Below are positions 1 through 64,000 of a stretch of DNA of 64,000 nt, one piece after another. Every line of letters begins with the position of its first letter. The first letter of the stretch is position 1. Position numbers and translations under genes: made by a program. The DNA lies in the NCBI RefSeq assembly GCF_028553885.1, contig NZ_CP067169.1, positions 887,501-951,500 of the forward strand. The letters are read 5' to 3'. The notes beneath the pieces were generated by a model. That model did no database searches. It had not been told where the DNA came from and saw only the letters and a program-made list of their open reading frames with translations. This DNA comes from Paracoccus aestuarii (lineage in GTDB: Bacteria > Pseudomonadota > Alphaproteobacteria > Rhodobacterales > Rhodobacteraceae).

Positions 1-1858
<1,858 letters not shown>

Positions 1859-1952
1859 TTGATCCGGAAGAAGCAGGATTACCCCCGCTTCCTCCAAAGC
1901 ATCCTTGGACAATATCAGATCCCGCAAGGGATCCGACGCTGAGCGTTTCTTT

Positions 1953-2075
1953 CCTGGTCTGGTGGCCCTAGCGCGAGCAAAACACCCGATCCCATCCCGA
2001 ACTCGGCCGTTAAGTGCCGCTGCGCCGATGGTACTGCGTCTCAAGACGTGGGAGAGTAGGTCACCGCCAGACCTG
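1953..2075 (+). rRNA. rrf: 5S ribosomal RNA
   Basis: About 120 bases with the conserved ACCCGATCCCATCCCGAAC and GTGGGAGAGTAGGTC blocks. The ends pair to form helix I (CCTGGTCTGG with CCAGACCTGG, one mismatch). It follows 23S by about 95 bases, as expected for an rRNA operon. Confidence 0.95.
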
Positions 2076-2131
2076 GAAAGAAACGCATATCTCTCTGAAA
2101 CGATCAAAACACCCGATCAGGACAAAATTGG

Positions 2132-3862
<1,731 letters not shown>

Positions 3863-3878
3863 GAGGTCAACTCCACAA

Positions 3879-4304
3879 TCAACGACGCACCGCGCTGCTC
3901 TTCTTCGCGCGGGCCAACTCAAGGAAGCGGGTCTTGATCTGCGCGAACAGCCCCGGCGGAATGAAGCCGTAGCTGAACTCTCCCCGCGTGCCGGGGACTG
4001 GCGACAGCCCGCCATTGGGCCATTCGTCGATATTGTGCTCCGAGACGATCACCCAACTTGGCGCCTCATCAAGGCCGATGGCCTGCTTCACCTTGGCCGG
4101 GATCTCGATGCCGACCGTATCGCCTGCGGGCGGCGCATGGGTGATCGGCAGCAGGACCACATAGCGGGGGCGCACGAAGGCATCCGTCGCGGCGACGAGG
4201 CAGGTCGGACGCGTCTTGCCCTGATCCTGGCCAGCGGCCGCCTCATGCGTCCAGAGGTAATCGTAGCGCAGGACGAGGCCGGGCTTCGGTTCAGGAAATG
4301 CCAC
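3879..4304 (-). CDS. PemK/MazF-family toxin
   Basis: 141 residues. The N-terminus (PGLVLRYDYLW, then GKTRPTCLVAA) matches the beta-barrel core of PemK/MazF-like growth inhibitors, with a KxRP motif before the first core strand. Family members are mostly ribosome-independent mRNA interferases. It lies nine bases downstream of an antitoxin gene and next to the recombinase, the usual place for an addiction module on a mobile element. Cleavage specificity cannot be read from sequence. Confidence 0.8.
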   Translation of the reverse strand: MAFPEPKPGLVLRYDYLWTHEAAAGQDQGKTRPTCLVAATDAFVRPRYVVLLPITHAPPAGDTVGIEIPAKVKQAIGLDEAPSWVIVSEHNIDEWPNGGLSPVPGTRGEFSYGFIPPGLFAQIKTRFLELARAKKSSAVRR

Positions 4305-4313
4305 GCCGTGACC

Positions 4314-4577
4314 TCACTTCAGCAGATCGTCGAGGCGAGCGTGTTCGGCATCCATCTCGGCCCGTTCAACGGCGTTGATCACCACATCGGCGGTGTCCGC
4401 CGTGCGATGCGTCCGCTGCGCGGCGGCGCGGAGCCAGTCGTAGTGGTCGGCGGACATCAGCACGAACTCGCGCCGCCCGTGCCGGGTGATCTCCACCGGC
4501 TCGCGCTGCGCCTGGTGCTGGAACTCGCCGAACTTGCGCTGGAACTCGAGGGAGCCGACTGTGGGCATGGCAGGCAA
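4314..4577 (-). CDS. Phd/YefM-family antitoxin
   Basis: 87 residues. The Phd-type N-terminal DNA-binding fold is visible as EFQRKFGEF, EPVEITRHGRREFVLMS and HYDWL. The C-terminal tail is acidic and charged (ERAEMDAEHARLDDLLK), as expected for the toxin-neutralising part. It precedes the PemK-like toxin, the normal antitoxin-first order. The product probably represses the promoter immediately upstream. Confidence 0.82.
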   Translation of the reverse strand: MPAMPTVGSLEFQRKFGEFQHQAQREPVEITRHGRREFVLMSADHYDWLRAAAQRTHRTADTADVVINAVERAEMDAEHARLDDLLK

Positions 4578-4598
4578 CCTTGCTGAAACGATACCTGC

Positions 4599-4626
4599 AT
4601 TATACGTGTAATATGGGCAAGGGCAA
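4599..4626 (-). promoter_or_regulatory. Promoter and operator of the toxin-antitoxin operon
   Basis: On the minus strand a perfect -10 TATAAT (4604-4599) lies 16 bases from TTGCCC (4626-4621). The -10 overlaps an imperfect palindrome, ATTATACGTGTAAT (4599-4612), a plausible binding site for antitoxin autorepression. It lies about 22 bases before the antitoxin ATG. Confidence 0.6.
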
Positions 4627-4633
4627 GCGGTAT

Positions 4634-4840
4634 TCAGGCCTTATCCGGATCGCGGCTCGTGGAGTGCGATTCCGTGGCGACGCCCTCTTTGGCAACCTGT
4701 TCGCGGAACTGTTCCCGGGCGATCTGCCGCCCGATGATCCGGGCCAGGGCGCGAATGGCCTGCTCGGCGCGCTCGGGCGAGCCCGGTCTGCTGACAGGCG
4801 GCAGCACGTCGATCCGCAGGATGTCCGGTTTGGCCGTCAT
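4634..4840 (-). CDS. Small conserved hypothetical protein
   Basis: 68 residues from ATG at 4840; a longer in-frame extension is possible but looks non-coding. The sequence is hydrophilic with a helical middle (ERAEQAIRALARIIGRQIAREQF). No family is recognised. It lies in the integrase/toxin-antitoxin segment, transcribed the same way, and may be an accessory recombination or regulatory protein. That is only positional inference. Confidence 0.5.
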   Translation of the reverse strand: MTAKPDILRIDVLPPVSRPGSPERAEQAIRALARIIGRQIAREQFREQVAKEGVATESHSTSRDPDKA

Positions 4841-5108
4841 GCTTCCACGCCCTTCCTGAAACGCCTTGTGGAAAGGGAAGCAGTGATCGGGGTAGGCGGA
4901 AAGAGCGTGGCGGCGGGTAGCGTAGAAACGGATACCAGAGCGTAGAAATGGGATGGTCCGACTGGCAGGGATGCGGAGCATCTCGCCGAAATCACTCAGG
5001 CGCGAAGGTCTGATTCGGTTCTATGGCAAAGAAACCTGCGCGAGCTTGTACACTGCAAATGGGGCGATCCCCCCTATCGTTGAGCGATTAGTGAAGGGAA
5101 GCCGCAAC

Positions 5109-5846
5109 TCATGCGTTTTGCCTGATTTTCGACTCCTGCGTATGCCGCCTGAACGTTGTGAAGAATGCGGCGGTTCGTATCGCCAGTACCGAAACGACCA
5201 TGACGGCAAAGGGCAGCTGCAGCGGGTTTCGATCAGGGGTCGCGCGATGAAAGCTTAGGAAATGAGCGTACAGAAAGTAGGCGGTATGCGCCACAACCAG
5301 CGCCCAGAACACAAGTGCCGTCATCTGAACTGTTTTCCAAGTCGCCGAGCCAAGGAGGCGGACGGCGCGATCGCTTGAGGTAAGCATGAGGATAAACCCG
5401 ATGCCGAGCGCAAGAATGCCGATTGCGTTGGCAAGTCCGAAACCGTGCTGCAGCATAACGTATTCCAGATCGACAGGGTGAAACTCGAAACCGAACAGGC
5501 GGGGGAAGTTCCACTCTACCCAACCCTCAAGAATGATTGTCGTGTGAACCAGAGCAAGGAGAACAGAGTAGATTCCCAACTCCCGCCGCCAGGGAAGCCA
5601 TTTGGCACTCTGCCGGAACAAGCGTGGTATGGCTCCGAGTGTCATCGTCAACCCGAGCAGCAGGACTGACGCGTCCGCGAAAGCTCGATTCCATCGGTGC
5701 ATCGGGCTCCATTGGCCATGTACCGACCCGAAGGCGTAGACAAGTATGACAGTTGCCACCAAGACAACGATATGTCGCGTGCGCGTCCGACCCTGAAACA
5801 AGGCAAGACGGGATGGCTTCTGACCAAGGCCTGTTGTTGTTCTCAT
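5109..5846 (-). CDS. Ferric-reductase-like transmembrane protein (MsrQ/YedZ-like)
   Basis: 245 residues with six or so hydrophobic segments. Histidines in LLALVHTTIIL and VVAHTAYFLYAHF occupy the helix positions that bind heme b in ferric-reductase-like membrane proteins. It lacks the FAD/NAD domain of full ferric reductases, as MsrQ does. It is the last gene of the minus-strand copper/redox set and could pass electrons across the inner membrane to a periplasmic partner. The partner is unknown; no MsrP homologue is visible here. Confidence 0.7.
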   Translation of the reverse strand: MRTTTGLGQKPSRLALFQGRTRTRHIVVLVATVILVYAFGSVHGQWSPMHRWNRAFADASVLLLGLTMTLGAIPRLFRQSAKWLPWRRELGIYSVLLALVHTTIILEGWVEWNFPRLFGFEFHPVDLEYVMLQHGFGLANAIGILALGIGFILMLTSSDRAVRLLGSATWKTVQMTALVFWALVVAHTAYFLYAHFLSFHRATPDRNPLQLPFAVMVVSVLAIRTAAFFTTFRRHTQESKIRQNA

Positions 5847-5859
5847 AGGTGTTCCTCGT

Positions 5860-6297
5860 TCAGATGCGCGTTTTGGCAGAGCGCGCTGAATGCCATCGCC
5901 GCCATATTGCGAAAGAAAGAAGGCCCATTCCAGCTACGGTGATGTACGGTCGTATCGGATCAAACCAGATCATCAGGGCTTCGCCGCCGAAGATCAGCAT
6001 GAGGATCGTGTTGCATGTCGGGCATGCGATTCCGAGGAAGCCGGCAGTGCCGCCTACGGTGGCGCGACGAAGCCCGCAGGCATTTGGTAGCGCGGCGAAT
6101 GTTCCGGTAAGGACAGCGAGGACCGATACGGCGGGAAGCTCCCACTCACCGACTGGTGTCATCCGGACGAAGAACGGATTGGACCAGACTGCGGATATCG
6201 TGCCCAACGCGATGAATGCGAGCACTGCCGTCATCCAGCCCCGGAAGAATGGCTGCATTGGCCTGGCCCATGCCAGGGTCGGGCGTAGATTTGACAT
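5860..6297 (-). CDS. Conserved membrane protein with a CPTCN motif
   Basis: 145 residues with about four hydrophobic segments (FRGWMTAVLAFIALG, LPAVSVLAVLTGTFAAL, FLGIACPTCNTILMLIFGG, ITVAGMGLLSFAIW). The CPTCN sequence lies at the edge of a membrane helix and could bind metal or be redox active. An additional Cys lies in NACGLRR. No named family is recognised. It is packed between the ferric-reductase-like gene and a FixH-like gene. Confidence 0.6.
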   Translation of the reverse strand: MSNLRPTLAWARPMQPFFRGWMTAVLAFIALGTISAVWSNPFFVRMTPVGEWELPAVSVLAVLTGTFAALPNACGLRRATVGGTAGFLGIACPTCNTILMLIFGGEALMIWFDPIRPYITVAGMGLLSFAIWRRWHSARSAKTRI

Positions 6298-6306
6298 CCT
6301 GAGCTC

Positions 6307-6735
6307 TCACCTTGCGGTATGATCGAGTTCGAAAATTTCGCCGTCGAAGCTGACCTGGAAACGCCATCGCCCGCTCATCGGAAAGCTGCCCGTTCCGTTC
6401 CAGGAGCCATCCGATCGGCGATACATGGGGATCGGTGTGCGTCCCATATCGTGGCCGATCATGGTCATAGATACGCCTGGTTGAATGAGCGTGGCGTCAT
6501 TGCCGCCATCGTCTCGTTCGAGCCGTGAGACGATTTCGAACGCCCCCTCCTGTCTAGGTCGAACCGTGATCAAAAGGCGGCCGTCGGAGATATTCCTTGC
6601 GACGGTCGTCTCGGCGGAATCCGTAGAGGTCGCAACGTCCCGACCACCCGAGAGACCGAAGATCAGGAATGCGCCGACGGTCGCTGCGAGCAGCACAAGC
6701 GGGATTGCGATCATCACTGTGCGAAGAGTTTTCAT
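6307..6735 (-). CDS. Periplasmic FixH/YtkA-like protein
   Basis: 142 residues. One N-terminal membrane anchor (VMIAIPLVLLAATVGAFLIFG) is followed by a small beta-sandwich. The pattern of a ligand-like HDMG, then PIPMYRR and GTGSFPMSGRWRFQV, resembles YtkA/FixH domains, which occur in copper-handling and oxidase-maturation loci. The start at 6735 is chosen because it opens directly onto the signal-anchor. Four bases separate it from the upstream L,D-transpeptidase gene. Confidence 0.65.
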   Translation of the reverse strand: MKTLRTVMIAIPLVLLAATVGAFLIFGLSGGRDVATSTDSAETTVARNISDGRLLITVRPRQEGAFEIVSRLERDDGGNDATLIQPGVSMTMIGHDMGRTPIPMYRRSDGSWNGTGSFPMSGRWRFQVSFDGEIFELDHTAR

Positions 6736-6739
6736 GGCC

Positions 6740-7333
6740 TTACAGCACCACGACCTGGGTTCCGATCCGAACCATCTCGTAGAGCTGCTCGACATGGTGA
6801 TTAAAGAGACCGAAGCATCCGTTCGAAGCCCTGCGCCCGATCTTGCGTTCGTCGTCTATTCCGTGAACCCGATAGTATTGCCAGGACAGGTTCAGGGCGC
6901 GCGTTCCGAGCGGGTTACTCGGGCCCGGAGGAACGACAGCTGGCAGAGTCGGATCGCGTTGGCGCATGTTCGGGGTCGGAATCCAGGTTGGGTTCAGACG
7001 CTTCAGGACGATTTCAGTTCGGCCGCGGCGCGTGAATTCCTCGGTCATCGGCACGGAGCAGGGATAAATCAGATAGGTGCTTTCATTCTCTGACCAGAAG
7101 TGGACAGCGCGCGATGCGCTGTCGCAGATGATCGCGCCATGCCGCAAGTTGTCGAAATGATCGCGCCACTGTACAGCTCTGAACGATGCGGTATTGTGGC
7201 GGACGCGCTGACCGCTGTCGGCTTCGATCTCGCCGACCAGGCTTTGGGCCAGAGATGCGCTGGCGGCCACCGAAACAAGGCCGCCTCCTGTCATAGTCAG
7301 CATTTGACGCCGGTTGAAGATGACATTCGTCAT
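6740..7333 (-). CDS. Exported L,D-transpeptidase (YkuD domain)
   Basis: 197 residues. Twin-arginine-like start (NRRQMLTMTGGG) followed by the YkuD catalytic signature: His157 in YRVHGID and Cys173 in ASNGCF. Typical members form 3-3 peptidoglycan crosslinks or anchor proteins in the periplasm. A GGAG ribosome site precedes ATG at 7333. Its place between a cytochrome c and a FixH-like gene in a copper operon is notable, because copper ions are reported to inhibit L,D-transpeptidases. A tolerant or dedicated enzyme is an inference. Confidence 0.87.
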   Translation of the reverse strand: MTNVIFNRRQMLTMTGGGLVSVAASASLAQSLVGEIEADSGQRVRHNTASFRAVQWRDHFDNLRHGAIICDSASRAVHFWSENESTYLIYPCSVPMTEEFTRRGRTEIVLKRLNPTWIPTPNMRQRDPTLPAVVPPGPSNPLGTRALNLSWQYYRVHGIDDERKIGRRASNGCFGLFNHHVEQLYEMVRIGTQVVVL

Positions 7334-7379
7334 TCCATTGCTCCCTTGTGTTTGATGCTCGATGTGGGTTCGATCTGTG

Positions 7380-7841
7380 TCATTCGATTCCGTTCTCGCG
7401 CTGAAGCGCGCGGACATAGGCGACAATGGTTTCGGCCTCGGCCCGTGTGACCCCTTCGATCGGTGGCATGTTGCCGAATGACCAATGGTGGGCGCGAACG
7501 CCGTTCTGAACGGCTATGTGGAAGGCGGCATCGGAGTGGTGACCGGGATGGTAGATGCGATGCACAAGCGGCGGGGCGATACCGTCCCGACCCGCCGCAT
7601 TCGTTCCATGGCACACCGCGCAGAGAGCAGCGAAAGCGCGTTCACCCATGGCTTCCGTTTCGGATAGGCTGGCGGGGACCAGGACCTCGGCCAAGGGGGC
7701 CGGGGTGAATTCCGCAGGCAGATCCGGCCGTGCGTCTATTGCGATAGGGGGCTCGCCTCGATCGCCCAGGAGAGTCCAGGCGATGATGCCTGCTGCGGCG
7801 ATGACAGCCGCGAGACCGAGGCGCCGGGTGGATTGAGTCAT
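7380..7841 (-). CDS. Monoheme cytochrome c
   Basis: 153 residues. An N-terminal hydrophobic anchor (LAAVIAAAGIIAWTLL) is followed by one class-I cytochrome domain with heme motif CAVCH (Cys74, Cys77, His78) and a probable axial Met in NMPPIEG. Probably a membrane-tethered periplasmic electron carrier. It follows the multicopper oxidase in transcription order and could accept or donate electrons in that system. Confidence 0.9.
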   Translation of the reverse strand: MTQSTRRLGLAAVIAAAGIIAWTLLGDRGEPPIAIDARPDLPAEFTPAPLAEVLVPASLSETEAMGERAFAALCAVCHGTNAAGRDGIAPPLVHRIYHPGHHSDAAFHIAVQNGVRAHHWSFGNMPPIEGVTRAEAETIVAYVRALQRENGIE

Positions 7842-7940
7842 GTTCGGTTTCCATTCCGGCCCGCCCCCGAAGCGTCGGCACGTCCTGAAGCGTCGGGGGC
7901 GGGGTGAACCGCAACGGCATCCCTGCCGCTGCGGCTGTTT

Positions 7941-9407
7941 TCAGGACGAGACGACGAGTTCGGTCATCATGCCGGTGATGAGATGCGGCATGTGATGGCA
8001 ATGCAGCATCCAGCGCGCCGCCTCACCCGCATCGAATGCGATCGTGACCATCGACATGGGCGGGATATAGACCGTGTCCCGGAGCGCGCCGTCAATGCGC
8101 TGGCCGCCGATGCCGACAACCTGAAAGACGTGGCCGTGCAGATGCATGGGATGGGCCATCATCGACATGTTGTGGAACATCAACTCGATACGCTCGCCGG
8201 CACTTGCGCTGATCGGTACATGGTCGCCCCAGGTGCGGTCGTTGATGGTCCAGCGATAGGGGGACATGGTGCCGCCCAGCATGATCATCTCACGGCGCGC
8301 GGGGGCGCGCTGCGATAGCGGTCCCCGGGCACGCAACCCGGCCTCTTGCGCAAGATCGAGGTCGAATGCAGGTGCTGCGTCGTCTGCCATGGCGTCGATC
8401 ATGGAGACCCGACCCGAGGGGGTGGCAAGGATGATCCCGGTCCGTTCCCGCGCACCCTCGCGCAATGCGAGGATCGGCCAGGCACCTTCCTCTGCCGGCA
8501 GATCGAGCTCGATATCCAGCCGTTGTCCCATTGCGAACCCGAAGCGCCGGCCGGAGATCGGCGCGATGGCATGGCCATCGACCGCCACAAGCCGGCCCTC
8601 GAGGCCGCCCGTGTCGATCCAGAACACGGTCGCGGCCGCAGCGTTGATGATACGCAGCTTGATCCGGCCGCCCTTTTCGATCCTTACGACTTCCGGATCG
8701 GAAAGGGTCCGGTCATTCGCAAGGTAGGCATCGAAGTCGATGTCGTTGAGGTCCATCTCCATGCCGGGCATGGCGCCGTGATCGCCCGCCATCATCCGGT
8801 CCATCATGCCGCCGCCCGAACCATGATCCATCGCGCCGTGATCCATCGCGCCGCCACCGGGACCGTGCCCGATATTGGCCATCAGTTCTTCGGGCGAGGT
8901 GAAGGAGAAGTCCTGCAGGATCAGGACGATTTCCTGACGGTCCGCTGCAAGATCCTCGCCCGAGCGGACGATGAGGGGGGCGGCAAGCAGCTGCATTTCC
9001 TGAACGGGAAGGTGGCTGTGCATCCAGTGCGTGCCCGCGAGCGGGGCAAAGTCGTAGTCGCGCATCTCGCCCGGGCGCAAAGCTGGCATGGGCGCGTCGG
9101 GCACCCCGTCCTGATCGTTGGGCGGGATCTGACCGTGCCAGTGGATGATCGTCTCGATACCGAGATCGTTCACCAGGCGGACATTGAACCGTTCTCCCGG
9201 ATCGAGGATCAATCCCTGACCTCCAAGCGCGTTCTCCAGCCCGAACACGGTCGCGGCTCGGCCATCTATGTCGAGCGAGCGGCGTGTGGCGCTGAGGGTC
9301 CGGATTGCGCTGGTGGTCTGGGCTGGAGATCCGGCAGGCAGGGACATCGCCGCGACCGACGCGGCGGTTGTCGCCATGAACCGGCGACGGGTGTAGCGAA
9401 AACTCAT
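7941..9407 (-). CDS. Multicopper oxidase (CueO/CopA-like)
   Basis: 488 residues with a Tat signal (RRRFMATTAAS). All four copper-ligand blocks are present: HWHG at 89-92, HWMHSH at 127-132, HPMHLHGH, and HCHHMPH at 469-475 with a following axial Met. A Met/His-rich insert (MDHGAMDHG, MMDRMMAGDHGAM) resembles the Cu(I)-binding region of cuprous oxidases. The expected role is oxidation of Cu(I) to less toxic Cu(II) in the periplasm. It sits between a Cys-rich exported protein and a cytochrome c on the same strand. Confidence 0.94.
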   Translation of the reverse strand: MSFRYTRRRFMATTAASVAAMSLPAGSPAQTTSAIRTLSATRRSLDIDGRAATVFGLENALGGQGLILDPGERFNVRLVNDLGIETIIHWHGQIPPNDQDGVPDAPMPALRPGEMRDYDFAPLAGTHWMHSHLPVQEMQLLAAPLIVRSGEDLAADRQEIVLILQDFSFTSPEELMANIGHGPGGGAMDHGAMDHGSGGGMMDRMMAGDHGAMPGMEMDLNDIDFDAYLANDRTLSDPEVVRIEKGGRIKLRIINAAAATVFWIDTGGLEGRLVAVDGHAIAPISGRRFGFAMGQRLDIELDLPAEEGAWPILALREGARERTGIILATPSGRVSMIDAMADDAAPAFDLDLAQEAGLRARGPLSQRAPARREMIMLGGTMSPYRWTINDRTWGDHVPISASAGERIELMFHNMSMMAHPMHLHGHVFQVVGIGGQRIDGALRDTVYIPPMSMVTIAFDAGEAARWMLHCHHMPHLITGMMTELVVSS

Positions 9408-9482
9408 GGAGTATGCTCCTTTGGCCGACTGGACTGTCGGCGATCGGTGGTCCCGGCGCGTCTGCCGGGGACTGCAACGATG

Positions 9483-9857
9483 TCAGGAGTGGGTTTTCGG
9501 AGGTCTCGGATCCGGCGCCGCGGCTAGGCCGCCAACGACCTGTCCGTCAGGGAGAAGATAGGAAAGGTCACCGGAAAACGACGTCACGAGCGGGCTCGGA
9601 ATGAGCGCATGCAGCGCCGACATGCAGGGAAGGACGCAACTGGCGCAGGCGGCCTTCAGTGCGTGATCCGCGTCTTCGGCGTCGATGCAGCAATCGGCGC
9701 GCTGCGCGTCGGAGGGGTTCTGACTCGACTGAACGGCGAAATGGTCCGAATGCGCCGCCGAGGCGTGACCCTGGTGGGTCGGCAAAAGAGCAAGCATCGC
9801 GACCAGAACCGCCGCGAGCAAAGACCTCCAGAGGCTGTGGGCACAAAGAGACTTCAT
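9483..9857 (-). CDS. Small Cys-rich exported protein (paralogue 1)
   Basis: 124 residues with a signal peptide (SLLAAVLVAMLALLPTHQGHA). Mature part has ADCCID, CASCVLPC and a C-terminal AAAPDPRPPK tail. The same plan (signal, CC, CxxC, ending near RPPK/RPR) recurs in two other genes in this window, starting at 11567 and 38700. It resembles DUF2946-like proteins found in copper gene clusters. First gene of the multicopper-oxidase set; copper binding is inferred. Confidence 0.7.
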   Translation of the reverse strand: MKSLCAHSLWRSLLAAVLVAMLALLPTHQGHASAAHSDHFAVQSSQNPSDAQRADCCIDAEDADHALKAACASCVLPCMSALHALIPSPLVTSFSGDLSYLLPDGQVVGGLAAAPDPRPPKTHS

Positions 9858-10181
9858 TTTTTCATGGTATTCGCGCTTTTCTCCGTCGTCCAGCCAGATA
9901 GGTTCGAGCGAGACCAACAAAGACGTGAGTGCGGGTGGTCCTCGATCGTATCGCGGTATCGCGTTCCCGCCTGCCCCGATCTTCCAGCTATTGCAGGTTT
10001 TACGCCTATCATGGGGCGGTTGGGGCGCGCTTGATCGGTTTCCGTGCGCCCGAAGCTGCCCGCCGGCTGGTGCGTCGGGCAGGTGCTGGTCCAGCGGTTT
10101 GACGCAGCACATCCTCGACTCGGCGCGACTTCCGCGGTGATATCCGCTCCATCACCGTCAGATCGTTCGGCGGCGGCAGTC
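9858..10181. other. Intergenic region upstream of the multicopper oxidase operon
   Basis: 324 bases without a convincing gene. It should hold the promoter for the minus-strand Cys-rich/oxidase operon. A poor MerR-like half palindrome (CTTCC and GCAGG, seven bases apart) lies at 9981-9997 but lacks recognisable -35 and -10 elements. Confidence 0.4.
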
Positions 10182-10859
10182 TCAGCGGGGCGCGCCGAGC
10201 AGGAGCGCGGAGCCCGTCAGGATCGCCGCTTGCAGCCCGAACAGCGCCAGCGCCGCGACCGACAGGACCAGAAGGGACGCATTTCCGTTGCCATGACGCC
10301 GAGCCGCCACGCCCGCGAGGGCCATGTGGAGCGGGATGGCACCGACGAGCGTGGCATAGAGATAGACGCCCGACAGATTGTCGAAAGCCGCCGCCCGCGC
10401 CAGCGTCGGGCCGACGACGCGCAGCGCCTGGAGCGGGTCGCCACCGAAAGAGCCGAACATCAACGCCGAGGCCGGATAGATCACCGCATGCAGGCCGAGG
10501 AACCCGCCGATACGGGCCGGAATGTCGATGGCCAGGGCGATCCCGGGGCGCAACAGGTCGGCCCGCAGCCGCGCGAACAGGACAAGGCCCAGCGCATTCA
10601 CGACAGCGACCACCGGCAGACCGTTGGTCGCGATCTGGCGGACGAAGCGGGCCAGCGCCGCGTCGGTGGCGATCAGATGCGACCAGAAGCCTGGCGTCAG
10701 TGCGATGTAGAGCGCGAGCACCGGCACGAGGCCGATCAGGCTGAGCAGAAGGATATTGCGGCCGAAGCGCGTGAAGGGAAGTTCGACCGAAAAATGCCGG
10801 TCGAGCCAGGACAGTATGGTGGTCGAGGCATCCGCTACCATATCGTTCCGGTCCCGCAT
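10182..10859 (-). CDS. Integral membrane protein of unknown function
   Basis: 225 residues with about five or six transmembrane stretches (ILLLSLIGLVPVLALYIAL, NGLPVVAVVNALGLVLFA, IGGFLGLHAVIYPASALMF, LYATLVGAIPLHMALAGV, LLVLSVAALALFGLQAAIL). No known family is recognised. It lies downstream of a cytochrome c gene that diverges from the CuA/oxidase genes, so it may belong to that respiratory module. A start at the second Met (MVADAS) is also possible. Confidence 0.6.
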   Translation of the reverse strand: MRDRNDMVADASTTILSWLDRHFSVELPFTRFGRNILLLSLIGLVPVLALYIALTPGFWSHLIATDAALARFVRQIATNGLPVVAVVNALGLVLFARLRADLLRPGIALAIDIPARIGGFLGLHAVIYPASALMFGSFGGDPLQALRVVGPTLARAAAFDNLSGVYLYATLVGAIPLHMALAGVAARRHGNGNASLLVLSVAALALFGLQAAILTGSALLLGAPR

Positions 10860-10902
10860 GCGGCCCCGATGCCGCGCTGGCCGATCCCGCTGCCGGGGTC
10901 GC

Positions 10903-11334
10903 CTATTCCGGTCGTTCCGCGGCCGTGCGCGCCGCCTGATAGTCGCGCATCCGGTCCGGCCAGGTCGAGCGGATGAAGGCGAGGATCGCCTCGATTTCTA
11001 TGTCGCTCAGCAGGTCACCGAAGGCCGGCATGCCGGAGGTGAAGCGGACCCCCAGATCGTCGAGCACCGCCTGCCCGCCGCGGCGCGTATAGTCGAAGAG
11101 CATCGCGTCGCCGTGATGCCAGGTATGGCCCGTCTCGTCATGGGGCGGCGCGGGAAGGCGGCCGTCGGGTCCGGGGCTTTGCCAGTCGGTCGCGCCCTCC
11201 AGCTCCGCGCCGTGACAGGCCGCGCAATGCTCGGCGTAAAGGATGCGCCCGAGGCGGGTATCCGCCGCAAACGCGCCCGCGCCCGAAAGGGCTGCGATCA
11301 AGGCGCTGGTTGCCCAGAATGACTGAAAGCGCAT
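10903..11334 (-). CDS. Cytochrome c, periplasmic
   Basis: 143 residues. Signal peptide (ALIAALSGAGAFAA) then a single heme site CAACH (Cys37, Cys40, His41) and a probable axial Met in FTSGMPAFGD. It fits the cytochrome c family that donates electrons to terminal oxidases or accepts them from sulfur or alcohol oxidation. A good ribosome site (GAGGAAGG) precedes ATG at 11334. It is transcribed divergently from the CuA subunit and may be its donor. Confidence 0.88.
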   Translation of the reverse strand: MRFQSFWATSALIAALSGAGAFAADTRLGRILYAEHCAACHGAELEGATDWQSPGPDGRLPAPPHDETGHTWHHGDAMLFDYTRRGGQAVLDDLGVRFTSGMPAFGDLLSDIEIEAILAFIRSTWPDRMRDYQAARTAAERPE

Positions 11335-11449
11335 GCCATCGTCCTTCCTCAATGCTTTCGGGGGTCCGGGACCAACAGGAGATGTGTCCACGCCTTGGAC
11401 TGGCAGTCGCTAGAAACCCATATGCCCGTTTCTGGGCGCTCTAGAGGAT

Positions 11450-11500
11450 ATGACGAACCTCATGGTGAAGGGAATGACCTGCGGGCATTGCGGGACTTGA
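11450..11500 (+). pseudogene. Truncated heavy-metal-associated (HMA) domain fragment
   Basis: A 16-codon reading frame, MTNLMVKGMTCGHCGT followed by TGA, reproduces the first strand and metal-binding GMTCxHC loop of a CopZ-like HMA domain and then stops. A whole domain needs about 65 residues. It may be a remnant of a copZ-like gene cut when the downstream genes arrived, or a short leader peptide with a CxxC site. Its stop codon overlaps an FNR-like box. Confidence 0.5.
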
Positions 11501-11510
11501 CGCAAATCAA
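11497..11510 (+). promoter_or_regulatory. FNR/FixK-like box upstream of the CuA/oxidase genes
   Basis: TTGAC-GCAA-ATCAA matches the anaerobic-regulator consensus TTGAT-N4-ATCAA at nine of ten positions. It is 70 bases before the ATG at 11567 and could bring the Cys-rich protein, the CuA subunit and subunit I under oxygen control. It lies 19 kb from the other eight boxes of the window. Confidence 0.6.
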
Positions 11511-11566
11511 GGATCGCAGCGCGTTGCACGGGCATGATATCCTGGTTTCGTGCCAACAGGCCAACC

Positions 11567-11971
11567 ATGCGGCAGACCGGACAAGGACAGCAGAGGCAGC
11601 GCGCGCGCCCCGCCAAGGGGTGGATGCGGTGCTGGCTTGTGCTCCTGTTGATGGCCGCATTCGCTGTCTCCACCCCGGGGCTTTCTTCTGGTTCCGGCGG
11701 CGGCCATGAGGTTCAGGCGGCCCTGCATCCGCACATGACAGTCACGGCCAGCGCCAGCGCCGATGAAGCGTGTTGCGCGGATCACCATGCCCGGCACCAC
11801 GGCGCGGAATGCGGCATGGTCGGCGGCTGCGCCTTCTGCGCACCGGCCGCCACTGCGGCCGCATGGGCGAACCCCGACCCGAACAATGCCGGGATCCCAC
11901 CGGACGCGACCCGGGCCGGACTGACCCTTCCCCCTTCTCTGCGCCCTCCCAAGTTCCTCGCGATCGCCTGA
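11567..11971 (+). CDS. Small Cys-rich exported protein (paralogue 2)
   Basis: 134 residues from the ATG at 11567; an in-frame ATG at 11534 would add 11. A hydrophobic signal (WLVLLLMAAFAVS) is followed by EACCADHHARHH, AECGMVGGCAFCA and a terminal LPPSLRPPKFLAIA. The order CC, CxxC, RPPK matches the genes ending at 9483 and 39068. The histidines between the Cys pairs strengthen a metal-binding guess. Probably cotranscribed with the CuA subunit 125 bases downstream. Confidence 0.65.
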   Translation: MRQTGQGQQRQRARPAKGWMRCWLVLLLMAAFAVSTPGLSSGSGGGHEVQAALHPHMTVTASASADEACCADHHARHHGAECGMVGGCAFCAPAATAAAWANPDPNNAGIPPDATRAGLTLPPSLRPPKFLAIA

Positions 11972-12095
11972 ACCGGCGCGCCGTAGTCGGCGTGCCGGAG
12001 CAAACCGACCGGCTCCTTCTGGGCCGGCCCGATCCCGATGCCTTCCAGAGCGCGCAAGGTGCTGCGCTCCCGGCAATCCGTGAGGAACGATCACC

Positions 12096-12770
12096 ATGTC
12101 CGAAACCCGACACCCGACCACCCGTCGCGGCTTCATCGCCGCGTTCGGCTTCGGCGGCGTCAGCCTCTATGCGCTTTGGGCGGCCTATGGCGCGGCCCCC
12201 GGCCCGCTGGCGCTGTTCGGCCGCGCCGCCCCCGCAGATGCGGACCGTCACGGCACCGACGACCAGGCCACGGGCGGCCACGCCCATGGCGCGACCTCCG
12301 GCGGCCCGAGCGCCGACGATTTCCGCCGCACGGTGGCGGAATTCGTCGAGCGCCACCGCGCGGAAGACGGTGTCGTCCATCCCCGCCGTCCTGCTCAGGA
12401 TGGGCATGCCGACGCCGCCCCCGCCCCCAGCCACGGCGCCCATGGCGGGCACGACGAGGCCACCGCGCAGGACCACGACGGCGGTGACGAGCCGGTCGAG
12501 GTCTACATGCTGGCGGAGAAATGGTTCTATGAGCCGACCCACCTGCGCCTCGACGCCGGCACCCGCTACCGCTTCCGGATGATGGCGACCGATGTCTCGC
12601 ACGGGGCCTCGATCCAGTTCGGTCGCGGCGGACGGATGATCCGGCTGCGACCCAATGCGGTAGCCGAGATGGAGGCCGTGTTCGCGCGACCCGGCAGCTT
12701 CCTCGTCTATTGCACCGTCTATTGCGGCGCGGCGCATGACTACATGCAAGCCCGCATCGATGTGGTCTGA
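12096..12770 (+). CDS. Cytochrome-oxidase-type subunit II with CuA site
   Basis: 224 residues. A single N-terminal Tat-like membrane segment (TRRGFIAAFGFGG), a His-rich linker (residues 50-130) and a C-terminal cupredoxin. CuA ligands are complete: His169 in TDVSHG, then Cys206, Cys210, His214 and Met217 in YCTVYCGAAHDYM, the canonical CxxxCxxxHxxM. It would take electrons from a cytochrome c and pass them to subunit I, encoded 26 bases downstream. The pairing also fits sNOR-type (NorS/NorY) nitric oxide reductases, but I cannot settle this by eye. Confidence 0.88.
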   Translation: MSETRHPTTRRGFIAAFGFGGVSLYALWAAYGAAPGPLALFGRAAPADADRHGTDDQATGGHAHGATSGGPSADDFRRTVAEFVERHRAEDGVVHPRRPAQDGHADAAPAPSHGAHGGHDEATAQDHDGGDEPVEVYMLAEKWFYEPTHLRLDAGTRYRFRMMATDVSHGASIQFGRGGRMIRLRPNAVAEMEAVFARPGSFLVYCTVYCGAAHDYMQARIDVV

Positions 12771-12796
12771 AGGGGGGAACGACAACGACCAATCTC

Positions 12797-14437
12797 GTGA
12801 ACGAACGTCTCACCGCGCTGCCCACCTCTGACCGCCGCCTGCTGCTCGCCCTGTCGGCGGCCTCGCTAGTGGCGCTTCTGCTCGGCATCCTCGGCGGCCT
12901 CATGACCGCGCTCGCCCGCGGCGGGATGATCGACATCCTGCCAGAGTCGGCCTATCGCTTCCTGACCGTCCACGGCGTCGCGATCTTCTTCTACTGGCTC
13001 TATCTGGCGCAGGTCGCGCTGCTGCTCGGGTTCGCGGCCATCGAGGACACGCGGGTGGGGCTTGCCGCGCGCGGGCTCGCCCGCGCGGGGTTCGCGGCGA
13101 TCCTCGCCGGGCTCATTCTCAGCGTGGCGGGGAGCCTCATGGGCACGCCGCTGCTTTATGACGGCGCGCCGGAGCTTGCCACCGAGGAGCCCGCGGCGAT
13201 GCTGGTGTTCAGCCTGGGCTACCTGCTGCTCGGCCTCGGCCTGATGGCCGCGCCGACCTCGGCGCTCGCCACGCTGCTGCGGCCGCGCCGCGAGGGTAGG
13301 CAAGAGAGGATGAGCGCCGTCGGATTCGCCCTGTTCGCCTGGGCCGGGTTCCTGATCGTCAGCGGGTTCGCGGCGCTCCATGCCTTCGTGCCCACCGCGC
13401 TCTGGGCGCTGGGATGGGGGCCGTTCCCGGCGTCGCACGGCACCAACTGGCATATCCTGTTCCACAACATGCATTATCTGCCGCTGATGGCGACTGTGCT
13501 GATGTGGTATGTGCTGGTGCAGGCACTGACCGGGGTGAAGTCGGTGTTCGGCGAGCGGTTCTCAAAGATCGTCTTTTCCGCCTATCTGATCTTCGTGCCG
13601 CCGACCTCGCTCTACCACATGTTCCTGGAGCCCGATCTGCCGGGGGCGGTGCGGGTCACTGGCTCGCTCCTGTCGCTGTTCGTCAGTGTGCCGACGCTGA
13701 CCGCGTTCCTGATCATCGTCGCCTCGCTCGAGGTCCATGCCCGTTCCCAGGGCGCGCGCGGGCTGTTCGGTTGGCTGGGAAGGCTGCCTTGGCGGCATCC
13801 GGCGATGGCGGCGGTCGGGCTTGCGGTGGTCAACATGGGCTTCGGCATCGTCTTCGCCTTCGTGCTGATCCAGGAGAGGCTGGCGCCGCTCTTGTCGGAC
13901 ACCTTCTTCGTGCCGGGCTATTTCCACTTCTTCACAGTCGGCACGGTCAGCCTCACCCTGCTTGCGGCGCTTGCCGTGATGATGCCGGCGCTATCGGGCG
14001 GCAGGCTGGCCCTGCCGGGGCTGATGCGGCTGATGCCATGGCTGGCGAGCGCCGGGCTGCTGGTCTTCGGCGGGGCCGGGGTGGCGGCGGGCTATCTCGG
14101 CGTGCCGCGCCGGGTGATCGACAGCACCTATGGCGGCGAGGCACCGGCACTGTGGCAGGAGCTGATGGCGGCGGTCGGCGTCGGCGGCGCGGTGATGGCG
14201 CTAGCGCTGGCCGTTTTCGCCCTGGGCGTCGCGGCGGCCCTTTTGCCGCGCCACACCGCGTCTGCGGAACTGGCGGTCGTCCCTTGGGGCGGCGTCGCGG
14301 TCCGGCCCGGGGCCGCCGCCTGGGTGGGACCGGTCTCGGTGCTGCTCATCGTGGTGGCGATGTATGCCTTCACCGCGCTTGGCTTTGAACTGATGCAGGC
14401 CCTTCCCGTCACCGCCACCGGCGGCGGCGCCCATTGA
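12797..14437 (+). CDS. Divergent heme-copper oxidase superfamily subunit I
   Basis: 546 residues with about 13 membrane helices, GTG start. Low-spin heme ligands are present (His59 in LTVHGVAIFFYW and His377 in VPGYFHFF). Aligned by spacing with Thermus ba3 oxidase, His233-Tyr237 corresponds to His223-Tyr227 (HNMHY) and His283 to His274. However, the CuB ligand His282 becomes Tyr273 (LYHMF) and the high-spin heme ligand His384 becomes Tyr375 (GYFH). The spacings 223-273-375 match 233-282-384 closely. The reaction may be oxygen or NO reduction or something else. It forms an operon with the CuA subunit and a tiny membrane protein. Confidence 0.85.
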   Translation: MNERLTALPTSDRRLLLALSAASLVALLLGILGGLMTALARGGMIDILPESAYRFLTVHGVAIFFYWLYLAQVALLLGFAAIEDTRVGLAARGLARAGFAAILAGLILSVAGSLMGTPLLYDGAPELATEEPAAMLVFSLGYLLLGLGLMAAPTSALATLLRPRREGRQERMSAVGFALFAWAGFLIVSGFAALHAFVPTALWALGWGPFPASHGTNWHILFHNMHYLPLMATVLMWYVLVQALTGVKSVFGERFSKIVFSAYLIFVPPTSLYHMFLEPDLPGAVRVTGSLLSLFVSVPTLTAFLIIVASLEVHARSQGARGLFGWLGRLPWRHPAMAAVGLAVVNMGFGIVFAFVLIQERLAPLLSDTFFVPGYFHFFTVGTVSLTLLAALAVMMPALSGGRLALPGLMRLMPWLASAGLLVFGGAGVAAGYLGVPRRVIDSTYGGEAPALWQELMAAVGVGGAVMALALAVFALGVAAALLPRHTASAELAVVPWGGVAVRPGAAAWVGPVSVLLIVVAMYAFTALGFELMQALPVTATGGGAH

Positions 14438-14453
14438 ACCGAGGAGACTGACG

Positions 14454-14627
14454 ATGAACGAGGATTTCTGGCTCATCCTGCCCGTGGCCGTGATCTGGGC
14501 GCTGCTTGCCGCAGTCTACGCGCTCGCCCCCTGGGGCGACATGATCGGCTACGCGCGGGTCTGGGGCTTCGGCTCGCTGCTGTTCCTGGTGCTTGCAGGG
14601 TTGCTTGCGAAACGGGCTGCCCGCTGA
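14454..14627 (+). CDS. 57-residue membrane protein, possible oxidase small subunit
   Basis: A GAGGAG ribosome site precedes ATG at 14454. The product begins MNEDFWLILPVAVIWALL and has two hydrophobic segments separated by a YALAPWGDMIGYARVWG loop, ending in AKRAAR. Sixteen bases separate it from subunit I. The size and position suggest an accessory subunit of the CuA/heme enzyme, like the small subunits of ba3 and cbb3 oxidases. No family is recognised. Confidence 0.65.
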   Translation: MNEDFWLILPVAVIWALLAAVYALAPWGDMIGYARVWGFGSLLFLVLAGLLAKRAAR

Positions 14628-14654
14628 GGTGTCGGGAAACCGGCACGATCGGTT

Positions 14655-14690
14655 GGCCACCCCGCAGTCACGCTCGACTGCGGGGTGGCC
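14655..14690. terminator. Large hairpin after the oxidase operon
   Basis: Perfect 14-bp stem (GGCCACCCCGCAGT at 14655-14668 with ACTGCGGGGTGGCC at 14677-14690) and an 8-base loop, between convergent operons. No T-tract follows on either strand, so it may act as a bidirectional or factor-assisted terminator. The remaining bases to 14828 show no convincing gene. Confidence 0.6.
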
Positions 14691-14828
14691 GATGCGGAGA
14701 GGATCGGGACGCTCGGCATCCCGAGCGCCACCGTGATCGGCCCGGTCCCGATCAGCGCCCGGATCTGGGCGACGAAGGGATGCAAATAGGTGCGGCCGGC
14801 GAGGAAGGACAACCCGGCGAAGGCAAGC

Positions 14829-15293
14829 TCAATGGCGGGCGAAGACCTCCCGGCCGGAAGCCGTGAACAGGATCACCTCGTAGGGTTCTGTCTCCCCCCC
14901 CACCTCCATGCCGGGAGAGCCAAGCGGCATGCCGGGAACTGCAAGGCCTATGGCCAAGGGCTGCTCGCGCAGGAGACGAAGCACGTCCCCGGCCGGGACA
15001 TGGCCTTCGATGGCGTAGCCCCCGACGGCGCCGGTGTGACAGGAGTGGAGCTCGGGCGGGACGCCGAGCTGCGCCTTGAGGGGACCGAGATCGTCGGTCA
15101 TCCGGACGTTGACCGTGAACCCGGCCGCGCGCATGTGCTCGATCCAGCCACCGCAACAGCCGCAGTCCGGCGAACGCGCGACCTCCATGACCGGCGCGCC
15201 GGCCACGGCAAGGCCGGGAAAGCCACCGGCCGCTGACGCGACGGCGCCGGCCGAGAATAGAACGAGGATCTTTCGGCGAGGCAGTTCGGTCAC
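14829..15293 (-). CDS. DUF411 metal-binding periplasmic protein
   Basis: 154 residues. Signal peptide (ILVLFSAGAVASAAGGFPG) then the DUF411 signature SPDCGCCGGWIEHM, followed by HSCHTGAVGGYAIEGHVP and PGMPLGSPGME. DUF411 proteins occur with copper efflux genes. The GTG start at 15293 overlaps the cueR stop (GTGA) and has an AAAGGAGA ribosome site, so translation is probably coupled to cueR. A copper-binding role is family-level inference. Confidence 0.85.
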   Translation of the reverse strand: MTELPRRKILVLFSAGAVASAAGGFPGLAVAGAPVMEVARSPDCGCCGGWIEHMRAAGFTVNVRMTDDLGPLKAQLGVPPELHSCHTGAVGGYAIEGHVPAGDVLRLLREQPLAIGLAVPGMPLGSPGMEVGGETEPYEVILFTASGREVFARH

Positions 15294-15774
15294 GCGGGTT
15301 CTCCTTTCCTGTTCCTGTCGCCAATTGGCGATTGATGGGGGCTGCCGATCGCACCCCGCCGCCGCCCCGGTCGGCCGGGACCCTCGCCGGCCGGGCTTTC
15401 GAGGTCGGCAAGGATCGGGCAATCGGGCCGGTCGTCGCCCGAGCAGCACGAGGCAAGCGTCTGGAGCGTGTCCGCCATCTGCTCCATCTCGTCAATCCTG
15501 CGGCGCAGGTCGTCGATCCGGGCCAGCGCGACGCGCTTGACATCGGCGCTCTGGCGGCTGCGGTCGCGCCAGAGCCCGAGAAGCTCGTCGATCTCCGCGA
15601 CCGAAAAGCCGAGATCGCGGGCGCGGCGGATGAAGCGCAGCATGTGAACGTCGCTGGACGCATAGTCGCGATAGCCCGAGGCGGTGCGATCGGCTCGGGG
15701 GATAAGCCCGATTTGCTCGTAATAGCGGATCATCTTCGCGCTGACGCCCGAGGCGCTGGCCGCTTCGCCGATGT

Positions 15775-15778
<4 letters not shown>
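15290..15778 (-). CDS. cueR: Copper-responsive MerR-family regulator (CueR/HmrR)
   Basis: 162 residues. The MerR helix-turn-helix ([25 protein letters not shown]) starts at residue 1, followed by a long dimerisation helix. The metal loop [10 protein letters not shown] places Cys112 and Cys120 exactly as the Cu(I) ligands of E. coli CueR. The ATG overlaps the copA stop (ATGA), so it is the second gene of a copA-cueR-DUF411 operon. It should control the two CueR-type promoters between copA and copZ. The C-terminal tail is longer than usual and basic. Confidence 0.93.
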
Positions 15779-18318
<2,540 letters not shown>

Positions 18319-18348
18319 CGCAGATCCTCGGGATGCAGCATCTGCCCC

Positions 18349-18379
18349 CAGATGGGGCTTCCAACGGTGGGAAGGTCAA
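18349..18379 (-). promoter_or_regulatory. CueR-type promoter of copA
   Basis: On the minus strand: -35 TTGACC (18379-18374), a 19-base spacer, then CATCTG (18354-18349). The spacer holds the dyad CCTTCC-caccgtt-GGAAG (18375-18358). The overlong spacer with an internal CCTTCC/GGAAG dyad is the mark of a MerR-family copper promoter, untwisted by the activated regulator. Confidence 0.88.
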
Positions 18380-18500
18380 GGGGGGGCCGTATCATGGCAG
18401 CCGGAATTTCCCACCGGATCGGCGGACGCATGGAGGCGAGGCGCTCCTTGCGGAGGTTCACGCGCGCTGCATCTGGTCGGTATCCTAGGAGGCGAACGCG

Positions 18501-18581
18501 ATGAAGGCAGCCGGCTTCGCCGCTACGTTCCACCCGACGATAGCTCTCATGCTCTATGCTTTGGCAAGATCATTGTTCTGA
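18501..18581 (+). CDS. 26-residue small open reading frame
   Basis: ATG at 18501 is preceded by AGGAGG with near-ideal spacing. The peptide begins MKAAGFAATFHPTIALMLYA and ends with RSLF. It is mildly hydrophobic with no known relatives that I recognise. It lies inside the 433-base divergent copA-copZ region. It may be a true small protein, a leader, or chance. Confidence 0.3.
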   Translation: MKAAGFAATFHPTIALMLYALARSLF

Positions 18582-18687
18582 CCGCGGCCGCCCGCATAGC
18601 CGATATCGTTCCAACCAACCTGACACTTGTGTAGGCCGGATGCCAGTCAGGTCGAAACTTCGGACACTTTTTTCTTCTCACCCGCCC

Positions 18688-18718
18688 TTGACCTTCCAAC
18701 GCTGGGAAGCCCCATCTG
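18688..18718 (+). promoter_or_regulatory. CueR-type promoter of copZ
   Basis: TTGACC (18688-18693), 19-base spacer, CATCTG (18713-18718). The spacer holds CCTTCC-aacgctg-GGAAG (18692-18709). The architecture and hexamers match the copA promoter, so both should respond to the same CueR protein. The copZ start codon lies 34 bases downstream. Confidence 0.88.
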
Positions 18719-18751
18719 GTAAGGCATGAGAGAAACGCACAGGAGGGTCTC

Positions 18752-18946
18752 ATGCAGTTCCACATCCAGAACATGTCCTGCGGCGGTTGTGTCCGCGGCG
18801 TCACCAGGGCGATCCAGTCCGTCGATCCGGCCGCCAAGGTCACGCCGGACCTGACGAAGCGGACCATCGAGGTCGCGTCCGACCAGCCGCGCGCGATCCT
18901 GGAAAGCGCGCTGGTCAAGGCCGGGTTTCCGGCGGGCCAGACGTGA
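18752..18946 (+). CDS. copZ: CopZ-like copper chaperone (HMA domain)
   Basis: 64 residues forming one complete HMA ferredoxin-like fold. The metal loop is NMSCGGC (Cys10, Cys13), followed by [11 protein letters not shown] and ALVKAGF. It should carry Cu(I) to the HMA domains of CopA. AGGAGG ribosome site; driven by its own CueR-type promoter, divergent from copA. The DUF305 gene follows after 13 bases. Confidence 0.92.
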
Positions 18947-18959
18947 GGGGAGACGCCAG

Positions 18960-19358
18960 GTGAACAAGCTCACACCGATCTTCATCGCGGGTGCGATCGC
19001 GGCGGCCGCCGGGCTGGCGATCGCCGAATCGCGCATGGGCGGGGCCGATCACGGCGCGCATATGGATCACGGCGGGCACGCGGTGCAGGGCACCGCATCC
19101 GACAATCCCGCGATCCGCGCGTACAGGGATGCCAACGACCGGATGCACGGCGACATGGCGATCGACTACACCGGCGATGCCGATGTCGATTTCATGCGCG
19201 GCATGATCCCGCATCACCAGGGCGCCATCGACATGGCCCGCGTCGTGCTGGAACACGGAACGGACCCCGAGGTTCGCGCGTTGGCCGAGGAAGTCATTTC
19301 GGCGCAGGAGGCCGAGATCGCGATGATGCGCGCCTGGCTCGCCGAGCGGGGCCATTGA
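18960..19358 (+). CDS. DUF305 periplasmic protein
   Basis: 132 residues, GTG start with a GAGGGGAG ribosome site. A hydrophobic signal ([16 protein letters not shown]), a His-rich stretch ([14 protein letters not shown]), then the DUF305 helical domain with [12 protein letters not shown] and [14 protein letters not shown]305 proteins bind copper through paired His and Met and are common in copper loci. Nearly the same domain is repeated at 37420-37824. Cotranscribed with copZ. Confidence 0.9.
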
Positions 19359-19364
19359 ATCGAA

Positions 19365-19388
19365 GCGGGCGGATGCCGATCCGCCCGC
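19365..19388. terminator. Hairpin terminator after the copZ-DUF305 pair
   Basis: Perfect 10-bp stem (GCGGGCGGAT with ATCCGCCCGC) and a 4-base loop, seven bases after the DUF305 stop. No long T-tract follows. The next gene starts 89 bases on and may have its own promoter. Confidence 0.6.
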
Positions 19389-19476
19389 TATCCCTGTCCG
19401 CTTCGGGCCGCCAAGGCAAGGACGGCGGCGGCGCCCTGTTTTCTCGCGGCGACGGCCCGAAGCGAATGACCGACCC

Positions 19477-20244
19477 ATGCCGAACGCCTCAGCCAAACGC
19501 GCCGAACTGCACCGGATGGTGATGCCGGGGCATATGTGCCCCTGGGGCCTGAAGTCTCTCGATCTGCTCAAGCGCGAGGGTTACGCAGTCGCCGACTACA
19601 AGCTGACCTCGCGGGCCGAGATCGACGCCTTCAAGGCGAAGCACGATGTCGAGACCACCCCGCAGACCTTCATCGGCGGCGAGAGGATCGGCGGCTACGA
19701 CGATCTGCGGCGCTTCCTCGGCAAGACGGTCAGGGACAAGGGCGCGGTGACCTACACGCCGGTCATCGCGCTCTTCGCCATGGCGGCGCTGATGGCCGGC
19801 GCCGCAAGCTGGGCGATGCACCGGAGCGTGCTGACGGTCCACGCCGCCGAATGGCTCATCGCCATCGCCATGTGCCTGCTGGCGCTGCAGAAGCTGAAGG
19901 ACGTGGACGGCTTCGCCACCATGTTCCTGAATTACGACCTGCTGGCCCAGCGTTGGGTTCCATATGCCCATGTCTATCCCTTCGCCGAGGCGCTGGCCGG
20001 CGTACTGATGTTCGCGGGGGCGCTGATGTGGGTCTCCATTCCCGTCGCGCTGTTCATCGGCACCATCGGCGCGGTCTCGGTGTTCAAGGCGGTCTATATC
20101 GACCGGCGCGAGCTGAAATGCGCCTGCGTCGGCGGCGACAGCAACGTGCCGCTGGGCTTCGTCTCGCTGACTGAAAACCTGATGATGGTCGGCATGGCTG
20201 TCTGGATGCTGCTCAAGCCGGCGGGCGTCGGCGTCGGGCATTGA
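19477..20244 (+). CDS. Glutaredoxin-MauE fusion membrane protein
   Basis: 255 residues. The first 85 form a glutaredoxin fold with MPGHMCPWGLKS (active Cys21, no second Cys, so monothiol-like) and the cis-Pro block TPQTFIGGERIGG. The rest has four membrane helices resembling MauE/DoxX-type proteins, with VYPFAEALAG and a late CACVGGDSNVP motif. MauE is implicated in disulfide chemistry of exported proteins. A fused pair could move reducing equivalents across the membrane. The partner is unknown; it lies between two DUF305 genes in the copper module. Confidence 0.82.
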   Translation: MPNASAKRAELHRMVMPGHMCPWGLKSLDLLKREGYAVADYKLTSRAEIDAFKAKHDVETTPQTFIGGERIGGYDDLRRFLGKTVRDKGAVTYTPVIALFAMAALMAGAASWAMHRSVLTVHAAEWLIAIAMCLLALQKLKDVDGFATMFLNYDLLAQRWVPYAHVYPFAEALAGVLMFAGALMWVSIPVALFIGTIGAVSVFKAVYIDRRELKCACVGGDSNVPLGFVSLTENLMMVGMAVWMLLKPAGVGVGH

Positions 20245-20258
20245 GAGGGGGCTTGGAC

Positions 20259-20753
20259 ATGAGCCATGGTTCGCATGCAGGGCATGAGCATAACGGCGAG
20301 GGCCGACCCTATCTGATGTTCTGGATCAACATGGCGCTGGGGCTGGCCGTCATGTATGTCGTGATGTTCTCGATGATCGACGGCATCCGCGACTTCCGCA
20401 ACAACCTCAACATGTTCTACATGGCCCTGTCCATGTGGGCGCCGATGGGGATCTTCATGCTGGCGACCATGCCAGGCATGTATCCGCGACGGTCCCTGAA
20501 CATCGCCCTTTACGTGGTGTTCATCGCGCTGACGCTCGGCTCCTTCGCGGCGACCCGCGCGCAGGCGCTGATCGGGGACCGCCAGTTCATCGAGTCGATG
20601 ATCCCCCACCATTCCGGCGCGATTCTGATGTGCCGCGAGGCGACGCTCAGCGATCCCGAGCTTGTCGCCCTCTGCGCCGACATCAGCGGCGGCCAGCGTG
20701 CCGAGATCGACCAGATGGAACGGATCCGGGCGCGGCTCGACCGGGACGGCTGA
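20259..20753 (+). CDS. Membrane-anchored DUF305 protein
   Basis: 164 residues from ATG at 20259, with GAGAGGGGG just upstream. A His-rich start (MSHGSHAGHEHNGEG), three hydrophobic segments (MALGLAVMYVVMFSMI, WAPMGIFMLATMPGM, IALYVVFIALTLGSFAA), then a short DUF305 core with MIPHHSGAILMC and GGQRAEIDQM. Unlike the other three DUF305 genes here it is an integral membrane form. Fourteen bases after the glutaredoxin-MauE gene. Confidence 0.85.
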   Translation: MSHGSHAGHEHNGEGRPYLMFWINMALGLAVMYVVMFSMIDGIRDFRNNLNMFYMALSMWAPMGIFMLATMPGMYPRRSLNIALYVVFIALTLGSFAATRAQALIGDRQFIESMIPHHSGAILMCREATLSDPELVALCADISGGQRAEIDQMERIRARLDRDG

Positions 20754-20777
20754 TCGCCCTGCCGGGACGCGGAAGTT

Positions 20778-22061
20778 CTACGAGCCGAGTACGCTCGGAG
20801 TGCCCGGCCACTCGAAATGCGGCAGCGTCAGGAACGCCGCGAGGCCAAGGGCGCCCGCCACCAGCGTCGCGGCGGCGATCGGCAGCCAGAACCGGACAGG
20901 CCCGGTCGCGGCGGCGACCACCAAGCGCCCGAGGGCATTGGTCGTGAGCGCAAGCAGGACTGCGTGGCCGACGGCCTCCAGATGTGCGGCCTGGCCGAGC
21001 AGGCGCAGGGCGCTCAGCACCGCGACGTCCACGTCGAAGATCCCCGAGATGGCGGAGGTCGCCACCATGCCGCTGGTGTTCCCCATGGCGAGCGCGGCGC
21101 TGATCGTCGAGACGACGCCGAAGAACAGGGCGAAGATCATCACCGCCGGTAGGTCGAACGGATTGCGCAGGATCTGCGGTCCGTCGCCTTCCAGCCGGCC
21201 GCGCATGAGAAAGAACGCCCCGCAGGCGGCAAAACCGGCGACGGCCGCCAGGATCGCCAGCGCCGTGACCCCGAGCACCGCCGGCGCCACGATGACCACG
21301 ATGCCGGTGACACGCAGCACCGAGACCCCTGCGGCAAGCGTGGCGGCGCCTGCGAGCGGCCAGGGGTTCGCGCCCCCGGCGGCGGTGCGGGCCAGCGCGA
21401 CGGTGACCGCCGTCGACGACACCACGGCTCCGGCGAGCCCGCCGACCAGAACACCGCGCGTGGTGCCGAACATGCGCACGGCAACATAGCCCAGATAGGA
21501 AATCGCCGCGGTCAGCACCGTGAAGAGCCAGACCTGATGCGGGTTGAAGCCGCCCCAGGGGTCGATGGCACGGGCGGGCAGGACCGGCAATATGATGGCC
21601 GTCATCACCGCCAGCACCAGCGCGGAGCGCAGCTCGATCCAGGAGATGCGCCTGACCAGGCTGTGGAGAAGGTCGCGGCTGGCCAGAATTGCGGCCAGCG
21701 CCGTGCCGCCAGCCGCCGCGGCGCGCTGATCGCCCGCCACGGCCAGCGCGCCGAGCGCGAAGACGGCGAGGCCGGCGACGGTGCCGGTCACGCTGAAGCT
21801 GTCGTCGTGAATGTCCTCGCGCAGCTTGTAGAGGGTGAAGACCGCGGTGAACGCGAGGAATTCGCCGATCAGGATCGCGGGCGCGTCGAACGCGAGGGCG
21901 AGTGCCGCGACGACACCGCCCAGCAGCCCCGAAATCCCATAGGTCCGGATGCCGGCCGTCCGGTCGCCGGCAGGCGCATCGCGCTCGCGCCAGCCGCGTT
22001 CGAGCCCGACAAGCAGACCGATCGCCAGCGCGAGGGCAAGCCGGGGGATCAGCGCGTCCAC
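20778..22061 (-). CDS. MgtC/SapB-DUF4010 membrane protein
   Basis: 427 residues, strongly hydrophobic with about 12 helices. The N-terminus (LALALAIGLLVGLERGWRERD, then AGIRTYGISGLLGG) is the MgtC/SapB module. The remainder is DUF4010 (NPHQVWLFTVL, GLAGAVVSSTAVT). The transported substrate, if any, is unknown. Last gene of the six-gene minus-strand operon beginning with the CopB-type ATPase. Confidence 0.85.
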   Translation of the reverse strand: MDALIPRLALALAIGLLVGLERGWRERDAPAGDRTAGIRTYGISGLLGGVVAALALAFDAPAILIGEFLAFTAVFTLYKLREDIHDDSFSVTGTVAGLAVFALGALAVAGDQRAAAAGGTALAAILASRDLLHSLVRRISWIELRSALVLAVMTAIILPVLPARAIDPWGGFNPHQVWLFTVLTAAISYLGYVAVRMFGTTRGVLVGGLAGAVVSSTAVTVALARTAAGGANPWPLAGAATLAAGVSVLRVTGIVVIVAPAVLGVTALAILAAVAGFAACGAFFLMRGRLEGDGPQILRNPFDLPAVMIFALFFGVVSTISAALAMGNTSGMVATSAISGIFDVDVAVLSALRLLGQAAHLEAVGHAVLLALTTNALGRLVVAAATGPVRFWLPIAAATLVAGALGLAAFLTLPHFEWPGTPSVLGS

Positions 22062-22140
22062 CGCCGGCCTGGATCCCGGCGGGACCGGACTTCGCCTGCC
22101 GCCGGCGGAGAGATAGCGGCTGCCACGACCGGGATGCCGC

Positions 22141-23670
22141 TCACGGCTCGACCTCGATCATGTCGCCGGCTTGCGCCGCATAATCGAGCGCGTAGGCTAG
22201 TTCGCCCGGCGTTTCCGCGTGGATGTGGACAAGCGGTTGCCCCCGGTCGATCTCGTCGCCAAGCCGCACCTCCATGTGGACGCCGGCGGCCTTGGCGTCG
22301 GGCGCGCCCGCGAGCTTGGCGAGGCGGGCCAGCTTTCGGTTGTTGATATGCACGACCCGCCCGGCGCGCGGGGCGACAAGGGGATGGAGGTGAGCCGCCC
22401 TGGGCGGTGTGCGCAGCCCGCCCTGCGCCGCACAGATCGCCTCGAACTTCTTCCATGCCCGGCCATCGGACAATGTGTCCAATGCGAGGGCCAGACCTGC
22501 TCCCTTGCCGGCCTTGCCGCCGATCTCCAGCGCCGCGCCCGCCAGCATGGCGGCGCGCCGGCGCAGATCGTCCGGCGCGTCGGGGGCGTTTCGCAGCACG
22601 GCGAGTACGTCGAACGCCTCCAGCGCGGGGCCGATGCCGCGACCGACCGGCTGCGAGCCGTCGGTTTGCACGCATGTGGCGGCGAGGCCGAAGCGCGCCG
22701 CCACCGCCGTGATCCGTGCGGCGAGATGCGATGCAGCATCCTCTCCGCGCACCTTGGCCGTGGGGCCTACCGGGATGTCGATCACGACGTGGGTGGAGCC
22801 GGCGGAGATCTTCTTGGACAGCACGGAGGCGATGAGCTGGCCCTCGGTATCGACGTCGAGTTCACGCTCGACCCGCACGAAAATGTCGTCGGCCGGGCTC
22901 AGATGGACACCGCCACCCCAGGCGATGCAGCCGCCCTCCGCCTCGACCACGCGCCTCAGCGTGGCGAGATCGAGATCGACCGGGGCCAGCGTTTCCATCG
23001 TGTCGGCGGTGCCGGCGGGCGAGGTGATGGCGCGCGACGAGGTCTTGGGCATGACGAGCCCGTTGGCCGCGACGATCGCCACCACGATCGGCGTGGTGCG
23101 GTTGCCGGGCAGGCCGCCGACACAATGCTTGTCGACGACGATGGGGGCATCCCAACGCATCCGGTCGCCTACCGCGATCATGGCTCCGGTAAGGTCGGCA
23201 GTCTCGTTCTCGTCGAGCGGCAGGGCCGCGCTTGCGGTCAGGAAGGCGGCGAGATGCACATCCGTGTACCGGCCGGCTGTTACGTCCCTTACGATGTCCG
23301 AAAGGGCCTGGGCGTCGAGGCGATGGCCATAGATGCGCCGACGCACACTGGCCAGCGATTCCAGCGCGGGAGGATGGCTCACGCGCAGCTCTTCCCCCTC
23401 CGAGACGCCGAGGAGATTCCAGGCGGTTTCCGAGAGGCCGACTTCGTCGTGCTTCACCATAGCGTCGCTGTCGACCTGAAACAGCGTGGCCTGGACCTCC
23501 CGGCCGCCGCTGGTGACGAGAACCTGCGCGCGCGCGGCGAGGCCTTCGGAGTGGCAGACATGACAATCCTTGTGCATAACCACGACCGGCTGGTGCTGGG
23601 TGTGCAAGCCGAGACGACGCGCACGAAGCGTCGGCTGGGCAGGTTCAGCGGAAGAGACGAGCGCGGTCAT
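22141..23670 (-). CDS. Thymidine-phosphorylase-family enzyme, AMP phosphorylase type
   Basis: 509 residues, longer than ordinary thymidine phosphorylases (about 440) because of an 85-residue N-terminal domain as in AMP phosphorylases. The core carries DKHCVGGLPGNRTTP and SRAITSPAGTADTMETL, close to archaeal AMP phosphorylase motifs. Expected reaction: phosphorolysis of NMPs to base and ribose 1,5-bisphosphate. An N-terminal CHVCH sequence is unusual. The ATG overlaps the stop of the beta-CASP RNase gene (ATGA). Substrate is inferred from family and length. Confidence 0.82.
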   Translation of the reverse strand: MTALVSSAEPAQPTLRARRLGLHTQHQPVVVMHKDCHVCHSEGLAARAQVLVTSGGREVQATLFQVDSDAMVKHDEVGLSETAWNLLGVSEGEELRVSHPPALESLASVRRRIYGHRLDAQALSDIVRDVTAGRYTDVHLAAFLTASAALPLDENETADLTGAMIAVGDRMRWDAPIVVDKHCVGGLPGNRTTPIVVAIVAANGLVMPKTSSRAITSPAGTADTMETLAPVDLDLATLRRVVEAEGGCIAWGGGVHLSPADDIFVRVERELDVDTEGQLIASVLSKKISAGSTHVVIDIPVGPTAKVRGEDAASHLAARITAVAARFGLAATCVQTDGSQPVGRGIGPALEAFDVLAVLRNAPDAPDDLRRRAAMLAGAALEIGGKAGKGAGLALALDTLSDGRAWKKFEAICAAQGGLRTPPRAAHLHPLVAPRAGRVVHINNRKLARLAKLAGAPDAKAAGVHMEVRLGDEIDRGQPLVHIHAETPGELAYALDYAAQAGDMIEVEP

Positions 23671-25025
23671 AGGTCGAATACCTGGCCCTGTCGGGGCACG
23701 GTGGCGTTCCAGTCCAGCTCGCGGCCGATCCGGACGCGCAGGGCCTCCGAAGCCTCGGCCTCGCCATGGACGATGAATACGCGGGATGGCCCGCGCTGGA
23801 AGCCCGCGAGCCAGCGCATCAGATCGTCGGCGTCGGCATGAGCCGAGAGCATCGACAGATCGTCGATCTCCGCGCGCACCGGGACCCACTGACCGTGTAT
23901 CTTGATCTCCCGCGCGCCCTGGACCATGGCGCGGCCCCGCGTTCCGGCGGACTGATAGCCGGAAAACAGGATCGTGTGCTTCGGATCGGTCGCGAAGGAT
24001 TTGAGATGATGCAGCACGCGGCCCCCCGTCGCCATTCCGCTGGCCGAGATCACCACCTTCGGCCATGGGCTGGCGGTGATCTCCTTTGAAGCGTCCACAT
24101 CACGCGTATAGGTCGCGATCTTGCAGATCGCGGTGCATTCGTCATGTGTCAGGCGATGATCGTCGCTGTGCGCGTGAAGGAGGTCGGTCGCGTCGATCGC
24201 CATCGGGCTGTCGAGATAGATCGGGATGTTGGCAAGGCGGCCTGCGGTCTTCAGGTTCCAGAAGTGATAGAGCAAGGACTGTGCGCGGCCGACAGCGAAT
24301 GCCGGAATTACGACGGTGCCGCCGCGCCCGGCCGTGCGTTCGACAATCCCGCCCAGCACCTCGGTCGTATCGGCGGGACCATGAAGGCGGTTGCCGTAGG
24401 TGGATTCGATGACGATGTAGTCGGCTTCCGGCACGGGATCCGGATCATGAAGCACCGGATCGCCGTAGCGTCCGAGGTCGCCCGAGAAGGCGATGCGACG
24501 GCCGACCCATTCGATGTCGGCGCTGGCCGCCCCCAGAATATGGCCTGCATGTCGAAAGGTCAGGGTCGCGCCGCCCGAAAGCTGAACAGGCGTATCGAAG
24601 GGCACGGTGGAGAAGAACTCCATCGCGCGTTCGGCATCGCGCACACCGTAGAGCGGCAGGGCCGGCTTGTGTTTCGAAAAACCCTTGCGGTTGGCGTAGT
24701 CGGCATCCTTCTCGTTGAGAAAGCCGCTGTCCTTGAGGATCAACTCGGCCACGTCCCGGGTCGCGGCCGTGGCGTAGATGCGGCCCCGGAAGCCGTCGCG
24801 GACGAGCTTGGGAAGGTAGCCGGAATGGTCGAGATGGGCATGGGTCAGGACGACCGCGTCGATGCTGGACGGGGCAACGGGCAGCGGCTCCCAGTTCAGG
24901 TCGCGCAGGTTCTTGAGGCCCTGGAACAGACCGCAGTCGATCAGGAGGCGTTTGTCGCCATGGGCAAGAAGGTGTTTCGAGCCGGTGACGGTGCCGGCAC
25001 CGCCGAGAGAGGTCAGCGTGAGCAT
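23667..25025 (-). CDS. MBL-fold beta-CASP ribonuclease
   Basis: 452 residues. Metallo-beta-lactamase motifs THAHLDH (His62, His64, Asp66, His67), HAGHILGAA, FSGDLGRYGDP and the beta-CASP/RMMBL elements SASGMATGGR, FSGYQSAGTRGR and LSAHADADDL. This is the CPSF73/YSH1-like group of RNA-processing nucleases. The stop overlaps the next gene start, so RNA cleavage and NMP phosphorolysis are made together, which suggests an RNA-scavenging role. Confidence 0.9.
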   Translation of the reverse strand: MLTLTSLGGAGTVTGSKHLLAHGDKRLLIDCGLFQGLKNLRDLNWEPLPVAPSSIDAVVLTHAHLDHSGYLPKLVRDGFRGRIYATAATRDVAELILKDSGFLNEKDADYANRKGFSKHKPALPLYGVRDAERAMEFFSTVPFDTPVQLSGGATLTFRHAGHILGAASADIEWVGRRIAFSGDLGRYGDPVLHDPDPVPEADYIVIESTYGNRLHGPADTTEVLGGIVERTAGRGGTVVIPAFAVGRAQSLLYHFWNLKTAGRLANIPIYLDSPMAIDATDLLHAHSDDHRLTHDECTAICKIATYTRDVDASKEITASPWPKVVISASGMATGGRVLHHLKSFATDPKHTILFSGYQSAGTRGRAMVQGAREIKIHGQWVPVRAEIDDLSMLSAHADADDLMRWLAGFQRGPSRVFIVHGEAEASEALRVRIGRELDWNATVPRQGQVFDL

Positions 25026-25033
25026 GGCATCCT

Positions 25034-27403
25034 TCAGTCGTTGAATGCGGCGATGTCGCCGGGATGGCCGCGTCCGTCCACGGCGTCGCACTCGGCGGGC
25101 GCGAGGAGGTCGTCGCGGCTCCAGCCGGCAAGAGGGGCGGCGGCGTCGACCAGATGCGCCCAGGAGCAGCGGTTGGCGAACAGCATGCCGGCGACGTCGA
25201 GCGTGCCGCCACGGCTGACATAGCCGCGCGCCGCCGTCGCTTGCGGGCCGGAATCCAGTCGCCGCAGGAGGCCGAGCATCGGTTCGGGCCTTGTGTGGGA
25301 AACGATCAGGCGCGGCAGGTCCGGCGGGAACAGGGCGGCCAGTTCATCGTCCTTCGCCGTAAAGGCCGCCTCGATAGGGTCGCGGGGGATGCGGAAGCGG
25401 CCGGGCTCTGACATGGCCGTGACCAGAACGCGTCGGCCATGGGTCCTGAGGCGGTGCGCGGCCTTCAGCGCCTCCTCGAGCTGATAGGCGCCGAGAGCGA
25501 CGATCTGAAGTTCAGCGCCTGTCACTTCCCCGTCGACGTGCGCCGCCCCCTCGCGGACGAAGCGTGTCGCCGCCTCGGCGGCGAAGCGGTGCGGCATGTC
25601 GCGCTTGGACACGATCAGGCACGCGACCTGGCCGCGACCCTCGTAAACGGATCGCAGCGCGGCCGTCGCGCTGTTGGCGTCGACCGGAAACAGCACGCGC
25701 GCCGTGTCGGACATCTCGCCGAGCAGCGCCTCGCCGATGGTCGGGTCCTGATGCGACTGCTCGTTCTTGGCGTTTTCCCAGGTATGGGAGGTGACGACGA
25801 GGGGCACGGAGATCCAGCGCGGGTCTTGCCCGCTTTCGCGTTGGCGCCGGGAAAAGACGATCTCCTGCCGCAATCCGCCGAGCATCTTCATCGCGAAGGC
25901 TTCGTAGCTGACGATCAGGTTGATCCCGCCCTTGTTGGCGAGTGCCGCGCCCGCCACGGCCTCCTCGTTGAGCGCGGTGATCACCGCGCCGTCGATCGCG
26001 TCGGCGACGCCCGGCTCGGACGTGTTGACGCGATGGCGCAGCCTGTCGAGCGTCGCGCCCATATGGTTGGAGCGCAACTCGTCGGGATTGCCGACACGCG
26101 GACGAAGGCCGGGGTTGGCGTCCACCACGCGGACGAACCAGCGGTCGAGCGCGTGCATGGCGCAGTCGGGCGGATCGCCGGGGGTGGTCCAGTCTGGCTC
26201 GGGCAAGTCCGGGTCCGGCAGGTTGCGGAGCGCGAGCGGATGCCGGCTTTCGGGTTCGCGGCCCTGCCTGTCATGGACGGCGATCCGGGCGACGGCGCGC
26301 TCGATCTCCCCGGGCGGAACGAACAACGCCCGGGCGGCGGCGTTGAAGGCGGCTCTCGCGTGCTCGTCGCGCGCGGGGTTGCCGCCGAGCGGCAGATTGT
26401 GCGCGGCGTTGGTGCCGGCGCCGGGGAAGCCGAAGCCCTTCACCGTCTCGGCGATGACATAGGGGATCGGCGCGGGATAGGTGCGCCCGGGATCGGCGGC
26501 AAAGCCTCCGAGGCGGGTTTCGGCCTCGATGATCGCGCAGGCGATGGCGGCGGGATCGCGGCCGTCGACGATGACCGGATCGAAGCCGTTGAGCTTCAGA
26601 TGGTCGGCGAGCCATTCGGCGCCGCCCTGCTGGGCGATCTGGACGCGTTCCTCGATACGGCGGCCGTTGAGGATCATGACCGGCACGGCAAGGCCGCAAT
26701 CCTCGGCGCGCCACCAGCGCGGCGTCCAGTCCGATCCGCGTTGTTCCTCGAAGGCGCCGTCGCTCAGGAAGGCGACGAGGCTTTCGCCAGGCAGCGGCGC
26801 GTGGACATACTGGACCTCGGCGAAGCCGAGATAGCCGCCCTCCGAGATCGCGCCGGCGGTGTTTGGGCCCGCATGGCTGCCGAGCGGCACGGCGGCGTTG
26901 CCGCCGGCGTCGATCGCATAGGAATAGAAATCGGCCGCGAGCTGCGAGAGACCTTTCTCACTGCGGTCGTAGCGGCCTTTCTGAGCGGGGGAAACGTCCC
27001 CGGTGAGTGCATTCACCGCCTCGATCGCGGCGACGCAATGGCCTTGGCCCATCAGCCATGAGCGGGTCTTCGCGGTGATCGCGTTCGCGGCGAGATAGCC
27101 CACGAAAGCCGGGACCATGTTGAGCGATCCGCCGGTATGGCCTTCGGGTGTCGGCTTGAACGCCTCGGCTGGCAGCGGCGCACCGGAAAGATCGACGCGG
27201 CTGGCATAGGTCATGTGGACGACGGTCCACATGGCGGCCGAGGTCAGGCGGTCGGCGGCGGCGAGGATTCGGTAGAGGGATTCCGGGTCGATGTGGCCTG
27301 ACGTTGCCAGGGCGCGTACGCGCTCGGCCGTCTGGTCGTTGTGGACAATCGGGCCGTATCCCTTGCGCCAGGTCTCGGATGTTTCCTTTGCAGGTTCACT
27401 CAT
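25034..27403 (-). CDS. Phosphoketolase-family thiamine-diphosphate enzyme
   Basis: 789 residues, full phosphoketolase length, with GHTGGSLNMVPAFVGY and MGQGHCVAAIEA in the first ThDP domain and matching middle and C-terminal domains. The usual ThDP motif GDGxxE reads SDGAFEEQRGSDW here, typical of a divergent subgroup sometimes annotated 'xylulose 5-phosphate 3-epimerase'. The standard reaction splits xylulose 5-phosphate or fructose 6-phosphate into acetyl phosphate plus an aldose phosphate. Whether this subgroup does so is unsure. Eight bases separate it from the RNase gene. Confidence 0.8.
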   Translation of the reverse strand: MSEPAKETSETWRKGYGPIVHNDQTAERVRALATSGHIDPESLYRILAAADRLTSAAMWTVVHMTYASRVDLSGAPLPAEAFKPTPEGHTGGSLNMVPAFVGYLAANAITAKTRSWLMGQGHCVAAIEAVNALTGDVSPAQKGRYDRSEKGLSQLAADFYSYAIDAGGNAAVPLGSHAGPNTAGAISEGGYLGFAEVQYVHAPLPGESLVAFLSDGAFEEQRGSDWTPRWWRAEDCGLAVPVMILNGRRIEERVQIAQQGGAEWLADHLKLNGFDPVIVDGRDPAAIACAIIEAETRLGGFAADPGRTYPAPIPYVIAETVKGFGFPGAGTNAAHNLPLGGNPARDEHARAAFNAAARALFVPPGEIERAVARIAVHDRQGREPESRHPLALRNLPDPDLPEPDWTTPGDPPDCAMHALDRWFVRVVDANPGLRPRVGNPDELRSNHMGATLDRLRHRVNTSEPGVADAIDGAVITALNEEAVAGAALANKGGINLIVSYEAFAMKMLGGLRQEIVFSRRQRESGQDPRWISVPLVVTSHTWENAKNEQSHQDPTIGEALLGEMSDTARVLFPVDANSATAALRSVYEGRGQVACLIVSKRDMPHRFAAEAATRFVREGAAHVDGEVTGAELQIVALGAYQLEEALKAAHRLRTHGRRVLVTAMSEPGRFRIPRDPIEAAFTAKDDELAALFPPDLPRLIVSHTRPEPMLGLLRRLDSGPQATAARGYVSRGGTLDVAGMLFANRCSWAHLVDAAAPLAGWSRDDLLAPAECDAVDGRGHPGDIAAFND

Positions 27404-27437
27404 GTCGTCGACGCTTTCAGCTCATTGTTCTGGTTCA

Positions 27438-28454
27438 TCAGGTCACACCGCCGGTCCAGGGCGGCGGATCGCTGGCGGGGAAGGAATCGAAACCCGCCTG
27501 TTCGATTTCATCCAGCGGTTCCGGCGGGCGGCGGTGCCGGACGAGATCGCCATCGTCACCGGCTGCGGAAGCAATCGCCTCGGCGATTATGGAGGCGAGC
27601 CCGACGGCATTGCTGTCATGAGGCACCGCGTCGGACGAGACGATCCGGTCGCAGAGCGGGGCGAGGCGCTGGAAGGACTCCTCCGCGAAGATCCCATGCA
27701 CCACCGCGACGACCGGCCGGGCAAAACCCTGAAGCGGAAGCTGGCGGGCGGCCTCGATGAGCGTATGTCCGGACGATGCGATATCGTCGGCAAGCACAGG
27801 CTGGCAGCCACGCCACTCGGAAAGATCCGGCAGCGCGATATCGACATCGCGGTCGCCGTGCCGGACCTTGCGCAGCACTGCATGCGGCGCCCCGATGCGC
27901 GCGGCGATGGCCGAGACCCATTGCTCGCTTTCCTCGTCCGGGCCGATGATCAGGGGACTATCGACATTGGCGGCGATCCAGTCTGCCAGCAGCGGCGCGG
28001 CGTGCAGGGTATTGGTCGGGATCGTGTAGAGCGCCGACAGCGCCGGGTAGCGATGAAGGTGCGGATCGACGGTTATCAGCCGGTCGAAGCTCGATGAGAC
28101 AAGGCGGGCGAAGCTCTTCGACGTCACGGCCTCGCCGGGCTGGAAGCGGCGGTCCTGCCGCATATAGGAAAGATAGGGCGCGATGAGATTGACCTCGCGC
28201 GCGCCGAGCGACCGGGCGGCATCGGCGGCGAAGATCAGGCGCAGGAAGCCATCGTCGGGCCGGGCCAGCGTGGCGACGAGATCGACCGCCTTGTCCTTCA
28301 CATCCGACAGGATGCGCAGATAGGTTTCGCCGTCCGGGAAGCGGCGCGTTTCCAGCGCGCCGGCCTCCCACCCGCCGGCATCGGCAAGCTGCCGGGCGAA
28401 AGTCTCGTTGCCCGGCAATGGAAGGATCAGGCGCCCCGCGCCGGCCCTCGTCAT
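27438..28454 (-). CDS. prs: Ribose-phosphate pyrophosphokinase (PRPP synthetase) homologue
   Basis: 338 residues. Two-domain PRPP synthetase fold with PYLSYMRQDRRF (ATP loop), TVDPHLHRYPAL, GPDEESEQWVSAIA and the PRPP-binding loop ADDIASSGHTL. It differs from housekeeping Prs (DxxIDTGGT-type loop) and has an odd Pro-rich tail (FDSFPASDPPPWTGG). Placed with an AMP-phosphorylase-type enzyme and a phosphoketolase, it may interconvert PRPP and ribose 5-phosphate in a salvage route. The ATG overlaps the stop of copB (ATGA). Confidence 0.85.
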   Translation of the reverse strand: MTRAGAGRLILPLPGNETFARQLADAGGWEAGALETRRFPDGETYLRILSDVKDKAVDLVATLARPDDGFLRLIFAADAARSLGAREVNLIAPYLSYMRQDRRFQPGEAVTSKSFARLVSSSFDRLITVDPHLHRYPALSALYTIPTNTLHAAPLLADWIAANVDSPLIIGPDEESEQWVSAIAARIGAPHAVLRKVRHGDRDVDIALPDLSEWRGCQPVLADDIASSGHTLIEAARQLPLQGFARPVVAVVHGIFAEESFQRLAPLCDRIVSSDAVPHDSNAVGLASIIAEAIASAAGDDGDLVRHRRPPEPLDEIEQAGFDSFPASDPPPWTGGVT

Positions 28455-30553
28455 TTGTGCCGCCGGTAGTTGCGCAGGAACTGGGCGTTGATCGCGACGA
28501 TAACGGTGCTGGCCGACATGAACACCGCGGCCACGGCCGGCGTCATCATGAAGCCGGTGCCGAAGGTTATGCCGGCCGCCATGGGGATGGCGACGGCGTT
28601 GTAGCCGGTGGCCCAGATCAGGTTCTGCACCATCTTGCGATAGGTGGCGCGCGAGAGGCCGAGGATCGCGCCGACGTCGCGCGGATCGCTGCGCACCAGC
28701 ACCACATCGGCGGATTCGACCGCCACGTCGGTCCCCGCGCCGATGGCGATGCCGAGATCGGCCACCACCAGCGCCGGCGCGTCGTTCACCCCGTCGCCGA
28801 CCATCGCGACGGAGAGGCCGCGCGCCTGCAACTCCTCGATCTTCTGCGACTTCTGGTCGGGCAGCACCTCGGCGAAATACTCGGTGATGCCAAGCTCCTC
28901 CGACACCGCCTTGGCCACGCCCTCGGCGTCGCCGGTCAGCATGATCGAGTTGATGCCGAGCGACTTAAGTTCCGCAATGGCCTCCTTCGATTCCGGGCGC
29001 ACGATGTCGGCCAGCGCCAGCAGCGCGCGCGGCGCGCCGTCGCGGACCAGAACGACGACGGTCTTGCCCTGACCCTCCAGCCGCTTGAGGCTTTCATGGG
29101 CAATGGCCTTGCCCTGACGGGCTAGGTGGCCGGGGCTGACGATGCGGATGTCCTGGCCATCGACCTTGGCCAGGATGCCTTCGCCGGTGATGTTGCTGAC
29201 CTCGCTCGCCCTCGGGACAGTCAGTCCCCGCGCCTTCGCCTCGGCGACGATGCCATGGGCGATGGGGTGTTCGGACTGGCTCTCGGCCGCGGCGGCATAG
29301 GCCAGTTCCTCGGCCTCGTCGCCGCCCGCCAGCAGCACGATATCGCTGACTCCGAAGCGGCCCTCCGTCAGCGTGCCGGTCTTGTCGAACACGACGGCAT
29401 CGAGGTTACGCGCCCGCTCGAACGCGGCGCGGTCGCGGATCAGCAGGCCGTTGCGCGCCGAGAGCGAGGTGCTGACCGCGACGACCAGCGGCACCGCGAG
29501 GCCGAGCGCATGCGGACAGGCGACGACCATCACCGTCACCATCCGCTCCATCGCGAAGGCCAGCGGCGCGTCCAGCAGCAGCCACCAGACGAAGAGCGTG
29601 CCGAAGCCGACCGTGAGCGCGATATAGGTCAGCAACGAGGCCGCGCGATTGGCGAGGTCCTGCGTGCGCGAGCGCGTCTCCTGTGCCTTCCGCACCAGTT
29701 CGATGACCTGGGCGAGGTAGGTCGCGTCGCCGGTGGCGGTCACCTCGATAGTCACGGCATTGGCGCCGTTGATCGCCCCGCCGATGGCGGTCGCGCCGAC
29801 GCCCTTGGAAACCGGGCGGGATTCGCCGGTCAGCATCGCCTCGTTGAACCCGGACGATCCCTCGACGATGGCGCCGTCGACCGGCACCTTGGCGCCCGGC
29901 CGGATCAGCACCCTGTCGCCGGGGCTGAGCGCCGAGATCGCCACCTCCTGCATCGTGCCGTCCGCTGCGATCCGGGTGGCGCTGTCGGGCAGCAGCCGGA
30001 CCAGCTCCTCCAGCGCGCGCGAGGCGCCCATGACCGAGCGCATCTCGACCCAGTGGCCGAGCAGCATGATGGCGATCAGCGTCACCAGTTCCCAGTAGAA
30101 TTCCTCGCCTGGAAAGCCGAAGGTGACGGCCGCCGAGAAGAAATAGGCCGCAGAGATCGCCAGCGCGATCAGCGTCATCATGCCGGGCTGGCCCTTGCGC
30201 AGCTCGGAGGTGAAGCCGGTCAGGAAGGGCCACCCGCCGTAGACATAGGCGATGGTCGAGAGGACGAAGAGCACATAGCGGTCGCCCGGAAACGCCATCG
30301 CCTCGGCGATGCCGAACCAGTGCTGGATCATCGGCGACAGCAGCAGGATCGGCGGCGTCAGGATCAGGGTCACCCAGAAGCGGCGGCGGAAGTCGGCGAC
30401 CATCGCGCCATGGTCGTGGCCGGCATGCCCGGAATGGCTGGAACCGGCCGCGGCGATGACCTTCGGGTTGCCGTAGTGGTCCTCGCCGCCGCGATGCCCG
30501 GTCGCGTGCGTCTGATGGTTCTGATGGCCGTGGTGGGAGTGGGGTGAACTCAT
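28451..30553 (-). CDS. copB: CopB-type copper P1B-ATPase
   Basis: 700 residues. A His-rich N-terminus without an HMA domain ([31 protein letters not shown]), the transmembrane metal motif [11 protein letters not shown] (CPH, about residue 346), [11 protein letters not shown] (about 388) and [13 protein letters not shown] and a His-rich tail define the CopB group, linked to Cu export rather than high-affinity Cu(I). The start at 30553 begins the His-rich segment. First gene of the six-gene operon; an FNR-like box lies 93 bases upstream. Confidence 0.93.
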
Positions 30554-30645
30554 CAGGACTTTCCTTGATCTGGCCGAGGCAATGCTGCGGCAGCCACTGG
30601 CGTGTTGTTTCGTCGGAAATCTCACGCGATCCGGGCGCTGAATCC

Positions 30646-30659
30646 TTGATCGAGGTTAA
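30646..30659 (-). promoter_or_regulatory. FNR-like box upstream of the copB operon
   Basis: TTGAT-CGAG-GTTAA. It lies 93 bases before the copB ATG in the 298-base divergent spacer shared with a DUF305 gene. Which strand it serves is assigned by proximity. Confidence 0.65.
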
Positions 30660-30740
30660 AGTGTTTGACGATGGATGGGACAGCGGACCAAACCCGCTGC
30701 CGGAGTTTTCACAGTGGTTGTCTGGGGCAATTCTCGTTCT

Positions 30741-30754
30741 TTAATCCAGGTTAA
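30741..30754 (+). promoter_or_regulatory. FNR-like box upstream of a DUF305 gene
   Basis: TTAAT-CCAG-GTTAA, ending 97 bases before the ATG at 30852. The spacing is the same as for the box in front of the thiolase operon at 33323, which supports a shared promoter layout. Confidence 0.65.
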
Positions 30755-30851
30755 GTCCTTCGCCGTGACGGCCATGTAGCCTGAAGCGAAGTGGTCGGGC
30801 TGTGATCTTACGGAAGCGGTCCTGAATGTGCAGGAGGAAGGGAGTCTCGAT

Positions 30852-31307
30852 ATGGCACGCATTGCACGATTTTGGCTGGTTCTCGCGCTGACCGTACTTC
30901 CGGTCATGGCGCTGTCCCAGGCCGATCCGCATCATCCAGGCGGGGAAGGCGAACACGCCGAACCGGCCCCGGTTCAGCAAGGCGCGCCGATGATGCAGAT
31001 GATGGACGGCATGATGGGGCAGCAGATGGCGCAGCGCATGGAGGCGCTGCCCGAGGCGTCCCGCGCCTATATGGGCGCCATGATGGACATGCACGCGCCG
31101 ATGATGGAGGCGATGCAGGAACCCGATGCCGACGTCGCGTTCGTGAAGGGCATGATCGCCCATCACGAGGCGGCGATCAGGATGGCGCAGGCCGCGCTCG
31201 AGTTCGGCCAGGAGCCACAGAGCCGTCAATGGGCGCAGGAGATCATCGACGCCCAGCAGGCCGAGATCGACGCCATGCAGGATTGGCTGGGCAATCGCGG
31301 CGAGTGA
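30852..31307 (+). CDS. DUF305 periplasmic protein, Met-rich
   Basis: 151 residues. Signal peptide (FWLVLALTVLPVMALSQA), then a Met-rich stretch (PMMQMMDGMMGQQMAQRM, MGAMMDMHAPMMEAM) and the DUF305 core with MIAHHEAAIRMAQ and IIDAQQAEIDAM. The first HH pair is kept. Met clusters of this kind bind Cu(I) in the periplasm. ATG at 30852 is preferred over 30828 because it opens the signal peptide and follows GGAGGAAGGG. Confidence 0.88.
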   Translation: MARIARFWLVLALTVLPVMALSQADPHHPGGEGEHAEPAPVQQGAPMMQMMDGMMGQQMAQRMEALPEASRAYMGAMMDMHAPMMEAMQEPDADVAFVKGMIAHHEAAIRMAQAALEFGQEPQSRQWAQEIIDAQQAEIDAMQDWLGNRGE

Positions 31308-31339
31308 GCCTGCGGTCGCAGTCACGGGGGGAAAGGGAT

Positions 31340-31831
31340 ATGTTGAATCGCACAACATCAAGGTGGAGCAGGCTCATCGCCGGGCGCGCGTTGTCCGTTG
31401 CGCTCGGCGCGTTTCTCGTGTCGACGAGCCTCGTGTCCGCAGATGACGGCTTCCAATCGGTTGATGGGCTTTCGGTCTATCTCGGGATCATGCCGGCTTC
31501 GGTCGTACGCGGCCACCCCTCCGGTCACCAGGAGGGCACGATGCACGGCGGGGTGCCATCGGGGCAACATCCGCAACACATCGTCGTGGCGGTCTTCGAT
31601 AGCCAGACGAGTGACAGGATCGAGAACGCCGAGGTCGTGGCGACGGTCTCCTCGCTCGGCCATGTCAGCCACGAGCATATCGTGCTGGAACCGATGTCGA
31701 TCGCCGACACGATCACCTATGGCGGGTTCGCCAACTTTCCCGGGCGCGGCCGCTACGAGATCGAGCTAGCGATTTCGTTGCCGGACAGCCCCGGCTCGTC
31801 CCACCTCACATTCTCCAGCGATCATCCGTGA
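31340..31831 (+). CDS. Exported beta-sandwich protein, possibly FixH/YtkA-like
   Basis: 163 residues. Signal peptide (LSVALGAFLVSTSLVSA), a His-rich patch (GHPSGHQEGTMHGGVPSG) and a beta-rich core with HIVVAVFDSQTSDRIENAEV, SHEHIVLEPM and TYGGFANFPGRGRYEIELA. The layout resembles small periplasmic copper-binding or FixH-like domains, but I do not recognise a specific family. A GGGGGGAAAGGG ribosome site precedes it; it follows the DUF305 gene by 32 bases and is likely cotranscribed. Confidence 0.6.
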   Translation: MLNRTTSRWSRLIAGRALSVALGAFLVSTSLVSADDGFQSVDGLSVYLGIMPASVVRGHPSGHQEGTMHGGVPSGQHPQHIVVAVFDSQTSDRIENAEVVATVSSLGHVSHEHIVLEPMSIADTITYGGFANFPGRGRYEIELAISLPDSPGSSHLTFSSDHP

Positions 31832-32126
31832 TTGCGATAATCGGTTGGGCGGGCCCCCGCCGTGCCCGGCTTCTTTGTGTGTTCCCGAGCCATCGGACGT
31901 TGACCTATGCCCGTCTTGAGCAGCCTATCAAGCGTTCCGAACAGAAGTGTGTCCACATGCCGATACCGCGCGTTGCAGGAACACCCGTACAACGCGATAT
32001 TGGATAGAAATCAAATACATACGATAAAAGGCGGGCCAATGAGTAGAGCGTGTCGACCTGCCACAGGCAGTTACGTACTCTGATCTTCGCCGTCAGGCGC
32101 TCTTCCGTTGGCTGCATCGCCTCGAC

Positions 32127-32771
32127 TCACGCTGGACTTGTGGTCAAGCGTGGAAACCAAGCAGGCACATCTTGCATATAGCGCGCATATGCTTCTCCGT
32201 GCCGGTCGAGCGTATCCCGCTCCTCGCGCCTTGCGAGCCGCCAGTACATGACGGTGAGGATCGGAAACATCGCGGCGGTGAGCAGGGTCGGCCACTGGAG
32301 CAGGAACCCGAACATCACGAGGACGAAGCCCACGTATTGGGGGTGACGGATCCGCGCATAGACTCCGGTCGTGGCAAGCCCCCCTTTTTTCTGCGCGTCG
32401 TAGAGAATCCTCCATGCCGTGGCGATAAGCATGAACCCGCCCCCGATGAAGACGAAGCTCAGAAGGTGGAACGGTCCGAAATGTGGGTTGAGCCGCCACC
32501 CGAAGAGCGTCTCCAGAAGATGTCCGGCGTCGTGGGACAGCCAGTCGATCCCCGGATAGCGCGTCTGCAACCAACCCGAGAGGAGGTAGATGGTCAGCGG
32601 AAACCCATACATTTCCGTGAACAGCGCGACGATGAACGCGCTGTAGGCGCCGAAGGAACGCCAGTCGCGCGGTGTCGTCGGTTTGAAGAAACTGAACGCG
32701 AAGAAGATGAATACAGCGGAGTTCAGAAACACCAGGGACCAGAGGCCATAAGCCTGAACGTCTTCGTGCAT
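32127..32771 (-). CDS. ICMT/PEMT-like membrane methyltransferase
   Basis: 214 residues with about five helices. The C-terminal part has TTGVYARIRHPQYVGFVLVM, the SAM-contacting RHPQY motif of isoprenylcysteine carboxyl methyltransferase/NnrU-like membrane enzymes, followed by YWRLARREERDTLDRHGEAY. These often sit beside P-type ATPase and copper genes, with unknown substrate. ATG at 32771 follows GGGAG; an earlier in-frame start would overlap the DUF2933 gene. Confidence 0.8.
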   Translation of the reverse strand: MHEDVQAYGLWSLVFLNSAVFIFFAFSFFKPTTPRDWRSFGAYSAFIVALFTEMYGFPLTIYLLSGWLQTRYPGIDWLSHDAGHLLETLFGWRLNPHFGPFHLLSFVFIGGGFMLIATAWRILYDAQKKGGLATTGVYARIRHPQYVGFVLVMFGFLLQWPTLLTAAMFPILTVMYWRLARREERDTLDRHGEAYARYMQDVPAWFPRLTTSPA

Positions 32772-32793
32772 GTCTTTGGGCTCCCTGGACGTC

Positions 32794-33060
32794 TCAATGT
32801 TGGTGGGGAGTTCGGTCCGAACCCTTTGAAGGCGGGCTTCCGCCATGGTCGTGTCCGCCGTGACTCCTGTGCATGAAGATGTGGAGCAGAGGACAGGCCA
32901 GGATGATCAGCCACGGCAGCCAGCCGAGCAGGTGGGCCCGATGTTCGGCGATCAGAAAGAACACGCCGATCGCGAGGAAACCCCACAGCGCGATGGTCGC
33001 GGCAGGGTATCGCCGGGGAGGCCGGTCATGGTGGTCGGGCTGTCTGTCGCTGGGCGCCAT
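32794..33060 (-). CDS. DUF2933 small membrane protein
   Basis: 88 residues. Two hydrophobic helices (ATIALWGFLAIGVFFLIAEH, LGWLPWLIILACPLLHIFMH) followed by HRSHGGHDHGG and a basic tail. The CPLLHIFMHRSHGGH block is the DUF2933 signature, usually found with copper or heavy-metal genes and next to ICMT-like methyltransferases, as here. A metal-sensing or binding role is inferred from the His-rich tail. Confidence 0.85.
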   Translation of the reverse strand: MAPSDRQPDHHDRPPRRYPAATIALWGFLAIGVFFLIAEHRAHLLGWLPWLIILACPLLHIFMHRSHGGHDHGGSPPSKGSDRTPHQH

Positions 33061-33175
33061 GGTCCTTCGACCTCTCTGCATTGAAGACATTTGCGTTCGG
33101 AATCGGGCCACGCATTGGAGCTGCCCGCGTGGCTCTCGGTTCGGCCCACGATGATCGTGAGGGCGGATGAAAACT

Positions 33176-33189
33176 TTGATCTCGGTTAT
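33176..33189 (-). promoter_or_regulatory. FNR-like box upstream of DUF2933-methyltransferase
   Basis: TTGAT-CTCG-GTTAT, 116 bases before the minus-strand ATG at 33060. It shares a 373-base divergent spacer with the thiolase operon; no gene is seen in the spacer. Confidence 0.55.
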
Positions 33190-33322
33190 AGTTTCTGCGG
33201 ATCTTGGCGATTTTCGCTACCTGCCCCAGACGAAATCCCGCAATGCGTCGGTCCCGCTCTGATGATCGCGCGACAGTGATGTCGCCCCGGCCTCCGGACC
33301 CATTTAGGCTCCGGTTCGGGGC

Positions 33323-33336
33323 TTAATCTGGATTAA
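33323..33336 (+). promoter_or_regulatory. FNR-like box upstream of the thiolase operon
   Basis: TTAAT-CTGG-ATTAA, a nearly perfect dyad ending 97 bases before the ATG at 33434. Confidence 0.65.
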
Positions 33337-33433
33337 AGACCGCTGCCCGGCGCGCTCTCTATGCTGTGTCCGTCTGCTGCCGGGAATGGTGGCCAGCACG
33401 AAAGCAGGCACCGAGCGAGAAGGGAATTTCGCG

Positions 33434-34621
33434 ATGACGCAATCCAATGTCGTACTGTGCGCTGCGGTGCGGACGCCGATCGGAACCTACAACGGTACGC
33501 TGAAGGATATGCCGGCGCCTGATCTCGGCGGCATCGCAATCAGCACGAGCCTTTCGCGGGCGGGGGTGGAGCACGATGCCATCGAAACGGTCGTCCTGGG
33601 TCAGGTCGTGCAGGCGGGGGCCAAGATGAATCCGGCTCGGCAGGCTGCCGTTGCGGCAGGCCTGCCCAGCGCGGTGCCCGCAATGACGGTCAACCGCGTC
33701 TGCGGCTCTGGTGCTCAGGCGATCGCGACGGCGGCACAGGAGCTCATGCTGGGAATTGCCAAAGCCGCCATCGCCGGCGGCATGGAGAACATGGATCAAT
33801 CACCGTATCTGCTGCCCCACGGTCGGTGGGGCTATCGCATGGGCGAAGGTCGGATCTACGACTCCATGCTGCGGGATGGGCTCAACGATGCGTTCTCCGA
33901 TCGGCATTCCGGCTGGGTGACTGAGGATCTGGTCACCAGATTTCAAGTCACGCGCGAGGCACAGGATCGATGGTCTCTGAGAAGCCAGCAACGCTTCAGT
34001 GAGGCTCAAGCCGCCGGCAAGTTCGACGCCGAGATCGCGCCGGTCGAGGTTCCCGGTCGTAAGGGTCCGACCATCTTTCGAAAGGACGAGCACAATCGAC
34101 TGGACGCGACGATGGAGGATCTCGCGAAGCTGAAGCCGGCATTTCGCGAGGGCGGCACGATCACGGCCGGGAATGCTCCGGGTCTCAACACCGGTGCGGC
34201 GGCAATGATCGTGGCGCAAGAGGCATGGGCCGAAAAGAGCGGCGTCGAGCCTATGGCGCGGCTGGCCGGGTTCGGCATCGGTGCGGTTGAGCCCGGCATG
34301 TTCGGCCTCGGGCCAGTTCCGGCCGTGCATCGTGCTCTGGACCGCGCGGGCTGGTCGATCGGCGACCTGGAGCGAGTGGAGATCAACGAAGCGTTCGCCG
34401 CGATCACGCTGGCCTTGATGGACGAACTCGGCTTGCCGGAGGACATCGTCAATGTCGAGGGCGGGGCCATCGCCCATGGGCATCCGATTGGCGCGACCGG
34501 CGCGGTTCTTACGACGCGCCTGCTGCATGCGATGCGGCGGGACGGTGTAAGGCGGGGCTTGGTGACACTCTGCATCGGCGGCGGACAAGGCATCGCGCTG
34601 GCACTCGAGGCCACGGGCTGA
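33434..34621 (+). CDS. phaA: Acetyl-CoA C-acetyltransferase (thiolase)
   Basis: 395 residues, normal for biosynthetic thiolases. Catalytic Cys90 in NRVCGSGAQA, the GGMENMDQSPY loop, NEAFAAI, the active His in GHPIGATGA and the second Cys in CIGGGQG. It condenses two acetyl-CoA to acetoacetyl-CoA, the first step of polyhydroxybutyrate synthesis. With a phasin-like gene and a PhaC-like gene following on the same strand, a storage-polymer role is likelier than beta-oxidation. No reductase (PhaB) is present in the window. Confidence 0.9.
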   Translation: MTQSNVVLCAAVRTPIGTYNGTLKDMPAPDLGGIAISTSLSRAGVEHDAIETVVLGQVVQAGAKMNPARQAAVAAGLPSAVPAMTVNRVCGSGAQAIATAAQELMLGIAKAAIAGGMENMDQSPYLLPHGRWGYRMGEGRIYDSMLRDGLNDAFSDRHSGWVTEDLVTRFQVTREAQDRWSLRSQQRFSEAQAAGKFDAEIAPVEVPGRKGPTIFRKDEHNRLDATMEDLAKLKPAFREGGTITAGNAPGLNTGAAAMIVAQEAWAEKSGVEPMARLAGFGIGAVEPGMFGLGPVPAVHRALDRAGWSIGDLERVEINEAFAAITLALMDELGLPEDIVNVEGGAIAHGHPIGATGAVLTTRLLHAMRRDGVRRGLVTLCIGGGQGIALALEATG

Positions 34622-34680
34622 CGACTGCCCGTCCCAACCAACCACGCAAGCAATCATGAGACAGGAGAACGGCTTTGGAG

Positions 34681-35121
34681 ATGAAAGAGGCCATGACGAC
34701 GGAAACCGAGCGGCTGAACGCCATCACTGCCTGGTGGGGTTTGCCTTTCGCAGGCAATTCTGGCGCTATCGATCACAACTTGCGGCTATGGCAGGGCTTT
34801 GCCGTGAAGCTGCAGAAAATCTGTGCTGACGCCTATGACGCAGAGGTCAACGCGGTCTCCGATCGCACCGGGCGCCTCGGACAGTCGTTTCAGGCGCTTA
34901 TGCAATGCAGAAATCCGAACGATCTTCTCTCAGCTCAGGCCCAGATGGTCGCGGTTATCCACGAAGGTGCTTCCCTTCGCGCAAAGCGCTGGTCTGAGTT
35001 GTCGGAAAGACTGCACGACTGCTGCGCCTCAATCGCCCAGGATGCGGCGAATGATCTGAATGCGCAGGTCTCCGAAAAAGAACAACAGGCGACCAAGCCA
35101 GGACGGCGGCAAGCCAACTAA
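34681..35121 (+). CDS. Phasin-like protein
   Basis: 146 residues, mostly amphipathic helix with no membrane segment. The pattern of helical stretches (FAVKLQKICADAYDAEV, RCNPNDLLSAQAQMV-like segment around residues 75-90, WSELSERLHDCCASIAQD) resembles phasins that coat polyhydroxyalkanoate granules. Lies between the thiolase and a PhaC-like gene. The start could also be the Met at 34693. Confidence 0.6.
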   Translation: MKEAMTTETERLNAITAWWGLPFAGNSGAIDHNLRLWQGFAVKLQKICADAYDAEVNAVSDRTGRLGQSFQALMQCRNPNDLLSAQAQMVAVIHEGASLRAKRWSELSERLHDCCASIAQDAANDLNAQVSEKEQQATKPGRRQAN

Positions 35122-35189
35122 GCCTGATGTTGTGCGGTCGGGCGTAGTGATGCGGTTCTCAATCGTGCGCGGAAGCTGATGGAGCGAGC

Positions 35190-37016
35190 ATGAAGAAGAT
35201 CGACCATGGCAAGTCTGCGGCGGCAGAAGTAACGCCATTTCCTGATGTCCACATGCGCACTGAACCACCTCCCGCCGCTGCGAATGTTCTGGTGCCAGGG
35301 AACAATGGGTTCAACCCGGACGCGGCGAGCCGCATTCAGGAACTCGCGGCGTATCAGCGCGATGTTTGGGAACGATCGATCCTTTTCTGGGATACGCTCC
35401 GCCAGCGCGCGGACAACATGATGGCACACGAGCGTGCCGGAAAGCCGCCGCTGCTGGATTTCGACTATGAGTTGCTGATCGACGCCCGGCACCTGGCGCA
35501 GCCGGCGAACTACGCCCTGCTGCGCATAACGCGCATCGGCGAGACCTGCATCGAGGACTGCCTCGACCCGGCCAAGCCGCCCGTCCTCGTGGTGGACCCG
35601 CGGGCCGGACACGGCCCCGGAATTGGCGGCTTCAAGCGGGAGTCCGAAGTCGGGATCGCCATGCAGCAGGGTCACCCGGTCTACTTCGTGTCATTCTTCC
35701 CGGAACCCCTCCCGGGCCAGACGCTTGACGATGTCCTGCATGCCCTGCGCCATTTCGTCGAAGAAGTCGCGAGGCGCCATGGCGGGACCGCGCCGATCCT
35801 TTACGGCAACTGTCAGGCCGGTTGGGCGATCACGTTGCTCTCCGCCGATTGCGAGGGGTTGGTCGGGCCGGCGGTTCTCAATGGCTCGCCGCTGTCGTAC
35901 TGGGCCGGTGAATCGGGTGTCAATCCGATGCGGATCGCCGGCGGCTTCGTCGGTGGCACATGGCTCACGCACGCGCTTGCCGACCTGGGAGACGGACGGT
36001 TCGACGGCGCCTGGCTTGTTATGAACTTCGAGAACTTGAAGCCGGAATCCGTATGGGAGAAATACGCCAACCTGTTCATGCATATCGACAGCGAACGCGA
36101 CCGATTTCTGGAGTTCGAGCGTTGGTGGAACGCCTGGTACTTTCTCAGTCGCGAAGAAATCGTCGCGATCGTTGAGAATCTCTTCATCGGCAACAAGCTT
36201 GAGCAGGGCGAGGTGCGGATCTGCGACGGCTGCACCGTCGATCTGCGGCGTATACAGAATCCGCTCGTCATTTTCGCCTCCTATGGCGACAATATCACGC
36301 CGCCGCATCAGGCGCTTGGCTGGATACCCATCGTCTACCGGACCACCGGGGATCTGAAGGCCGCGGGCCAGCGCATCGTCTACCTGACCAACGACCATGT
36401 CGGCCATCTGGGCATCTTCGTCTCCGCCAAGGTGGCGCGTCTTGAGCATCGGGCGATCCTTGAAAGTGTGGAGAGCATTTCGGCTCTGCCTCCAGGACTT
36501 TACGAGATAATCATCGACAAGCCCTCAGACGACCGGGCATCCCCTCGGTCGGAATATTCGGTGCGCTTCGAGGAGCGCGATGTCTCGGACATCGAATTCG
36601 AAGCACCGATCCGGGCGTTCGAGAGGGTGCGGCACACTTCAGAGGCGAACGAGCAGATTTACAGGGCATTCGTCAGCCCTTGGGTACGTCTTTTCAGCAC
36701 CCCGTCAACCGCCGCGCTTCTCGAATGGCTGCACCCGATGCGGACAAGTCGTCATTTCTTCTCGGCGCAATTCAATCCGTGGATGCGCGGCATCGCCGAT
36801 CTCGCGCGGATCGTCGAGCACCGTCGAGCACCATTGCCGGAGGATAATCCGTTTGCCCCATACGAGGGAGACCTCAACGAACGGATTTTTGAATCTATCG
36901 AACAGGGCCGCAAGCGGCGTGACGAACTGGTGGAGCAGATATTTGCCCAGATTTATGGCGCGGGCTTTCATCGGACGTCGGACCCCGATGATCACGTGGG
37001 CGTCCGAATATCTTGA
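35190..37016 (+). CDS. DUF3141 alpha/beta hydrolase, PhaC-like
   Basis: 608 residues. Alpha/beta hydrolase fold with nucleophile elbow YGNCQAGWA (Cys208, the Cys replacement typical of polyhydroxyalkanoate synthases), an acid in SYGDNITPP and a His in NDHVGHLGIFVS. DUF3141 proteins are related to PhaC but their function is not settled. The ones I recall are often longer, so this may be a shorter form. Third gene of a thiolase-phasin-DUF3141 set preceded by an FNR-like box. Confidence 0.82.
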   Translation: MKKIDHGKSAAAEVTPFPDVHMRTEPPPAAANVLVPGNNGFNPDAASRIQELAAYQRDVWERSILFWDTLRQRADNMMAHERAGKPPLLDFDYELLIDARHLAQPANYALLRITRIGETCIEDCLDPAKPPVLVVDPRAGHGPGIGGFKRESEVGIAMQQGHPVYFVSFFPEPLPGQTLDDVLHALRHFVEEVARRHGGTAPILYGNCQAGWAITLLSADCEGLVGPAVLNGSPLSYWAGESGVNPMRIAGGFVGGTWLTHALADLGDGRFDGAWLVMNFENLKPESVWEKYANLFMHIDSERDRFLEFERWWNAWYFLSREEIVAIVENLFIGNKLEQGEVRICDGCTVDLRRIQNPLVIFASYGDNITPPHQALGWIPIVYRTTGDLKAAGQRIVYLTNDHVGHLGIFVSAKVARLEHRAILESVESISALPPGLYEIIIDKPSDDRASPRSEYSVRFEERDVSDIEFEAPIRAFERVRHTSEANEQIYRAFVSPWVRLFSTPSTAALLEWLHPMRTSRHFFSAQFNPWMRGIADLARIVEHRRAPLPEDNPFAPYEGDLNERIFESIEQGRKRRDELVEQIFAQIYGAGFHRTSDPDDHVGVRIS

Positions 37017-37419
37017 TCCTCCTTTTAGCCATGGTAGTTCCCCGGGCGGGCTTTCCGCGCAGCAATGGAAGCGTCATCGGAAGAAAATCCGACCGATGGG
37101 GCGGTTCTTGATCTCGGTTAAAGAGTCGATCGGGTCGACGTGGAAAATGATCCCGCAGCCGGGCGGTCGCCTTCGATCGGTCGAGTTGCAGGAAGGCAGG
37201 TGTCGCGCGATCGTATGACGACAAGGAGCATGGTGGTGGGGGCCGCCGACCGCCACTCCAAGATGCAGCTCCTGGCAAAATCGGTGGCGATGCCGTCGGT
37301 CTTCCTGGTGTCGGCACCCATCTAGACATCCCGTTGAGTAACAAGCTCGACAGCTCGCAGCAGGCGATCCTGAGCGAGTTCCGCAGAGTGGAAAAACCAC
37401 AGACTGAAAGGAATGCCCT
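37017..37419 (+). other. Intergenic region with possible gene remnant
   Basis: 403 bases with no complete gene. It carries an FNR-like box (37108-37121). After it, one frame reads GKIGGDAVGLPGVGTHL and then NKLDSSQQAILSEFRRVEKP with protein-like composition but no start codon, ending in a TGA overlapping the next gene start. This looks like the tail of a decayed gene. Confidence 0.4.
37108..37121 (+). promoter_or_regulatory. FNR-like box in the spacer before the fourth DUF305 gene
   Basis: TTGAT-CTCG-GTTAA. It lies about 300 bases before the next start codon, farther than the other boxes, perhaps because an intervening gene has decayed. Confidence 0.55.
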
Positions 37420-37824
37420 ATGACTACGCGAAAACTCTTGCTCGCCTCGCTCGTGGTGACCGGCCTCGGCCTTGCCAATGCGGTTCCGGCGTGGTCGCAG
37501 GTGGATCACGGCGCGATGCACGGCGGACCGGCCGCCGGCCAGACCTCGGTCTTGCCCGAGGATGATCCCGCGGTTCGTGACTATGTCGATGCGATGGAGC
37601 GGATGCACGCAGCCATGTCGACCATGGGCTATAGCGGCAACCCGGATGTGGATTTCGCGCGGGGCATGATCCCGCATCACCAGGCCGCGATCGATATGGC
37701 CCGCGTCGTCCTTGAACACGGGTCCGATCCGGAGATCCGCAAGCTGGCCGAAGACGTCATCTCGGCGCAGGAGGCGGAGATCGCCCAGCTGGAAGAATGG
37801 CTCCGCGTGAACGCGCCCGAATAG
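37420..37824 (+). CDS. DUF305 periplasmic protein
   Basis: 134 residues. Signal peptide ([20 protein letters not shown]), then VDHGAMHGG and the DUF305 core [19 protein letters not shown] with [16 protein letters not shown]. The core is almost the same as in the gene at 18960-19358, pointing to a fairly recent duplication or shared origin. Expected to bind copper in the periplasm. Followed by a hairpin terminator. Confidence 0.9.
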
Positions 37825-37846
37825 GCACCCCGCTGCACCGATGAAG

Positions 37847-37872
37847 GGGAGGCGCCCGGCGGGGCGCCTCCC
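37847..37872. terminator. Hairpin terminator between convergent genes
   Basis: Perfect 11-bp stem (GGGAGGCGCCC with GGGCGCCTCCC), 4-base loop, 22 bases after the DUF305 stop and 29 bases past the end of the minus-strand NifX-like gene. Probably serves both strands. Confidence 0.7.
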
Positions 37873-37901
37873 TTGTCGGTTTCGCCATACTCGGAAGGGC
37901 G

Positions 37902-38249
37902 TCAGGCGGAGGGCAGCGTCTCGAACGCGGACACGAGATCGGCAACCGAATGCGCGCAGGAGGCAAGGCGGATGTCGGTCCCGGCAGCACGAAGCCCGTC
38001 GCGCTCGGGCGCGCCGACGAATCCGCAGATCAGGCGCGTGGCGCCGCTGGCCAGGATCAGCTCGCAGATGGCCTCGTTCGTTCTGGCCGCGTTGGCGCGA
38101 TACCGCCGCCGCCGCGCCACCGGATCGATGACGAGAAGCCCGTCGCTCTTGCCGAAAAACGGACTCAGCACGAACCTTCGCCGGTGGCGGGCGACGAGCA
38201 CCGCGATGCAGTTCGTGCGATCAGGCGTGGTCGAGGCTGTCGATGCCAT
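37902..38249 (-). CDS. NifX/NafY-like (dinitrogenase cofactor) domain protein
   Basis: 115 residues. Strand-turn pattern CIAVLVARHRRRFVLSPFFG, then ICELILASGATRLICGFVGA and GTDIRLASCAHSVADLV, resembles the single-domain NifX/NifB C-terminal fold that binds iron-sulfur or FeMo cofactor precursors. The usual GxxVxxHFG motif is altered to FVLSPFFG, so ligand binding may differ. No nif genes are nearby. ATG at 38249 is preferred to a GTG at 38267. Confidence 0.6.
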   Translation of the reverse strand: MASTASTTPDRTNCIAVLVARHRRRFVLSPFFGKSDGLLVIDPVARRRRYRANAARTNEAICELILASGATRLICGFVGAPERDGLRAAGTDIRLASCAHSVADLVSAFETLPSA

Positions 38250-38320
38250 TCCCGGGCCTTGAAACACCAGTCAGATTTGTCACTCGACTGTTACTATCAC
38301 CACTCCGGTAGCGACGCACT

Positions 38321-38334
38321 TTAATCTCGATCAA
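38321..38334 (-). promoter_or_regulatory. FNR-like box upstream of the NifX-like gene
   Basis: TTAAT-CTCG-ATCAA, 72 bases from the minus-strand ATG at 38249. Assignment to this gene is by distance. Confidence 0.6.
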
Positions 38335-38557
38335 GTGTGTGCCCAAAGGCCCATGCAATGTGCTCCCCATCGCTGCGCGGACCGTGCGAGCGGCCTTCGA
38401 CCTAGCCCGAGGTGCTGGTCGACCACGATCACCTGCTCACGAGCAGTCCAAGGGGATGCGGCCCGGATTGGTGGCCATCTGCTATAGTGGCGCTGGAGTG
38501 CTGCGTAGGGGATATCCGCCGATGCAGAACGGCCGACACGCATTGCGGGCAGCCATC

Positions 38558-38571
38558 TTGATCTCGATCAA
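38558..38571 (+). promoter_or_regulatory. FNR-like box upstream of a Cys-rich protein
   Basis: TTGAT-CTCG-ATCAA, a full match to the TTGAT-N4-ATCAA consensus and the best box in the window. It ends 128 bases before the ATG at 38700. Confidence 0.75.
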
Positions 38572-38699
38572 TGCGCCACGAGCGGCATTGCCGAATAGTG
38601 CAAGCGTGTGATCTTGCGTGAGAAGTGCGAGGGAGTAGACTCTGCCTTCGGCTTGGTGCGTCGAGAAGCACACGGGCGGCAAGGGATCCGTTCAAGCAC

Positions 38700-39068
38700 A
38701 TGCTCAGACTATTGGCATTGCTGATCATCTGCACGGTTTCCTTTCTCATGCAAGGGGAGCCGGCGACCGCGCACGAGAACAGGCTCGTCCTGCTTCAATC
38801 AATCCCTGAATCTGAGACCGTCGCGGGTGCCGTATCGACCGAGTTGTCACCCGCCAACGACTGTTCGTCTCCCTTGGCATGCTGCACCATGATGTGCGCG
38901 CCCTGCCAAGCGCCGCTGGCGTCGCATCGCACCGGATTTCTCTGGAAACCGGTCGAAGCGTCAGTCGTACCGGCGTTCCGCGACGAATGCCTCCGGTCGA
39001 TCATCCTAGGCCGCGACCCTCCGGTCCCGCGACCTCGCTTCCTCCAGGTCGTTTCCTCGCCTACCTGA
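38700..39068 (+). CDS. Small Cys-rich exported protein (paralogue 3)
   Basis: 122 residues. Signal peptide (LLALLIICTVSFLMQGEPATA), then ACCTMMCAPC and a C-terminal PPVPRPRFLQ segment. The CC/CxxC/RPR plan matches the two other Cys-rich exported proteins in the window, ending at 9483 and 11971. It lies directly upstream of the Crp/Fnr gene. Metal binding is inferred. Confidence 0.6.
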   Translation: MLRLLALLIICTVSFLMQGEPATAHENRLVLLQSIPESETVAGAVSTELSPANDCSSPLACCTMMCAPCQAPLASHRTGFLWKPVEASVVPAFRDECLRSIILGRDPPVPRPRFLQVVSSPT

Positions 39069-39230
39069 CCACGGCACGGCCGTTCGCGTCGCTGTTGCGT
39101 TCATGAACACGGCCAGCGGCGCGGGACGCGGCGAAGGTGCCGCTGCGGCGGAGCGAGGTTCTTCTTCAGGACAGTCAGCTGGCTGCGGACGCAGCCGCGC
39201 GGCACGGGCGATGCGCCCAGGAGGTGTAAT

Positions 39231-40133
39231 ATGAGCTGGGATCGAGCGTCCTTATCAGTAGAGGCAGCCCGGTCGCTCTTCCGCGACGAATGGGACGATT
39301 TCGAACGCGGATGGAGCAGACCATGCTTTCGAGGACAGGCGATACAGGAAGCGGAGCGCCCGCGCGGCGCACCGGCCAATGATTTGAGCAAGCGCTCCAA
39401 GCGCCGGGGCGACGGATACGACGGGGAAAAATGGGCTCCGGCCACGGGCCTGCCGCGGTCGGCGGATGCTTGCCGCCTTCTTCCGCGCTACCGGACGGGT
39501 GACCGCAAGCTGGTGGCCGGGCGCGATCTGTTCAGCATCGGCGAGACCAATACATCGGTCTTCAACCTGCTGTCCGGCTGGGTGGCGATCTATACTCTGC
39601 TGGAGGACGGCCGGCGGCAGATCGTCCATTTCGCCCTGCCCGGCGCGGTCATGGGTATGCCGACGTCCAAGGATGCCCAGGCCAGCCATGGCGCCGAGGC
39701 CCTGACGGATGTGATCGTTTCGGTCATCCCCGACACCGTGCTGGCGGCCTCGTCGAGGGACGATCCGGGGATGGCCATGCGGCTGGCGGGGACGCTGGCC
39801 CGCGACACCAGCATGGCCTATGACCACATGACGAGCATCGGCCGCCGGACGGCGCGCGAGCGGGTGGCGCACCTGCTGCTGGAGCTCTTCACCCGCTATC
39901 GCGCCCAGTGGCCGGGCGAGCGCATCGAGGAGATGACGATCCCGCTGACGCAGGAGCAGATCGGCGATGCGACGGGCCTGACCTACGTGCATGTGAACCG
40001 GGTGCTCGGCGCGCTGCGCAAGGAGGGGATCGTCCACTTCCACTATCGCCGGCTTCGGATTCTGGACCCCGACCGGCTGATCGAGGTCGCCGGCGTCGAT
40101 CCGCAGACTGCGATGTCGTGGTTTCAACGATGA
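39231..40133 (+). CDS. Crp/Fnr-family transcriptional regulator
   Basis: 300 residues, starting at an ATG with a strong AGGAGG site. An atypical 80-residue N-terminal extension is followed by a cNMP-binding-like beta-roll (about 85-190), a dimer helix and a C-terminal winged helix (IPLTQEQIGDATGLTYVHVN, then RVLGALRKEG). Only two Cys occur in the first 90 residues, so it lacks the four-Cys iron-sulfur sensor of classical Fnr. Eight FNR-like boxes surround it in 10 kb, so it is the likely local regulator. The signal it senses is unknown. Confidence 0.88.
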   Translation: MSWDRASLSVEAARSLFRDEWDDFERGWSRPCFRGQAIQEAERPRGAPANDLSKRSKRRGDGYDGEKWAPATGLPRSADACRLLPRYRTGDRKLVAGRDLFSIGETNTSVFNLLSGWVAIYTLLEDGRRQIVHFALPGAVMGMPTSKDAQASHGAEALTDVIVSVIPDTVLAASSRDDPGMAMRLAGTLARDTSMAYDHMTSIGRRTARERVAHLLLELFTRYRAQWPGERIEEMTIPLTQEQIGDATGLTYVHVNRVLGALRKEGIVHFHYRRLRILDPDRLIEVAGVDPQTAMSWFQR

Positions 40134-40268
40134 TCAGTGTGAAACCGGCGCATGAATGACCCCTGACATGGCGGTCGAACGACGTGCCTGGATTGATTGG
40201 ATCCCGACTGATCGGCACGACGATGGTGACATCTCAACGCAGGTTGTGGCTCGGCTGGCGAGAAATTC

Positions 40269-40282
40269 TTAATCTGTATTAA
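40269..40282 (+). promoter_or_regulatory. FNR-like box upstream of the sigma factor gene
   Basis: TTAAT-CTGT-ATTAA, a symmetric dyad 86 bases before the GTG start at 40369. Confidence 0.6.
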
Positions 40283-40368
40283 AGATTGGGTGATCATCGG
40301 TGTGGGTAATATTCAGAGACTATTGGTGATCCGGCGCCGGTGGACCTGTTGCTTGAAAGGAGTACGAA

Positions 40369-41022
40369 GTGTCTCGTGATGACGATCACGGAACGGGTGA
40401 CGAAAGGTGGGAAGGCGGCGCTGCCAAGCCGCATGACGCCGCCGTTCAACGCGCAATAGTTGAGGCGCGGCAGGAAATGCTGAACTTTCTTCGGAATCGG
40501 CTTCGGGATCATGACGAGGCGGAGGATGTGCTTCAACGCTTCTCGGTGCGCGCGCTGGAGCGGGCATCGCAGCTCCGTGACGTTCGAACCATGCGCGGTT
40601 GGTTGGGCAAGATTCTAGCGACGACGATTGTCGATCATCAGCGAGACATGATCAGGCGGCGGCGCCGCGAGGCTGATTTGGACCCGGAAAGCCTGGAGGA
40701 CTATATGGCTGAACCGGACCCTGATCTAGACGTGGCCATTTGCAACTGTCTTTACCGGCTGCTGCCGACACTCAAGGATGAGTATGCGGACATCATCTGG
40801 CGCGCGGATATCCTGGGCGAGCCGCGTGACCGGCTCGCAGCAAGTCTAGGCACGTCGTTGAACAATGTCACCGTGCGCCTGCATCGCGGGCGTCGCGCAC
40901 TTCGCAAGCGCCTCGAGCAGATGTGCTGGACCTGTCCGATCCATGGCTTCCTCGATTGCCATTGTGAGAAGGCCGAACGCATCAGAGCGCAACATGAAGC
41001 CATCTCTCGCGAGCAGAAGTAA
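40369..41022 (+). CDS. ECF-type sigma factor with C-terminal Cys cluster
   Basis: 217 residues, GTG start with AAGGAG. Region 2 is visible as DEAEDVLQRFSVRALERA and MRGWLGKILATTIVDHQRD; region 4 as DEYADIIWRADILGEPRDRLA and NNVTVRLHRGRRALRKRL. The C-terminus holds CWTCPIHGFLDCHC (Cys186, 189, 197, 199, His192). A comparable Cys-rich tail lets Myxococcus CorE respond to copper directly, without an anti-sigma factor. No anti-sigma gene is adjacent here, which fits direct metal sensing. Target promoters are unknown. Confidence 0.85.
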   Translation: MSRDDDHGTGDERWEGGAAKPHDAAVQRAIVEARQEMLNFLRNRLRDHDEAEDVLQRFSVRALERASQLRDVRTMRGWLGKILATTIVDHQRDMIRRRRREADLDPESLEDYMAEPDPDLDVAICNCLYRLLPTLKDEYADIIWRADILGEPRDRLAASLGTSLNNVTVRLHRGRRALRKRLEQMCWTCPIHGFLDCHCEKAERIRAQHEAISREQK

Positions 41023-41545
41023 GATGCCAATGTTTCAATCATGTCAGCACGCGAAGATTTCAAACCCACTGAACTCAGAGCGACCAATGAGTTCACCCAT
41101 GGGCCGTTCATTCGATCATTTCCATGAGGACAAAACATGCTCGTAATTTACTCGAGAAGGCATATCAATTCGATGCCTCTCAAGACAAAGCTAAATGACG
41201 AATGACCAGGAAGGATATGGGGGAAATTGCTGCACCCAGCTAGATTCTACAGCAACACAGTTCAGTATCATGAAATTCATACATATGATTTCTTCGGTTG
41301 TATTTGCGGTCAGATGATCGGAATCGACATTATGAGCGGCTCTGAGGATGCCACAGGGAATTTTGGGCTTATCGGCGGCATTTTCCAGCGAGTTTTCTTT
41401 GAGTTCGTCGAGCCCTATCGCGAGAACGCACAGCTCGGAGAAGGCGAGGTTGATGCCCGTAGTCTCGGCCGCCGCCGCGATTTAGTGTTCCATCCTCATC
41501 TGTCGTTGCGTTTGTTGTTTAGCTCCATGCCGAGTTGGAGTAGTC
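41023..41545. other. AT-richer spacer between cargo and conjugation genes
   Basis: 523 bases of visibly lower GC than either side, with no gene that I can support. It marks the junction between the metal/low-oxygen cargo and the transfer backbone and likely contains the promoter of the following LysR gene. Confidence 0.5.
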
Positions 41546-42445
41546 ATGCCTGATGTTTCTCTGGACTTCCGATATCTTCGCTACGTTCTTCTGGTGGCTC
41601 AGTTCGGAAGTTTCCGCGCCGCGGCCGAGAGTGAGAACATGACCCAATCGACCATAAGTCGACGTGTCAGTATCTTGGAGCGCAAGGTAGGTGTGAGGCT
41701 ATTCGAACGGAGCCACAATGGTGCGCGCCTTACCGTCGCTGGTGAGCGGTTTGTTCAAACGGCAGCCTATAGTGCAGAGCGATTGCGGGAGGTGATACGA
41801 GAGGTTCGGGAGACGGTCAAAGGCGAGATTGGGCAACTTCGGATCGGGCTTATGACCTCGTTGGCTGCGGGTCCAATGGCCGATATCATCGGAGACTTTC
41901 ACAGACTGAACCCAAGGATCGAACTTACGTTTGAGGAGACGGCAAGCGATGGTGCAATTGTGGGGCTGCTATGTCGACGGCTGGATGCAGCTTTCTTGCC
42001 GAACGTATTGAATTTCCCCGGCTGCGAGTCTCTACAGCTTTATGAAGAAGAGTTATGTTTGGCTGTTTCAAGTGAACACCGTCTTGCGTCTGCAGGCATG
42101 GTGGCATGGGAGGATATCAAAAGCGAAAAGTTTATCTTACCGTCTGGGAGCGCGGGAGGGGAACTTGATGAGTTTCTACTACGCCAGCTTTCTATCGGCA
42201 GGTCGGCTCCGCGGATCTCGATTCAATATGTAGGTAGAGAAAACTTGCTGAATCTCGTCGCACGAGATTGTGGGGTGGCACTAGTGCTCGCATCGACCGC
42301 CGCAGGAATGGCAAGACGTGACGTCGCGTTCTTGCGCCTGTATGGAACGGCGAAGAAGATAGAGTTTAGTCTCGTTTGGTCGGCGATGAGTGAGAATCCG
42401 GCTAGGAAGAAATTCGTCGATATCGCCCGTAAACTGGCACGGTAA
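41546..42445 (+). CDS. LysR-family transcriptional regulator
   Basis: 299 residues. N-terminal winged helix (LRYVLLVAQFGSFRAAAESE, then TQSTISRRVSILERKVGVRLFERS) and a periplasmic-binding-like effector domain. Its GC content is clearly lower than that of neighbours, so it may have arrived separately. It ends 78 bases from the convergent end of the trb operon and could regulate transfer genes; LysR-like regulators occur in related ICEs. The effector is unknown. Confidence 0.9.
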   Translation: MPDVSLDFRYLRYVLLVAQFGSFRAAAESENMTQSTISRRVSILERKVGVRLFERSHNGARLTVAGERFVQTAAYSAERLREVIREVRETVKGEIGQLRIGLMTSLAAGPMADIIGDFHRLNPRIELTFEETASDGAIVGLLCRRLDAAFLPNVLNFPGCESLQLYEEELCLAVSSEHRLASAGMVAWEDIKSEKFILPSGSAGGELDEFLLRQLSIGRSAPRISIQYVGRENLLNLVARDCGVALVLASTAAGMARRDVAFLRLYGTAKKIEFSLVWSAMSENPARKKFVDIARKLAR

Positions 42446-42523
42446 TTTTCGGCCTGCTGCTGATGCAACCGGGATCGGGTAGGTCGGCTCAATACAGGTG
42501 TGGTAAGATGTGGGTGTCCAAGA

Positions 42524-42769
42524 TCACGGATTTGTAACGCGCGAGGTGGCGGGAGACGTACGGCGTGCCTTGGCGAAGCCGCGATCTGTGGCGATGAAGC
42601 GTTCGAGCATTGGGACGATCAACTTCACCGGATCGGGGATCGGTTGCGCGGTTTCTCGGGCGAGAATCTCGGCATATGTGGCGAGATCGCGTTGCAGCTG
42701 CGCGGGCAGCTCCACCGCTACCTTGACGGGCTTGTCGTCGGTGATGGGACCAAGTTTAAGCTTCACCAT
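42524..42769 (-). CDS. DUF2274 protein of the trb operon
   Basis: 81 residues. MVKLKLGPITDDKPVKVAV followed by ELPAQLQRDLATYAEIL is the DUF2274 pattern, found as the gene after trbI in many proteobacterial ICEs. Probably ribbon-helix-helix-like, function unknown. Two bases after the trbI stop; last gene of the trb operon. Confidence 0.8.
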   Translation of the reverse strand: MVKLKLGPITDDKPVKVAVELPAQLQRDLATYAEILARETAQPIPDPVKLIVPMLERFIATDRGFAKARRTSPATSRVTNP

Positions 42770-42771
42770 CG

Positions 42772-43920
42772 CTAGCCTCCCTGTGGTTCGAGCACGAGGT
42801 CGCGGGTGACGATGATCCGGAGCGGGAAGCCGGGCCGGATCGTCAAGGTCGGGGCGACCTGGAGCTGCCGCTGGATGATCTGCTGACCGGCATCGTTGAT
42901 TGTTGCGCCGGCTCCTTCCCGGATCGCCTGAATCAGCCGGTCTTCGCCATCGGCAAGGAGTTCGGTGCCGATGGCGAGAAGGGTAGAGAGGCCGGCGGCT
43001 CTTGCGACATCCCACCAGTGATGGTCGACCCCATCCTCGAGACCGGCATAACCCCGTGCATCGGCGCCGGGCAGGCGTTCCAGAACAATGGAACGGCCAT
43101 TGGGCAGGATCAGGCGGGACCAGACGAGCAGCACACGGCGCTGGCCGAAGGTGACCTCGTTGCTGTATTCGCCGATGATGCGGGTGCCTTGCGGGATGAG
43201 GAGATAGCGCCCGGACGGGCTGTCATAGACGTTTTCGGTGACCTGCGCCGTGATCTGACCCGGGAGATCGGAGCGAATGCCGGTGATGAGTGCTGCCGGG
43301 ATCACCGCACCCGCCTGAAGAACGAAAGGCGATGCCGGTGCCATGATCCGATCCGGAGCAACCGGCTGGCGATCAGGAGAGGCGTTGAGGAATGCGAGTT
43401 GCCTGTCCTGCGGGCTTTGTGCTCCAGCGGCACCGGCGAGGTCGTAGCCTGAAAGCGGCGGGACAACCGGCGTGTCGGGTGTCGCAGTGGAGGGTCTGGT
43501 CTGAAAGAATACCTGGCTCAGCCTTGCCGCTTCTTCCTCTGCGAGGCGGCGCTGCGCGTCGGGATCGACGGCGGGCGGCGTCATCATCGGCGGGACGATG
43601 GGCTCGCCGCGGTTCTGCGCGTCGAGGATCGGTCGGCCCCAGTCCCCCGGAAGGGGCGGGCCGAGAACAGGCCCGGTGTAGTCTGAAGGTAGTCCGATGA
43701 GGCCGTCGGCAGTCGGACGGTTCTCCACCGAGTAGAGTTCCTCCGCTCCCGGCGCGGGGCCGCGTGTCTGCAGTGCATAGATGAGCGCGCCGGCGATGCC
43801 GAGGCAGGCGATCGCACCTGCGCCGGCGACAACCCGGCGTGACAGGCGCGTCACCCGCGGCGGGTCAGCGCGGAGCCGCATCGGCGCCGTCGCATCATTC
43901 GGATTGCTTGCGTCGGTCAT
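42772..43920 (-). CDS. trbI: Conjugal transfer protein TrbI (VirB10-like)
   Basis: 382 residues. Short cytoplasmic start, one membrane helix (VVAGAGAIACLGIAGALIYAL), a Pro-rich periplasmic stalk and a C-terminal VirB10 barrel domain (AGAVIPAALITGIRSDLPGQ, LIPQGTRIIGEY, LPNGRSIVLERLPG). It spans inner and outer membranes in the type IV secretion core. Start overlaps the trbG stop. Confidence 0.95.
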   Translation of the reverse strand: MTDASNPNDATAPMRLRADPPRVTRLSRRVVAGAGAIACLGIAGALIYALQTRGPAPGAEELYSVENRPTADGLIGLPSDYTGPVLGPPLPGDWGRPILDAQNRGEPIVPPMMTPPAVDPDAQRRLAEEEAARLSQVFFQTRPSTATPDTPVVPPLSGYDLAGAAGAQSPQDRQLAFLNASPDRQPVAPDRIMAPASPFVLQAGAVIPAALITGIRSDLPGQITAQVTENVYDSPSGRYLLIPQGTRIIGEYSNEVTFGQRRVLLVWSRLILPNGRSIVLERLPGADARGYAGLEDGVDHHWWDVARAAGLSTLLAIGTELLADGEDRLIQAIREGAGATINDAGQQIIQRQLQVAPTLTIRPGFPLRIIVTRDLVLEPQGG

Positions 43921-44936
43921 GTCGGGGAGTCTCCGGGTGTGGTCGTCTGGGCCCGAGTAGGCGGCTGCGGCTCGATGCGGACGATCCTGACCACCTGCTG
44001 ACGGTCGCCGCTCCCGAGGCGCAGTTCCGCCGCTCCGAAAATCCGGTCCACGATCAGGACGTTCTGATAGACGCGGCTGTTGACGATCTGCGGCTCGCCG
44101 TCGGCCCCGAGGACGAACAGCGGTGGCATTTCTCCCTGCGCGATGCCGCGCGGGAAGACAATGTAGCTGCGGCGTCCATCGTCGAAGATCCCGACCGGCC
44201 GCCAGGGCGGCGTGTCGCCAGTGAGGCCGTAACGATAGTTGCGCGCCGCCTCGTGCGGGATGATGGGCGCGGCGACCGCCGGCTGACGCTGGCCAGGCGG
44301 CGGGGCGGGATAGGCCCAGGCCACCGCGGGCATGTAGGGCGCTTCGGTCGCGCGCAGTTCGATGAGATAGACCCGGCGATCGGTAGTGACGATCAGGTTG
44401 GTGGAAATGTCTTCGCGCGTCGGTTTGACGAGGATATGGACGCGGCGGTTCGGCCCGGCACCGCTCTCGGTGTCGCCGATGATCCAGCGCGCGGTATCGC
44501 CGGCGGCAATCGGGCCGGCGCCGGTCAGGCTCTCACCCGGCTCGAGCGAGATATTGGTGATCTGGCCGGGCGACGTATAGACTTGATAGAGGGCGCCTTC
44601 GCTCCAGGGGTAGATCTGAACGGAGTTGTAGTAGCCTTCGCGGCGCGGCTCGATCCGGGCTGCGGCATTGGCGTTGGTGACCCGGGCCTCGGGTGTTCCT
44701 GCGGCCGCGCCGCCTCGCGCTGGCGTCCAGCCCGGCGGCGTATGGAGTGGACGGGGTTGGTCGCTCGCGGTTGCCGTGGGGACCGCGGGCAGAGGCGGCA
44801 CATTGTCGTCGTAGCTGAATTGGGGCGCGCGGTTCGTGGCGCAGCCGGCGAGCAATGTCACGGAAAGCAGCAGAGCCACGATTGCGGGTTTACGGAAAAC
44901 CGGATCGGCGGTTGTGCGGATCGTCGGGTTGGTCAT
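43917..44936 (-). CDS. trbG: Conjugal transfer protein TrbG (VirB9-like lipoprotein)
   Basis: 339 residues. Lipobox LLAGC near residue 32, then the VirB9 fold with VQIYPWSEGALYQVYTSPGQ, NLIVTTDRRVYLIEL and IFDDGRRSYIVFPRGI. Outer-membrane ring component with TrbI. Overlaps trbI and trbF by ATGA junctions at both ends, so expression is translationally coupled. Confidence 0.95.
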   Translation of the reverse strand: MTNPTIRTTADPVFRKPAIVALLLSVTLLAGCATNRAPQFSYDDNVPPLPAVPTATASDQPRPLHTPPGWTPARGGAAAGTPEARVTNANAAARIEPRREGYYNSVQIYPWSEGALYQVYTSPGQITNISLEPGESLTGAGPIAAGDTARWIIGDTESGAGPNRRVHILVKPTREDISTNLIVTTDRRVYLIELRATEAPYMPAVAWAYPAPPPGQRQPAVAAPIIPHEAARNYRYGLTGDTPPWRPVGIFDDGRRSYIVFPRGIAQGEMPPLFVLGADGEPQIVNSRVYQNVLIVDRIFGAAELRLGSGDRQQVVRIVRIEPQPPTRAQTTTPGDSPT

Positions 44937-45622
44937 TGGCTCATCTCCCGCGACCAGTTGATGGCGTTGACATAGATGCCGAGCGGGTTCGCCCTGAGGC
45001 GTTCTGCGGTACGAGGGGTTTGCAGGACGATGGTCAGGATGGCGGTCCAGCGCTCGGTGGCGGCAAGGGCACCGCCTTCGTAGTGGCGCTCGGTCCACGC
45101 AACCCTGAAGCTGTCGGGCGAGGCGCGGATGACCGAAGAGACTTCGATTGCGACCTGCTGCCGCCCGACCCGCGTGAAAGGATCGTTCGTCCGGGCGAAC
45201 TCGTTGAGCGCCGTGGCACCGCGATCCGTGGTGAATTCATAGGACCGAAGCCAGTTCTCGCGAACGATGATCGGGTCGGCCGAGATGCCGCGGACCTGTT
45301 CGATGAATCGCCCGAGATGCCAGGCGATCTGGGGATCGGTCGGGCGGTAGTCGGCTGTGGCCTGCGCCACGGCTTGGGCCTGGCCGAGATTGTCCACTTG
45401 CACCACCCAGGGAACGACGGTGCCGCGGGCCGACTGCCAGACCAGCGCGCCCGCAAAACCTGCCGCGACGAAGAGGCAGCCGAAGGCCATGATCCGCCAG
45501 TTTCTCGCCTGGACCCGGGAGGAGCCGATGCGCTCGTCCCAGACCTGGGCGGCCTTCTGGTAAGGTGTCTCGGGTTCGGGGGTTCGGCCGTAATGGGTTG
45601 CCGGGCGCTTGAAGAGGTTCAT
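44933..45622 (-). CDS. trbF: Conjugal transfer protein TrbF (VirB8-like)
   Basis: 229 residues. Cytoplasmic start (MNLFKRPATHYGRTPEPETP), one membrane helix (IMAFGCLFVAAGFAGALVW) and a periplasmic VirB8/NTF2-like domain (RTNDPFTRVGRQQVAIEV, ERWTAILTIVLQTPRT). Inner-membrane assembly factor of the secretion channel. Six bases after trbL. Confidence 0.95.
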   Translation of the reverse strand: MNLFKRPATHYGRTPEPETPYQKAAQVWDERIGSSRVQARNWRIMAFGCLFVAAGFAGALVWQSARGTVVPWVVQVDNLGQAQAVAQATADYRPTDPQIAWHLGRFIEQVRGISADPIIVRENWLRSYEFTTDRGATALNEFARTNDPFTRVGRQQVAIEVSSVIRASPDSFRVAWTERHYEGGALAATERWTAILTIVLQTPRTAERLRANPLGIYVNAINWSREMSQ

Positions 45623-45628
45623 GTCGGA

Positions 45629-46975
45629 CTACCTGTCGGAGAGATTGATTGAAGCTCCCCCGCCATGGCTGTCGCCGGAGCGGATCGCATGTGAGGCGAG
45701 GGTGACGCCGCGGCTCATGGCCTGCCCTCGGCGCATCTTCTGCGCCCAGGCTGGCGGGCCGTCGGTGGCGGTGGAAGCAGGATCAGGCGCGGGGTTGCCC
45801 CCGACGGTGCCCATGGAAGAGGTGCCACCCGTGGCTGCAAACCCGCCCTTGACGCCGCCGCTGTAGCTGGAGCCGACGCGTTCTTTTGCGCGGTTGGTCG
45901 CGCTGCGGAGCGGTGAGAGGGCGCTGCTGCCTGCCGCGCGCGCAACGCCGCCCATGCCGGAGGCGACCCCGGCCGCGCCGGAATGGCCCATCGACCCGAG
46001 CGTATAGGCTGTCGAGGCGGCCCCGGCTGCGGTGGCGCCGCCACGAACGGCCGCTGCTCCTCCCGAGAGCGCCGCGCCGCCGGCGCGGGCGGCAAGCATG
46101 GCGCCCCCGCCCGCGGCCATGGCCGCTCCGCCGATGGCGAGGCCGGTTCCGACAGCCGCACCGGCGCCGAGTTGCGGGCCGCCGGAAACCAGCCCGTTCG
46201 CTATTCCGGGACCGAAGATCCCCAAACCGAGCAGAGAAAGGGCCGCGAGCACCACGGCCATGGCGTCGTCGATTGTGGGCGTGACCCCTCCAAAACCGGC
46301 CGTGAATTGGCCGAACAGGGTCGAGCCGATGCCGATGATCACCGCCAGGACGAGAACCTTGATCCCCGAAGAGATCACGTTCCCCAGGACGCGCTCGGCC
46401 ATGAATGCCGTTTTTCCGAAGAGGCCGAACGGGATGAGCACGAAGCCCGCGAGCGTGGTCAGCTTGAATTCGATCAATGTGACGAAGAGCTGAACGGCGA
46501 GGATGAAGAACGCCAGGATGACCAGCGCCCAGGCGAAGAGGAGGCAGGCGATCTGAATGAAATTCTCGAAGAAAGCGATCCAGCCCATGAGGTCCGAGAT
46601 CGACTCGAGCAGGGGACGGCCTGCATCGAGGCCGGTCTGGGCAACGCGGCCGGGGCGCATGAGGTCGGCGGCCGAAAAGCCGGTGCCCGAACCCAGCAGC
46701 CCGAGTCCGGCGAAACTGTTGAAGACGATCTGGGCGAGCGAGTTCCAGTTGGTGATTAGGTAGGCGAATACCCCGACAAACAATGTCTTCTTGACGAGCC
46801 GCGCCATCACATCGTCATCAGCGCCCCAGGCCCAAAAAAGGGCGGCCAGGGTGACGTCGATGACGATGAGCGTGGTCGCAATGAAGGCGACCTCGCCGCC
46901 CAGGAGACCGAAGCCGGAGTCGATGTAGGAGGTAAAGACTGCGAGGAAGTTGTCGATAACGCCGGCACCGCCCAT
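45629..46975 (-). CDS. trbL: Conjugal transfer protein TrbL (VirB6-like)
   Basis: 448 residues. The first 260 residues hold six or more membrane helices (FIATTLIVIDVTLAALFWAW, LAQIVFNSFAGLG, LVLAVIIGIGSTLFGQF). The rest is a long Gly/Ala-rich cytoplasmic tail (AGGGAMLAARAGGAALSGG), as usual for TrbL. It forms part of the inner-membrane translocation channel for DNA. Confidence 0.95.
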   Translation of the reverse strand: MGGAGVIDNFLAVFTSYIDSGFGLLGGEVAFIATTLIVIDVTLAALFWAWGADDDVMARLVKKTLFVGVFAYLITNWNSLAQIVFNSFAGLGLLGSGTGFSAADLMRPGRVAQTGLDAGRPLLESISDLMGWIAFFENFIQIACLLFAWALVILAFFILAVQLFVTLIEFKLTTLAGFVLIPFGLFGKTAFMAERVLGNVISSGIKVLVLAVIIGIGSTLFGQFTAGFGGVTPTIDDAMAVVLAALSLLGLGIFGPGIANGLVSGGPQLGAGAAVGTGLAIGGAAMAAGGGAMLAARAGGAALSGGAAAVRGGATAAGAASTAYTLGSMGHSGAAGVASGMGGVARAAGSSALSPLRSATNRAKERVGSSYSGGVKGGFAATGGTSSMGTVGGNPAPDPASTATDGPPAWAQKMRRGQAMSRGVTLASHAIRSGDSHGGGASINLSDR

Positions 46976-46981
46976 GACCCG

Positions 46982-47260
46982 TCACTCCGCGTGAGGTTGG
47001 GCCGGTGCAGGCGCGCGGCCGAGGAAACGGTCGCGGGTCTCGGCCCAGACTGCGAGGCAGGCGGCATCTTTGGCCGCCGCCTCGCCCATTTGCTGGCAGC
47101 GGCGCTGCTGTTCGCGCAGCGGGTCGGGCGGAAGCTGGAGGGAAGGTGCCGTGGCGGTCGGGGTGGGGGCGTCCTCCCGCGCGTATTCCACGATCGCGGC
47201 GGTGATCGCGAAGGCGACGAAAACGATCGCTCCGATCCGGGCCAGCACCTTGCTCTCCAT
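46982..47260 (-). CDS. trbK: TrbK-like putative entry exclusion protein
   Basis: 92 residues. One N-terminal membrane anchor (IGAIVFVAFAITAAIVEYA) then a short domain with two Cys (RCQQMGEAAAKDAACLAVW). Size, anchor, Cys pair and position between trbJ and trbL match the alternative TrbK family, thought to block entry of related elements. Function is by family, not directly visible. Confidence 0.78.
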   Translation of the reverse strand: MESKVLARIGAIVFVAFAITAAIVEYAREDAPTPTATAPSLQLPPDPLREQQRRCQQMGEAAAKDAACLAVWAETRDRFLGRAPAPAQPHAE

Positions 47261-47276
47261 CGTCTCCTCCCGGCCC

Positions 47277-48062
47277 CTAGTTGTTGAACATCCGGGCATT
47301 CCCGGGCTGGTAGCCGGTGCCCGGGGTCAGGAATCGCTGGCGCTGGATGCGGCCCTGTTCGGCGGCTGCGGCCTGCTCCGCCTCTACCAGCGCTTCGGCG
47401 CGGCCGGTGGCGGCGAGGAGCGCGGTGAGATCGGCAAGTTGTTGGGATTGCAGTGCCAGGAGCTGATTTCCGGCCTGGGTCGCTTGAAGTGCGCCGACCG
47501 CATTCTGGCTCTGGCCGACGAGCGCTGCCATCTCGACGCGCTGTGCCTCGATATTTCCCACGACCCCGGCCTGAACGCGCATGGCGTCCTGCAACCCGCC
47601 CATCGTGTTGGTCCAGCGGGCACGAGCGTCGGCCACGAGTTGCTGTTGGGGAATGGAGAGGTCGAGCGCGCCGTATTCCTGCTGGAAGATCTGGTCGACC
47701 TGCTGGACCTCGAAGGCGATGTTCTGCGCCTGATTCAGCAATTGCTGGGTGCGGCTGACGTTTTGCTGGAGCTGTTGCAGCGAGGAATGCGGCAGGCTGG
47801 CGAGATTGCGGGCCTGGTTGATGAGCATCTGCGCCTCGTTCTGGAGCGAGGCGATCTGGTTGTTGATCTGCTCCAGCGTTCGCGCCGCAGTCACCAGGTT
47901 CTCGGCGTGGTTGCGCGGGTCGTACACGATCCGGCCAAAGCCGCCGAAAAAGGCCTGCGCGGGGGCAACAAAGATTGGCGCCACGGCAAGGGGTGCGGCT
48001 AGCGCGAGGGCGAGCGCCGGGGCGCTCACCATTCGGGTCAGTCGGAAAACAGGTCGTGTCAT
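47277..48062 (-). CDS. trbJ: Conjugal transfer protein TrbJ (VirB5-like)
   Basis: 261 residues. Signal peptide (ALALALAAPLAVAPIFVAPA), then long Gln/Asn-rich helices (ARTLEQINNQIASLQNEA, LQQLQQNVSRTQQLLNQA), the P-type TrbJ fold. Secreted minor pilus or channel component. Start overlaps the trbE stop by ATGA. Confidence 0.95.
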   Translation of the reverse strand: MTRPVFRLTRMVSAPALALALAAPLAVAPIFVAPAQAFFGGFGRIVYDPRNHAENLVTAARTLEQINNQIASLQNEAQMLINQARNLASLPHSSLQQLQQNVSRTQQLLNQAQNIAFEVQQVDQIFQQEYGALDLSIPQQQLVADARARWTNTMGGLQDAMRVQAGVVGNIEAQRVEMAALVGQSQNAVGALQATQAGNQLLALQSQQLADLTALLAATGRAEALVEAEQAAAAEQGRIQRQRFLTPGTGYQPGNARMFNN

Positions 48063-50566
48063 GGGATGAACTCCTCTTCTGGGGGCTGAAGGTCGGGGCT
48101 GTCGGGCGGTGTGGTCACGGTTGTCGGCTCCGGCTCGATCAGAAGGTTGTCGAGGTCGGGGATCAGATCGGCGGCCCAGTCGACTCCGCGCTCGCGCAGC
48201 CAGGCGGCGAGGAAGCCGTCGCGGCCTGCCGCTCCGAGGATGCGAGCGATGCGCGCTTGGTCGGATTTTGACGAGGCGGCGCAGAGCGCGAGGCCGACTT
48301 CGGAAAGTCCGAGTTCGAACAGCCGGTTGCCCCGTCGCGACTGGCAGTAGTAGTCGCGCTTGGGGGTTGCCCTTGCGAGTATCTCGATCTGGCGGTCGTT
48401 GAGGCCGAAACGGCGATAGATCGCCGTGATTTGCGGTTCGATCGCGCGCTCATTCGGCAGCAGGAGCCGGGTCGGGCAGCTTTCGATGATCGCCGGCGCG
48501 ATCGCGGAATTGTCGATGTCGCTGAGCGATTGAGTGGCGAAGATCACGCTGGCGTTCTTCTTTCGCAGCGTCTTGAGCCATTCGCGGAGCTGGCCAGCAA
48601 AGCCCTCGTCATCGAGCGCGAGCCAGCCCTCGTCGATGATCAGGAGCGTAGGCCGACCATCGAGGCGGTCGCCGATCCGGTGGAATAGGTAGAACAGGAC
48701 CGCAGGTGCGGCGCCGGTGCCGACCAGTCCTTCGATCTCGAAAGCCTGGACCGAAGCCGAGCCGAGATGTTCGGCTTCGGCGTCCAGTAGCCGGCCGTGG
48801 GAACCGCCGACACAGTAAGGGCGGAGTGCCTGCTTCAGGTCGGTCGATTGCAGCAGGACGGCGAGGCCGGTGATGGTGCGTTCGCTCTCCGGGGCCGAGG
48901 CGAGCGATGTGAGCGCGGTCCAGAGATAGTCCTTGACCTCGGGGGTGATCGCGATGCTTTCGCGCTTGAGGATGGCGGCGATCCAGTCTGCGGCCCATGC
49001 CCGTTCGGTGGGATCGTCGATCCGGGCGAGCGGTTGCAGTGCCACAGAAAAGGCATCTCCCTCGGTCAGGCTGCCGCCGAGATCGTGCCAGTCGCCCGCC
49101 ATAGCGAGCGCGGCGGCGCGGATCGAGCCTCCGAAATCGAACGCGAAGATCTGGCTGCCCGGGTAACGGCGGAACTGAAGTGCCATTAGTGCAAGGAGGA
49201 CGGATTTCCCGGCGCCGGTGGGGCCGACGACGAGGGTGTGGCCGACATCGCCGACATGCATTGAAAAGCGGAAGGGGGTGGAGCCCTCGGTTCGCCCATA
49301 AAGCAGGGGCGGTGCCTCGAAATGTTCGTCTCGCACCTCGCCCGCCCAGACGGCGGAGAGGGGGATCATATGGGCGAGGTTCAGGGTGGAGATCGGCGGC
49401 TGACGAACATTGGCATAGGCGTGGCCGGGCAGGCTCCCGAGCCAGGCGTCGACCGCGTTCACCGTCTCGATCATCGCGGTGAAGTCTCGGCCCTGAATGA
49501 CCTTCTCGATCAAGCGGAGTTTTTCATCGGCGATGCGGGGATCTGCATCCCAGACCACGATGGTCGCGGTGACATAGGCCATGCCGGCCATGTCCGCGCC
49601 GAGTTCCTGCAGGGCCATGTCGGCATCGAGCGCCTTGTTCGCGGCATCGGTATCGACCAGGGCGGATTGCTCGTTGGTCATCACCTCCTTGAGGATCGCC
49701 GCGATCGACTTCCGCTTCGCGAACCATTGTCGGCGGATTTTGGTGAGGAGTTTCGTGGCGTCCGTCTTGTCGAGCAGAATCGCGCGGGTGGACCAGCGGT
49801 AGGGGAAGGCGAGCCGGTTCAGATCGTCGAGGATTCCGGGCGTGGTCGCCGTCGGAAAACCAGTGAGGGTGAGGATCCTCAGATGCTGGTCTCCCAGCCT
49901 CGGTTCCAGCCCTCCTGCCAGCGGCTGGTCGGCGAGCAGCGCATCGAGATACATCGGGGTCTCGGGAACCCGGACGCGATGGTGTTTCGTGGAGATCGTC
50001 GAATGGAGATAGGTCAGCGTCTCTCCATCGTCCAGCCAGACGGATTCCGGCATGAAGCCGTCGAGCAGGGCGATCACGCGGTCGGTGCGGTCGATGAAGC
50101 CGTTCAGAGCGTCCCTGGCGTTGACGCCGGATGTGTCGCGCCCTTCATAGAGCCAGGCCTCGGTTCTGGCGGCCTCTTCGGCGGGCGGCAGATAGAGAAG
50201 GGTCAAGTAGTAGGCTGATACGAAATGTGTGCCTTGCTCCTCGAAAGCTGCCTTGCGTTCGGCGTCGAGCAGGGCGGAGGCGGGGTCGGGGAAAAGGCTG
50301 TCCGGATATATCGCGGCTTCCTGGCGCTGCGCCTCGACGAAGATGCTCCAGCCCGATCCCAGACGACGGAACGCGCCATTGAGGCGGGCGGCGACCGCGA
50401 CCAACTCGGCGGCAACCGCGGAATCGAGATCGGGTCCGCGAAACCGTGCGGTGCGCTGGAGCGATCCGTCCTTGTTCAGCACGACGCCGGGCGCGACAAG
50501 CGCTGCCCATGGCAGGTAGTCGGCCAGCCGGGCGGCGGTGCGGCGGTATTCGGCGAGGTTCATCAT
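48059..50566 (-). CDS. trbE: Conjugal transfer ATPase TrbE (VirB4-like)
   Basis: 835 residues. VirB4 architecture with Walker A VGPTGAGKSVLLALMALQF (about residue 448), Walker B TLLIIDEGWLALDD and the conserved FATQSLSDI. It powers pilus assembly and substrate transfer at the inner membrane. A second Met immediately follows the first, so the start may be 50563. Confidence 0.96.
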   Translation of the reverse strand: MMNLAEYRRTAARLADYLPWAALVAPGVVLNKDGSLQRTARFRGPDLDSAVAAELVAVAARLNGAFRRLGSGWSIFVEAQRQEAAIYPDSLFPDPASALLDAERKAAFEEQGTHFVSAYYLTLLYLPPAEEAARTEAWLYEGRDTSGVNARDALNGFIDRTDRVIALLDGFMPESVWLDDGETLTYLHSTISTKHHRVRVPETPMYLDALLADQPLAGGLEPRLGDQHLRILTLTGFPTATTPGILDDLNRLAFPYRWSTRAILLDKTDATKLLTKIRRQWFAKRKSIAAILKEVMTNEQSALVDTDAANKALDADMALQELGADMAGMAYVTATIVVWDADPRIADEKLRLIEKVIQGRDFTAMIETVNAVDAWLGSLPGHAYANVRQPPISTLNLAHMIPLSAVWAGEVRDEHFEAPPLLYGRTEGSTPFRFSMHVGDVGHTLVVGPTGAGKSVLLALMALQFRRYPGSQIFAFDFGGSIRAAALAMAGDWHDLGGSLTEGDAFSVALQPLARIDDPTERAWAADWIAAILKRESIAITPEVKDYLWTALTSLASAPESERTITGLAVLLQSTDLKQALRPYCVGGSHGRLLDAEAEHLGSASVQAFEIEGLVGTGAAPAVLFYLFHRIGDRLDGRPTLLIIDEGWLALDDEGFAGQLREWLKTLRKKNASVIFATQSLSDIDNSAIAPAIIESCPTRLLLPNERAIEPQITAIYRRFGLNDRQIEILARATPKRDYYCQSRRGNRLFELGLSEVGLALCAASSKSDQARIARILGAAGRDGFLAAWLRERGVDWAADLIPDLDNLLIEPEPTTVTTPPDSPDLQPPEEEFIP

Positions 50567-50578
50567 TTGGCGCCTCCG

Positions 50579-50860
50579 TCAGACCGAGAGATGACCGGGG
50601 AGGCGCAGATGCCGACGGCCAACCTCCACGAATTGGGGATCGCGCTTTGCTGCCCAGACGGCCGCGAAATGCCCGACAGCCCAGATCACGATCCCGGCGA
50701 GCCAGAGCTGAAGGCCGAGGCCAACAGCCCCGGCCAGCGTGCCGTTCAGGATCGCGATGGAGCGCGGCGCGCCGCCGAGCAGGATCTGCTCGGTCAGCGC
50801 GCGGTGGACGGGCACGGAAAAGCCCGGCACCTCGGTGAGGTCTTCGAGGCTGACGGCCAT
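50579..50860 (-). CDS. trbD: Conjugal transfer protein TrbD (VirB3-like)
   Basis: 93 residues. VPVHRALTEQILLGGAPRS, then two membrane stretches (AGAVGLGLQLWLAGIVIW), matching VirB3/TrbD. Works with TrbE at the inner membrane. Its start shares one base with the trbC stop (TGATG). Confidence 0.93.
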   Translation of the reverse strand: MAVSLEDLTEVPGFSVPVHRALTEQILLGGAPRSIAILNGTLAGAVGLGLQLWLAGIVIWAVGHFAAVWAAKRDPQFVEVGRRHLRLPGHLSV

Positions 50861-51192
50861 CAGGCGAGGGCCCCACCACCGAAGCTGAAGAACGACAGGA
50901 AGAAGGAACTGGCCGCGAAGGCGATCGAGATGCCGAACACAATCTGAATCAATCGCCGAAAGCCCCCACCGGTATCGCCGAAGGCGAGCGTCAGGCCGGT
51001 GACGATGATGATGATCACGGCGACGATGCGGGCAACCGGACCTTCGACCGATTGCAGGATGCTCGTCAGCGGCGCTTCCCAGGGCATGGAGGAGCCGGCG
51101 GCATAGGCGGCGGGTGTCAGGAAGATACTGACATAGGTGAAGGTTGCGGCCGTCGCGACATGGCGGCGGATACGAAGGGCGTTGGGGATCAT
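50860..51192 (-). CDS. trbC: Conjugal transfer pilin TrbC (VirB2-like)
   Basis: 110 residues. Signal sequence (FTYVSIFLTPAAYAA), then two hydrophobic helices (VARIVAVIIIIVTGLTLAFG, LIQIVFGISIAFAASSFFLS). This is the pilin precursor; IncP-type TrbC is cyclised by the TraF peptidase, and a TraF is present at 58456-59013. Start overlaps the trbB stop. Confidence 0.93.
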   Translation of the reverse strand: MIPNALRIRRHVATAATFTYVSIFLTPAAYAAGSSMPWEAPLTSILQSVEGPVARIVAVIIIIVTGLTLAFGDTGGGFRRLIQIVFGISIAFAASSFFLSFFSFGGGALA

Positions 51193-52172
51193 GCGGTGTC
51201 TCCTGTCGTTGTGGGGGTGGCTTGGGCAATGCGGTAGTCCCCGTCGGGACCCAGCCCCTCGACGCGGGCGAGTTCGACCAGACGGCGGGAGGCACCACGT
51301 CCAGCGAGAACGGCGACGAGATCGATCGTTTCGGCAATCAGGGCGCGGGGCACTGTGACGACGGCTTCCTGGATCAGCTGCTCAAGTCGTCGCAGCGCGC
51401 CGATCCCTGATCCGGCGTGAATCGTTCCGATCCCTCCCGGATGTCCGGTTCCCCACGCCTTGAGCAGGTCGAGCGCCTCGGCGCCGCGAACCTCGCCCAC
51501 GGGGATGCGATCGGGGCGAAGACGCAGGGAAGAGCGGACCAGATCGGAGAGCGTGGCGACGCCATCCTTGGTCCGCATGGCGACGAGATTGGGTGCCGCG
51601 CATTGCAGTTCGCGCGTGTCCTCGATGATGACGACACGGTCGGAGGTGCCTGCGACCTCGGCCAGCAGGGCATTGATCAATGTCGTCTTGCCGGTCGAGG
51701 TGCCGCCAGCGACGAGGATATTGGCCCGACTCGCAACGGCTTCACGCAGCAGGCCGGCCTGTTCGGCCGACATGATCGCGGAGGCCACATAGTCGTCGAG
51801 AGTGAAGACCGCGATTGCCGGCTTACGGATCGCGAAGGCAGGTGCCGTGACCACGGGGGGGAGCAGCCCCTCGAACCGCTCCCCCGTCTCGGGCAGCTCT
51901 GCCGAGATGCGCGGGTTCCTGACATGAACTTCCGCGCCGACGTGGTGGGCGACAAGGCGCACGATCCGCTCACCATCGGCGGGTGACAGGCGTTCACCTG
52001 TGTCGGTCAGGCCTCCAGCAAGTCGGTCGATCCAGAGCTTCCCATCGGGGTTGAGCATCACCTCGACGATGGCGGGGTCTTCCAGAAACCGGGCAATGGC
52101 AGGTCCTAGCGCGGTGCGGAGCATGCGCGCCCCGCGCTGGATCGCTTCCGGCTTCTGCTGAGTGGTGGCCAT
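51189..52172 (-). CDS. trbB: Conjugal transfer ATPase TrbB (VirB11-like)
   Basis: 327 residues. Secretion ATPase with Walker [17 protein letters not shown] (about residue 157), Asp box [12 protein letters not shown], Walker B-like [15 protein letters not shown] and His box [13 protein letters not shown]. First gene of the trb operon; AGGAG lies 13 bases before the ATG. The promoter must be in the 270-base spacer before the next plus-strand gene. Confidence 0.96.
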
Positions 52173-52442
52173 GTCGTCCCCGTTCTCCTGCGGGTCCGCA
52201 CAACGGGCGGCCCTGGATCGGGGATAAGTAGAAGAGACAGAAAATATGGGCTGGCAACAAGGGAAATGGGGGCGTCGTACAGGATCGTAGAAAAAGAAAG
52301 AAAAGGGAGGGTTGGATGGAAATGCCTGTGTGGTGCCCTGGGGTCACGCTATCGTCGTCGGATGCCCGCGGGATGGAACCGGCTGGTGAGTGGCAGTTGT
52401 GTCTGGGCTACCTGGCCTGTGACCTGTGGAAGGACAGACCCG

Positions 52443-52835
52443 ATGAACCGCAAGGAGGAGGCGCGGATCGCAGCGCAGCTCGCCAAGGCGATGGCGATGA
52501 TCTGCGTCCGCAACAGCATGCTGGAGAACCTGCATGCGGGTCGGGTGCCAGTCACGCGAACGGGTGACTTCTCCGATGTCTTTGTCGTCGATGCCGAAGG
52601 CAATCGCATCCCTTGGGCCGAGGTGTCCCGTCTTGATGATGACGAGATGCGGGACTTGATGCGACAGGTCGTCAACCGGCTCTACACCTTTCAGATGCGG
52701 TTCGGCGATCCCGACTTTCAAAGGACGGTCGATCGCTGGCTGCGGATCGCCGCCAAATGGGACGAGCCGGAGCTCGACAGGGGACTCGCCGGTCTTGGCA
52801 CAGAGTACCCGCCACGATTTGAAACACCGGATTGA
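52443..52835 (+). CDS. Conserved hypothetical protein, conjugation region
   Basis: 130 residues, ATG at 52443. Hydrophilic and helical (EEARIAAQLAKAMAMICVRN, then VSRLDDDEMRDLMRQVVNR and FQMRFGDPDFQRTVDRWLR) with an HAGRVPVTRTGDFSD turn. No domain is recognised. It is the only plus-strand gene within the transfer region, divergent from trbB. A regulatory role is possible but unsupported. Confidence 0.65.
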   Translation: MNRKEEARIAAQLAKAMAMICVRNSMLENLHAGRVPVTRTGDFSDVFVVDAEGNRIPWAEVSRLDDDEMRDLMRQVVNRLYTFQMRFGDPDFQRTVDRWLRIAAKWDEPELDRGLAGLGTEYPPRFETPD

Positions 52836-52878
52836 GGATCTCGCGGGTCGGCTGCGCATGTCGTCAAGGCATGGACTG

Positions 52879-53307
52879 CTATGGCTTTTCCCCCCCGATA
52901 TCTTCCGAAATCTCCTGCCTGAGCATCGGGCCTTGTGCGAGGCGTCTTCCAAGTGCCGTGACGAAAGCCTCATACCGCTTCGCGGCGCTGGCGCGGGCCG
53001 CCTGCTGCGCAGGTTCCGGTAGCGGCGGAGTGGTCGTGAGCCAGAAGCGCACGAAGATCGCCATGGTTTCCACCGCGATCCCGACATCCCGTTCGAGCCG
53101 GGTCATGCGTCGGTCGAGCTGATCGAGGCGCTTGATCGTGGCCGCCTCATGCTGCTCGGCAGCGTCGGGCGAAAGGAAGGACGCGATCCCGGCTTCGGCG
53201 ATGAGGGAGAGGGATTGGTTCCTTCGCGCTGCATAGGCGCTCAGGGCTTTCATGATCTCGGGCTCGAGATAGATGGACAGCCGTTGCTTGCGTGAGGGTC
53301 TTGCCAT
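52879..53307 (-). CDS. CopG-type ribbon-helix-helix regulator
   Basis: 142 residues. N-terminal RHH motif (KQRLSIYLEPEIMKALSAYA, NQSLSLIAEAGIASFL) followed by a coiled coil (ATIKRLDQLDRRMTRLERDV) and a hydrophobic patch. It sits after traG, as in related ICEs, where it is taken as a regulator or relaxosome accessory. AGGAGG site; its start is nine bases past the original traG stop. Confidence 0.85.
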   Translation of the reverse strand: MARPSRKQRLSIYLEPEIMKALSAYAARRNQSLSLIAEAGIASFLSPDAAEQHEAATIKRLDQLDRRMTRLERDVGIAVETMAIFVRFWLTTTPPLPEPAQQAARASAAKRYEAFVTALGRRLAQGPMLRQEISEDIGGEKP

Positions 53308-53316
53308 GGCTGCCTC

Positions 53317-53490
53317 CTAGATCTCGATCCCGTCATTGGGGTTCATGGAGGCCTGCCGCGCGACCGATTGCATGGTCCGTGTCATCCGGGTGGTCTGGGC
53401 GACGTCCTCGTCGATCTCCTCGGCCGGGGCACCAAGGTTGAACTCGTCCTCGATCGGCTGCTTGCGATCGACGACCTTCGCCCGGCTGAG
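53317..53490 (-). pseudogene. Disconnected C-terminal end of TraG
   Basis: Directly after the TAA that ends TraG, the same frame continues LSRAKVVDRKQPIEDEFNLG, then PAEEIDEDVAQTTRMTRTM and finishes MNPNDGIEI with TAG at 53319-53317, 57 more residues. The composition is that of a normal acidic TraG tail, and the TAG falls just before the next ribosome site. A GAA to TAA change is the simplest cause. Confidence 0.78.
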
Positions 53491-55305
53491 TTAGGGTTGA
53501 TGGCGCCGCTCGGAGTCTGTGGTGTCCTCCTTGTCGGTCAGGTCCGGTCTGTGCGCCCTGCTGAGCTTGGGCGGCGTGGGGATTGGCAGCGAACTCCAGT
53601 CGTCAACTCCGGCGATGTGGTCATGCGAGGGTTTCGGCGGCTCGACAATGCGCTCCTGGAGCCGCGGGTCCTCGAAGTAGCGTGCCTTTTTCGCGCGGAT
53701 CGGCGGGATGCCGGCGACCATGACGATCTCGTCCGCAGGCGGGAGTTGCATCACCTCGCCCGGGGTCAGAAGCGGACGCGCGGTTTCCGAGCGCGAGACC
53801 ATGATGTGCCCCAGCCAGGGTGCGAGCCGGTGGCCCGCGTAGTTTTTCATGGCGCGCATTTCGGTGGCGGTGCCAAGGGCATCGCTCACACGTTTCGCGG
53901 TCCTTTCGTCGTTCGTCGCAAAGCTCACCCGGACATGGCAGTTGTCCAGGATACTGTTGTTGGGACCGTAGGCCTTCTCGATCTGGTTCAGGGATTGGGC
54001 GATCAGAAAGCCCTTCAGCCCGTAGCCTGCCATGAAGGCCAGCGACCCCTCGAAGAAATCCAGTCTTCCCAGCGCGGGGAACTCGTCGAGCATCAGCAGC
54101 AGGCGATGGCGATCCCCCTTGCTACGCAGATCTTCCGTCAGGCGGCGACCGATCTGATTGAGGATCAGGCGGATCAGGGGTTTCGTGCGATTGATGTCCG
54201 AGGGCGGGACGACGAGGTAGAGCGTGACCGGCGCCCGCCCGCCAACGATATCGGCAATGCGCCAATCGCACCTCCGCGTGACCTGCGCCACGACGGGATC
54301 GCGGTACAGGCCGAGGAAGGACATCGCGGTCGAAAGCACGCCGGACCTCTCATTGTCGCTCTTGTTCAGCAACTCGCGCGCGGCGCTGGCGACGACCGGG
54401 TGGGGGCCAGCCTCGCCGAGATGCGCGGTTTTCATCATCGCATCGAGAGTGGCCTCAATCGTCCGGCGCGGATCCGAGAGGAAGGCGGCGACGCCGGCAA
54501 GCGTCTTGTCCTTCTCGGCATAGAGCACATGGAGGATCGCGCCGACGAGGAGCGCGTGGCTTGTCTTCTCCCAGTGGTTGCGCTTCTCGAGCGAGCCTTC
54601 CGGATCGACGAGTATGTCGGCGATGTTCTGGACGTCGCGCACTTCCCATTCGCCGCGGCGCACCTCAAGAAGAGGATTGTAGGCCGAGGAGCCGGAATTG
54701 GTCGGGTCGAAGAGAAGGACCCGACCATGACGGGCGCGAAAGCCCGAGGTCAAGGTCCAGTTCTCGCCTTTGATGTCGTGAACGATCGCCGAGCCGGGCC
54801 ACGTGAGGAGAGACGGAATAACCAAACCGACGCCTTTGCCGGAGCGGGTTGGCGCAAAGCAGAGCACATGCTCGGGGCCGTCGTGGCGAAGATAGTCGTC
54901 GTTGAGTTTTCCCAGGACGACCCCGTCGGCGTCTAGCAAGCCGGCGGCCCTGACTTCGGAGGGCTTTGCCCATCGTGCCGATCCGTAGGTCTCGATGTCT
55001 TCCGCCTCGCGGGCGCGATAGACCGACATCACAATGGCAATGGCAATGGCGATGAAGCCGCCGGAAGCCGCGATGACGCCACCGATCATGAAGGTGTTCG
55101 GGGCATAGGCGTCGTAGAAGTACCACCACCAGAAGAAGGTCGGCGGATAATAAATCGGAACGCCCCATAGCTGGAACCAGGCCGGGCCGAGCTGCGGTTG
55201 AAACCCGAGGCTCCAGGCGACGTATTGGGTTGCCGCCCAGATGAAGGTCAGGATGATCGTGAAGACGGTGAGGATCTGGCCCCAGAGGATTTTCGTACCC
55301 GTCAT
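53491..55305 (-). CDS. traG: Conjugal coupling protein TraG (VirD4-like), prematurely stopped
   Basis: 604 residues as encoded. Two N-terminal membrane helices (ILTVFTIILTFIWAATQY, MIGGVIAASGGFIAIAIAIV), then the VirD4 ATPase: Walker A FAPTRSGKGVGLVIPSLL (about 150), Walker B LLLMLDEFPALG and FLIAQSLNQIEKAYG. It brings the relaxase-DNA complex to the secretion channel. An in-frame TAA removes the last 57 residues that follow in the same frame. The core ATPase is intact, so it may still function. Confidence 0.93.
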   Translation of the reverse strand: MTGTKILWGQILTVFTIILTFIWAATQYVAWSLGFQPQLGPAWFQLWGVPIYYPPTFFWWWYFYDAYAPNTFMIGGVIAASGGFIAIAIAIVMSVYRAREAEDIETYGSARWAKPSEVRAAGLLDADGVVLGKLNDDYLRHDGPEHVLCFAPTRSGKGVGLVIPSLLTWPGSAIVHDIKGENWTLTSGFRARHGRVLLFDPTNSGSSAYNPLLEVRRGEWEVRDVQNIADILVDPEGSLEKRNHWEKTSHALLVGAILHVLYAEKDKTLAGVAAFLSDPRRTIEATLDAMMKTAHLGEAGPHPVVASAARELLNKSDNERSGVLSTAMSFLGLYRDPVVAQVTRRCDWRIADIVGGRAPVTLYLVVPPSDINRTKPLIRLILNQIGRRLTEDLRSKGDRHRLLLMLDEFPALGRLDFFEGSLAFMAGYGLKGFLIAQSLNQIEKAYGPNNSILDNCHVRVSFATNDERTAKRVSDALGTATEMRAMKNYAGHRLAPWLGHIMVSRSETARPLLTPGEVMQLPPADEIVMVAGIPPIRAKKARYFEDPRLQERIVEPPKPSHDHIAGVDDWSSLPIPTPPKLSRAHRPDLTDKEDTTDSERRHQP

Positions 55306-55326
55306 GGTCGGTTCCTTTCTTGCGTT

Positions 55327-57072
55327 TCAAAGCCCAAGCCCGCGCTTGCGTCCGAAGCTCCAGTCGACGCCGCCATCGGTGCGGGCCACGCCGGAGACAT
55401 GCTGGCCGAGTTTGCTGTCCATCGAGGGCGTCCAGGGCACGAGCTTGAAGCCGAGCCCCTCGTCGATCATCGCGAAGCGTCCCGAGGCGAGGGCGAACCG
55501 CTGACGATAGGTGCCGGCGACATAGTCCCGGCTCTCGGCCTGCTCGAAGATGGTGTTGGTCTCGCTGGCGAGCCGTTCGCCGAGGGCCTGGACGTCCCGC
55601 GTCCGCAGGGTCCTGAGAAGATTGCGGGCAAAGATCACAGAACGGCCGCGCCGTTCGGCGAGGCCCTGCTCGATCAGATGCTCGGCACGCTGGTTCATGG
55701 CATCGCGGACCTCGGCGCCGAAGCCTCCGGCGCCGAACGCGAGGGGTTCGCGTGCGATGGCCTGTCGGTCGAGCCAGGTTGCGCCCTCCGCCTTGATCTG
55801 GCCCTCGATCGAGAGGTCCGAGCGCACGGCCAGCGCGACGCGGCGCTGGCCCTGGGCATCGTCGTATCTGCGCAGCTCGACGATCGAGCCAGGCGGGCTG
55901 TCACCGGCGGCCTCCAGGCTGCCGAGGCGGATATGATGGGTGCGGCCGTCGACGCCATCGACGACGGCATAGGCGGTGCCCTTGAGTTCGTCGTCCAGTC
56001 CGCGTTCGACAAGTCGGCCGATGATCGGTTCGTCAATGCTCTCGGCGGCGAGGACGTAGCTCGCCGAACCGCGCTCGATGCCGTGTTCGCTCAGACCGCG
56101 ATGGATGCGCTTGATGATGTCGCCACGCTCACCCATCTCGCGCAACGTGGATTCGGCATTCTCCGAGATCGCCCATTGGCCCGGGCCCAGATGCTCGGCC
56201 AGACCGAGGGTTTCGAGCTTGCGCAGGCGGCCGACCTTGAAGCCGGAATAGTCGTCCGCCGGGCGTTCGGGGTCGGGCGCCAGGTCGATGATCCCGGTGC
56301 GGGCGGCGTCGCGGGCGAGCTGCCGGTCGAGATTGGTCCAGCGCTCGGCGTCGATCTGGTGGAGGAGTTTCGTGCGGATTTCGAGCTCGCTGCGCGGTCC
56401 GAGCTCCTGGGTGATGAGATCGCGCGCCCGGTCGCGCATGCCGTCCTTGATGTAGTCGCGCGCGATGACGAGGTCGGCGCCATCGTCGCGCACGCCGCGA
56501 ACGATGAGATGGACATGCGGATGTTCGGTGTTCCAGTGATCGACGGCGACCCAGTCGAGCCGGGTCCCGAGATCCTTTTCCATCTGGTCCACCAGGTCGC
56601 GGGTGAAACCGCGCAGGTCGGACATGTCGGACGCGTCATCCGGCGAGATGATGAAGCGGAAATGGTGCCGGTCGCCTTCGCAACGCTCGGCGAAACCCTT
56701 CTGGTCTTCATGGTCCAGATCGGCGCCGAACAACTGTCCCTTTCCCCCGTCCCGGGTGACCCCGTCGCGGCTCAGATAGGCGAGATGCGCGCCGAGCGGC
56801 GCGCCCCGTTTGCCGTGGCGGACGACGCGGGCCTTGATCACCGCTCCCCGCGAGCGCGAGGTGATCAGGCGATTGGCCTGGACGGTCGCGCGCTGGCCGC
56901 GGCCGAACCGCGAGCGCGATGGCGTGCCGGTGCTGATCGTGCCCCGCCGCGAGATCGTGCCGCCGGCCTTCTGGGTGGCGGCCAGGGCCTGGGCGATGAA
57001 GGGCCGGGCGTGCTGAACGCGGGTCGAGCGGATGCGGCCGGGCCGGATGCGGATTTCGTTGTCCTTGTTCAT
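55327..57072 (-). CDS. Relaxase (VirD2-like, DUF3363)
   Basis: 581 residues. The N-terminal third has the relaxase fold with the metal-binding HUH motif HPHVHLIVRG (about residue 184) and SDMSDLRGFTRDLVDQMEKD. The long C-terminal part is DUF3363. It nicks oriT and stays on the 5' end of the transferred strand. Start at MNKDNEIRIRPGR is favoured; an upstream in-frame Met would add six residues. A candidate oriT lies just upstream, at 57085-57244. Followed by traG after 21 bases. Confidence 0.92.
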   Translation of the reverse strand: MNKDNEIRIRPGRIRSTRVQHARPFIAQALAATQKAGGTISRRGTISTGTPSRSRFGRGQRATVQANRLITSRSRGAVIKARVVRHGKRGAPLGAHLAYLSRDGVTRDGGKGQLFGADLDHEDQKGFAERCEGDRHHFRFIISPDDASDMSDLRGFTRDLVDQMEKDLGTRLDWVAVDHWNTEHPHVHLIVRGVRDDGADLVIARDYIKDGMRDRARDLITQELGPRSELEIRTKLLHQIDAERWTNLDRQLARDAARTGIIDLAPDPERPADDYSGFKVGRLRKLETLGLAEHLGPGQWAISENAESTLREMGERGDIIKRIHRGLSEHGIERGSASYVLAAESIDEPIIGRLVERGLDDELKGTAYAVVDGVDGRTHHIRLGSLEAAGDSPPGSIVELRRYDDAQGQRRVALAVRSDLSIEGQIKAEGATWLDRQAIAREPLAFGAGGFGAEVRDAMNQRAEHLIEQGLAERRGRSVIFARNLLRTLRTRDVQALGERLASETNTIFEQAESRDYVAGTYRQRFALASGRFAMIDEGLGFKLVPWTPSMDSKLGQHVSGVARTDGGVDWSFGRKRGLGL

Positions 57073-57084
57073 GGCCGGCATCCC

Positions 57085-57244
57085 GCACATCGCGCCAAGG
57101 CCATGCTTTCAAAGAAGAACCGCAGCGAATGCACATCGCGCCGAAGCGGCGCACATCGCGGAAACGCGCCATAACCCCTTGAAATCCCACGACCGCCCGG
57201 AGCCGCACATCGCGGCCTTTTATCCTGCCATCTTTCGGTCGTGG
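57085..57244 (+). other. Candidate origin of transfer (oriT)
   Basis: Four copies of GCACATCGCG (57085, 57131, 57151, 57205) lie in the non-coding gap upstream of the relaxase gene. After the last comes TATCCTGCC (57221-57229), a match to the IncP/Ti-type nic consensus YATCCTG/Y, predicting a nick between 57227 and 57228 on the plus strand. A small hairpin (GCCGC-acatc-GCGGC, 57202-57216) sits 11 bases before the nick, and a 9-bp inverted repeat (CCACGACCG 57187-57195, CGGTCGTGG 57236-57244) flanks it. I know of no nic site more typical of this relaxase class. Confidence 0.75.
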
Positions 57245-57316
57245 TGACGGGACCCCGTCCCACCGCTCCCTTTTCTACGCTGGAGCTTGCCATGGTGCGA
57301 TCGGCCTGCCAGGTGG

Positions 57317-58081
57317 TCATGGGGCGAGGTCTCTCTCTGACCGCACGACGAAGAGCTCCTGCGCAGACGCAGGAGCGAGTCCGTCGATGCGCGTTTCGGG
57401 CGCGGTCGATGCGACGTCCGGCATGTCGTCGGAATGCAGTCGCGCTGCATCGGGCACAGCCACGATGCTGCCGGCAAAGAGAGGAGCCTCGCGCCAGTCG
57501 CGCCGCGCAGCGGGCGCGATATCAGCGCCGGGAAGCGGAGCGCCGCCGAGCGCGGGCGCGAGAAGGGCGACGTAGGCGCGCGTCTCGGCAGGCAGCGCCT
57601 GGCCGGAAAGAAGGAAGGCGTCCAGGCGCCCAGGTCCAGCATTGTAGGCTGCCAGCATTGCGCCGATCTCGCCGTAGCGGTCGAACATCTCGCGCAGGTA
57701 GGCGGTGCCTGCGAGGATGTTGTCGCGCGGGTCGAACGGGTCATTGCCGAGCCGATGGCGGAGCCGGAGCTCCGCCCAGGTCTCGGGCATGACCTGCATC
57801 AACCCCATCGCGCCGGCCGGGGAGATTGCCCCGATGTTGCCCGCACTTTCGACGGTCAGAACCGCGCGGATCCAGTCGGCAGGAATGCCGAAGCGCAGCG
57901 AGGCTTCCGCGATATGTGCCGCATGGAGATCGCGCGCATCCTGCGTCGCCGGTGGCAGGCTCTGCGCCAGCAGACCGGCACCCGGCGGCACGGCGAAGGT
58001 GAGGCCGGAAAGGAGAAGAGCAGCGATGCGGCGGGGACCGCCGTATCGCGCGCTCGCACACAGGATGCGAGAAAGACGCAT
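57317..58081 (-). CDS. Lytic transglycosylase (SLT domain)
   Basis: 254 residues. Signal peptide (IAALLLSGLTFAVPPGAGLLA), catalytic Glu78 in LTVESAGNIG, then SPAGAMGLMQVMPETW and MLAAYNAGPGRL, the goose-lysozyme-like SLT fold. It opens peptidoglycan for assembly of the type IV secretion apparatus (VirB1/TrbN role). Three bases after the DUF736 gene. The region between its stop and the relaxase holds the oriT candidate. Confidence 0.93.
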   Translation of the reverse strand: MRLSRILCASARYGGPRRIAALLLSGLTFAVPPGAGLLAQSLPPATQDARDLHAAHIAEASLRFGIPADWIRAVLTVESAGNIGAISPAGAMGLMQVMPETWAELRLRHRLGNDPFDPRDNILAGTAYLREMFDRYGEIGAMLAAYNAGPGRLDAFLLSGQALPAETRAYVALLAPALGGAPLPGADIAPAARRDWREAPLFAGSIVAVPDAARLHSDDMPDVASTAPETRIDGLAPASAQELFVVRSERDLAP

Positions 58082-58084
58082 GGC

Positions 58085-58420
58085 TCAGTCCTGCTCTTCG
58101 CGCTTCTTCAGGCGCGTCCAGTGCAGGCCCCAGTCCCGTCCGTCCTCGTCGGACTGGAACAGGCGGGCGCGGATTGGCTGCGCGAAGACGGGATCGTCGA
58201 GCGCGACCGAGATGAAGGTGCCCGCCTTGTCGCCGGTATGGGTCCAGCCCGCGCCGACATCTGGACCTTCGTCGCTTTCGATATGGATGCGGTAGTCGGG
58301 GGCGTTCTCGACACCGCTGCTGCCGGTCGGCACAAAGACCAGTTCGAGGTCGAGAGTTAGGGTGCGGAAGCGCCCGGAATAGCCCGATTGGGTGCGGATG
58401 AATTGTCCGATCTGTGGCAT
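58085..58420 (-). CDS. DUF736 protein
   Basis: 111 residues. MPQIGQFIRTQSGYSGRF, then DYRIHIESDEGPDVGAGW and ISVALDDPVFAQPIRARLFQ are the DUF736 signature. The family is restricted largely to conjugative elements of alphaproteobacteria and always sits near traF and transglycosylase genes. Its function is unknown. Confidence 0.9.
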   Translation of the reverse strand: MPQIGQFIRTQSGYSGRFRTLTLDLELVFVPTGSSGVENAPDYRIHIESDEGPDVGAGWTHTGDKAGTFISVALDDPVFAQPIRARLFQSDEDGRDWGLHWTRLKKREEQD

Positions 58421-58455
58421 GGAAAGGCTCCTTGATTTGCCGGTTGGTGGTCGGA

Positions 58456-59013
58456 TCAGGGGCCGTCTTCGGCGCTGGCGCCATGCCAGCGGAAGCGGCC
58501 GTCGCCATCCGCATCAGTCCAGATGGGCAGGATGCGGGCGGTGACGCTGGTGACCGGGAGCGGGCCGAAGTAACGACCATCGAAGCTGTCTTCGGCGTCC
58601 CAGTTCATGAGGAAGACCTCGCCCTCGGCGATGACGCGGCAGCCCTGCCAGTCGGGCAGAGGACGGCCGAGGCGGTCGCGGTCGCGCGCCGCGCCGTAGG
58701 CATGGTCGTAGGCAGTGATGGTCAGGCCCTCGCGGCAGACGGTGGCGCCCGGGAGCGCGAGAACGTGCTTCAGGAGCGGCACGCCGCGCGGCAGATACCG
58801 GCGCTCGTCCAGGAAGGCCGTAAGCGGTTCGGGTGCGCTGATGGCGACCAGATCGCCGACGGCGATCGGTGTCGGCGGCGCGACGCGATAGAGGCCGACG
58901 GGGACACTTGCCGAGGTATTCCAGATCAGTCGTGGCGCGTGTCGGGTAAGGGGCGGCGCCGCGACGAGTGCGAGTCCCGCGAGCATCGCGAGCAGGGTTA
59001 CGCGCCGCCTCAT
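58456..59013 (-). CDS. traF: TraF-type S26 signal peptidase
   Basis: 185 residues. One N-terminal hydrophobic segment, then the Ser-Lys peptidase motifs: Ser36 in NTSASVPVGLYRV and Lys82 in LLKHVLALPG, with a C-terminal GCRVIAEGEVFLMNWD box. In IncP plasmids TraF matures and cyclises the TrbC pilin. Its start overlaps the DUF2840 stop (ATGA). Confidence 0.92.
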   Translation of the reverse strand: MRRRVTLLAMLAGLALVAAPPLTRHAPRLIWNTSASVPVGLYRVAPPTPIAVGDLVAISAPEPLTAFLDERRYLPRGVPLLKHVLALPGATVCREGLTITAYDHAYGAARDRDRLGRPLPDWQGCRVIAEGEVFLMNWDAEDSFDGRYFGPLPVTSVTARILPIWTDADGDGRFRWHGASAEDGP

Positions 59014-59528
59014 CGCTCCAACTCCCGGCGCTTGAGCCAGGCGGCGTGGCGCAGCCTGCTGTAGCCACGCGGTGCTTCACGCGCGGCGAGACGGTGGTGC
59101 AGATGGCGCCAGTGATCGGGCGCGACATCTTCGGGGGAGATGTCCATGGCCTCGATCACATCGATGGCTTCGAGCGCGCGCGTGACGCGCGGCCAGCCAT
59201 CGAGCTTGAGCAGGATCTCCGCACCCGGGTCGATGAACGGATGCGACTGGCACGGATCGCAGGTGCGCACAGCGCACGCGATCGTCAGATGCGAGGCGAT
59301 CGTCCCGTATTCGTTCGCGTGCCAGCGCACGAAGGCGAAGATCGCTCCAGGTGCGAAGCCGACAACGCGTCGATGCGCGTCGACGATCTGCTCGGCGCGG
59401 GGGTGGCCGAAGCGAAGCCAGAACTCGATTTCCTTTTCTTGCCAGATCAGTTCGACGCGGGTGATATGCGGTTTCGTCCCGGTGGCGGCAGCGCTGTTCT
59501 CGATCTGGCGGGGCGTAGACATGGTCAT
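59010..59528 (-). CDS. DUF2840 protein
   Basis: 172 residues from the ATG that overlaps the preceding stop (ATGA); a second ATG two codons on is possible. Features include VELIWQEKEIEFWLRFGHPR, FVRWHANEYGTIASHL and CAVRTCDPCQSHPF, the pattern of DUF2840 proteins found beside traF in alphaproteobacterial ICEs. The Cys pair may bind metal. Function unknown. Confidence 0.85.
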   Translation of the reverse strand: MTMSTPRQIENSAAATGTKPHITRVELIWQEKEIEFWLRFGHPRAEQIVDAHRRVVGFAPGAIFAFVRWHANEYGTIASHLTIACAVRTCDPCQSHPFIDPGAEILLKLDGWPRVTRALEAIDVIEAMDISPEDVAPDHWRHLHHRLAAREAPRGYSRLRHAAWLKRRELER

Positions 59529-59779
59529 GACCGCTCGCCCGAGCCGGGCGGGAACTCGCGTTCGAGAAGCGTGCGCAGCATATCCGCGACCGTGATGCCG
59601 CGGCCGAAGGCGGCGATCTTGATCCGCCCTCGCAGTTCGGGCGCGACGTCGATCGTCAGCCGCGCGGTGAAAGCGGAGCTTTCCGCGCGCTGTGGGGAAG
59701 TGCGTTCGGCCGATTTCACCCAGCTCTCGGGATCGGCGGGGCGCGCTGCGAAGGTGTGGCGTGAGGGACGGTCGGTCAT
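59525..59779 (-). CDS. Small RHH-like partition/regulatory protein
   Basis: 84 residues. The basic N-terminus is followed by a ribbon-helix-helix-like C-terminal half (FTARLTIDVAPELRGRIKIA, ITVADMLRTLLEREF). Equivalent small genes downstream of parA in this ICE type are often labelled ParB, but it lacks a true ParB domain. It may be the DNA-binding partner of ParA. Overlaps genes at both ends. Confidence 0.7.
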   Translation of the reverse strand: MTDRPSRHTFAARPADPESWVKSAERTSPQRAESSAFTARLTIDVAPELRGRIKIAAFGRGITVADMLRTLLEREFPPGSGERS

Positions 59780-60519
59780 GACGTGCCTCCGTCGCCGAAA
59801 GGCAGGAGGCCGGCGAGGCGCGCCCGCGCCAGCTCGGCCATCGCAGGGTCGATTTCGCAGCCGATGTAGCGGCGGTTCGCCATGCGGCAGGCTTCGCCGG
59901 CCGCGCCCGAACCGGCGAACCAGTCGCCGACAAGGCCGCCCTCGGGGCAGCTGGTCCGGATCAGGGTTTCCAGTAGCGCGACCGGCTTTTCCGTCGGGTG
60001 GATGGCGCGGCCATGGCAGTTGCGCAGGTAGAGGACCGAGCGCATGAGGCGTGGCCCGCCATCCTGGCTCGTGTATTGCGCCGCGCCGATATGGCCGGTA
60101 TGGGCGGGCCGCCGCTTGCGGCGCACGGTGCGGGCGGTGGCATCCGAGGTGGTTTGAACCGTGTTGTGGATGTCGCGCCAGGGCACTTCGGCGCGATAGA
60201 ACTGCACGGCCAGTTCGTGAACGCGCCGGAAGCGGTCGGCGTGGAAGTTGGTGCCGTTCTGCTTCTCCCAGACGATTTCCTGGGCATAGCGAAAGCCTGC
60301 CTCATCGAATTGATCGGCGGTGGCCATGAAGCTGCGCAGGGAGCCGAAGACCCAGATCGATCCGGTCGGCTTGAGGGCGTCTCGCGCCAGCGAGAGCCAG
60401 CCCGCGACGCGCCGATCCCAGTCGAGCGAGGTATCGCCATAGGGCGGATCGGCGAGGATCATGTCATAGGGACCGTGCCAGATCATTTCGGCGCGGCAGT
60501 CGCCGGTCAGGATGGTCAT
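59776..60519 (-). CDS. DNA methyltransferase (beta-class, DPPY)
   Basis: 247 residues. Catalytic motif IV LADPPYGDTS (24-30) comes before the SAM motif DWFAGSGAAGEA near residue 207, the beta order used by many N6-adenine and N4-cytosine enzymes. HPTEKPVALLETLI is also typical. No restriction nuclease is adjacent, so it is an orphan, perhaps protecting the element against host restriction or regulating it. It is ATGA-coupled with parA upstream and the RHH gene downstream. Confidence 0.9.
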   Translation of the reverse strand: MTILTGDCRAEMIWHGPYDMILADPPYGDTSLDWDRRVAGWLSLARDALKPTGSIWVFGSLRSFMATADQFDEAGFRYAQEIVWEKQNGTNFHADRFRRVHELAVQFYRAEVPWRDIHNTVQTTSDATARTVRRKRRPAHTGHIGAAQYTSQDGGPRLMRSVLYLRNCHGRAIHPTEKPVALLETLIRTSCPEGGLVGDWFAGSGAAGEACRMANRRYIGCEIDPAMAELARARLAGLLPFGDGGTS

Positions 60520-61169
60520 GGCGTGACCCTCCCGATCCCGAGGCCGTCGATCTCATCCGTCAGAGCGGCGATTTCGCGTGCTGCGGGGCAGGCGCTGTCG
60601 ATCTCGGCCGCAAGCCGGCCCGTCCGGGCGGCGTCGGCGAAGACGACACGCTGGCCGATCGCCGTGCGTAGCACCGGCGGATCGTGATCGGCGAGCGCGT
60701 CCGCCGTGTCGCGGGCAATGACCGTGCGCGCGCCGCAGCGATTGAGGATGAAGCGGGCCTGCAGCCCCGGCCGATAGATGCGCGCTTCAGTGAGAAGCGC
60801 CAGCATCTCTGCCGAGGCCCACCCATCAAGGGGTGAAGGCTGGACAGGGATGAGGACGAGATCGGCGGCGAGAAGCGCCGAGCGCATGAGGCCGGCCACC
60901 CGGGGCGGGCCGTCGATGACGACATGGTCGCAGTTGCGGGCGAGTTCCGGCGCTTCGCGATGCAGGGTGTCGCGGGCCAGGCCGACCGTGCCGAACAGGC
61001 GCGGCAGGCCCTCGCGACTCCTCTGCTCGGACCAGTCGAGGGCGGATCCCTGCGGGTCGGCGTCGATCAGCGTGACGCTGCAGCCCTTCGCGGCCCATTG
61101 TCCGGCGAGGTGGAGCGCGAGGGTGGTCTTGCCGACACCGCCCTTTTGATTGAGGAGCGCGACGATCAT
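60516..61169 (-). CDS. parA: ParA-family partition ATPase
   Basis: 217 residues. Deviant Walker A NQKGGVGKTTLALHLA (residues 7-22), LIDADPQGSALDW and HVVIDGPPRVAGL, a short plasmid-type ParA without an N-terminal DNA-binding domain. It should keep the excised or replicating form from being lost. Overlaps repA by ATGA. Confidence 0.93.
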   Translation of the reverse strand: MIVALLNQKGGVGKTTLALHLAGQWAAKGCSVTLIDADPQGSALDWSEQRSREGLPRLFGTVGLARDTLHREAPELARNCDHVVIDGPPRVAGLMRSALLAADLVLIPVQPSPLDGWASAEMLALLTEARIYRPGLQARFILNRCGARTVIARDTADALADHDPPVLRTAIGQRVVFADAARTGRLAAEIDSACPAAREIAALTDEIDGLGIGRVTP

Positions 61170-62287
61170 GACCGCACCCCGCGTTTCCGGGCAGGTTGCG
61201 GTGGTTCGGGTTCGCGAAACCCGGCGCCATTTCGCGAAACCTCGCCCGGCGACGGCGGTTTTCCACGCTTTCCCGGCGCTACATCAAAGTTAGACTCCAA
61301 GTTAGAGTCTAAGTTAAGGCCCGGAATCAGCGTTTCAGGCCAGAGGGTTAGCTGGGTGTTTTGCGCCTGAAGTCCCGATAGTGCTGCGCCCGAAGTCCCG
61401 ACACCCGATGCGCCCGAAGTCCCGAGGCCATCCACATTTCTGTCCACGGAATCTGTGGATAACTTCAGGGGGCGGATGCGCAGCAATTCGCGCCGCCCCT
61501 CGCGTTCGATGTCGAGGCGATAGCCCGGCAGCGGCTGGCGGGCGGCGATGCGCCGGATATCCAGTGCGAAGTCCGAGATCCGCGCCTGGCTGCCAGATTT
61601 CTGATGGAGATGCGGGACCTCGAAGCACCATCCCGCAGCCTGGCGGCCGGCGTGCTTGCGCGCGACGCGGTAGAGCCAGCGTTCGATACCGCCGGAAAGG
61701 CCAAAGTAGGCCGGGTCAATGGTTAGGACCAGTGTGCGGTCGATGACGCCGCGATAGAACCAGTCGGGCAGGACGAATTCCATGCCCTCGATGCGGCCGT
61801 CGCGGGTGGCGCATTCTTCCCATTCGTTGATCCAGGAGAATTGGTGGCGCCGCCAGTTCTCGCTGTTGCGGATCGTGGTGCGGATCACCGTGGCCTGAAG
61901 GCGCGTGAGCGCGCCCTTCAGGAGCTTGTAGTCGCGCGACCCGGTCTTGCGACCGATGGCGGAGAGGAGCTGATAGGGGGTGAAACGCAGGAATCGCGAG
62001 GTGCGCACGCCGGCATTCTCCGCCTCGACGATCTGGCTCGCGGCCCAGATCAGGATATCGGCGTCCCAGATCGTGGCCATGCCGTGCTCGGGGACGGCGA
62101 AGACCTCGACGCGGACATCCCCCGCCTCGTAGAGGATCGGGACGATGCGCTTGGCCTTGGCGAGAGAGAAGAACGGGCGTTCCATGAGATCACGCTGATC
62201 GCGGGGGCTCGCGTCGCCGCTGGCAACGACGAAGGGATCGAGGCGCGAGCGCTCGCTCGCGAGGAGTTTTCTGCGTCTGGAGGTCAT
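61166..62287 (-). CDS. repA: Replication initiator protein A (RepA-like)
   Basis: 373 residues. The first 270 match plasmid initiator RepA of broad-host ICEs and plasmids (MERPFFSLAKAKRIVPILYE, LIWAASQIVEAENAG, SAIGRKTGSRDYKLLKGALT, YFGLSGGIERWLYRVARKHA). The C-terminal 100 residues are low-complexity and encoded by two sets of short repeats. RepA suggests the element can replicate as a circle. It is the first gene of the ATGA-overlapping repA-parA-methyltransferase chain. Confidence 0.9.
   Translation of the reverse strand: MTSRRRKLLASERSRLDPFVVASGDASPRDQRDLMERPFFSLAKAKRIVPILYEAGDVRVEVFAVPEHGMATIWDADILIWAASQIVEAENAGVRTSRFLRFTPYQLLSAIGRKTGSRDYKLLKGALTRLQATVIRTTIRNSENWRRHQFSWINEWEECATRDGRIEGMEFVLPDWFYRGVIDRTLVLTIDPAYFGLSGGIERWLYRVARKHAGRQAAGWCFEVPHLHQKSGSQARISDFALDIRRIAARQPLPGYRLDIEREGRRELLRIRPLKLSTDSVDRNVDGLGTSGASGVGTSGAALSGLQAQNTQLTLWPETLIPGLNLDSNLESNFDVAPGKRGKPPSPGEVSRNGAGFREPEPPQPARKRGVRS
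61287..61322. repeat. 12-base direct repeats inside repA
   Basis: Three tandem units begin AAGTTA (AAGTTAGACTCC, AAGTTAGAGTCT, AAGTTAAGGCCC). On the coding strand they give the peptide LNLDSNLESNFD. AT-richer than their surroundings and of iteron-like length. Confidence 0.6.
61362..61425. repeat. 17-base iteron-like repeats inside repA
   Basis: TGCGCCTGAAGTCCCGA (61362-61378), TGCGCCCGAAGTCCCGA (61385-61401) and TGCGCCCGAAGTCCCGA (61409-61425) recur with a 23-24-base period, about two helical turns. They encode GTSGASGVGTSGA-like protein sequence in the RepA tail. Confidence 0.65.
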
Positions 62288-62296
62288 GATCGGTTG

Positions 62297-62575
62297 TCAC
62301 CCGTGGCGGGCGGCACGGGGCTGGGTCAGCCGGTATTTCGGATGGGCCGGGCGCGGCGGATTGCCGGTGTCAGATGTCGATTTGACCGTTCCGCAGTTGG
62401 CCCAGGCCTGCAGGTCTTCGATCGCATAGACGACGCGGCCGCCGAGTTTCTTGTAGGTGGGTCCGGTGCCATAGACGCGATGCTTCTCGAGTGTGCGGTC
62501 GGACAGGCCGAGGAATTGGGCGGCTTCGGGCGTCCGCAGATAGCGAAGAGGGAAATCGGACAGAGAAGAAGACAT
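62297..62575 (-). CDS. Helix-turn-helix (AlpA/excisionase-like) protein
   Basis: 92 residues. LRTPEAAQFLGLSDRTLEKH, then GPTYKKLGGRVVYAIEDLQA is the MerR-like winged helix of AlpA/excisionase proteins. It lies nine bases upstream of repA and probably regulates the repA-tra operon or assists excision. Start at 62575 gives the normal size for this family. Confidence 0.88.
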   Translation of the reverse strand: MSSSLSDFPLRYLRTPEAAQFLGLSDRTLEKHRVYGTGPTYKKLGGRVVYAIEDLQAWANCGTVKSTSDTGNPPRPAHPKYRLTQPRAARHG

Positions 62576-62938
62576 GTGCGCAGTTCCGTGTTCTCGAAGC
62601 GCACTGCTGGATAGCAGTGGGCGGTTCGGGGACACCGTGGCGCAGAAAAGGGTAGAGTATGGATGTCGAAGATTGTCGGGCAATTTCGACACCCCCGGCT
62701 CCAGCCCTACTGGGAGCAACAACTTTACGGGAGCGTCAGTCTGTGGCTGGAGGCTGGATGTCGCTTTGGTAATGACGGGACAGGATGCGGAGGGTATTCG
62801 ACGCAACGGGAAACCATGGCGGGGCTTGTACTTGCCATCGGGGAGAGCTTGAGAGGGCGGCTTGCCTCCTCTCATGAGGAACGCGCGGGTGGTCGATCCG
62901 GCCGTGCGTCCTCTTTCTGCGCCCAGGAACAGGATGAA
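62576..62938. other. Intergenic promoter region between ssb and the HTH gene
   Basis: About 360 bases with no convincing gene. On the minus strand a possible promoter (TTGCCC, 17 bases, ATACTC) precedes the HTH-repA operon. It overlaps an imperfect hairpin at 62665-62690 (GTCGAA-g-ATTG with CAATTTCGAC) that could be an operator. Confidence 0.4.
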
Positions 62939-62964
62939 GGCCCGGCGGCTGATGCCGCCGGGCC
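62939..62964. terminator. Hairpin terminator after ssb
   Basis: Perfect 11-bp stem (GGCCCGGCGGC with GCCGCCGGGCC) and TGAT loop, 12 bases past the ssb stop on the minus strand. A short pyrimidine stretch follows. Confidence 0.7.
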
Positions 62965-62976
62965 CCGTTGCTCGGC

Positions 62977-63381
62977 TCAGAAGGGGATGTCGTCGTCGTC
63001 GATGAACTTGCCTTCGTCGTCGTTCTGGGTCTGTTTGGCCCGGGAGAGGAAGTCCACGGAATCGGCGATGATCTCGGTTCCGTAGCGTTCGACCCCGGCG
63101 GCATCGGTCCATTTGGTGTAGTGGATGCGGCCGCGCACCAGAACCTTCATGCCCTTCTCGCAATATTCCTGGACCGTCTTGCCGAGGCCGTTGAAGGCGG
63201 TGATGCGGTGCCATTCGGTGTCCTGGACCCGATAGCCGTTCTCGTCGCGCAGGACGCGGCCTTCCGAGTAGCGGGGGCGGGAGGTGGCTAGGGTGAAGTG
63301 GGTGATCGTGGTGCCGCCCTGGGTGGTGCGGGTTTCGGGGGTCTGGCCGATGTTGCCGGCGAGGATGACGATGTTCTGCAT
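62977..63381 (-). CDS. ssb: Single-stranded DNA-binding protein
   Basis: 134 residues. OB-fold with MQNIVILAGNIGQTPETRTT, WHRITAFNGLGKTVQEYCEK and GMKVLVRGRIHYTKW, ending in the acidic tip DDDDIPF that docks partner proteins. Such ssb genes are common in conjugative elements and protect incoming single strands. It has its own terminator and lies apart from the repA operon. Confidence 0.95.
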   Translation of the reverse strand: MQNIVILAGNIGQTPETRTTQGGTTITHFTLATSRPRYSEGRVLRDENGYRVQDTEWHRITAFNGLGKTVQEYCEKGMKVLVRGRIHYTKWTDAAGVERYGTEIIADSVDFLSRAKQTQNDDEGKFIDDDDIPF

Positions 63382-64000
63382 TTCCGTTCTCCGTTGCTTC
63401 AACCGGAGGGACCGCCCCTCCGATGAGACCCGGAAAAAGATCGTCGGGAGACGCCTGCAACGGCCGGCCTGCCGGTCGCTTGTCCCCAAGTCGGGACTGG
63501 CGCGGGCAGGCGCGCTTGCGCGCCAACTCGGGTGCCGAACGCGGGGGTTGCTGGCGGAAACCGCACGGTCTTAGGGGATCAGTCCGGAGGAGGGGCAGGT
63601 CCATCGGGGAAGCGGGTTCGGAAACGGGAAGCAGGGCGCCGTCCTCGCCGGCGCCGTCATCGACCGATCAGACCCCTGAAGCTTGCGCCACCGCGGCGAA
63701 CCACTTAGCCGATCACATCTTCCCGGCCACCTCTCCTGCACCCGCCGGAAGGTCCGGCCCGCGCCGGGAACGCGGGGCCGCCGGGTTTGGGACATGGGCA
63801 CCTGCATCGCCTTCAAGGGACGCTGACCGGTCCGGGATGCGGGAGGGGCATGAAGGGTGTGCTGCGGGCGTCACCATGCATCTCGATGGGCCGCGCTCCA
63901 GAGCGAACGCTACGGTCGCGAGAGAGCCGGACACCGGCCAAGGGACTTCACGCGCAGGGCCAAGCAGACTCGGGACGGCGAACAGGCCATCGATAGCGCC
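63382..64000. other. GC-rich region upstream of ssb without a recognised gene
   Basis: 619 bases up to the window edge. Frames here have arginine-rich, low-complexity translations typical of chance reading in GC-rich DNA. A small palindrome (GGCGCGCTTGCGCGCC, near 63505-63530) is present. The ssb promoter is expected here; nothing else can be supported. Confidence 0.4.

Follow-up and report, generated by a model that had tools for sequence, protein, structure and literature searches.

A rare proteobacterial clade of heme-copper oxidase-like proteins with an apparently rebuilt active site and a copper-linked operon

The subfamilies of heme-copper oxidases (HCOs) tabulated in PMC8756737 are reductases of oxygen or NO, and Table A4 of that paper lists, at the position of the active-site Tyr, an Asn in sNOR and a Gln in eNOR. 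For the ba3 oxidase, PMC3141039 describes a K-path that includes Y244, Y248, S309, T312 and T315, and places a pair of arginines at the propionates of heme b, and PMC10766771 describes D372 and H376 as forming a network around the A-propionate of heme a3.

In copper homeostasis, experiments on Rhodobacter capsulatus have shown that the leader peptide CutF senses copper during its export and that a multicopper oxidase is under its translational control (PMC9973294). CruR of Bordetella has the same architecture and acts in the opposite sense (PMC9426467); according to the same source, copper-uptake operons may also be headed by CutF/CruR-like leaders, and one such leader heads a cytochrome oxidase biogenesis operon that is induced by copper starvation. 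A word search of the main texts of PMC9973294, PMC9426467 and PMC8456105 found no HCO subunit among the downstream genes that they name. The operon described here has a fold and a CuA subunit of known kinds. Its active-site set, and the presence of a copper leader in front of an HCO-like operon, are new within the literature searched, where titles and the opening lines of abstracts revealed no paper on this clade.

The operon lies in a stretch of 64,000 nucleotides of Paracoccus aestuarii DNA, referred to here as the window. The features discussed are collected in Table 1.

Table 1. Coordinates within the window of the HCO-like operon and its copper-type neighbors
Feature	Coordinates	Strand	Remarks
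CopA/CutO-type multicopper oxidase	7941..9407	-	Pfam and NCBIfam
Second CutF-like leader ORF	9483..10112	-	As called, start perhaps internal; ends DPRPPKTHS; precedes multicopper oxidase gene
CutF/CruR-like leader ORF, 115 aa	11624..11971	+	Signal-like N-terminus, Cys/His-rich, ends LRPPKFLAIA
Subunit II	12096..12770	+	Tat-like RR N-terminus, 1 predicted TM helix, His-rich linker, CuA cupredoxin
HCO subunit I-like protein	12797..14437	+	GTG start, 546 aa, Y273 and Y375, H226 gained
Small membrane protein, 57 aa, VWGxG-type motif	14454..14627	+	Third structural gene
DUF411 protein	14829..15449	-	Pfam
MerR regulator	15290..15865	-	C-x7-C metal loop
Heavy-metal P-type ATPase	15775..18318	-	Two CxxC domains, CPC
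DUF305 protein	18960..19358	+	Neighbor

The subunit I ORF has a codon-position GC content of 0.70/0.49/0.89, consistent with coding DNA. Its sole Pfam domain is COX1 (PF00115, E 4.1e-37), and no NCBIfam model matched it at E 0.001. The closest solved relative identified by phmmer is subunit I of the Thermus thermophilus ba3 oxidase (wild-type entries E ~1e-18, mutant entries reaching E 4e-21). The alignment equates H223 and Y227 with H233 and Y237 of ba3, Y273-H274 with H282-H283, and Y375-F-H377 with H384-F-H386, which is identical to the residue map that an initial annotation of this DNA had drawn for positions 223, 273-274 and 375-377. That annotation had also suggested structure prediction as a check. 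An AlphaFold2 model built on a 66-row alignment (pTM 0.91, mean pLDDT 87.7) has the HCO fold, and Foldseek gives TM-scores of up to 0.80 against ba3. In the VIA list the model matches 7deg (Z 35.4, 2.5 Å over 474 residues) and 1ehk (Z 34.8, 2.6 Å over 469 residues), with A-type oxidases level with ba3 at Z 34.6 and below, so that the fold by itself is no pointer to ba3. We conclude that the ORF is an HCO subunit I, nearest in sequence to Thermus ba3. It is not the only oxidase gene of the cell, since three further COX1 genes in the genome have the motifs of an aa3-type, another A-type and a cbb3-type oxidase.

GTDB contigs were scanned by profile, which gave 84 stretches encoding a relative. 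The best 80 of these 84 were used; they are 46-80% identical to the window protein, and belong to Alpha-, Beta- and Gammaproteobacteria, with many MAGs among them. Counting the window, Y273 and H274 are each present in 81/81 sequences, and Y375 in all 80 rows that have a letter there. Neither tyrosine position was included in the search seeds, and more members with the same tyrosines were found by profile searches free of such seeds. Tyrosines this invariant across the clade are neither chance nor sequencing error. H223, H226 and Y227 are also each found in 81/81, counts that are partly by construction because one of the two search seeds contained these residues; the HxxxY pair H223/Y227 was seen again in members found by profile. 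The proteobacterial loci that share both tyrosines thus form a real clade, which the initial annotation, pointing to related sequences with the same motifs in other bacteria, had thought possible. Clade members are rare. In samples that each include the genome of the window, they occur in 5 of 289 alphaproteobacterial genomes and, within the family, in 3 of 149; in a sample of the phylum, where scoring covered the first few candidates from each genome, they occur in at least 1 of 398. Of the 291 stretches on viral contigs that fit the pattern, none codes for a relative.

For comparison with other HCOs, 26 of the 81 clade rows were aligned with 42 reference sequences (14 A-type, 8 B-type, 17 eNOR-like and 3 C-type/NOR), the groups being assigned here from motifs. 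Positions 282 and 384 of ba3 are His in 42/42 references and Tyr in the clade, which bears out the central claim of the initial annotation, that two active-site histidines have been replaced by Tyr. The residues that it listed as retained are also in place: the low-spin heme His pair (H59 in 79/80, H377 in 80/80), the HxxxY pair, and one of the two adjacent CuB histidines, H274, a position that is His in all 42 references. The clade therefore has no canonical proximal His for a high-spin heme, and its canonical CuB trio is incomplete, Tyr273 standing where H282 would be. The arginine pair that lies at the heme b propionates in ba3, R438/R439 here, is present in 80/80.

The replacements extend well beyond these two positions. 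The equivalent of D372, which is D or N in 41/42 references, is Ala (A363) in 80/80 clade rows, and that of H376, His in 39/42 references (with S or T in 3 of the 14 A-type), is Ser (S367) in 80/80. All 42 references have Gly at position 363, where 80/80 clade rows have Ala or Ser; at position 362, a Phe or Leu in 80/80 takes the place of the Gly, Ser or Thr of the 39 A, B and eNOR-like references. At the equivalent of V236 (V, Q or L in the references) there is a new invariant residue, His226, one turn from H223, which may face the former CuB site; H223, H226 and H274 could together still serve this site from positions other than the canonical ones, and may be able to hold a metal there. Judged from these alignments, the active site appears to have been rebuilt, and not simply altered at two residues. 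Replacement of W229 and G232 was also considered as main evidence for heme loss, and was dropped, because 3 of the 8 B-type references are also without them, having S at 229 and L at 232.

Two observations concern other HCO groups. One B-type subgroup (L160, L162 and L168, with L154, L216 and L240 by motif), with the motif WTLHAIVYFW or a similar one, lacks the Trp and Gly that usually precede the CuB His. An eNOR-like subunit I (GHGAQQ) on a Thermus thermophilus plasmid (L163, 598-2280) has Lys in place of the low-spin heme His of HxH (GHFK) and adjoins Rrf2 and DUF542 genes.

The initial annotation had expected a Tyr-ligated heme with very different chemistry, and this is the main rival to the reading developed below. 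Here, Tyr375 would bind a second, high-spin heme, perhaps with His226 as the distal ligand to give a His/Tyr heme, and the complex would reduce peroxide or another oxidant using electrons from CuA. Tyr375 is invariant and sits exactly at the position of the proximal ligand, with H226, H223 and H274 remaining opposite and the HxxxY pair kept, and to this extent the expectation stands. However, throughout the clade other residues stand at the D372 and H376 equivalents and in place of the small ones at 362/363, which makes loss of the high-spin heme at least as likely as its ligation by Tyr. No heme O synthase gene was found near the 80 clade loci, compared with 15/20 eNOR/B-type and 10/20 A-type control loci; this counts against the Tyr-ligated heme too, although it is compatible with heme b all the same. 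On balance, the residues suggest that a high-spin heme is probably absent, and we regard a Tyr-ligated one as unlikely, if less so than any of the other alternatives considered below.

A second alternative is that the protein is a divergent NO or oxygen reductase, still turning over a classical substrate at its altered site. The K-path residues are partly replaced in the clade: T312 becomes A/V/L303, T315 becomes I/V306 and Y244 becomes V234 (the last change being common to the clade and eNOR), and the equivalent of Y248 stays Tyr (Y238), that of S309 being Thr (T300). Identity as a B-type oxygen reductase was rejected on these grounds, though the HxxxY pair is present. Identity as eNOR or sNOR was rejected because Tyr227 is found in 81/81 where these have Gln and Asn, respectively. 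Since the residues that define oxygen reductases, eNOR and sNOR are not all present, the clade is filed under none of them. A quick maximum likelihood tree, containing the clade and eNOR-like, B, A and C/NOR groups and no labelled sNOR sequences, shows the clade as a single branch (support 100) that groups with eNOR-like sequences (SH-aLRT 95). This sister relation is provisional because of the long branches, the stem of the clade being the longest in the tree at 1.96 changes per column. Among the up to 60 loci read from two profile searches for sNOR, the sequences were eNOR-like (Q), B-type, A-type or of the clade. The proximity to sNOR that the initial annotation thought possible is not supported by the diagnostic residue, and the nearest sampled group is eNOR. 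The grouping with eNOR, and a Y227 as in oxygen reductases, would suit a divergent reductase. The missing proximal His, the incomplete His3 CuB set, the partly lost K-path, the long stem and the copper-type neighbors all speak against it, and we consider it improbable; classical reduction of oxygen or NO is unlikely.

The electron input appears intact. The CuA ligands of subunit II are H169, C206, C210, H214 and M217; all five side-chain ligands are present in 68/68 aligned members, and tblastn finds the CuA domain at 80/80 loci. A Tat-like RR start fits a pattern devised here in 55/68, and the linker (residues 41-130) has a median His content of 6.1%. The AlphaFold2 model of subunit II has a pTM of 0.61 overall, with a confident cupredoxin part that matches the CuA domain of ba3 (2cua, E 4.7e-10, rmsd 1.6 Å). 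Directly 3' of subunit I, a short ORF with a VWGxG-type motif is found at 78 of the 79 loci with enough sequence (50/81 were called when a length limit was applied). In seven gammaproteobacterial loci (L068, L073, L075, L076, L079, L080 and L081) a BNR_2-like gene, whose match lies just below the cut-off, precedes subunit II on the opposite strand (for example L080, 7998-9245 (-)).

The loss of the canonical catalytic ligands could also mean that the protein is a degenerate, non-catalytic remnant, retained as a structural or copper-binding partner. However, 72 columns of the 81-row clade alignment are invariant, including most of the former active-site positions, and the CuA and low-spin heme ligands are intact, a pattern that plain decay would not produce. 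Of all the explanations considered, we find this much the least probable.

The leader ORF upstream of subunit II has a longest in-frame version that begins at 11534. A rule was adapted from PMC9973294 and PMC8456105: fewer than 150 aa, a signal peptide (judged by hydrophobicity only), Cys, PP in the last 15 residues, and a position upstream on the same strand. Applied to 66 loci, the window among them, this rule finds a leader before subunit II in 39, a count in which L058, L066, L074 and others look spurious by eye, compared with 18 of 803 control ORFs (other ORFs at the same loci). The majority of these 18 stand in front of copper-island genes, one example being the multicopper oxidase gene of the window. 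Without the 17 Azospirillum-type loci the count is 23/50, and under other, earlier rules it was 45/77. No match to the DUF2946 profile was obtained for the window leader (an Azospirillum homologue reaches E 0.33, below cut-off), and its one Pfam match, DUF6153, is again below cut-off (E 0.0046); its assignment as CutF-like therefore rests on its architecture. A cutFOG-like stem-loop before subunit II was considered and not used, the intergenic RNA having a z of -1.85 with 8/200 shuffles folding equally well.

Copper-type genes surround the operon in the window and in many of its relatives. The MerR regulator is, we assume from its metal loop, of the CueR/HmrR type, and the P-type ATPase is presumably CopA-like by its motifs; homologues of the latter are close to 20/80 clade loci. 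Neighbors were scored with eight marker proteins, the names CopA, CusA, CusB and CusC being assigned here from sequence. At least one copper-type gene is found at 41/80 clade loci, against 1/20 eNOR/B-type and 0/20 A-type control loci. Among the markers, LTXXQ and RND lack specificity for copper; the controls were drawn from different genomes, not matched in lineage to the clade, and related loci are counted as independent. The sequence surveyed amounts to 1.39 Mb for the clade, and 0.40 and 0.39 Mb for the two control sets. Without the LTXXQ marker the count is 39/80, and without the 17 Azospirillum-type loci it is 28/63; in 28/80 loci no copper-type gene was found and no CutF-like leader either, the leader being testable in 65 of the 80. 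The operon is copper-linked, and its function is probably copper-related. This connection, the leader ORF and the wider changes around the high-spin heme site had been overlooked in the initial annotation.

Several further features of the window may be recorded. The multicopper oxidase gene lies right behind the second CutF-like leader, giving a pair of the cutF-cutO type (7941-10112 (-)). A large serine recombinase is encoded at 2165-4015 (-), which suggests that the copper region may be a mobile island or adjoin one. At 19477-20244 (+), beside two DUF305 genes, a weak glutaredoxin-like domain is fused to a MauE-type membrane domain. Exact CTTCC-N7-GGAAG inverted repeats occur upstream of the CopA-like ATPase gene and near the DUF305 gene (18358-18374 and 18693-18709), and we take these to fit the CueR/HmrR operator consensus. 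A site with one mismatch between the leader and subunit II (12042-12058) was not used as an operator for the operon; a scan of the whole window allowing up to 2 mismatches gave 49 sites against 32.4 expected. For a degenerate DNA pattern devised here, 22 matches lie in the window, where 24.9 would be expected.

The copper context is also compatible with a complex that runs in the opposite direction, as a cupric reductase or copper delivery system: cytochrome c would donate electrons that reach Cu(II) by way of CuA and heme b, and the Cu(I) so formed would be exported by CopA/Cus or used in the assembly of cuproenzymes. Cus-type and CopA-type pumps are often neighbors, there are cytochrome c genes near the operon in the window, and the link of CruR-type leaders to copper-uptake operons (PMC9426467) is in keeping with it. 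Co-occurrence with detoxification genes suits oxidation equally, and the sequence gives no direction. We judge this reading unlikely, slightly more so than the Tyr-ligated heme.

The proximal heme His is lost, this loss is kept across the clade, and copper genes and a leader are nearby; copper handling, rather than oxygen respiration, is therefore the probable role. The explanation that we favor, with a probability of roughly 0.5 (the odds for this and for the rival explanations partly overlap), is a redox complex of copper homeostasis built on an HCO frame, under leader control, with a lone heme b and a metal at the former binuclear center. By analogy with CutF, the nascent leader peptide would sense periplasmic copper and set the translation of both subunits, II and I. 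Copper or a donor may be gathered at the His/Met-rich part of subunit II, and electrons would be exchanged between the bound copper and CuA, the low-spin heme b in subunit I being the next partner. At the former binuclear center there would be no high-spin heme but a single metal, probably copper, on H223, H226 and H274, with Y227, Y273 and Y375 close to it. The likeliest net reaction would be the conversion of toxic Cu(I) to Cu(II), reduction of Cu(II) being less likely, and the acceptor of the electrons from Cu(I) could be oxygen, peroxide or a c-type cytochrome. This specific reaction, Cu(I) oxidation, is put forward only tentatively, and it is similarly tentative to see here an HCO-fold protein that takes part in neither oxygen respiration nor NO reduction.

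A clade without the proximal His, with its electron input intact and in a copper setting, would broaden what the HCO fold does, and offers a natural setting in which to test why the high-spin heme is needed. Its members may carry an ordinary cytochrome oxidase annotation, in which case they would inflate the oxidase counts of genomes. The clade points, besides, to a membrane-bound redox step for copper alongside the soluble multicopper oxidases.

It is worth setting the clade beside the known systems. With B-type (ba3) oxidases it shares the fold, the low-spin heme His pair, the equivalents of H233, Y237, H283 and R449/R450, and a CuA subunit II directly upstream of subunit I. It differs from them in having Tyr for His282 and His384, His for V236, Ala for D372 and Ser for H376, in the hydrophobic residues at the T312, T315 and Y244 positions of the K-path, and in that no CtaB was found nearby; many of its loci add the leader ORF, and the clade adds the small VWGxG protein. 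With eNOR, its sister in the quick tree, it shares the low-spin heme ligands and a cupredoxin subunit II (as given for eNOR in PMC8756737), whereas eNOR has Gln at the Tyr227 position and keeps all of the CuB and proximal histidines. The heme O synthase gene near most eNOR/B-type loci also sets both groups apart from the clade.

Like the CutF-CutO and CruR systems, the clade has a small, exported, Cys-rich leader with PP near its C-terminus, upstream on the same strand, and the Tat-type start of CutO recurs in clade subunit II; unlike in those systems, the genes behind the leader encode an HCO-like complex. Multicopper oxidases are soluble periplasmic enzymes with a fold unrelated to that of HCOs. 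The clade would resemble CutO, CueO and CopA in the Cu(I)-oxidizing role proposed for it, and in the window it shares with the multicopper oxidase both the island and the type of leader.
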